A DNA stretch of 33,610 nucleotides from Thermodesulfobacteriales bacterium (lineage in GTDB: Bacteria > Desulfobacterota > Thermodesulfobacteria > Thermodesulfobacteriales > Thermodesulfatatoraceae): NCBI GenBank assembly GCA_026988575.1, contig JALSKZ010000075.1, positions 1 through 33,610 of the forward strand. Direction: 5' to 3'. The position numbers and the translations under genes were made by a program. A model generated the notes under the pieces. The model did not search any database, was not told the origin of the DNA, and was given only the letters and a program-made list of their open reading frames with translations. This document shows positions 1-33,610 of the stretch, piece by piece. The first letter of the stretch is position 1. The number at the start of each line of letters is the position of its first letter.

Positions 1-1
1 C

Positions 2-1390
2 CCTGTTTTTTACCAGGGCCAGTATATAGGTAGTATAGAGACAGGCATTCCCCTTAAGGAAATATTTGCCCTCTCCAGTGGAGAAGAAAACGCCATGCAG
101 GCCCTTTTAAAACCCGAAGTCGCTGCCGTAATGGAGACCCAAAAGAATATAGGCAATTTGATCCTGGCCACCCAATATAAAGAAATACCCCAAAAGGTCT
201 TAAAGAGTGACCTGCTTCGTCAGGGCCTAGAGGGAGAAAAGATTTTTCTCTTCCCGGATTATGGCCTCGGGCTTGAACCAATAAAGGACTTCCAGGGGGC
301 TACCATAGGGACCTTTGTTGTAGGCCGAGACCTTTCCGACCTCGCGGCCCTACTCCATCGAAATATAGTAAACACCTCCTTGGCCATTTTCCTGACCCTG
401 GCCCTGGCCATAGTCGGAATATTTGCTATCACACAGGTATTGCGGCGGCAGCTAAATCTTGCTGTCTCCCGCATGGAAGATATTGCTCAGGGTGAGGGAG
501 ACTTGACCAAAGAATTGCCTGTAACCGGCAAAGACGAAATAGGTAAGCTTTCCAGGGCCTTTAATTCCTTCTTAGCCAAGTTAAAGCACATGGTCCAACG
601 CCTCAAAGGCCAGGTCACCGACATAACCGAAACATCCGAAAAACTAGAAGAGGCGGCCCACTCCCTGGAAAACGGCGTAGTCCTGGTGGAAGACCAAACC
701 CAAAATATCGCCCATACCAGTGAGGCCCTAGTCTTACGCACCGAAGAAGTACACAAGATGATCTCCGAGATGGAACAAGCCGTGTCGGAGATATCACAAC
801 AGACCACAAACGCGGCCAATGTAGCCGGCGAGGCCCAGGAACAAGTACAAGCCGTGGTGAATATAATAGACAAGTTGGGGAAAGGATCAAAAGAGATAGG
901 AGAGGTGGTAAATTTCATTAATTCTATTGCTGATCAGACCAACCTTTTGGCCCTAAACGCCACTATCGAAGCCGCACGAGCGGGAGAAGCAGGCAAGGGT
1001 TTTGCCGTGGTAGCCAACGAAATCAAAGAGCTTGCCCGCCAGACAGGGGAAGCCACCGAAGATATATCCCAAAAGGTCCACGGTATTCAGGCCTCTTCCG
1101 AACAAGTAGTCGAGGCCGTAGAACGTATCTCTCAGGTCATCGCCCGTATCAGCGAAGTCTCTAACACCATTGCGGCGGCAGTGGAAGAACAGACCGCCAC
1201 GGTCTCGGGAATATCAGAAAACATGACCGACGTGGCCTCTCAGGCCGAAGGATTATCCAAGTTGGTGCCTGAGATGCAGCGGGCCGCCGAACTCGTACGG
1301 GAAAGTATGGACCAGGTAAAGACCCAGAGGGAAAGATTGACAGCCCTGTCCCAAAACATGCGCAAATTGGTAGACCAGTTTAAGACTTAA
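2..1390 (+). CDS. Methyl-accepting chemotaxis protein, 5' end outside the window
   Basis: Transmembrane receptor that would signal through CheA/CheW to the flagellar motor or another output. The frame is open to the left edge, so the N-terminus is missing; the first Met at 95 is internal. The residues before it ([12 protein letters not shown]) look like the end of a periplasmic Cache-type sensor domain. A single membrane segment lies at about 365-440, followed by a HAMP domain (about 445-600, with GEGDLT and [11 protein letters not shown]) and a long coiled-coil signalling domain. The conserved hairpin tip is at about 930-1040 ([19 protein letters not shown], then [11 protein letters not shown]). 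There is no C-terminal CheR/CheB-tethering pentapeptide. The 3' end overlaps the convergent J-domain gene by 11 nt. The family is certain; the ligand is unknown. Confidence 0.93.
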
Positions 1391-2399
1391 ACCTTCGCCA
1401 ACCTCTGGCGGCCATGAGGTCTTCAAAAAGCTTTCTAAGCCTGATAAAGGCCTCGTGGTCGCCCCCTTTGTCAGGGTGAAGTTCCTGGGCCCGCTGACGA
1501 AAGAGGCGGGTGATATCTTCCTTACCCATGCGCCACAGACGTTGTTCAGAGACTCCAAAATAACGGGCAGCCTTGGTTATAATGTCTCCCAAATGGGCCT
1601 GTTTCTGCCGCAGGAGCTTGGCCTCGTGTTGACTAAAAAAACGCCTCTGGGCCTCCAAACGATCAAAATGTAAAATCACATAGCGGCTTAAGTAATCACG
1701 CAAGACTTCATGGGGACTAAGCCCCATCAAATAGGAAGGGTCTTCCAGGAGAGAACAAAGCTCTTGGAGGAAGAATTGGTCTATTTGGGCCAGCATCTGG
1801 GCCTCAGGCACAAAACGAGTCAACCGAGGGGCAAAATGGCGCGCCAGACCAAAGGCCGTATACACATAAGCCAAGACCTCTTTAGGCCTCAGTTTGGTCT
1901 CCATATCCATGATAAGCTGCTCTATTTCGTCTCGACTCTTCTCCTGAAGGATATTTAAAAAAGGCAAGGGGCGTCTCAGGAGGCCCTCTATATGGGTGGA
2001 ACCAAACTTCAAAAATATGAGCCGCCTTTTATCAAAAGGGTGAAAACCCTCTTGTAGTTTTATTTGTTGCTCGTAAGGTAGCCTTTCCCGTTTAGGAAGG
2101 GATTTGTGGGCCGAAAAGTCTTGCACAACCCGGCGTATCTCTGGATCTACAAAGCGCCAGAAGATCTTCTCTAAAGCCCATTGATCGGTTTTTATACCTT
2201 TCCTTTCCAGGGCCTCTAAAATGTCTTCGGCAATGTAAAAACTATTACCCCCCGGATAAATAATGAACCGGCTGGGATCTTCTCCCAAAAAGACCAGATC
2301 TCTGGAGCGCCAAAGCCCCCCTTCCCACACCGACTCCCTTATAAAATAATAGACCCGGCCGAACCGCCTTTGCTGCGCAAGATACAAATTAGCCCCCAT
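1380..2399 (-). CDS. J-domain (DnaJ-like) protein
   Basis: A 339-residue protein with a C-terminal J domain at about residues 275-335. It holds the HPD tripeptide (308-310, in HPDKGG) that stimulates DnaK ATPase, so it is probably an Hsp70 co-chaperone. The first 270 residues match no family I recognise; they are charged, probably helical, and rich in Arg and Leu. DnaJ's Gly/Phe and zinc-finger regions are absent, so this is not DnaJ itself. The J domain at the C-terminus recalls DjlA-type or specialised co-chaperones, but no membrane segment is visible. The ATG at 2397-2399 is 19 nt after the selB stop, which suggests co-transcription with selB. Substrate unknown. Confidence 0.8.
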
Positions 2400-2418
2400 T
2401 TATGCCTTTTAAGATGGC

Positions 2419-4341
2419 TTATTTGGCCCTTAAAATACGTTTATCTCCCAAGCGCATGGTAAAACGTTCTCGGTCAAGGTACTCCAGAAGAGGAATTAGA
2501 TATTTTCGCGAGGCCCCGGAAAGTAATTTGCGGAAGTCTCCTACAGCCAGTTCTTTGTGCTCGCGAAAAAACTCCCGCAAGCGTTGTTTAATCTCCTCTA
2601 TTACTTCCACATGATAGACTAAATTTTCTTTCACCGGAATAAGAAGTCCTTCTTTTAAGAGCAAGTGATATATTTCTACTGTTAGATCGGGGTTTTCTCT
2701 AAACTGGGACAATATTTCGTCTTTATCTCGTGGTTGGAACCCCTCTCGACGAAAGGCCTCTTCTATGTTCTTTTTCAACTTTTCTAACTCATCAGCCAAG
2801 ACGATCCGGTGAGTGGCCAGGCGTATCAGTTCCTTGTCTCTGGCTATTTTTCCCTCTTGTTCAAGTTCCTTGAGCAAGGTCTCAAAAACCCGCACCTCAA
2901 GCCCAGAAGGCAAGCGGTGACGCAGGTCTTCTTTGCTAAGCCCCGGTCGCAGGGGAAATTTTTGATGAAAACGGGCCAGGCGTTCTAGGACCTCGTCTTT
3001 AAGGCGGGTGTAAACTTCCCCAGAAATATATATTTTTCGGCCTTCGCCGTAAATTTGTCTTATTTTCCCCTGAGAGGCTAACTCTTGGAGTACCTTCTTA
3101 AGGGCATCTCCAAAAAGGGAAACCCGCAAGGCCATTTTCTCTTCGGTAATACCCAAAATACCCGCCCTTTTTACGTGGTAAAAGACCACCTCTTGAGGGG
3201 TACCATCTCTCAACAACTTTAATTCTTCTATTTGATGACGTTTAGAACGTTTACGTCTGCGCGCCAAGGGGTCAAGAACTACCCCTCCCCCTATGGTGAC
3301 CATGGGGGAGTAACTACGTATGACAAAGTGATCACCCCGCCAACACACTACAGGCTCTTCTAAACGTATTTGCACCAGGGCCCTGCTGCCGGGATCAACC
3401 CTATCTATCCCTATCAAAAATATACGGCCCAATATCTCGCTGGTACCAATATGAAAGCGCACCCTTGTGTTGTGTAACAAAGGCCTTGGGGCACTTGAAA
3501 GATAGCGCAGATCAAGATCCAGGATATAACTTGGCTGTAATACCCCTGGGTGGGCCACCACGTGGCCTCGTTCTACATCTTCCTTTTCTATCCCTTGTAA
3601 ATTCAGGGCCGTACGTAGGCCGGCCTCGGCAAAATCCCGATCCTGTCCGTGCACTTGGATGCGCCTTACCCTGGAAGAAAGTCCCTGAGGATAGACAACG
3701 ATTTCTTCACCGACTTTGAGCCTTCCGGAAAGGGCTGTCCCAGTAACTACCGTACCAAAGCCCTTTATGGTAAAAACCCGGTCTACGGGCAATCTAAAAG
3801 GCCCTTCGGCGGAACGATCGGGGATATGGGCTACTAAATTATCCAATACCTCTACGAGTTCCTCTAGACCTTCGCCGGTAACAGCAGACACCGCTACCAC
3901 GGGAGCTTGTTCTAAAAAAGTCCCCTTAAGGCCTTGCAAGACATCTTCTTTTACTAACTGGAGCCATTCTTCATCTACCAAGTCTTTTTTGGTCAGCACC
4001 ACAATGCCCGACTTCACGCCTAAAAGTTCGCAAATTTCTAGGTGTTCTCTGGTTTGAGGCATAATGCCTTCGTCGGCGGCGATGACCAAAGCCACTAAGT
4101 CTATACCACTGGCTCCTGCCACCATGTTTTTGATAAAACGTTCGTGACCAGGGACATCCACAATCCCTAACCTTACCCCACTGGGTAAGGTTAAATGGGC
4201 AAAACCTAGTTCGATGGTAATACCCCGCTTTTTCTCTTCTTTCAGGCGGTCGGTATCTATGCCCGTAAGGGCCTTAACCAGGGTGGTCTTACCGTGATCT
4301 ATATGACCAGCAGTACCCAAAATAATACGCTTGATAGCCAT
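2419..4341 (-). CDS. selB: Selenocysteine-specific translation elongation factor SelB
   Basis: GTPase that brings Sec-tRNA to UGA codons marked by a SECIS element. About 640 residues. The N-terminal GTPase has the P-loop GHIDHGKT (residues 12-19), the switch region [18 protein letters not shown] and the NKxD equivalent TKKD. EF-Tu-like domains II and III follow, then winged-helix repeats that bind SECIS RNA (last ~200 residues). I chose the ATG at 4341 because [19 protein letters not shown] matches the family start; the frame opens further upstream to 4422, but that stretch overlaps the divergent permease and is not conserved-looking. SelB implies Sec-containing proteins in this organism. No selA, selC or selD is in the window. 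Divergent from the AI-2E-family permease. Confidence 0.95.
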
Positions 4342-4431
4342 ATCTTTATCTCTAAAAACCTTTTTCTCTGGAGGCAAGTGTTTTATTTTAGAGGACAAAT
4401 TTCCCTGAAAGGTCTCGGTCAAATATTTGCT

Positions 4432-5463
4432 ATGCTCATAAATCTGGCTGCCTTTGTAATTATTGTAGCGGGGCTAAAAGCGGCTCAGTCCCTTTTGGTA
4501 CCTATCTTCTTGGCCCTTTTTTTGAGTCTCATCTGTGCCCCTTTAATTTTGTGGCTCAAGCGCAAACGGATACCTGTATGGCTGGGCGTAATAATTTCCC
4601 TTCTCCTCCTGGTGGGTTTTGAGGCCGTAGTGGGTACCCTTATTGGCACCTCCCTTGCCGATATTATGAACCGTCTCCCTCAGTTTCAACATCAATTTGA
4701 CCAACTGCAAAGCCAAGTTTTTACATGGTTAAAACAGCGGGGCCTTATAACCAATGACTTTCAGATGATCCGTCTCTTTCAACCCGCAAGGGTAATACCC
4801 CTCCTAACCGGAACACTCAAAAATTTTGGTGGTATGCTCTCCAACACCCTTTTTGTATTGCTAACTTTTGTTTTTATGCTCTTTGAGACCGGGGCCATTT
4901 CTCTAAAAGTAAGGGCCATGGTCTCTGAAAAACCAGAGGCCTTAAGGGAATTTAATAACCTATTAAAGAGCATAAACCGTTTCATCGCGGTAAAAACCCT
5001 GACCAGTCTGGCCACGGGGCTGCTTATAAGCCTGTGGCTTTACATACTCCGGTTAGATTACGTATTGCTCTGGGGAGTTTTGGCCTTCTTTTTGAATTTT
5101 ATTCCTACCATAGGCTCTTTTATTGCCGCGGTCCCGGCCGTATTGTTTAGTCTCTTACAACTGGGCTTTTGGAAGACCATGTTGGTGGTGGTAGGCTACC
5201 TGGTGGTTAATCTCTTAATAGGCAATGTACTAGAACCGCGCTTTATGGGCCAAACAGTAGGACTGTCTCCCCTGGTGGTCTTTTTGTCTATGACCTTCTG
5301 GGGGTGGGTATTAGGCCCTGTAGGGATGCTACTTTCGGTGCCCCTTACTATAATAGTCAAAATAGTGGCCAACACACATTCTCAAACCAGGTGGATAGCC
5401 ATCCTTTTAGGAACTACCAAAGAAGCGGAAACTTTATTAGAACAAAGACATAACAAGACCTGA
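4432..5463 (+). CDS. AI-2E family transporter (TqsA/PerM-like permease)
   Basis: Polytopic inner-membrane protein of about 343 residues. It has paired N-terminal hydrophobic segments (INLAAFVIIVAGL, LLVPIFLALFLSLI), a soluble central part, and a C-terminal bundle with the family signatures FFLNFIPTIGSFIAAVPAV and GNVLEPRFMGQTVGLSPLVV. Family members export autoinducer-2 or act in other transport such as Na+/H+ exchange, so the substrate is open. The frame is open far upstream into selB. The ATG at 4432 fits the family N-terminus but has only weak upstream complementarity. An in-frame GTG at 4378, three bases after GGAGG (4370-4374), would add 18 residues. fmt follows after 24 nt, probably co-transcribed. 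Confidence 0.88.
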   Translation: MLINLAAFVIIVAGLKAAQSLLVPIFLALFLSLICAPLILWLKRKRIPVWLGVIISLLLLVGFEAVVGTLIGTSLADIMNRLPQFQHQFDQLQSQVFTWLKQRGLITNDFQMIRLFQPARVIPLLTGTLKNFGGMLSNTLFVLLTFVFMLFETGAISLKVRAMVSEKPEALREFNNLLKSINRFIAVKTLTSLATGLLISLWLYILRLDYVLLWGVLAFFLNFIPTIGSFIAAVPAVLFSLLQLGFWKTMLVVVGYLVVNLLIGNVLEPRFMGQTVGLSPLVVFLSMTFWGWVLGPVGMLLSVPLTIIVKIVANTHSQTRWIAILLGTTKEAETLLEQRHNKT

Positions 5464-5487
5464 GGCAAAGATCTAAAAGGAGGAACA

Positions 5488-6438
5488 ATGTCTCCCAAAT
5501 GGCGTTTAGTCTTCATGGGTACCCCCCAATTTGCGGTGCCGATCTTAGAGGCCTTGCTCAATAGCGAAAACGAAGTGGTCGCTGTAGTAACCCAACCAGA
5601 CAAACCCGCTGGTCGGGGCAAGAGACTCACCCCCCCTCCGATAAAACTGTTGGCTGAAAAAAAGGGGCTCAAAGTGTTGCAACCCCAACGCTTAAAAGAC
5701 CAAAAATTTTTAGACCAAATGCACTCTTTACGACCAGAGGCCATTGTCGTAGCCGCTTACGGAAAGATACTTCCCAAGGCCTTACTAGAGCTGCCTCGTT
5801 ATGGTTGCCTTAACGTCCACGCCTCGTTGCTCCCCAAACTTCGTGGGGCAGCCCCTATTAACTGGGCCATTATCACCGGAGAAAGAGAAACAGGCATTAC
5901 CATAATGCAAATGGACGAAGGTATGGACACAGGAGATATTATCCTCCAGAGGGCAGTGACCATCGGGCCAGAAGAGACGGCGGGTGAACTCCACGATCGC
6001 CTGGCCCTGCTTGGAGCCGAACTCATTGTCGAGGCCCTCAAAGGCCTCAAACAAGGCCTACTCAAACCAAAACCCCAACCTGAAAAGGGGGTCTCTTACG
6101 CCCCACCTCTAAAAAAAGAAGACGGTTTTGTCGATTTTACCCTTTCGGCCGAGGAACTGGCCCGCTTAATCAGGGGACTGGACCCTTGGCCCTCTGCCTA
6201 TGCCTACTTTAGAGGCAAGCTAATCAAATTTTTCCGCCCCCAGGTCGAAGAAGATCAAAGTCATAAAGGCATTCCTGGAGAGATTGTGACTGTGGAACCC
6301 CATAGCCTGGTAGTGGCCACCGGCCAAGGGCTACTTAAGATACGGGAAGTCCAGGTAGAAGGCAAAAGACGCATGCCGACAACAGATTTTATTCGGGGCT
6401 GGCGCCCAACCCCGGGTGAACGCTTTGAGGGACGCTAA
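5488..6438 (+). CDS. fmt: Methionyl-tRNA formyltransferase
   Basis: Formylates Met-tRNA(fMet) from 10-formyltetrahydrofolate for translation initiation. 316 residues, the normal length. It opens with MGTPQFAVPILEAL and has the catalytic Asn109 and His111 in LNVHASLLPKLRGAAPI, then the conserved Asp in MDEGMDTGDI (about 144-151). The C-terminal tRNA-binding domain (about 210-310) includes LIRGLDPWPSAY. A strong AAAGGAGG lies 5-8 nt before the ATG. In many bacteria def precedes fmt, but here the upstream gene is the AI-2E-family permease and no def is present. The stop overlaps the convergent nikR stop by 4 nt. Confidence 0.97.
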   Translation: MSPKWRLVFMGTPQFAVPILEALLNSENEVVAVVTQPDKPAGRGKRLTPPPIKLLAEKKGLKVLQPQRLKDQKFLDQMHSLRPEAIVVAAYGKILPKALLELPRYGCLNVHASLLPKLRGAAPINWAIITGERETGITIMQMDEGMDTGDIILQRAVTIGPEETAGELHDRLALLGAELIVEALKGLKQGLLKPKPQPEKGVSYAPPLKKEDGFVDFTLSAEELARLIRGLDPWPSAYAYFRGKLIKFFRPQVEEDQSHKGIPGEIVTVEPHSLVVATGQGLLKIREVQVEGKRRMPTTDFIRGWRPTPGERFEGR

Positions 6439-6854
6439 GGTAAGTCCTTGCCGGTGGTCGTCATGGCCAACTGGCAATGCAAAATACCCTTAAACGATCG
6501 AATACGATCGGCCAATTCCTGAATATCCCTGGCCCTGCCCTTTACTATCACCACTTCCAAACAGTGATCATGGTCTAGATGTACGTGTTGCGTGGTAATT
6601 ATCTGCTCGTGAAAGTCGTGCTGAAGGTCTATCAAACGATCAGTCAGTTCCCTTTTGTGGTGGTCATATACATAAGTTATAGTGCCAATTACTTCCTTAT
6701 CACTCTGGCGCCACTCTTCTTCTACCAGCTTCTCACGAATCAGGTCTCTAATGGCTTCCGATCTATTTGTATAATGTTTATTGGCAATGTAACGGTCAAA
6801 GACTTCTAATAGCTTTACCGGCATAGATACGCCAAAGCGATATAATTCTCCCAT
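6435..6854 (-). CDS. nikR: Nickel-responsive transcriptional regulator NikR
   Basis: A 139-residue ribbon-helix-helix repressor of nickel uptake genes. The N-terminal RHH domain (residues 3-45: YRFGVSMPVKLLEVFDRYI, NRSEAIRDLI) is followed by an ACT-like metal-binding domain. The high-affinity Ni ligands of E. coli NikR (H76, H87, H89, C95) correspond here to His79, His90, His92 and Cys98, all conserved, in TTQHVHLDHDHCLEVV. I chose the ATG at 6852-6854 because MGELYRFGVSMP matches the family start and a GAGGG lies 8 nt before it; the frame extends to 6890 with unlike residues. No nickel transporter or hydrogenase gene is in the window, so targets lie elsewhere. Confidence 0.95.
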   Translation of the reverse strand: MGELYRFGVSMPVKLLEVFDRYIANKHYTNRSEAIRDLIREKLVEEEWRQSDKEVIGTITYVYDHHKRELTDRLIDLQHDFHEQIITTQHVHLDHDHCLEVVIVKGRARDIQELADRIRSFKGILHCQLAMTTTGKDLP

Positions 6855-6890
6855 AACCCTGGCCCTCTTGATTTTTTGACCAATTATCAA

Positions 6891-6901
6891 TCAGATTCTG
6901 A
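6891..6901. promoter_or_regulatory. 11-bp palindrome upstream of nikR
   Basis: TCAGA-T-TCTGA lies 37 nt upstream of the nikR start. The position suits an operator or promoter-overlapping site, but it does not resemble the GTATGA-N16-TCATAC operator of E. coli NikR. Could be chance. Confidence 0.2.
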
Positions 6902-6951
6902 AATAAGGCAATAGGTAATCTGTGATCTGTATAGGTTCTAAAGGTTATAAA

Positions 6952-7041
6952 TGAGATCGCCACGGCGACTATGTTCGCCTCGCGATGACAGATAAAGGGT
7001 CATGGCGAGCGAAGCGAAGCAATCTCAGACGGAGCAATCTC
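6952..7041. repeat. REP-like inverted repeat element between nikR and the wHTH gene
   Basis: Two inverted, imperfect copies of one unit face each other: TGAGAT[C/T]GC...TTCGC[C/T]TCGC[G/C]ATGAC at 6952-6990, and its reverse complement at 6999-7027 (GTCATGGCGAGCGAAGC...AATCTCA), with a short spacer. A further GAGCAATCTC remnant follows at 7032-7041. A related copy is at 32435-32488. This resembles the dispersed GAAGCAATCTC / GTCATTGCGAG repeats I know from many bacterial genomes. As RNA it would fold into a long hairpin just after the stop of the leftward regulator gene and may serve as its terminator. Confidence 0.7.
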
Positions 7042-7047
7042 TTTTTA

Positions 7048-7584
7048 TTAATCCTTAACCGAAAGGATACCAAGTATCGGACCAGGTAATTCTTGAAGCC
7101 TGGGGTTTCTTTTAAATTCCGCGGCGGGAACCAACTTGTAACTCAGTGGTTCTAAACCCTTTTTTTCCAAGAAATCTTTCAGTCTTTGGTGCAACTCAGG
7201 GGATTCTTCCTGAACGATAAGGACCAAATAAGTAGGGGCTACTTTGAGCCCCAAAAGGACCCCCCTTTGGACATCTATTTCATTGGCCATCTCTTTAAAT
7301 AGATAAGTAGGCAATTGTTCCATTTCTTTAAAAAAGGCCTTTAGGGCCGGGTAGAGAAAGTGACGTTGATTTAGGTAAAAAAAATTCCGGTTATTGCCGG
7401 ACTCCCCCTCTATGAGTTGCATCTCCTTAAGCTGATCAAGGGCCCTCTTTATAGGCGCCCAGGAAAGACCAGATTTTTTGGCAATCTTTCGACCTGTTAA
7501 CCCTGCTTCTCGATACAAAGTGTATAAAATAAGCCATTTAGACCGCGAACCTAATTCGTTTAACAAACTTAAGACGTCGATCAT
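7048..7584 (-). CDS. Small winged-helix transcriptional regulator
   Basis: A 178-residue protein. The first ~75 residues form a winged helix-turn-helix (SKWLILYTLYREAGLTGRKIAKKSGLSWAPIKRALDQLKEMQLIEG). The remaining ~100 residues (VQRGVLLGLKVAPTYLVLIVQEE, then LHQRLKDFLEKKGLEPLSYKLV) I do not recognise; they could be a ligand-sensing or dimerisation domain. The ATG at 7582-7584 sits a few bases after GGAGGAGGT, so it is preferred over a start at 7605. Divergent from the histidine kinase across a 192-nt gap with an inverted repeat. The targets are unknown; the shared intergenic region is the obvious first candidate. Confidence 0.72.
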   Translation of the reverse strand: MIDVLSLLNELGSRSKWLILYTLYREAGLTGRKIAKKSGLSWAPIKRALDQLKEMQLIEGESGNNRNFFYLNQRHFLYPALKAFFKEMEQLPTYLFKEMANEIDVQRGVLLGLKVAPTYLVLIVQEESPELHQRLKDFLEKKGLEPLSYKLVPAAEFKRNPRLQELPGPILGILSVKD

Positions 7585-7674
7585 ATACCTCCTCCACCTG
7601 AACATAATCTCTCTAAGGTCTCCTTAAAATGTTTATTCGTAACCTGTTTTTTATTCTTTAATCTGTACGCTTTA

Positions 7675-7694
7675 TTGATCTAAAAAAAGATCAA
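7675..7694. promoter_or_regulatory. Inverted repeat, possible operator
   Basis: TTGATCT and AGATCAA form perfect 7-bp arms around six A residues, between the divergent regulator (start 7584) and the kinase (start 7777). It lies just upstream of a weak promoter-like pair, TTGCTC (7704-7709) and TAAATT (7727-7732), 17 nt apart. It could be the binding site of the adjacent winged-helix protein; that is inference from position and symmetry. Confidence 0.35.
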
Positions 7695-7776
7695 AAAAAG
7701 GACTTGCTCTGCTTTAAGTCAAAATTTAAATTAGAAAATGATTTTGTAAACTATTTTTATGGGTAAGTAGATAAAT

Positions 7777-10452
7777 ATGTCTATTGACCAAGAGTTTTTA
7801 TTGCCTAATACCGACCTTTTTTCAGATTGGTTGCGATTTTTGGACCAGTTGCCTCTTGGTCTCTTAGTATCTAATAACAGCTTTAATATAGTTTTGGTAA
7901 ACCGCATAGCCGCGTCTCTATTGCGCAAGAGCGAGAAAGAAATTTGTGGACAAAAGTGTTTTCGTATTCTCCACGGGAAAGATTCCCCACCAGACTTCTG
8001 CCCTCGTAGGCAGCTGCTTTCTTCTGACGGTTTAAAAGAGGCCACCTACCTCATCCATGAGGGTGGGAAAAAGATCAGGGAAAGGCTTTTCCCTCTGAAA
8101 GATAAAAAGGGAGAGATTTTAGGATACATCCATCTCCTAGAAGTTAAAGAAAAATCCCCTCTAGAAGCAACCCTAGCCACCTCTTTTCCCACTCTCTTTA
8201 CCACACATAAAGGACACCAAATAAGCTTCCCAGGGGGTAATCCGGCGCAAAAAGGGCAAACTTGTTACGAGGCCTTATATGGCCGACAAGGCCCCTGTAA
8301 AAATTGTCCTCATCAAAGTGGCCAACCCAAATATCAGATGCTTAAAAATCCGCAAAATGGTCGCTGGTATTACATAATCGAAAACGTTTCCTCCACTGGA
8401 GATACCAGTACAGGTTTTACCCTGGACATTACTTTACTCAAGGAAAAAGAGGAAGAAATCCAAAAAAGAGAAACCATATTACGAATTCTGAACGAAATAA
8501 GCGATTTATTCCTCAAAAAGGGCCAATGGGAGTCTCTGGCCCCCAAACTGGAAGAATTTTTGAAGTTTATTGCCGCTCAAAGGCTTTACATCCTTGAAGA
8601 AGACGAGACAAAGGGGCTTTTGAACCCAGGCTTAATAGTACCTCCCAAAGCCCCTCCACCTTCTAAAGTCTCCAAAACCCAATGGGAAAGCCTCCCCTGG
8701 GTACGGGACAACATACATCTAGTTGAACCTACTAAAGAAAATTTTTTGCCCCAAAGGGGTTTGATTACTCCTAATTGCTGGCTTTTTTGGCATCCCTTTC
8801 CTTCTGGGGGCGTTTTAGGGGTGGAATTTGCGAAAAAACCGCCTGATTTTATACAGGAAGCTTTGATAATGCTCTGCAACACCCTAGGCCATATTTGGGC
8901 AGCCTACCAAATGGCCCAAAAATTACGCAAAGAACACGAAAGAGTGCGCGTAATATTATCCAGTATGGCCGATGGAGTCATCGTTACCAACAACGACGGA
9001 TATATCGAAATGATGAACAAGGCGGCGGCCAAATTAACGGGCTGGGCCCCGACTTTTGCGCAGGGCAAACATATACACGAAGTACTACCGCTTCGTTTTC
9101 TACCCAACCAGCAACCTGAAGACTTGATTAGTGTTGTACATAAATTTGGCTCAAGTTATCAACCCTCTCAGGATTTCTTGTTTTATAGCCGCAACAATAC
9201 TAAACACCGGCTACATGTCTCTGCTGCCCCCATAAAAGATAGGGCCTCCAACGAATTAATAGGGGTGGTAGTGGTATTTAGAGACCTTACGCGCTATTTT
9301 TCCCTGGGCGAAGAGAAATTTCGCCGTCAAAAATTACAGGCCCTAGAGGTAATGGCCGCTGGACTGGCCCACGACTTTAACAACCTACTCATGAACATCG
9401 CCTCCCATCTTTTTCTGGCCCGCAATAGTTCTGATCCAAAAAAAATTCAGCAGTCCCTCGAAAATATAGAAAAGATCTTGAAAAGGGCCCGAAACCTTAC
9501 GGAACGCCTCTTCCATTTTGCCCAAAGAGAGATCCCCTCCTCCAAGGCCTCTGACCTTAAACAAATAGTGACCGAGATAGTAGAGCTTATCTTGAGTGGT
9601 AGCAGTATAAAAGCCCGAATGGACCTGCCCGAAGATTTATGGCGGCCGTTAATAGACGAGACGCAACTGACCAGAGTAATTCAAAACCTCATCCTAAACG
9701 CCCAAGAAGCCATGGGAGAGACTGGGACCCTATGGATAAAGGCCCAGAATATAAAAATAGACGAATCTAGCCCCCTGCCCTTGAAGAAGGGGCATTATAT
9801 TCGCCTAGAAATAAAGGATAACGGACCAGGGATCCCAGCGCATCTCCTCCCCTATATATTTGACCCCTACTTTACCACCAAAGCAAAAGGTTCTGGTCTA
9901 GGCCTGGCTATAGTCTACGGCATAGTAAAAGATCATAATGGTCATATAGAAGTTTATTCTAAAGAAGGCAAAGGGACTTCTTTCGTTATATACTTGCCAG
10001 CCGAACAGGAATATTTATCAACCAAAGAACAACAAAATAAAGAGGATAATTTAAGAGACAAAACAAAACTTTCTGGCAACAAAATATTAGTTATAGATGA
10101 TGACTTTGACCTTTGTTCTTCTCTAAAGGAAATGCTTTCTATTGTAGGTTATAAAGTAGAAACCGCAGAAAAAGAGGAAATAGCTTTAAAAAAATACAAA
10201 GAGGCCCTTAAAAAAGGAGATAAGTTTAAAATAGTTATTTTAGATTTAATGTTATCTGGAACTACAGGATGGGAAATATTATCAAAGTTAAAAAGTATCG
10301 ACCCGAAAATAAAAATAATATTGACTAGCGGCTATTCTAAAACTTTATTAGATAATAAGATACCTAAAGATATAACCTTTTTAAGAAAACCATTTCTTAT
10401 GGAAGAGCTTTTGCAGGCAATAGAAAAGTATTTGGAAAAAGACGAACTATAG
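7777..10452 (+). CDS. Soluble hybrid sensor histidine kinase with PAS domains and a C-terminal receiver
   Basis: 891 residues without a membrane segment, so probably a cytoplasmic sensor. Order: a PAS-like domain (~15-125), a second Cys-motif segment (~145-225), a GAF-like region (~235-380), a further PAS (~388-508), HisKA with phospho-acceptor His532 (AAGLAHDFNNLL), HATPase (~620-742; N-box NLILNAQEAMGE, DNGPGIP, GSGLGLAIVYG) and a receiver (~768-888; DDD near 774-776, acceptor Asp823, Lys871). PAS1 has CFRILHGKDSPPDFCP (Cys61, Cys75) and the second segment CYEALYGRQGPCKNCP (Cys163, 174, 177), probably a redox or metal motif. The receiver and its linker (from ~10020) are visibly more AT-rich than the rest. 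No separate response regulator adjoins. The ATG has only a weak SD. Confidence 0.88.
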   Translation: MSIDQEFLLPNTDLFSDWLRFLDQLPLGLLVSNNSFNIVLVNRIAASLLRKSEKEICGQKCFRILHGKDSPPDFCPRRQLLSSDGLKEATYLIHEGGKKIRERLFPLKDKKGEILGYIHLLEVKEKSPLEATLATSFPTLFTTHKGHQISFPGGNPAQKGQTCYEALYGRQGPCKNCPHQSGQPKYQMLKNPQNGRWYYIIENVSSTGDTSTGFTLDITLLKEKEEEIQKRETILRILNEISDLFLKKGQWESLAPKLEEFLKFIAAQRLYILEEDETKGLLNPGLIVPPKAPPPSKVSKTQWESLPWVRDNIHLVEPTKENFLPQRGLITPNCWLFWHPFPSGGVLGVEFAKKPPDFIQEALIMLCNTLGHIWAAYQMAQKLRKEHERVRVILSSMADGVIVTNNDGYIEMMNKAAAKLTGWAPTFAQGKHIHEVLPLRFLPNQQPEDLISVVHKFGSSYQPSQDFLFYSRNNTKHRLHVSAAPIKDRASNELIGVVVVFRDLTRYFSLGEEKFRRQKLQALEVMAAGLAHDFNNLLMNIASHLFLARNSSDPKKIQQSLENIEKILKRARNLTERLFHFAQREIPSSKASDLKQIVTEIVELILSGSSIKARMDLPEDLWRPLIDETQLTRVIQNLILNAQEAMGETGTLWIKAQNIKIDESSPLPLKKGHYIRLEIKDNGPGIPAHLLPYIFDPYFTTKAKGSGLGLAIVYGIVKDHNGHIEVYSKEGKGTSFVIYLPAEQEYLSTKEQQNKEDNLRDKTKLSGNKILVIDDDFDLCSSLKEMLSIVGYKVETAEKEEIALKKYKEALKKGDKFKIVILDLMLSGTTGWEILSKLKSIDPKIKIILTSGYSKTLLDNKIPKDITFLRKPFLMEELLQAIEKYLEKDEL

Positions 10453-10457
10453 AGAGA

Positions 10458-12248
10458 TTAATCTTGCCAATTTGGACGGTGGATAGCAAGAGCCAAATAT
10501 CTATTATTTTCTTGGAAAATTAGTCTCTTTTGGACCATATCACGTAGAAAATTTTTTAATTCATCTTCTTTAAGGCCGGTAAATTTGTTTTTTATTTCCG
10601 AAAAATTTCTTATATCCGTCAGGAATAGATAAACTTTACGTCCCATGCCAGTAAGACGATGATGTAATACTTTGTCCTCGGGTAGGACTTGACGAATCAA
10701 AATAAACCTACCCCCATCACGATAGGCCAAAAGAGGCCCTTTAGTTTTTGAAAGGGCTAGGTAACGTTTCTGCCAGCGTAAAACCTTTTCTCTTACCGGA
10801 CGCCACAATCTTCTCTGGAACACCCGATCACCGCGATAAGACCAAGCCAAAGGGACAAGGCCTTTAAATACCTCCTTAGGGAATAATATCCGGTAGTGCG
10901 GATGCGGATAAATCGCCTTTAACCCAAAAGATTTGTAATCTCTAAAGACCGGGCTCCCGTAGCCTAACCAAAAAGAAACGGTAGTAAGAGGTCTAAAGGG
11001 AAAAACAAAATCCAAATTAACCAGAGATTCTTCCATTTCTTCCCGCGTAGACAGAGGAAACTCTAAAATAAGATTCCCTTCTAACAAGAGACCTGCTTCC
11101 TCACAATGCCGCATGGCCGCCACGTTATCCATAGCAGTTGTACCCTTGTTAAGGCGTTTTAATAAAGAAGTACTCAGGGCCTCGATGCCAATTTGTACCC
11201 AGTGCAGGCCCCCCTGGCGCATAAGATGATAGTGTTTCCGTTGATATACAGCCCTCAATTCCGCAAAAAAACGGTAATCTAGGCCGTCTTGAGCCAGCGC
11301 AGAAAAAAGATTGAGCGCACCCTGGGCAGGTAGACAATTATCCATAAAAGAAAAGTCCAAAAGCCCGGCCTGGGCATGTGCCCTTATCTCTTTAAGGACC
11401 TTTTCCAAGGGCTTTTGACGATAACCCCGCCACTGAAGGTTTAAATTACAAAAGCGGCACTTAAACCACCAGCAACCACGAGATGTTTCCAAGGGAACCA
11501 GCGGGAAAAATCTCTTCTCCCCAGGCAGCGAAAGCACTTCTTTAAGATAATCTTCATAAATAGGCGAAGGAATTTCCGAAGCCGAAAGCTCTAAAAAGCC
11601 TTCCCCCTGAATCTGCCCGTTTTGGCGATAAAATAAGCCCCGCGAGGGTAAGGGTTCCCGGTTAACAAGATGTTTTAAAAGCCCTAAAAGGGGCCTTTCT
11701 CCCTCACCATTTATTACGTAATCTATCGTGGGAAAACATTGCAAAAGGGCCTTCCCCATTTCGTCTGCACAGCTCGAACCACCAAAGACTATGGGAAGCT
11801 CGGGAAAGTGTCTTTTAAGCCATCTTGCCCCCCAAAGGGAGGAACAAAGTTGATTTAAGCAGACCGAAAAGCCCACCGCTAGAAACTCTGACCAAGGCAG
11901 GGCCGAAAAATATTCCTCAAGGGTATTTTCCAAAACCGCTAAAGTTGTTTCAAAGTCGACGGCGAGGGATTTTTTGCGTGTCAGCCTGTTAAACAACGAG
12001 AGGATTTCCTTTTTGTGTTGAGGGAAAAGTAGGGCTGCAAAGAAAGATTCCGCCAACCAGGAAGTCTCGCTAAGCACGTGATATTGTTGGAAACCCAGCC
12101 TTTCAGCCACCCGCACATAAGGATGGAAAGTTCTGACCTCAAGTTCAGGCCACACATTCCTTAAATATCCTTTTAACACGCCCAACTGTACCGAAGGACG
12201 ATTAAAAAGAGGCCACGGCATGGAGACCAAGGCAAAAGCCTTTTTCAT
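10458..12248 (-). CDS. B12-binding radical SAM protein of the RiPP-maturation type
   Basis: 596 residues. An N-terminal region (MPWPLFNRPSVQLGVLKGYL, FHPYVRVAERLG) and a cobalamin-binding-like Rossmann region (~120-190: LAVGFSVCLNQLCSSLWGAR, LPIVFGGSSCADEMG, IDYVINGEGE) precede a radical SAM core with SRGCWWFKCRFCNLN (Cys259, 264, 267). A winged-helix-like C-terminus follows (~535-590, ending NNRYLALAIHR). The overall motif order matches the radical SAM C-methyltransferases that act on ribosomal peptides (rSAM_ocin/TIGR03975 type, from memory). The first two cluster Cys are spaced C-x4-C rather than C-x3-C, or the longer spacing I recall for that family. Likely reaction: radical methylation or a related change on an unknown, possibly peptide, substrate. 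Convergent with the kinase, 5 nt apart. A 34-residue ORF lies upstream. Confidence 0.8.
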   Translation of the reverse strand: MKKAFALVSMPWPLFNRPSVQLGVLKGYLRNVWPELEVRTFHPYVRVAERLGFQQYHVLSETSWLAESFFAALLFPQHKKEILSLFNRLTRKKSLAVDFETTLAVLENTLEEYFSALPWSEFLAVGFSVCLNQLCSSLWGARWLKRHFPELPIVFGGSSCADEMGKALLQCFPTIDYVINGEGERPLLGLLKHLVNREPLPSRGLFYRQNGQIQGEGFLELSASEIPSPIYEDYLKEVLSLPGEKRFFPLVPLETSRGCWWFKCRFCNLNLQWRGYRQKPLEKVLKEIRAHAQAGLLDFSFMDNCLPAQGALNLFSALAQDGLDYRFFAELRAVYQRKHYHLMRQGGLHWVQIGIEALSTSLLKRLNKGTTAMDNVAAMRHCEEAGLLLEGNLILEFPLSTREEMEESLVNLDFVFPFRPLTTVSFWLGYGSPVFRDYKSFGLKAIYPHPHYRILFPKEVFKGLVPLAWSYRGDRVFQRRLWRPVREKVLRWQKRYLALSKTKGPLLAYRDGGRFILIRQVLPEDKVLHHRLTGMGRKVYLFLTDIRNFSEIKNKFTGLKEDELKNFLRDMVQKRLIFQENNRYLALAIHRPNWQD

Positions 12249-12308
12249 AGTCTCAATTTAACACTATAGGAGTAAAAAAACAGCAAATTAGTTACCGTTT
12301 AATTTGTC

Positions 12309-12413
12309 TTAGGGCAATAGGTCACCACCAAACAGGCCAAAGCCCTCTGCGTTTTTTTCGTAATATTTCGCCATGGCTACACACACGGCCTCAGAGGAAT
12401 AGAATTGTTTCAA
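12309..12413 (-). CDS. Possible 34-residue peptide (candidate precursor for the adjacent radical SAM enzyme)
   Basis: A short ORF 60 nt upstream of, and co-directional with, the radical SAM gene. It starts at TTG (12413-12411), about 7 nt after an AGG in a CCTAGGTC context, and ends at TAA. The N-terminal half is MKQFYSSEAVCVAMAKYY; the C-terminal half is EKNAEGFGLFGGDLLP, rich in Gly and Phe. An internal ATG would give 21 residues. An in-frame stop lies directly before the TTG, so it cannot extend. Third-position choices (GCC, GGC, CTG, GAG) look like those of neighbouring genes. It resembles no precursor family I know. The competing view is that this is untranslated leader; the same DNA has short palindromes (AATTG-AAA-CAATT over the start). 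Confidence 0.35.
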   Translation of the reverse strand: MKQFYSSEAVCVAMAKYYEKNAEGFGLFGGDLLP

Positions 12414-12522
12414 TTATTGACCTAGGTATCCAGTTTGTGTTTAAATTTGAAAAGAGATATTTTCAGACTCCTATTCCAAGAAAGACCATGCTTTTTTGGC
12501 CCCTAAAGAGGAGGGCTATTTA

Positions 12523-13611
12523 TTGGTTAGAGAGGCCAACATAAAAAGCAAGGCCCTAAACCATCCCAAGTCTCTCAAACGGGAGATAATAGAAAGTATT
12601 CCTGGGCTTTTATTAATTGTCGCGGTAGCCATTACAGCTTATGTAGTTGCGCCTTATCTCCGCCAGTACCCTCTATTTCGCACTTATCTTGAGCTCAAAG
12701 ATTTTATCTTGGCCATTCTCTTTGGCATTTTTATCAAAAACACCCTTGGGGTGCCGGCTATTTTTCATCCTGGTTTGCGTTTCTCCACTATTCTTACCAA
12801 AACGGGCATCGTAGTAATGGGTGCTAAATATTCCCTAAGTGGGCTTATCAAAGTCGGAGGGCCAGCCCTAATCTACATCGCTTTTTTCCTCTTTGGGTCG
12901 GCCCTATTTTTGATGTGGGTAGGAAAAAAGGCCCGGGTTCCCACTCCCTTAGCCGCTTGTTTATCGGCTGGGCTTTCGGTATGTGGCGTTTCCGCTACTA
13001 TAGCCATTGCCCCAGCAGTACGCGCCCGCAATCGCGATATGGCTTACTCCATCGCGGTTGTCCTCATGTTTGGCTTGTTGGCCCTATTAGTTTTTCCTGT
13101 CCTTGGGAGATTGCTTCATCTAAGTGATCTCCAGTACGGGGCCTTTTGTGGAGTGGGGATCGTCAATTCGGCCCAAGTCCTGGCCGCCGGATTTGCTTAC
13201 AGTGAAGAGGCCGGTCTGGTAGCCGGTATTTACAATATCGGACGGGTAGTCTTTTTGCCCTTTGTAGTATTGATGCTTGCCATTATAGCCGCCAGCCAAG
13301 AAACCCCTGAGGGAAAAGAAGGCCTTAAAATAAATAAGTGGCAGATAATCATAGATAAGTTCCCCATCTTTGTCTTGGGATTCCTCTTCGTGGTCCTGCT
13401 GAACACCTTTGGTTTCCTAAACAAGGAAGAAATCCACCAGGCCAAGGTCTTCATGAATTGGGCCTTCCTCTTGGGATTTGCCAGCATTGGGCTTACAACC
13501 AGACTATCCGATCTAAAAGCTGCTGGACTTTCCGGTTTTCTGGTAGGGTTCGTGGTAGCTGGGCTTAAAGCCGCCTTAGCCCTGGGCGTTGTCCTCACTT
13601 TTTTGGATTAG
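12523..13611 (+). CDS. YeiH-family putative permease (putative sulfate exporter family)
   Basis: Polytopic membrane protein of 362 residues with about ten hydrophobic segments. Family signatures include LILAILFGIFIKN-like FILAILFGIFIKNTLG, ILTKTGIVVMGAKYSL, ACLSAGLSVCGVSATIAIAPAV and FCGVGIVNSAQVLAAGF. The family (UPF0324/YeiH) is annotated as putative sulfate exporters, but function is poorly tested. I chose the TTG at 12523 because GAGGAGGG (12508-12515) lies 7 nt before it; a TTG at 12496 in the same frame has no such site. The stop TAG overlaps the SD of a 28-residue ORF, and a Usp-like gene follows, so the three look like one operon. In a sulfur-metabolising organism, transport of a sulfur oxyanion is a reasonable guess. 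Confidence 0.82.
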   Translation: MVREANIKSKALNHPKSLKREIIESIPGLLLIVAVAITAYVVAPYLRQYPLFRTYLELKDFILAILFGIFIKNTLGVPAIFHPGLRFSTILTKTGIVVMGAKYSLSGLIKVGGPALIYIAFFLFGSALFLMWVGKKARVPTPLAACLSAGLSVCGVSATIAIAPAVRARNRDMAYSIAVVLMFGLLALLVFPVLGRLLHLSDLQYGAFCGVGIVNSAQVLAAGFAYSEEAGLVAGIYNIGRVVFLPFVVLMLAIIAASQETPEGKEGLKINKWQIIIDKFPIFVLGFLFVVLLNTFGFLNKEEIHQAKVFMNWAFLLGFASIGLTTRLSDLKAAGLSGFLVGFVVAGLKAALALGVVLTFLD

Positions 13612-13620
13612 GAGGTAATC

Positions 13621-13707
13621 ATGGCCCTTTCCAAATCTCGCAAACAGGATATCGTGGTCATAATTATGGGGATAGCTCTGGTACTATTAGCCAAGTTGCT
13701 CCACTAG
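13621..13707 (+). CDS. 28-residue single-span membrane peptide
   Basis: ATG preceded by TTAGGAGGTAATC, an excellent SD 5 nt away that directly follows the permease stop. The peptide starts MALSKSRKQD, basic and soluble, followed by a hydrophobic span, IVVIIMGIALVLLAKLL, and His before TAG. The shape is a typical single-TM small protein with a positive, probably cytoplasmic N-terminus. Its position between the YeiH-like permease and the Usp-like gene, with near-zero spacing (2 nt to the next start), suggests an accessory subunit or regulator of the permease. Too short for standard gene callers. No homologue known to me. Confidence 0.7.
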   Translation: MALSKSRKQDIVVIIMGIALVLLAKLLH

Positions 13708-13709
13708 CC

Positions 13710-14135
13710 TTGTTTAGTAGAGTCCTTTTTGGGGTGTCCGAACCCCTGAGAAAGCGTAATTTAGAGTTGACCATTAACCTGGTCAAAAAGACTGGAGCCT
13801 CTCTTTTAGTCCTCTTAGTAATCGATGATTATTTTTGTCATTATGGCGAAGTAGATCCCCTCGCCTCCCCACAAAGTAGAGAAGATTTTGTGACCTATGT
13901 ATTGGAAGAAGGCCTTAAGGAAGCCCAAAAAAGGCAAGCCGCTCTGAAAAGACAACTCTCCCAGGCCGACCTCTCTTACCGTATCTATTTAAAACAAGGC
14001 TCCTTGCTAAAAGTCCTTTTGGAAACAGCCCGTTTAGAGAGAGTAGATCTGATTGTCTTAGAAGGCACTACCCTAAGCCGCAGGGCCTACAGAAAACTTC
14101 TTCGTGAAGCTCCTACTAGCCTTTTGTTTCTTTAA
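13710..14135 (+). CDS. Universal stress protein (UspA)-like protein
   Basis: A 141-residue single Usp-type alpha/beta domain: an N-terminal strand (FSRVLFGVSEP), a helix with LELTINLVKKTGASLLVLLVIDD, and C-terminal VLLETARLERVDLIVLEGTTLSRRAYRKLLREAPTSLLFL, which matches the usual end of Usp domains. The ATP-binding G-x2-G-x9-G-[ST] motif is not clear here, so it may belong to the non-nucleotide-binding type. It starts at TTG, 2 nt after the small membrane ORF stop, and probably relies on translational coupling. Likely regulatory partner of the upstream permease, as Usp domains often accompany transporters; that is inference. Confidence 0.7.
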   Translation: MFSRVLFGVSEPLRKRNLELTINLVKKTGASLLVLLVIDDYFCHYGEVDPLASPQSREDFVTYVLEEGLKEAQKRQAALKRQLSQADLSYRIYLKQGSLLKVLLETARLERVDLIVLEGTTLSRRAYRKLLREAPTSLLFL

Positions 14136-14199
14136 AAAGCTGGCGCCTTTACAGTATTTTACGCCGACAAAATGTCATAGAAGAAAAAATGGTTCGCTA

Positions 14200-14221
14200 T
14201 TCGCATAAATATTTATGCGAA
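14200..14221. promoter_or_regulatory. Perfect 22-bp palindrome
   Basis: TTCGCATAAAT followed at once by its exact reverse complement, with no spacer. Too symmetric for chance in this length. As RNA it would lack a loop, so it is more likely a dimeric protein-binding site or part of a mobile element than a terminator. Both flanking genes point toward it, so it is not in a usual promoter position. Confidence 0.5.
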
Positions 14222-14300
14222 GGTCCAGGTTACTTTAGTAAGTAGAACTTTGATTAAGAAAAAAGTCAATTAATTAATAGAAACTTGGGTCTCATTATTT

Positions 14301-14430
14301 GAGACTTTTGCAAAACACCTTTTCTTAAGGCCCGTTTCAGGATCCGTTCCTATTTTTCGAAACGAAAAATAGGAACGGATCCTTTGCGGTTGTGCTTGCA
14401 ATATAGATCTTAGCAATTTTGCAAAGGTCT
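14301..14430. mobile_element. MITE-like palindromic element
   Basis: The ends form terminal inverted repeats: AGACTTTTGCAAAA at 14302-14315 and its complement, reading AGACCTTTGCAAAA, at 14417-14430 (13 of 14 match). At the centre, 21-bp arms (14339-14359 and 14363-14383, beginning AGGATCCGTTCC) match perfectly around an AAA loop. Centre of hairpin and centre of termini nearly coincide. There is no transposase. TTT flanks both sides, which is too short to call a target duplication. The termini recall those of some IS families, which I cannot name with confidence. Confidence 0.6.
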
Positions 14431-14543
14431 TTTAGCTTGTTTAGTATAATTGGTAGGCCTATTTTGTTACATTCTATTTAAGAAAAATTAAACTTTTTGA
14501 GAATTTGCGGGATGGGGCACTCGTCATGAGCGTATTCAAAATG

Positions 14544-15551
14544 TTATTTGTTTTGGTTTTCTAGTATAAGTTCTCTTATAGCTAACGATATAGATACAGG
14601 TTTAGAAAATTCTTGAGAAACTTCGTAGCCTATATAGTTTAGCCACGTAAGTAATAAATCTAGATTTTTAAGATCAATATTTTCGATTTCTGCACTTATT
14701 TCTATCTGGTCTTCGATATTAATGGTTATTTTAACGGTTTTTTGATCAATTTTCACCTTAAATTTGACTTTGCTCTTGTTCAAAAGCGTTTTTAATATAT
14801 ATTCGCTGATGTTTCCCGTATATTCTTTTTGGTCTTCTAAGATCAATATTATAGATTGTTCTTCTGGTCTTTTTTTAGTAATTTTCTCAATAGTAAATTT
14901 TATATCTTTAAGGATTTTATTTGTCTGGTAGCGAAGTTTGTTTTGTAAGACTTCTACAGTAGGTAAAATATAGGATGAGTTGTCTTCAAAAGATTCCAAA
15001 AATTCGGTAGGGGGGAGGCGTCTTTTAGACGTGGGGTAAGAAATAATTTCTTGGAGTTGCGTGAGGACCTCTGGGGAAACCTTTATCTGACGAAACTCTT
15101 TTAACCCAGCTTCTTTTATGGCTTCACGCCAGAAGGCATCACGCTGAAAATCACGGCTGCCGTAGTCGTACTCGTAATATACTGCTTTTATACCGGCCGA
15201 GGCAATGAGTTTAAGACACACATAGCAAGGAGCTAAGGTGCAGTAAAGGTCGGCCCCTTCTACGGAGATGCCAAAGCGAGCTGCTTGGGCGATGGCGTTG
15301 GCCTCAGCGTGGGTGGCTCGACAAAAATTATATTTATCTATATCAGGAATGCCCTTTTCGCGCCGAAAACAGTAGCCAGGACCTTTGTCTATACAATGCC
15401 AGGCCCCAGGCATGGGGCCGTTATAGCCCGTGGCCAGAATGCGTTTGTCGCGTACTATTACTGCTCCTGAGGGGCGCGAATTGCAACCGGAACGTAGGGC
15501 AACCATCTTGGCCAAGAGCATAAAATATTCGTGCCACGGGGCCCTTTTCAT
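14544..15551 (-). CDS. dCMP deaminase-family protein with an extra C-terminal domain
   Basis: 335 residues. Residues 1-160 form a zinc cytidine/deoxycytidylate deaminase domain: HAE motif (His81, Glu83) and PCYVC (Cys109, Cys112), plus the extra Cys/His region (C23, HC at 52-53, C61, C77) typical of dCMP deaminases and ComEB. It would make dUMP for thymidylate synthesis. Residues ~172-335 are a second domain I do not recognise, rich in Lys, Ile and Glu with probable beta strands ([19 protein letters not shown]). Its DNA is strikingly AT-rich compared with the deaminase half. The usual family length is about 150-180 residues, so the tail roughly doubles it. The start overlaps the glyA stop (ATGA), implying coupling. 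Confidence 0.85.
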
Positions 15552-16807
15552 AGGACAAAAGAGTCTTTTAACTCCTTATATAGAGGAAATTGCGCACACA
15601 GCTGGCCTACTTTTTGACGAATTTCCTTAATTAAGGTCTCGTTCTGGTGGTCTTTTAACACAGCCACCATCCACTCCCCTACTTGTTCGATCTCTTTTTC
15701 ACGCAGCCCCCGTGTGGTAACAGCGGGTGTACCGATACGTATGCCGCTCGTTATCCTGGGCGGAAGGGGGTCAAAGGGAATGGCGTTTTTATTTACGGTA
15801 ATACCAGCTCGTTCCAGCGCTTGTTCTGCTTCGGCACCTGTTAGGCCTTGTTGGGTAAGATCTACCAAAATAAGGTGATTATCTGTCCCTCCAGAAATAA
15901 GCCTGAAGCCGTGCTGTTGGAGTAGCGCCGCCAGAGCTCGGGCATTGGCCACCACTTGTTGTTGATAGGTCTTAAATTCTGGAGCCAAGGCTTCTTTAAA
16001 ACATACGGCCTTGGCGGCGATAATGTTCATGTGCGGTCCGCCCTGAATTCCAGGAAAGACTGTTTTGTCAAGGAGCCGGGCGTATTGTCCCTGGGCCAGG
16101 ATAAAACCACCCCGTGGCCCACGCATGGTCTTGTGAGTGGTAGAAGTTACGAAATGCGCATAGGGTACTGGAGAGGGGTGAATGCCTGCCGCCACAAGAC
16201 CGGCGATGTGGGCCATATCTACCATAAGATAGGCCCCGACTTCCTGGGCTATCTGGTAAAAGGCTTCAAAGTCAATAACGCGGGGGTAAGCGCTGGCACC
16301 CGCTACAATGATGCGGGGGTGGTGTTCCTGAGCCAGCTTACGTACCTCTTCGTAATCTATGGTCTCTGTGTCGCGAGAAAGGCCGTAATGCACGACTTTA
16401 TATAGTTTGCCCGAAAAATTGACCTTGGAGCCGTGAGAAAGGTGGCCTCCGTGGGCCAAATTCATGGACAAAATAGTATCTCCAGGTTCGAGTACCGCAA
16501 AATATACGGCCATGTTGGCCTGGGTACCTGAATGGGGCTGTACATTGGCGTATTCAGCCCCAAAAAGCACCTTGAGTCTCTCTACAGCTAACTCTTCTAC
16601 CTGGTCTACAAATTGACAACCTCCGTAATAGCGGTGCTCTGGATACCCTTCGGCGTATTTATTCATCAATACCGTACCTTCGGCTTCCATAACCGCTAGA
16701 GAGGCAAAATTTTCAGACGCTATCATTTCTAGCTGACCGCTTTGACGCTCGATTTCTTGCCGAATAAGGGCCGCTATCTCTGGATCAGTTTGTTTTAGGT
16801 GTTTCAT
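15548..16807 (-). CDS. glyA: Serine hydroxymethyltransferase
   Basis: PLP enzyme converting serine and tetrahydrofolate to glycine and methylene-tetrahydrofolate, the main one-carbon source. 419 residues, full length. Motifs: IASENFAS (~29-36), [40 protein letters not shown] and [13 protein letters not shown] with the PLP lysine Lys226. The ATG at 16807 lies 23 nt inside the rpiB 3' end, with GAGGACGG just before it. Pairing with the dCMP deaminase downstream makes sense, as methylene-THF and dUMP are the two substrates of thymidylate synthase. Confidence 0.97.
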
Positions 16808-17252
16808 TTCCGTCCTCTTTGACTATGTTTTCTATCATTTCTACCCGCCGGGCATGTCGTCCCCCTTCAAAGGGGGTTTCCAGAAAGACTTTGACTATTT
16901 CTAGGGCCAAGGCGTCTCCTAAGACACGCCCCCCCAGCACAAGTATATTGGCGTTGTTGTGCCGTCTGGCCATTTGCGCGGTAAAAGGCTCATGACAAAG
17001 AGCAGCACGAACGCCGGTAAAGCGGTTGGCTACCATACTCATACCCAGCCCGGTGCCGCACACCAAAATGCCCCGTTCCACCGCGTTTTCCGCCACCACA
17101 CGGGCTACTTTGGCCCCGTAAACTGGGTAATCTACCGAATCCGTACTGTAACAGCCCATATCTTCCACTTGGTGTCCCATGCTGGTAAGGAACTCTTTGA
17201 TCTTTTCCTTGAGCTCAAAACCAGCATGATCACTACCCAGGGCTATTTTCAT
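16785..17252 (-). CDS. rpiB: Ribose-5-phosphate isomerase B
   Basis: Interconverts ribulose-5-phosphate and ribose-5-phosphate. 155 residues, normal length. It opens [18 protein letters not shown], with the catalytic Cys65 in [11 protein letters not shown], and His9 and His98 ([15 protein letters not shown]) at conserved positions. It belongs to the LacAB/RpiB family; the general length and motif set fit RpiB rather than LacA/LacB. Sits 2 nt downstream of fabF and overlaps glyA by 23 nt. Confidence 0.95.
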
Positions 17253-17254
17253 GG

Positions 17255-18502
17255 CTACCCCTCAAATTCTTTGAAAATTAATACCGCATTCGTTCCCCCA
17301 AAGCCAAAGCTGTTGGACAGGGCCACTTTGACTTTTTGTTTCCGGGCCTGATTGGGCACATAATCTAAATCGCACTCGGGATCTGGCTCTTCGTAATTTA
17401 TGGTGGGGGGAATCACCCCTGTTTCTATGGTTTTTACGGTAAATACCGCCTCTACACCCCCGGCGCCACCCAAAAGGTGTCCGGTCATGGACTTGGTAGA
17501 AGATACGGGTATAGCTTTGGCTCGTTCTTTGAACACGGTTTTTATGGCCCGGGTTTCGGCAAGGTCGTTTAGCGGGGTACTGGTACCGTGGGCGTTAATA
17601 TAATCTACATCTTGATAGCTCAGACCTGCATCAGCCAGGGCCATGGCCATACACCTTGCGGCTCCTTCCCCGTCTTCAGGAGGCGCAGTCATGTGAAAGG
17701 CGTCTCCTGTAAGGCCGTAGCCGCACAATTCCGCATAGATTTTGGCGCCACGCTCTAGGGCGTGTTCTAGGCTTTCTATAATAATAATCCCTGATCCTTC
17801 TCCAATTACAAATCCGTCTCTTTTGGCGTCAAAGGGGCGACTGGCCTTTTCAGGAGTATCGTTATATTTGGTAGACAAGGCCTTTATAACCGAAAAACCT
17901 GCCACGGTAAGAGGGGTAATGAGGCCTTCGGCACCGCCACAGATCATTACCTCGGCCCGCCCTTCCCTAACAAGCCGAAAGGCCTCACCAATGGCGTGAC
18001 TGCCTGCGGCACAGGCTGTACACACAGCCAGGTTAGGCCCCTTGGCCCCGTAGAGTATGGCTACTTGACCGGCGGCCATGTTGGGAATCATCATGGGGAC
18101 AAAAAAGGGGGAGACCCTACGCCACCCCTTTTGGTGGAGAATGGGGGTGTAATGTTCTACTGTGCCGACCCCCCCCATTCCTACACCAATAATGACCCCA
18201 GCCCCTTCCCCTAAAGGAGTTCCTAGGAGCCCAGCGTCTTCTAGGGCTTCGTGGCTGGCGGCGATGGCGTACTGGATAAAGGTATCCACGCGCGAAACCA
18301 GCTTTTTGGGCATAAAATCTTCGGGCTTAAAGCCCTTTACCTCGCCGGCCACCCGGCTGGGGTACCCGGTAGCGTCAAATTTGGTAATAGGGCCAATACC
18401 TGACCGACCAGAAACGAGCTTTTCCCACGTTTCGGTAACCCCTATACCCAAGGGGGTTATAGTACCAAGCCCCGTTACTACTACGCGATGCTTCTCCTTC
18501 AC
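17255..18502 (-). CDS. fabF: 3-oxoacyl-ACP synthase II
   Basis: Condenses acyl-ACP with malonyl-ACP during fatty-acid elongation. 415 residues. The Cys-His-His triad is Cys164 ([14 protein letters not shown]), His305 ([11 protein letters not shown]) and His342 ([12 protein letters not shown]), with Lys337. The C-terminal [15 protein letters not shown] is typical. It starts at GTG, sharing one base with the acpP stop (TAGTG), so translation is very likely coupled to acpP, its substrate carrier. Confidence 0.97.
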
Positions 18503-18741
18503 TAGGCCTCTCCTACACGGACTTTAATATAATCAATTACGTCTTTTACAGTACGAAGCTTTTCGGCTTCTTCGTCGGAGACCTCTACGTCAAAGGCTTC
18601 TTCCATGGCCATGACCAATTCTACCAAATCTAGTGAATCTGCTCCCAGGTCGTCAATAAAAGCAGCCTCTGGTTTGACCTTTTCTCGAGGGACATTGAGT
18701 TTTTCAACGATGATCTCTATCACTTTTTCTTCTACAGACAT
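18502..18741 (-). CDS. acpP: Acyl carrier protein
   Basis: 79-residue acidic four-helix protein that carries the growing acyl chain. The phosphopantetheine site is Ser36 in [16 protein letters not shown]. The ATG follows a strong AAAGGAGG. It has its own likely promoter in the 171-nt gap after fabG, which would allow the high expression typical of ACP. Confidence 0.98.
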
Positions 18742-18787
18742 GTTAGCCTCCTTTTAGCCTGTTTAAATTGTCTCTTAAGGATGCCTC

Positions 18788-18816
18788 TTTTTACCGAAGG
18801 GTTTTTATTATTTCAA
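18788..18816 (-). promoter_or_regulatory. Likely sigma-70 promoter for acpP-fabF
   Basis: On the minus strand TTGAAA (18816-18811) and TAAAAA (18793-18788) are separated by 17 nt. It sits about 46 nt upstream of the acpP start codon in the only sizeable gap of the fab group. Matches the consensus at most positions; not tested. Confidence 0.45.
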
Positions 18817-18912
18817 GCCGTTAAGGCATAATTTGTAGGTATTTATTATCCCTTCCTCTGGGTTAAAAATACGTGGACGTTTTTGCCCCCTTTACGCCAG
18901 GATCTAAGGCTT

Positions 18913-19656
18913 TTACATATATAGCCCACCGTTTACGTGTATTACAGATCCCGTGATATAAGAGGCCTCTTCGGAGGCCAAAAACACCACCGCTGGGGCC
19001 ACTTCTTCGGGGCGTCCTACACGCCCCATGGGGATCTGGGCGATGACGGCCTCTTTTATTTTAGCAGGTATTTTTGAGGTCATATCCGTTTCTATAAAAC
19101 CCGGGGCAACCACATTGACCGTTACACCCCTGGAAGCCACCTCACGGGCCAGGGATTTGCTAAACCCCAAGATCCCCGCCTTGGCGGCGGCGTAGTTTGT
19201 CTGACCTACATTACCACTAAAGGCTATTACCGAAGAGATGTTAATGATACGCCCGTAACGGCGTTTGAGCATACCCTGTAATACAGCCTTACAACAGTTA
19301 AACACACCCTTTAGATTTACCGCGATTACTTGGTCGAAATCTTGAGGCTTCATCCGTAAAAATAGAGTATCGCGGGTAATGCCGGCGTTATTGACCAGGA
19401 TCTCTATCGGTCCCAGGGCCTCTTCGGCCTGTCTTACTGCCTGGGTTACGGCTTCGAAGTCAGCCACATCAAACGGCAAGGCCAGGGCCTTTGCCCCCAG
19501 AGATTCTATGGTTTTTACCACCTCTTGGGCCGCTTCTGCCGAAGAACTGTAATTTACCACCACGTGAGCCCCTTCTTGGGCCAAGGCCAGGGCAATGGCC
19601 CTCCCAATTCCCCTTGATGCTCCGGTAACTAGAGCAACCCGTTCTTTTAAGCGCAT
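18913..19656 (-). CDS. fabG: 3-oxoacyl-ACP reductase
   Basis: NADPH-dependent short-chain dehydrogenase that reduces 3-oxoacyl-ACP. 247 residues. Cofactor motif TGASRGIG (11-18), NNAG (89-92), and the catalytic Ser142, Tyr155 and Lys159 (TNYAAAKAG). The C-terminal YITGSVIHVNGGLYM is characteristic of FabG. It lies upstream of acpP and fabF, which supports FabG over other SDRs. No fabD or fabH is in the window. Confidence 0.94.
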   Translation of the reverse strand: MRLKERVALVTGASRGIGRAIALALAQEGAHVVVNYSSSAEAAQEVVKTIESLGAKALALPFDVADFEAVTQAVRQAEEALGPIEILVNNAGITRDTLFLRMKPQDFDQVIAVNLKGVFNCCKAVLQGMLKRRYGRIINISSVIAFSGNVGQTNYAAAKAGILGFSKSLAREVASRGVTVNVVAPGFIETDMTSKIPAKIKEAVIAQIPMGRVGRPEEVAPAVVFLASEEASYITGSVIHVNGGLYM

Positions 19657-19756
19657 CAGATTCTCCTTGTTGCCTATATTGTTTTAAAATCTCTGCCGTA
19701 CATTTTTCCCTAGCTTTGGGATCCCTTTTGTCTTATTTGCCTCGGGTGAGGTAAAG

Positions 19757-20881
19757 TTAGCTATTAGTATCCTCTTTTTTAGCTTGGCAATATTCCTCCA
19801 TGAGTTCATCGATTAATTCTTGTACCGAGACTATCTTTTCTACGCGCCAAGCATTGGCCCCGGCAAAGACAAAGCCTCCTTCTAACCGTCCCTTTTGGGC
19901 GTTGATAAGGGCGGCAGCAATACAATAGGGGCTTTGGCGATAGTTACACGTCTTTAAACAGTGGTACATACACTTATAAGGCTTTTTCTTCCCCTGTTCT
20001 ACTTCTTCGATAAACTTACCCTTAATTACCCGACCTGGTAGGCCCACAGGACTTTTTATTATTTTGAGGTCTCTCTGGGAGGCCTTTATATAGGCCTCTT
20101 TAAAGGCCAAAGAGGCATCACACTCGTGGGTGGCTACAAAACGGGTGGCCATCTGTACCCCCGCAGCCCCAATTTTGTGTAGGTAGAAATAGATGTCTTT
20201 CCCGGTATAAATCCCTCCTGCTGGAATAACCGGGATAGGACGCCCGGCTATATCTTCGTATCGCTTCATGGCCTCTATTACCTGGGGGGTTATGATCTCT
20301 AATTGGGTCTCTGGTGTTTCTAATTTTTCGGGCTTAAAACCCAGGTGCCCCCCTGCTTTGGGCCCCTCCACCACCACGGCGTCGGGCAGGTAGCCGTATT
20401 TCTGCCACCACCGTTTGGCAATAAGTTCTGCTGCCCTGGCGGAAGAGACTATGGGGGCCAATTTTGTTGGTGAGCCTTCTGGTCGCAGGGCCGGTAGGTT
20501 TAAGGGAAGACCAGCGCCACAAAATAGGATATCTGCCCCGGCCTCACATGCTGCCCGGCACAGGGGTTCGAAGTCGGTCAAGGCGACCATGACGTTTACC
20601 CCAATGATACCTCCAGGAGCTTTTTCTTTGGCCAGGGTGATTTGACGTTTTATGCCTTTAATGTTGGCCTCTGTGGGGTTTTTTAAAAAAAAGGCCTCGC
20701 CCTCGTATACACCCACCAAGGCGGCTGATATTACGCCTATAGCGCCTGCGCGTGCTACAGCCGAGGCTAGTCCCGCTAAGGATATCCCTACTCCCATACC
20801 CCCCTGGACAATGGGTACCGGGGCCACTAGGTCACCTATTTTTAAGGGAGGGGGGTCACAAGACCATCTCTTTTTGCTCAT
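19757..20881 (-). CDS. Nitronate monooxygenase / FabK-like flavoprotein with a Cys cluster
   Basis: FMN-binding TIM-barrel protein of 374 residues in the 2-nitropropane dioxygenase/FabK superfamily. Residues 24-52 (IVQGGMGVGISLAGLASAV) and VIPAGGIYTGKDI (218-230) are FMN/phosphate-binding signatures; VVVEGPKAGGHLG (169-181) is also diagnostic. A C-terminal run of cysteines, Cys304, 308, 312 and 320 (YKCMYHCLKTCNY, then YC), could bind an iron-sulfur cluster; I recall similar cysteines in some anaerobe members. It lies between the etf genes and fabG, so an enoyl-ACP or enoyl-CoA reductase role is possible alongside nitronate oxidation. GGAG lies 7 nt before the ATG. Confidence 0.82.
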   Translation of the reverse strand: MSKKRWSCDPPPLKIGDLVAPVPIVQGGMGVGISLAGLASAVARAGAIGVISAALVGVYEGEAFFLKNPTEANIKGIKRQITLAKEKAPGGIIGVNVMVALTDFEPLCRAACEAGADILFCGAGLPLNLPALRPEGSPTKLAPIVSSARAAELIAKRWWQKYGYLPDAVVVEGPKAGGHLGFKPEKLETPETQLEIITPQVIEAMKRYEDIAGRPIPVIPAGGIYTGKDIYFYLHKIGAAGVQMATRFVATHECDASLAFKEAYIKASQRDLKIIKSPVGLPGRVIKGKFIEEVEQGKKKPYKCMYHCLKTCNYRQSPYCIAAALINAQKGRLEGGFVFAGANAWRVEKIVSVQELIDELMEEYCQAKKEDTNS

Positions 20882-20951
20882 CTGCCATCTCCAGTATGTA
20901 CACTATTTATATTTTCAAGAGCAATTTCAGGGAGTTTGTCAAGTTTATTTG

Positions 20952-21941
20952 TCACTTTTTATTCAAGCCCTTTAGTCTCTCTATGAGAAGGGGAAGGAAT
21001 TCCCTTACGTCGGCCTGGATGGCAATGTGGGCTCGTCTCATCAATGGTGCTTCGGGGTCTTTATTGACCGCTACAATGGTCTCGGCCCCTTTCAGGCCCA
21101 CCATATGGTGTAGGGCACCTGATAATCCAAAACCGATATAGAGTTTGGGAGAGATAGTGGCTCCGCTTACCCCGATCATGTGTTCTTCGGAGACCCAGCC
21201 CAGATGGCACACCGGCCTGGTGGCCCCTACGGCCCCATGTAATAGCTGGGCCAGCTCAAATAGTTTGGAAAATAGCTCTTTGTTTTGCAACCCCCGGCCT
21301 CCAGCTACTACTACCTTGGCTTTTTTTAGACTTATATCTTTGACAGGTACTTCTTGGCGTTCAAGTATTTCGAGAGCACTTACAAAGAGATCCTCCTCAA
21401 GCGCGAGGGTTTCTACATGGCCTGTGCGGTTATCGTCTTTTGGGGCCTTGGGGAATATACCCGGTCTCACCGTGGCCATTTGGGGCTTGGTACGGGAGAT
21501 TATCCGAGCCATTACGTCTTCGCCAAAGGAAGGCCTTATCTGGACCAAGGCCTTATCCTCCGGCCTTATTTCAAAACCGATGCAGTGAGCGGTAAGGCCA
21601 AGCCTTAGCGTGCCCGCCACCCGCGGGGCCAGGGCTTGGCCCATGGCGGTGGCCGCAAAGAGCATGACTTCGGGCTGTTCCTTACTTAATAGTTGGGTCA
21701 CTATACGGCTGTAAACATCGTCTCGAAAGTCACCAAGCCTTTGGTCCAGGGCCAGAAGCACCCTGTCGGCCCCGTATTTTATTAGTTCTTCGGCCTTTTC
21801 TTTCCCTTCGGGGGGGCCTATAAACAATACGGTAAGAGGCGTGTGTAAGATGTCGGCTAGGCGACGCCCTTCATAGAGTAATTCGTAAGTGCTGTCGTGA
21901 AGGTCTGTACCGGTCCATTCCCCAAATATAAAGATACTCAT
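20952..21941 (-). CDS. etfA: Electron transfer flavoprotein alpha subunit
   Basis: FAD-binding subunit that takes electrons from acyl-CoA dehydrogenases. 329 residues. The C-terminal FAD domain has VVAGGRGLQNKE, SGATISPKLYIGFGLSGALHHMVG and IVAVNKDPEAPLM, the family signature. The N-terminal domain opens IFIFGEWTG. It overlaps etfB by 4 nt (ATGA), and the acyl-CoA dehydrogenase gene is just upstream, so one complex is likely. No extra ferredoxin domain is fused to the N-terminus. Confidence 0.95.
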   Translation of the reverse strand: MSIFIFGEWTGTDLHDSTYELLYEGRRLADILHTPLTVLFIGPPEGKEKAEELIKYGADRVLLALDQRLGDFRDDVYSRIVTQLLSKEQPEVMLFAATAMGQALAPRVAGTLRLGLTAHCIGFEIRPEDKALVQIRPSFGEDVMARIISRTKPQMATVRPGIFPKAPKDDNRTGHVETLALEEDLFVSALEILERQEVPVKDISLKKAKVVVAGGRGLQNKELFSKLFELAQLLHGAVGATRPVCHLGWVSEEHMIGVSGATISPKLYIGFGLSGALHHMVGLKGAETIVAVNKDPEAPLMRRAHIAIQADVREFLPLLIERLKGLNKK

Positions 21942-22726
21942 GATATTAGCCCCCTTTCTTTGAGCACACTTACCAGTTCATCGACCAATTTTTCCACCGG
22001 GCCCGAGAGGAACTTTTGTTCGCTTTGGTATTCTGGGTGAAAGACATCTAACACCTGGGTGGGAGACCCAGAAAGACCGATCCTTTGGGGTTCAGCTTGT
22101 AGGTCTTGAGCAGTCAGGATCTCTACAGGGTCTTTCTCCAGAGTAGTAAGCAGGCGTTTTAACGAAGGAGGACGGGGGTCGTTTATCTCGTTTTCGGTGG
22201 TGATGACCAAGGGGAGTTTGGCCTTTAAGCGCTCCAGGTGTGAATCGGTCAGGCGAACCAATTCCAGGGTCTTATTAGTAACGCGGGCCTCTTTTACCCA
22301 AATTACCGAGGGCCATCCCAGCCAGGCGGCTATTTCCGGGCCTACTTGAGCAGTTTCACCGTCTATGGAGACCTTGCCGCAGATTATCAAGTCAAAGGGC
22401 CCCAGCTTGGTAGCGGCCCTGGCCAGTACATAACTGGTGGCCAGGGTATCTGCACCGGCAAACGCCCTATCCGAGAGGAGAACCACTCTGTCGGCCCCGC
22501 AGGCATAGGCCTCGATGAGAATAGGTTTGGCATTGGGGGGCCCCATGGAGACGGCGGTTACTGTACCTTTGGTATCCTCAGCCAGGCTAAGGGCAAGTTC
22601 CAGGGCGTAGCGGTCATAGGGATTAAGCTCTAACTCACTCCCCTCTCTCTTTAAAGTATGGGTTTGGGGGTCGACCTTTATAGTACCTGGCTTAGGTACC
22701 GGTTTTAGACAACACATGATGTGCAT
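21938..22726 (-). CDS. etfB: Electron transfer flavoprotein beta subunit
   Basis: 262 residues, AMP- or FAD-binding. It starts MHIMCCLKPVPKPGTIKVD, in line with the family KQVPD start, and has LNPYDRYALELAL and the signature VGPEIAAWLGWPSV. It lies 3 nt downstream of the acyl-CoA dehydrogenase. Whether this Etf is a simple electron carrier or a bifurcating type cannot be told by eye; bifurcating EtfAB are usually found with a partner dehydrogenase in this same arrangement. Confidence 0.94.
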   Translation of the reverse strand: MHIMCCLKPVPKPGTIKVDPQTHTLKREGSELELNPYDRYALELALSLAEDTKGTVTAVSMGPPNAKPILIEAYACGADRVVLLSDRAFAGADTLATSYVLARAATKLGPFDLIICGKVSIDGETAQVGPEIAAWLGWPSVIWVKEARVTNKTLELVRLTDSHLERLKAKLPLVITTENEINDPRPPSLKRLLTTLEKDPVEILTAQDLQAEPQRIGLSGSPTQVLDVFHPEYQSEQKFLSGPVEKLVDELVSVLKERGLIS

Positions 22727-22729
22727 GGG

Positions 22730-23896
22730 TTATTCCTCCTCGTCTGCGGGATAGAGCTTAGCAAGCTCTCGGGCGATAATATTTTTCTGGATTTCGTTGG
22801 TACCTTCGTATATTTGAATACATTTGGCATCACGCATATATTTTTCGGCCAAGAAGTCCCGCATATAACCAAAACCGCCCATCATTTGTACGGCTCGTTC
22901 GGCTATCCACATGGCAGTATCACTGGCAAAACACTTGGACATGGCCGAAGGGCCAGAGATGTTTTTGGCCCCGGCATCTATAAAACGGGCCACGCTGTAA
23001 ACCAGGGCCCTTGCGGCCTCAAGACGCATGGCCATTTCGGCGAAGGTGTGGCTTACGGCCTGAAAATTATAGATGCTTTGTCCAAACTGGACTCGGCGAC
23101 GGCAGTGTTTGAGGGCTATTTCCATTACACCCTGAGCTAGACCTACGGCCTGGGCGGCCACCCCAGGGCGAGCCAGGTCCAAGGTCTTGATAGCAATGAT
23201 AAAGCCCATGCCCTCACGCCCCAGGAGCCTATCTTTGGGGATGCGGCAGTCAGAAAAAAACAGCTCCGTGGTGGCCGAAGTCCGAAGCCCCATCTTTTTC
23301 TCTTTTTTCCCCACGCTAAAGCCGGGATCATTTTTGTGTACGACAAAGGCGCTGGCCCCTCGGGGGCCTTTCTTGGGGTCGGTTAGGGCTATCACCACGT
23401 AATAGTCTGCTATCCCCCCGTTGGTGATCCATTGTTTCATGCCGTTTAACACGTAGTAGTCGCCGTCTTTACGGGCGGTAGTTTTAATGGCGGCGGCGTC
23501 ACTGCCTGCCTGTGGTTCTGTCAAGGCAAAGGCCCCCAGTTTCTTGCCAGCCGCAAGTTCCGGGAGATAGCGGGCCTTTTGCTCTTTATTGCCGGCCAAA
23601 ATAATAGGATAAGCCCCCAGGGCACTGGCCGCAAAGGTTATAGCCACTCCTGGACAGTATTTCGAAAGGGTCTCTATGGCTAGACAATTCTCCATGGTGC
23701 CAAAACCCAGTCCTCCGTACTCCTTGGGTATGGCTATCCCAAAGAAATCGGCCTGAGCCAGGGCTTTAAGAGGCCTTGGGTCTACTTTCTCCTCTTCGTC
23801 CCATTGGCGTACAAAGGGCTTTATATACTCTCTGCCTATGCGATCGGCTACTTCTATAATCAGGAGTTGTTCTTTAGTCAGGGCGTAATCTAGCAT
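22730..23896 (-). CDS. Acyl-CoA dehydrogenase
   Basis: FAD enzyme that introduces the alpha-beta double bond into acyl-CoA. 388 residues, the usual short/medium-chain length. Motifs: FALTEPQAGSDAAAIKTTA (FAD/substrate), WITNGGIADYYVV, and the catalytic base Glu364 in IYEGTNEIQ, the position used by butyryl-CoA dehydrogenases. Strong SD, AAAGGAGG, before the ATG. It heads the etfB-etfA operon. Chain-length specificity is unknown; butyryl-CoA-type is the best guess from the glutamate position. Confidence 0.93.
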   Translation of the reverse strand: MLDYALTKEQLLIIEVADRIGREYIKPFVRQWDEEEKVDPRPLKALAQADFFGIAIPKEYGGLGFGTMENCLAIETLSKYCPGVAITFAASALGAYPIILAGNKEQKARYLPELAAGKKLGAFALTEPQAGSDAAAIKTTARKDGDYYVLNGMKQWITNGGIADYYVVIALTDPKKGPRGASAFVVHKNDPGFSVGKKEKKMGLRTSATTELFFSDCRIPKDRLLGREGMGFIIAIKTLDLARPGVAAQAVGLAQGVMEIALKHCRRRVQFGQSIYNFQAVSHTFAEMAMRLEAARALVYSVARFIDAGAKNISGPSAMSKCFASDTAMWIAERAVQMMGGFGYMRDFLAEKYMRDAKCIQIYEGTNEIQKNIIARELAKLYPADEEE

Positions 23897-24218
23897 GGCT
23901 TCCTCCTTTGATTCCCCCTTTCTTACCTTGAGGTTTCGGTCAAAACAAGGGTGATCGAAAAGATTTCTGCCTCAAAACCCCTTTATCGGGGGACAGTTTC
24001 TGTTTTTTCGTCCTCCAAACAGGACCTGGCCCTTTGGGCCTAAATATTTTGCTTGAATGTAGATTTGGCAAAGGTTCCTTAATAGTCTATTTTAAACCTG
24101 CTATTGCCGTTTAGATGCTCCCATTTTAGGTACTTTTGGATCCGCACAAAGCACAGGGAGTTTTTGATCATCGGAAGGTTGTGTTAAAAAGAAACAATCC
24201 ATGCCGGGGAGGTAGAGC
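23897..24218. other. Divergent intergenic region, 322 nt
   Basis: Lies between the leftward acyl-CoA dehydrogenase and the rightward CBS gene, so it should hold both promoters. I see CCCC-TTTATC-GGGG (23978-23991), then ACAG-TTT-CTGT followed by T residues (about 23993-24008), which could be a weak terminator or leader hairpin, and GGCCC-TTT-GGGCC (24028-24040). A promoter-like pair for the CBS gene is listed separately. No convincing ORF. Confidence 0.5.
24065..24093 (+). promoter_or_regulatory. Likely sigma-70 promoter for the CBS-ndk-thiL group
   Basis: TTGGCA (24065-24070) and TATTTT (24088-24093) are 17 nt apart. The start codon of the CBS gene is 126 nt downstream, so a leader of over 100 nt would result. 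Consensus match only. Confidence 0.35.
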
Positions 24219-24626
24219 ATGAAGGATCTAACCAAGATAAAAGTGGCCGATATTATGAGTCGCTGGGTCGTTACGGTAGGAATAAACGACAAGATCGAAG
24301 ATGTCTTACGCACCTTTGTTGAGTTTAAAGTCCACGCGGTAGTGGTCATTGGGCCGGGAGGAGAGTTTATGGGGGTAATAAGTCATTCTGATATAATAGA
24401 GGCTTTGAATAAACTTGGGCCCCGCTTTTTTGACCTGGAAGTCGAAGACATTATGTGCCCCAAGCCTTACACAATTGAGGGAGAGGCCTCGGTAAAAGAA
24501 GCGGCCGCCAAGATGATAAACAACAAGGTACACAGACTCTTGGTCCTTTCTCAACAGCCGGCCAAACGTGTCCCTGTGGGGATCGTATCGGCTACGGATA
24601 TAATTCGCGTGGTAGCGGAACAGTAG
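24219..24626 (+). CDS. CBS-domain pair protein
   Basis: A 135-residue protein made of two CBS domains (~8-62 and ~75-133) and nothing else. Repeats begin VADIMSRWVVTVG and VEDIMCPKPYTI, and end GVISHSDIIEAL and GIVSATDIIRVVAEQ. Such pairs usually bind adenosine nucleotides or SAM and regulate a partner protein. GGGGAGG lies 6 nt before the ATG. The next gene is ndk, a nucleotide enzyme, which fits energy sensing but does not prove it. Confidence 0.85.
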   Translation: MKDLTKIKVADIMSRWVVTVGINDKIEDVLRTFVEFKVHAVVVIGPGGEFMGVISHSDIIEALNKLGPRFFDLEVEDIMCPKPYTIEGEASVKEAAAKMINNKVHRLLVLSQQPAKRVPVGIVSATDIIRVVAEQ

Positions 24627-24687
24627 TTGACGGATCCCCGAGGGTTTGTTAATCCGCGGAGCTAAAAAAACAGCGTAGGAGGCCCAT

Positions 24688-25110
24688 ATGACCGAAAGGA
24701 CCCTCAGTCTCATCAAACCCGATGGGGTCAAGCGCGACCTGATCGGCGAAATACTCCGTTTTTACGAAAAAGAAGGCCTAAAGGTAGTAGCGCTCAAGAT
24801 GCTCAGACTTTCCAAGGAAGAGGCCAAGCGCTTTTATATCGTGCACAAAGAGCGACCTTTTTACGAAGAGCTTACAGACTATATGTCTTCTGGACCCATT
24901 GTGGCCTTGGTGTTGGAAGGAGAAAACGCCATTGCCAAGTGTCGCCAGATTATGGGGGCCACTGATCCCGCCGAGGCCGAAGAAGGTACTATCCGTAAGA
25001 CGTTTGCCCTGAGTAAAGGAGAAAATACTGTACACGGTTCGGATAGCCCCGAAGCGGCGGCCCAGGAGATCGCCTTTTTCTTTAGCGATTTAGAAATATT
25101 GGCGCGCTAG
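24688..25110 (+). CDS. ndk: Nucleoside diphosphate kinase
   Basis: Transfers the gamma-phosphate between NTPs and NDPs through a phosphohistidine. 140 residues, family length. Motifs: [13 protein letters not shown] (4-16), [13 protein letters not shown] (91-103) and catalytic His116 in [20 protein letters not shown] precedes the ATG. The last base of the stop is the first of the thiL GTG start (TAGTG). Confidence 0.97.
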
Positions 25111-26087
25111 TGAAAGAAGAAGACCTCATAGCCTATCTGCTAAGCCAGAAAGGACAGAAGGCCTTAGACGAGGGAATAGGTGATGATTGTGCTATTTTGG
25201 TGGGTAAGGGGGGCTACACCCTCCTTACCACCGATGCCCTGGTAGAGGGTGTGCACTTTGATAGGCGCTATTTTTCCGCTTATTTTTTAGGGCGTAAGCT
25301 AGCTGTCGTAAATCTGAGCGACATGGCTGCCATGGGCGGGTGCCCCCAGGCCGCTCTCCTTACTTTAGGTCTTCCCTCTCCTCCAGAACCTGCTTGGGTC
25401 CAAGAATTTTTTCAAGGCTTACTATCTCGTCTTGGAGAATTCGGGGCCAAGCTGGTGGGGGGAGATACGGTACGAAACCCCGGGGGGATATTCTTAAATC
25501 TTTCTCTGGTGGGCCATGCTACCTGGGCTCCGGTAAGGCGAGATAAGGCCAGGCCAGGAGAGATAATTTTTGTTTCTAGGCCCCTAGGGGCCTCTGCCGC
25601 CGCTCTGGAACTGCTCCAAAAGGGTGTCTCTTGCCCTGATCCGCTGATCCAGGCCCACCTGGACCCTGAACCAGAGTTGCTTTTGGGCCAGGCCTTGGCC
25701 CAAAAGCAACTTATTTCTGCCCTGATCGATATCTCCGACGGCCTGGCCCTTGACCTCAAACGCTTGTGTAGGGCCAGTGGCGTAGGAGCCATTTTGTTTG
25801 AAGAAAGCATACCTTTTCACCCACTCCTATCAGGTCTCTCTTTGGAGGCCCCTCCCTTACATTATGCTTTATTTGGCGGCGAGGATTATGCCCTCCTCTT
25901 TACCTCTCCCCCTGCCTCCCAAGATCAGCTAACAAATTTAACTTCCTCCCTGGGGCGTATCCTATTTCCTGTCGGGCGGATTTGTGCAGAAACAGGTCTT
26001 TGGCTAAAAACAAGGCACGGAGATCAGATTCCTTTAGACGCCAAAGGGTTTGATCACTTTGCTTTTGGGCATAAACCGAGCTCCTAA
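25110..26087 (+). CDS. thiL: Thiamine-monophosphate kinase
   Basis: Phosphorylates thiamine monophosphate to thiamine pyrophosphate, the last step of the pathway. 325 residues in the AIR-synthase-like fold. Motifs: GDDCAIL (~21-27), TTDALVEGVHFD, VNLSDMAAMGG, LVGGDTVRN and ALIDISDGLALDL. It starts at GTG and overlaps the ndk stop by one base, so translation is coupled. No other thi gene is in the window. Confidence 0.94.
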   Translation: MKEEDLIAYLLSQKGQKALDEGIGDDCAILVGKGGYTLLTTDALVEGVHFDRRYFSAYFLGRKLAVVNLSDMAAMGGCPQAALLTLGLPSPPEPAWVQEFFQGLLSRLGEFGAKLVGGDTVRNPGGIFLNLSLVGHATWAPVRRDKARPGEIIFVSRPLGASAAALELLQKGVSCPDPLIQAHLDPEPELLLGQALAQKQLISALIDISDGLALDLKRLCRASGVGAILFEESIPFHPLLSGLSLEAPPLHYALFGGEDYALLFTSPPASQDQLTNLTSSLGRILFPVGRICAETGLWLKTRHGDQIPLDAKGFDHFAFGHKPSS

Positions 26088-26164
26088 GCCTCTTTTGGTT
26101 CTGAAAGACAGATATCTTTTCCCCAGCGAGTTTTTTAAATTTGCAAAGGCCTCAAAAAGATTAA

Positions 26165-28246
<2,082 letters not shown>

Positions 28247-28307
28247 GGCGTTGATAAAAAGACAAGTTTTTGGGGCCAGAGTCGATAAATAAGAGGGGTA
28301 TTGGAGA

Positions 28308-29207
28308 ATGCCTACGGAGGCAGATATGGCGGGGGGGAAAAAAGACCATACGGAGTGTGGGCCAGGGATATTGCTTTGGGTTGCCTTCTTTAGTTCGGTA
28401 GCAGGGGCGCTCTTTTGTGGTACAGAGGTGATTTTAAGCTTTAGCGGGCGTACCTTATGTCATGCCCAAACCTGTGCCGTGGTAGAAGAGTTTTCTCTAT
28501 TTTCAAGGCCTGTTTTTTCGTTTTTTGCCCTGGCTTACTTTCTCCTCCAGGCCCTTTTGTTGTGGAATTGTTTGCGACAGCGGCTAAGCACTCTCTGGCT
28601 CCTCCTCGCTATAGCCTCTGCCGCCCTGGGTGCAGAGGCTGTTCTCCTCGGACGTCAGTTTGTGGACTATCATATGCACTGTCCCTTTTGCTTGACGGTG
28701 GCCTTTTTTGTATTGACCTCGACCTTGAGTATTATGGTGTTAACACGCCATTTTTGGGCCTTTGCCCCTGTCTTGGGGGTAGCGATAGCCCTTTTAGTAA
28801 CCCCTCTTTCCATAAAACCCCTGGCCTTTTCGGCCACCAAACGCATTTATCGCGGTACTCCTACGGAAAAGTGGATTTTGATCTATGCCCCTAATTGCCC
28901 TCATTGTCACGAAGTCCTTTCTTTTTGCGAGAGCTTATCCGACATTGACCTGCTTTTATGTCCCAAACGTCGGGCCTTGGCCTTTTTGCACCTGTTGGGG
29001 GTCAACGGTGTTCCTGTGCTGGTTGTGGATCGAGGGGGAGAAAAGCGCGTTTTGGTGGGCTCAGGGTTTATTCTCCACTATCTAAAACAAGGAGAAAGAC
29101 ATGAGGTGCCCGAGGGGTTGCTGGCCCCAAGCGGTGTGTGTGAAGAGGGGCGGAAGTGTGAGCCCCTAAATGAGGGCCATGATCTACCTTTACTCAACCC
29201 CTTTTGA
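28308..29207 (+). CDS. VKOR-family protein fused to a thioredoxin-like domain
   Basis: 299 residues. The N-terminal part resembles vitamin K epoxide reductase, with about five membrane segments (20-45, 68-90, 93-117, 124-148, 149-171), the loop cysteines Cys51 and Cys56 (LCHAQTCAVV) and the active-site CPFC (Cys125, 128). The C-terminal domain (~185-265) is thioredoxin-like with CPHC (Cys197, 200) and a cis-Pro-type VNGVP (232-236). Together they would reoxidise a DsbA-like oxidase with quinone, forming disulfides in envelope proteins; VKOR is the alternative to DsbB in many anaerobes. A start at 28326 is equally likely, since GGAGG lies 5 nt before that ATG. The 3' end overlaps the convergent methyltransferase by 14 nt. 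Confidence 0.82.
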   Translation: MPTEADMAGGKKDHTECGPGILLWVAFFSSVAGALFCGTEVILSFSGRTLCHAQTCAVVEEFSLFSRPVFSFFALAYFLLQALLLWNCLRQRLSTLWLLLAIASAALGAEAVLLGRQFVDYHMHCPFCLTVAFFVLTSTLSIMVLTRHFWAFAPVLGVAIALLVTPLSIKPLAFSATKRIYRGTPTEKWILIYAPNCPHCHEVLSFCESLSDIDLLLCPKRRALAFLHLLGVNGVPVLVVDRGGEKRVLVGSGFILHYLKQGERHEVPEGLLAPSGVCEEGRKCEPLNEGHDLPLLNPF

Positions 29208-29847
29208 GATAAACTAGGGCCACAAAGCCGGCTTCGGGAAAAATACCTGCCTTGGGCGTTTCTTTTTGAGCCGGGGCCTGAGGAAGGCCAAAAAGGGTAG
29301 AGGCCGCCTTTTCCAGAGAAAACTTGAGTTTATTGCTCCAGAGTTGTACTTGTTCAAGGGTTAAAAAACGGGCGTACTGGTAAAGAGGGTGTCCTTTTTG
29401 GGCGCGCTGGGTATAAAACTCACCCCAAGGAGATTCGCGAGGCACAAGGCCTAAAAATAAGCGCCCCTGTCTCTTTAATACCCGATGGGCCTCTCTTAGG
29501 GCTTGGTAAGGGTCGCCTAAAAAACAGAGGGTGAAAAACAGGCCCACCGAAGCCAAGGACTCTGAAGCCAGGGGTAGGGCCTCGGCTACCCCACAAACTA
29601 CTCTTAGGCCACGTCTGCGGGCGATAGCAAGCATTTCCGGACTCGGATCTAGCCCAAAATCAAAGCCAAGCATACTAGCAAACCTTCCTGTACCTACGCC
29701 CACCTCTAAAGAAGGAGATATTACCGGGCCTAGAGATTTGAGGGCTTCTATTTCGTTGCTAAAAAGGATATTGTCCTCATACCAGGCGTCGTATTCTTGG
29801 GCTATCTTGCCAAAGGATCGGCTTACTTGTTTGTACTTATTTTGCAT
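29194..29847 (-). CDS. SAM-dependent class I methyltransferase
   Basis: 217 residues, Methyltransf_11/UbiE-like fold. The SAM-binding motif I is LEVGVGTGRFA (~47-57), followed by LDPSPEMLAIARRRG and the acidic-loop region VAEALPLASESLA, then a motif around HRVLKRQGRLFLG. The substrate is unknown; quinone, tRNA and small-molecule methyltransferases all look alike here. It overlaps the upstream kinase gene by 25 nt, so the two are co-transcribed. Confidence 0.8.
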   Translation of the reverse strand: MQNKYKQVSRSFGKIAQEYDAWYEDNILFSNEIEALKSLGPVISPSLEVGVGTGRFASMLGFDFGLDPSPEMLAIARRRGLRVVCGVAEALPLASESLASVGLFFTLCFLGDPYQALREAHRVLKRQGRLFLGLVPRESPWGEFYTQRAQKGHPLYQYARFLTLEQVQLWSNKLKFSLEKAASTLFGLPQAPAQKETPKAGIFPEAGFVALVYLKRG

Positions 29848-30905
29848 AGGCGTGGAAAAAGTAGCTTAAATTTAGTGCCTTCACCAGGGCTTGTTTCCAA
29901 TTGTATTTGCCCGCCATGGGCCTCGACTATGGTCTTTACAATGGCCAGTCCAAGCCCTGAACCTGAAGGGGTATGCCTTTGCGTCTTTACACGATAAAAA
30001 GGCTCAAAGATATGGGGCACGTCTGCGGGAGGTATACCAGGGCCTTGATCTCTTACCTCAAAGATTATCGTTTCGTCCTTAAAGTCCATACAAACGCTTA
30101 TGCGGGAATCTTTTGGGGAATATTTGATGGCGTTATCTATTAAGTTGGCCAACGCCCTTTCTATCTGGAGTGAGTCAGCGGTGAACCATATTTCTTCGGG
30201 ATAAAGCTCTAGGTGGAGGTCAATATTTTTCTTTTCGGCGGCTAGCCCGAAGCGTTTGACCACCTGAGAGACGAGCTGTTGAGGTACACAGGGGGCTAGC
30301 TCAAGCCGAAGATGTCCGCTCTCCAACCGCAACATATCGAGGAAGTTAAAGATTAAGCCTTCTAGTTTTTTTAGTTCAGTAGTAGCTGTTTGTATATAAC
30401 GCTTTTGCTTATCATTAAGAGGGCCCGCTTTGCCTTCGGCGAGGCGTTTTAAAAAACCCAGGGCCGTAGACAAGGGGGCCTTGAAGTCGTGGGCTAACAT
30501 GGAAATAAACTGTTTTTTACGTGCTTCGTATTTTTTGAGTTCTCGAATGTCTTGTAAAAAGACGATAGCTCCTACCAGGAGATTTTTTTGGCGTAGGGGA
30601 TAGGCATAGATATAGACGGGGATCTCCTCCCCGCTTACGTGAAATACCTTGTTTTCGTAGTGCTCCATGGGCACACCTTCTTTAATAACCCTAATTATCT
30701 GGTCTTTTAGGTCGAGGTTTTTCAGAGTGGCCTTTAAAAAGGCATGTCCTATTGTTTTTTGATCAAGGCCCAGGAGTTCTTGTATTTTTTGGTTAAAATC
30801 TACCACATCGAGATTTTTATCCAGGATGAAAAAGGCTAAGGGTAGAGTCTTTTTGAGATTTTGATAGAGCCAGTCAAGGTGTTGTGGGTTATTGCTCACG
30901 GCCAT
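29823..30905 (-). CDS. PAS-domain sensor histidine kinase, soluble
   Basis: 360 residues without a membrane segment. PAS domain at ~12-122 (LPLAFFILDKNLDVVDFN to VGAIVFLQDI), HisKA with His139 (SMLAHDFKAPLSTALG) and HATPase to ~350 (NLIDNAIKYSPKDS, RDQGPGIPPADVPHIFEPFYR, GSGLGLAIVKTI). It is of the phosphate-sensor/PhoR-like kinase type. No response regulator gene is adjacent, so the partner is unknown. Divergent from the MetE-like gene with a 54-nt gap. Confidence 0.88.
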   Translation of the reverse strand: MAVSNNPQHLDWLYQNLKKTLPLAFFILDKNLDVVDFNQKIQELLGLDQKTIGHAFLKATLKNLDLKDQIIRVIKEGVPMEHYENKVFHVSGEEIPVYIYAYPLRQKNLLVGAIVFLQDIRELKKYEARKKQFISMLAHDFKAPLSTALGFLKRLAEGKAGPLNDKQKRYIQTATTELKKLEGLIFNFLDMLRLESGHLRLELAPCVPQQLVSQVVKRFGLAAEKKNIDLHLELYPEEIWFTADSLQIERALANLIDNAIKYSPKDSRISVCMDFKDETIIFEVRDQGPGIPPADVPHIFEPFYRVKTQRHTPSGSGLGLAIVKTIVEAHGGQIQLETSPGEGTKFKLLFPRLCKISTNK

Positions 30906-30959
30906 TTTTTAAGTATACTCTCCTTGCATAAAATTTTGAATCTCAAAAGGGGGTTGTTT

Positions 30960-32051
30960 TTGTTTCAAGCAAACTTATATCCCACCCTGATAGGTAGCTT
31001 CCCGGGGAAAGATCATCTCAAGGCGGTAAAGGCGGTATTGAATCATTGTAAAGAGGTACCCTGCTGGCCTCAGCTCCCGGCGTATCCTCAGGAAGAGATG
31101 CTGCGACAGTTTTCCAGGGGGCTCCCAGGTCTGGATACCGAAAGACTTATCCTCGACCCCTCATCTGCCGGTTTTGAGGAGGAAATGCTTTCCTTTTATG
31201 AAGATTACATGGCCCTTACCGAAGGGGCCAAGGACTGGCCGGAGACGAGGTTTGTGATGACCCGGGAAGAAGCTCCCGGGCTTTTTCTCTTACTAGAAGA
31301 GATAGAAGAGCAGGCCCTGAAGCCCCAGGCCCTGAAGCCCCAGGCCCTGAAGCCCCAGGCCCTAAAGGGCCAAGTCACTGGTCCTTTTACGCTAGGAGTT
31401 GGGCTAAAGACCCCCGATGGTAAGGCGGTATTTTACGACGTTCAGGCCCGTGATTTGGTGACCAAATTGGTAGCGCTTAAGGCGGCTTGGCAAACTGATT
31501 TTTTAAAGGCGCAAGGGGTGCCGGTGTTGATGTTCTTCGATGAACCCGCCTTGGCGGGGTTTGGTTCCTCGGCCTATGTAGGAGTAAGCGAAGAAGATGT
31601 AGTACAGGTACTTTCCGAGGTCTCCGAGACCATAAAAGCAAAAGGGGCAGTGCCTGGCACACACGTGTGTGCCAATACAGAATGGCGTTTGCTGGTCAAG
31701 TCTGGAGTTTCAGTAATAAGTTTTGACGCCTTTGATTATTTAGACAGATTCTTACTTTTTTATGGGGATCTTAGAGAATTTTTACGAAACGGGGGTATCA
31801 TAGCCTGGGGTATCGTACCTACTTTAAAGCCTGAAGCCTTGGAGCAGATGAGCGCGAAAGAATTGGGCACACGTCTTAAGGAGGCCATGACTACCTTGGC
31901 TCAAAAGACCGGCGTTGATCTGGCCCAAATAGCCAGCCAATCTTTAATTACCCCCAGCTGTGGAATGGGTACCCTAAACGAGGAGCTTGCTGAACATGCC
32001 CTTAAGCTTAACCGACAAGTGGCCGATGGTCTTCGCGAAGAATTGCTATAA
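30960..32051 (+). CDS. MetE/UROD-superfamily protein (cobalamin-independent methionine synthase-like)
   Basis: 363 residues with a TIM-barrel resembling the C-terminal half of MetE. It opens with YPTLIGSFPGKDH and holds GPFTLGVGLKTPDG, MFFDEPALAGFGSSAYVG and the zinc-binding set HVCANTEW (His and Cys) and TPSCGMGTL (Cys). It lacks MetE's N-terminal half, so it is probably a methyl transfer protein using a corrinoid or other donor rather than full MetE. The TTG at 30960 was chosen because AGGGGG lies 6 nt before it; the open frame to 30861 overlaps the divergent kinase. A 15-bp tandem repeat inserts extra ALKPQ units. Confidence 0.75.
   Translation: MFQANLYPTLIGSFPGKDHLKAVKAVLNHCKEVPCWPQLPAYPQEEMLRQFSRGLPGLDTERLILDPSSAGFEEEMLSFYEDYMALTEGAKDWPETRFVMTREEAPGLFLLLEEIEEQALKPQALKPQALKPQALKGQVTGPFTLGVGLKTPDGKAVFYDVQARDLVTKLVALKAAWQTDFLKAQGVPVLMFFDEPALAGFGSSAYVGVSEEDVVQVLSEVSETIKAKGAVPGTHVCANTEWRLLVKSGVSVISFDAFDYLDRFLLFYGDLREFLRNGGIIAWGIVPTLKPEALEQMSAKELGTRLKEAMTTLAQKTGVDLAQIASQSLITPSCGMGTLNEELAEHALKLNRQVADGLREELL
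31311..31370 (+). repeat. 15-bp in-frame tandem repeat inside the MetE-like gene
   Basis: Three exact copies of CAGGCCCTGAAGCCC (31311-31325, 31326-31340, 31341-31355) and a fourth that diverges (31356-31370). Each encodes Gln-Ala-Leu-Lys-Pro. They fall between the acidic helix at EEIEEQ and the conserved GQVTGPFTLG, in what should be a loop, so length changes may be tolerated. Confidence 0.9.
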
Positions 32052-32071
32052 GTTTTTAAAAAACCTTTTTA

Positions 32072-32100
32072 TTGCAGCCTTTCTTTTCACCAGTTAAAAT
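32072..32100 (+). promoter_or_regulatory. Likely promoter of tRNA-Leu
   Basis: TTGCAG (32072-32077) and TAAAAT (32095-32100), 17 nt apart, end 21 nt before the tRNA 5' end. Good consensus match and position for a stable RNA promoter. Confidence 0.5.
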
Positions 32101-32121
32101 CAAGAACGCATCTTCATTTGT

Positions 32122-32209
32122 GCCCGGGTGGCGGAACTGGTAGACGCTGGGGACTTAAAATCCTCTGGGGTGACCCCCCGTGCCGGTTCGACTCCGGCCC
32201 CGGGCACCA
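32122..32209 (+). tRNA. tRNA-Leu (anticodon UAA)
   Basis: 88 nt including an encoded CCA. Acceptor stem GCCCGGG/CCCGGGC pairs perfectly. The anticodon loop CTTAAAA (32154-32160) gives UAA, reading UUA and UUG. The long variable arm TGGGGTGACCCCC and GGTTCGACTCC T-loop are typical of class II leucine tRNA. The gene stands alone, between the MetE-like gene and a 349-nt gap. Confidence 0.96.
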
Positions 32210-32434
32210 AGAATGTGTAGTGCTACCCAAAATACCGGATACTTTTGGACCCCATCTTGGGGAGAGATCATTAGGGAGTAGGCTGGTGCCCATTGTTACC
32301 CTTGCCTCTTATCCCTTCGGGAATCTTCTTGTTTAGGCCTTGCTCAAGGGCTTTAAGGTCTTGTTACCAACCGGAGGATGTGTCCTGGACGTTGTGAGCG
32401 CTTTTTGGGGCACGGAGAGCACTAATTTTTTATT

Positions 32435-32488
32435 TGTCATGGCAAGGCACGAAGTGCCGAAGCAATCTCAGGGAGCGTAAGCGACCAT
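32435..32488. repeat. REP-like copy related to the 6952 element
   Basis: Shares TGTCATGGC[G/A]AG and GAAGCAATCTCAG with the element at 6952-7041, with a GGCAC-GAA-GTGCC hairpin between and GGGAGCGTAAGCGACCAT after. Two copies in 33 kb point to a dispersed family in this genome. Confidence 0.65.
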
Positions 32489-32523
32489 AATAAAGATTTG
32501 TCGGCAACAACGCTTCCCCTATC

Positions 32524-32556
32524 AAAAAACTAAGGCCCCCAAAACGGGGGCTTAGA
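32524..32556 (-). terminator. Rho-independent terminator of the second chemotaxis receptor
   Basis: On the minus strand, TAAGCCCCC-GTTTT-GGGGGCCTTA, with one bulged base, is followed by AG and six T residues (32530-32525). It begins right after the receptor stop codon. Confidence 0.75.
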
Positions 32557-32558
32557 GC

Positions 32559-33610
32559 TTAAAAGCGGAATTTCTGAGCAGCTTCTTCCAGACGCTTGGC
32601 AGCTTTGAGAAGTTCTTCGGCGTCATGGTAAAAATTCTTGACAATCTCCGCGCTCTGGCTGGTGCTCTCACGTACCGCAATTGTTTTTTCACGGATTTCT
32701 CTAGATGCTTCTCCTTGTTGTATGACCCTCTGGGATATTTCGTTCATAACAGAGGTATGTTCTTCTATGGCAGAGGCCACGGAGTTGGCCATGTCGTTTA
32801 CCTGGTCTATGATTTTGGCAATGTTTTCTACGGCCTCCATGGCGTCAGCGCTCTGGTTCTGGATGCTTGATAGATTATCGGCAATTTCCTGGGTAGCTTC
32901 TGTTGTCTTCCGGGCAAGATCTTTTACTTCGTTGGCAACCACAGCAAAACCTTTTCCTGCTTCACCAGCTCGGGCGGCCTCAATACTAGCGTTTAAGGCC
33001 AGGAGATTGGTTTGGTTGGCAATATCTTCGATCATCTTGAGGATGCTAGATATCCCTTCAATGGTCTTGTGAAGACTTTGCATAATGTCTTTACTTCTTT
33101 GAGCTTCTTCTACGGTTTGAGAAATTACTTCGGTGGTTCTTACTGTATTTTCGCTTATTTCATGTACTGCTTGAGATACCTGTTCCATGAGATTTTGTTC
33201 GTCATTGATACTTTCAATAACTTTTTCTACGAATTCTTCCATCTCGTAACTAGCTTTTTCTGCCTGAGAAATTTCTTTTTCTACAAGATCAGTAGAGTCT
33301 TGAACATGTGTTGTTTTTTGAGCAATATTTGTTGTTTCATTATAAATGCCTTTCAGAAGGGATTTGAGCTGTGCGGTAGTTTGGTTAACCATGCTAGCTA
33401 TTTCGCGAAATTCTTTAACGCCTTGTTCTTTAATTTTGATGTTAAGGTTTCCTTTAGCAATGGCACTTAATCCTTCTTTTAAGTCAGATACTGGTTTACT
33501 AATAATTTGTGAAAGAAAGATAGAAATTCCAAGATAAGCTAAAAGACAAATAATAAAACCTAATATCACTTTGTGTATAATAGGATTTACTTCGCTGCGA
33601 AAGTCTTTTT
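32559..33610 (-). CDS. Methyl-accepting chemotaxis protein, N-terminus outside the window
   Basis: The frame continues to the right edge, so the true start is beyond it; the GTG at 33569 is internal. A membrane segment lies at about 33505-33570 ([17 protein letters not shown]), then HAMP (~33345-33500, [20 protein letters not shown]) and a coiled-coil signalling domain with the hairpin tip [21 protein letters not shown] / [16 protein letters not shown] at about 32920-33040 (broken here by slash). More AT-rich than most genes in the window. No adaptation-enzyme pentapeptide at the end. Same family as the receptor at the left edge but a separate gene. Confidence 0.93.

Follow-up and report, generated by a model that had tools for sequence, protein, structure and literature searches.

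Cobalamin-dependent radical SAM enzymes include OxsB, TsrM, MgmA, TokK and CysS, of which OxsB performs a ring contraction and is not a methyltransferase in its own pathway. The NCBIfam family TIGR03975 (rSAM_ocin_1) bears the name ‘RiPP maturation radical SAM C-methyltransferase’. Described C-methyltransferases of this chemistry have substrates of very different kinds. PoyB and PoyC, the polytheonamide C-methyltransferases, carry a CX7CX2C motif and are members of a RiPP pathway, in which PoyC methylates the β-carbon of valine in a peptide (PMC5682303); MgmA, the McrA glutamine C-methyltransferase, acts on a stretch within a large conserved protein and not on a RiPP (PMC11796369). Here we compare these systems with a locus in a 33,610-nucleotide stretch of DNA from a Thermodesulfobacteriales bacterium (hereafter the window), where an initial annotation had proposed a radical SAM maturase with its peptide precursor encoded just upstream. 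With somewhat more confidence than doubt, we favour a different reading, in which the enzyme belongs to an orphan, precursor-less lineage of TIGR03975 and is a C-methyltransferase of an unlinked peptide or protein, the neighbouring open reading frame (ORF) having arisen by chance. The interest of the locus is the orphan clade and not the proposed RiPP.

The radical SAM gene is present as claimed, at 10458..12248 on the minus strand, and its product of 596 amino acids is a full-length member of TIGR03975, scoring 345.4 bits (curated cut-off 281.85) over model positions 2-606 of 606; the same model matches all 32 aligned orthologs at E≤1e-10. Pfam PF04055 (Radical_SAM) is also matched above its cut-off (38.2 against 29.5 bits), and the Pfam B12-binding model, sub-threshold in the window enzyme (14.4 of 32.1 bits), is matched by 29 of the 32 aligned orthologs at E≤1 and at best at 5e-9. 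For an AlphaFold2 model built from the ortholog alignment (mean pLDDT 93.1, pTM 0.90), the top solved-structure matches in Foldseek were OxsB, which was closest, TsrM, MgmA, TokK and CysS; all of these were also found by profile search except TsrM, which was seen by Foldseek only. With TIGR03975 over its cut-off and the fold of a cobalamin-dependent radical SAM enzyme, the earlier family call as a B12-type radical SAM methyltransferase stands, and the protein is most likely a class-B (cobalamin-binding) radical SAM enzyme, its B12 dependence being predicted from the modelled fold.

Within this broad likeness the differences are considerable. OxsB, TsrM, TokK and CysS share the fold of the window enzyme at an identity of 12-17% and have different substrates. 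PoyC and PoyB share its architecture as B12-dependent radical SAM methyltransferases, a comparison made by description, but the window enzyme has a CX4CX2C motif and no cluster, as against the longer spacing and RiPP pathway of PoyB and PoyC. MgmA is likewise a B12-dependent radical SAM enzyme whose structure is among the best fold matches, yet the window enzyme is not MgmA-type, reaching 54.2 bits with TIGR04014 against a cut-off of 360. That OxsB is the closest solved structure, together with weak matches to the BchE, HpnJ and HpnR models, would suit an enzyme acting on a small molecule, by methylation or by some other cobalamin-dependent radical reaction like those of OxsB and BchE. We consider this improbable, as TIGR03975 is the sole family model above cut-off and all 32 members possess the C-terminal domain of that model, in place of which OxsB is described with a helical bundle (PMC13331322).

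The predicted domains follow one another along the minus strand. An N-terminal B12-binding-like Rossmann domain (approximately residues 1-200; 11649..12248) is delimited by the strands and helices of the model and by the Pfam B12-binding matches of orthologs; in the window enzyme its cobalamin-binding character is predicted through fold alone, from the matches to OxsB, TsrM, TokK, CysS and MgmA. It carries the clade motif PWPLFxRPSxQ at 11-21, as well as G126, Q133 and G156-G157. The radical SAM core barrel (approximately residues 245-460; 10869..11516), placed by PF04055 and the model, contains the cluster motif CX4CX2C followed by NLNLQW (11448..11474), whose cysteines C259, C264 and C267 are invariant across the 32 aligned orthologs. 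At the C-terminus, a winged-helix-like domain (approximately residues 499-590; 10479..10754) corresponds to positions 523-606 of the TIGR03975 model, a part matched by all 32 members, and when modelled separately it again takes the form of a winged helix (pLDDT 91). Such a domain is a candidate for leader or protein binding. Compared with solved structures, it gave no match at E≤0.001, and the 50 matches listed included no PqqD and a weak one to the radical SAM enzyme TigE (E 0.33); with neither fold nor sequence match significant, it is at most a putative RRE.

Orthologs of the enzyme were surveyed in a sample of 395 genomes of the phylum Thermodesulfobacteriota, 67 of which gave a match at the threshold of E≤1e-30. 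These fall into two groups: 56 genomes, about one seventh of those sampled, have a single ortholog with 38-67% identity (in two genomes seen as two pieces), and 11 hold enzymes at 26-30% identity, several with tandem copies, with no identities between the two ranges anywhere in the sample. A scan of genome contigs gave three close relatives and a weak match, and the named close relatives, including Thermodesulfatator atlanticus, are Thermodesulfobacteriota. A tree built from 42 orthologs together with 13 further TIGR03975 enzymes of the phylum splits the two sets at SH-aLRT 100 and places the window's order in one group inside the clade. The clade is a single-copy lineage of Thermodesulfobacteriota, and at least in the order to which the window belongs its inheritance is vertical. 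The enzyme is under purifying selection, dN/dS being 0.12-0.29 in seven ortholog pairs. It is missing from some close relatives (G003, G005 and genera g5 and g6), which suggests repeated loss.

What sets the clade apart from other TIGR03975 enzymes, to which its identity is only 26-30%, can also be read from individual residues. W12, Q21, G183, N268, W273, G429 and W482 are invariant within it and rare outside, and in all 41 readable clade sequences, but in none of 14 others, the Cys motif is followed by NLN(L/I/V)Q. The spacing of the cysteines, by comparison, was rejected as a clade marker: it varies within the clade, where 27 of 43 sequences examined have CX4CX2C and other members have 9-15 residues or longer, and among the 14 other TIGR03975 enzymes CX7CX2C is found in ten and CX4CX2C in three. 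A literature search found two papers that name TIGR03975 and none on this clade.

The case for an adjacent precursor depends on the intergenic region at 12249..12495, a probable promoter region that separates the enzyme gene from a divergently oriented gene for a YeiH-type transporter (PF03601). It measures 247 nt by the ORF listing, and the 274 nt given earlier applies only if the divergent gene starts later. Here, at 12309..12413 on the minus strand, lies the 34-codon ORF put forward as precursor. It is indeed co-directional, with one Cys, a Gly/Phe-rich end and a stop 60 nt before the ATG of the enzyme, but its Tyr residues number three where two had been counted. Translation would start from a TTG that an in-frame TAA immediately precedes, and from the first ATG 21 codons are left; an SD-like purine stretch does exist upstream, but the only one is TAGGT, which is weak. 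The initial annotation was right that codon choice resembles that of the neighbours (adaptiveness 0.76 against 0.74-0.79 in genes), and this usage, which puts the ORF among the top 5-11% when set beside 111 other window ORFs of 30-45 codons, counts weakly in favour of a real gene. When the gap was subjected to 2000 dinucleotide shuffles, co-directional ORFs reaching 34 codons or more arose in 33% of cases at 247 nt and 38% at 274 nt, and the presence of the ORF is therefore no more than chance would give.

Comparison with relatives leads the same way. By protein search the 34-residue peptide occurs in its own genome only, with no homolog in 60 relatives; nor was the ORF found beside any other analysed ortholog (42 loci), an outcome that the initial annotation had named as refuting its proposal. 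In 26 of the 42 loci a co-directional upstream gene ends at most 50 nt from the enzyme start or overlaps it, and there is therefore no room for a precursor there. Searched against 12 relatives, the gap DNA matched only in fragments of a size expected by chance, and a search for small ORFs recurring across families within 5 kb of the 42 orthologs yielded none beyond spurious-looking pairs. From its orientation, proximity and codon usage one could still argue that the ORF is a genuine RiPP precursor, specific to its lineage, on which the adjacent enzyme acts. Set against these, the frequency of such ORFs in shuffled sequence, the TTG start and weak SD, the lack of homologs or of any recurring equivalent, a hairpin with a T-run lying between ORF and enzyme, a genome devoid of Nif11- or NHLP-like leaders, and an enzyme clade far older than the ORF leave this reading with very little probability. 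On the chance rate, the missing homologs and the want of room at orthologs, the ORF was rejected as precursor, and it most likely arose by chance within the promoter region of two divergent genes.

The hairpin in question, AT-rich and followed by seven T, occupies 12274..12306 on the minus strand, straight after the stop of the ORF, and was recognised from sequence and fold; a GC-based terminator scan does not report it, its GC content being below threshold. It is possibly a weak terminator or attenuator, and together with the T-run would tend to separate the ORF from the enzyme transcript. The gap also holds a long imperfect inverted repeat at 12385-12491 (minus strand), around GGAATAGGAG and CTATTCCTCTGAGGCC, with a fold z-score of only -1.83, which is possibly an operator of the divergent promoters. 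A structured RNA was considered for the gap and rejected, given that fold score, the unconserved DNA and a search of Rfam that found no family at gathering score and one sub-threshold chance match.

RiPP precursors can be unlinked from their enzymes, or too divergent for the searches made. TIGR03975 enzymes with adjoining Nif11 leader genes do occur in the phylum, among the distant enzymes at 26-30% identity (loci L110, L111, L112 and L118), and these share with the window enzyme the motif SRGCWW...CxFC, DN303-304, E330, QxGxE352-356 and KG368-369; the C-terminal domain and the full-length HMM match are likewise common to the window enzyme and the family. The clade differs in being single-copy and in lacking Nif11 or NHLP leaders above cut-off, whether linked or elsewhere in the genome. 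Nif11 exceeds its cut-off in four of four Nif11-type control genomes and NHLP in two of five controls, as against none of 14 clade genomes in either case, although one sub-threshold Nif11 match was seen in G010. The window's own genome has no Nif11 or NHLP leader above cut-off by the same searches that were positive in controls. Each of the four Nif11 loci has between one and four TIGR03975 enzymes, as well as an extra protein of ~500 aa (cluster 23) with a radical-SAM-like Cys motif.

Gene neighbourhoods of the clade vary between genera, and no recognisable RiPP genes were found at any of the 42 loci, nor a protease or exporter beside the enzyme and conserved with it. In the window, the neighbours are the YeiH-type transporter, a Usp protein and a PAS histidine kinase. 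Upstream of orthologs, by names that rest partly on sequence inspection and partly on family searches, the closest relative (L037) has a PurE-like gene and another family a divergent Lon-like gene; HtpX-like genes stand there in some other families only, and EamA-like, LolA-like and other genes elsewhere. In the sister genus (L005, L038, L039, L044 and L046) a Peripla_BP_2 gene overlaps the enzyme gene by 4 nt; BtuF was considered for this binding protein and rejected, the BtuF model reaching 70-74 of 234 bits and Peripla_BP_2 alone being secure. Its ligand may be heme, B12 or some other metal compound. It is unlikely that the enzyme serves a RiPP whose unlinked precursor was missed by the Nif11 and NHLP models: the name of the family, the Nif11 leaders beside distant relatives and a C-terminal winged helix that could bind a leader would all agree with it, but a recognisable RiPP gene is found in none of the 42 loci, and a single copy descending with the order is unlike the multi-copy RiPP loci L110-L112.

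We therefore return to the orphan lineage without a linked precursor. By analogy with described enzymes, its most likely activity is C-methylation of a peptide or protein. Cleavage of SAM at the cluster would yield a 5'-deoxyadenosyl radical able to abstract hydrogen from an unactivated carbon, which would then receive a methyl group from methylcobalamin, in the way that PoyC methylates valine in a peptide (PMC5682303). The substrate would be encoded elsewhere in the genome, unlinked to the enzyme, because no RiPP precursor is linked to the enzyme in this clade; for this role the product of the 34-codon ORF is a less likely candidate than a conserved cellular protein or an unlinked peptide. 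The single-copy, conserved and context-free pattern would fit MgmA-like action on a conserved protein better than RiPP maturation. More specifically, and as a tentative suggestion in which we place limited confidence, the clade may be a single-copy cellular enzyme that C-methylates one conserved protein, a bacterial counterpart of Mmp10/MgmA acting on McrA. If the clade does modify a conserved protein, the phylum would have a protein C-methylation not previously recorded there, and a natural-product enzyme family would be shown moving into general cell function. Genome annotation would label the enzyme a RiPP maturase and so set off a hunt for an adjacent peptide product that probably does not exist; the definition of the clade by signature motifs, orthologs and presence or absence is sufficient for others to test.

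A need for cobalamin would agree with several genes of the pathway found in these genomes. The window's own genome carries CobU, and cobalamin synthesis or salvage is therefore possible; CobU and a CobD-like gene adjoin the ortholog in L086, and CbiM lies near that of L037. Two further proteins were noted among the neighbours of orthologs. One, a conserved protein of ~280 aa (alignment A2) for which a weak TPR match is the only family assignment, is encoded downstream of the enzyme in several families (L054, L080, L081, L082, L084, L085, L089, L094 and L097); it was rejected as an obligate partner or substrate, being absent from the window's own genome and present in many genomes without the enzyme. 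The other is a MetE-like core protein encoded in the window at 30861-32051 (plus strand), 18 kb from the enzyme and just under cut-off for Meth_synt_2, whose homologs lie directly behind the enzyme, with a 4-nt overlap, in L095 and L109 of one other genus.
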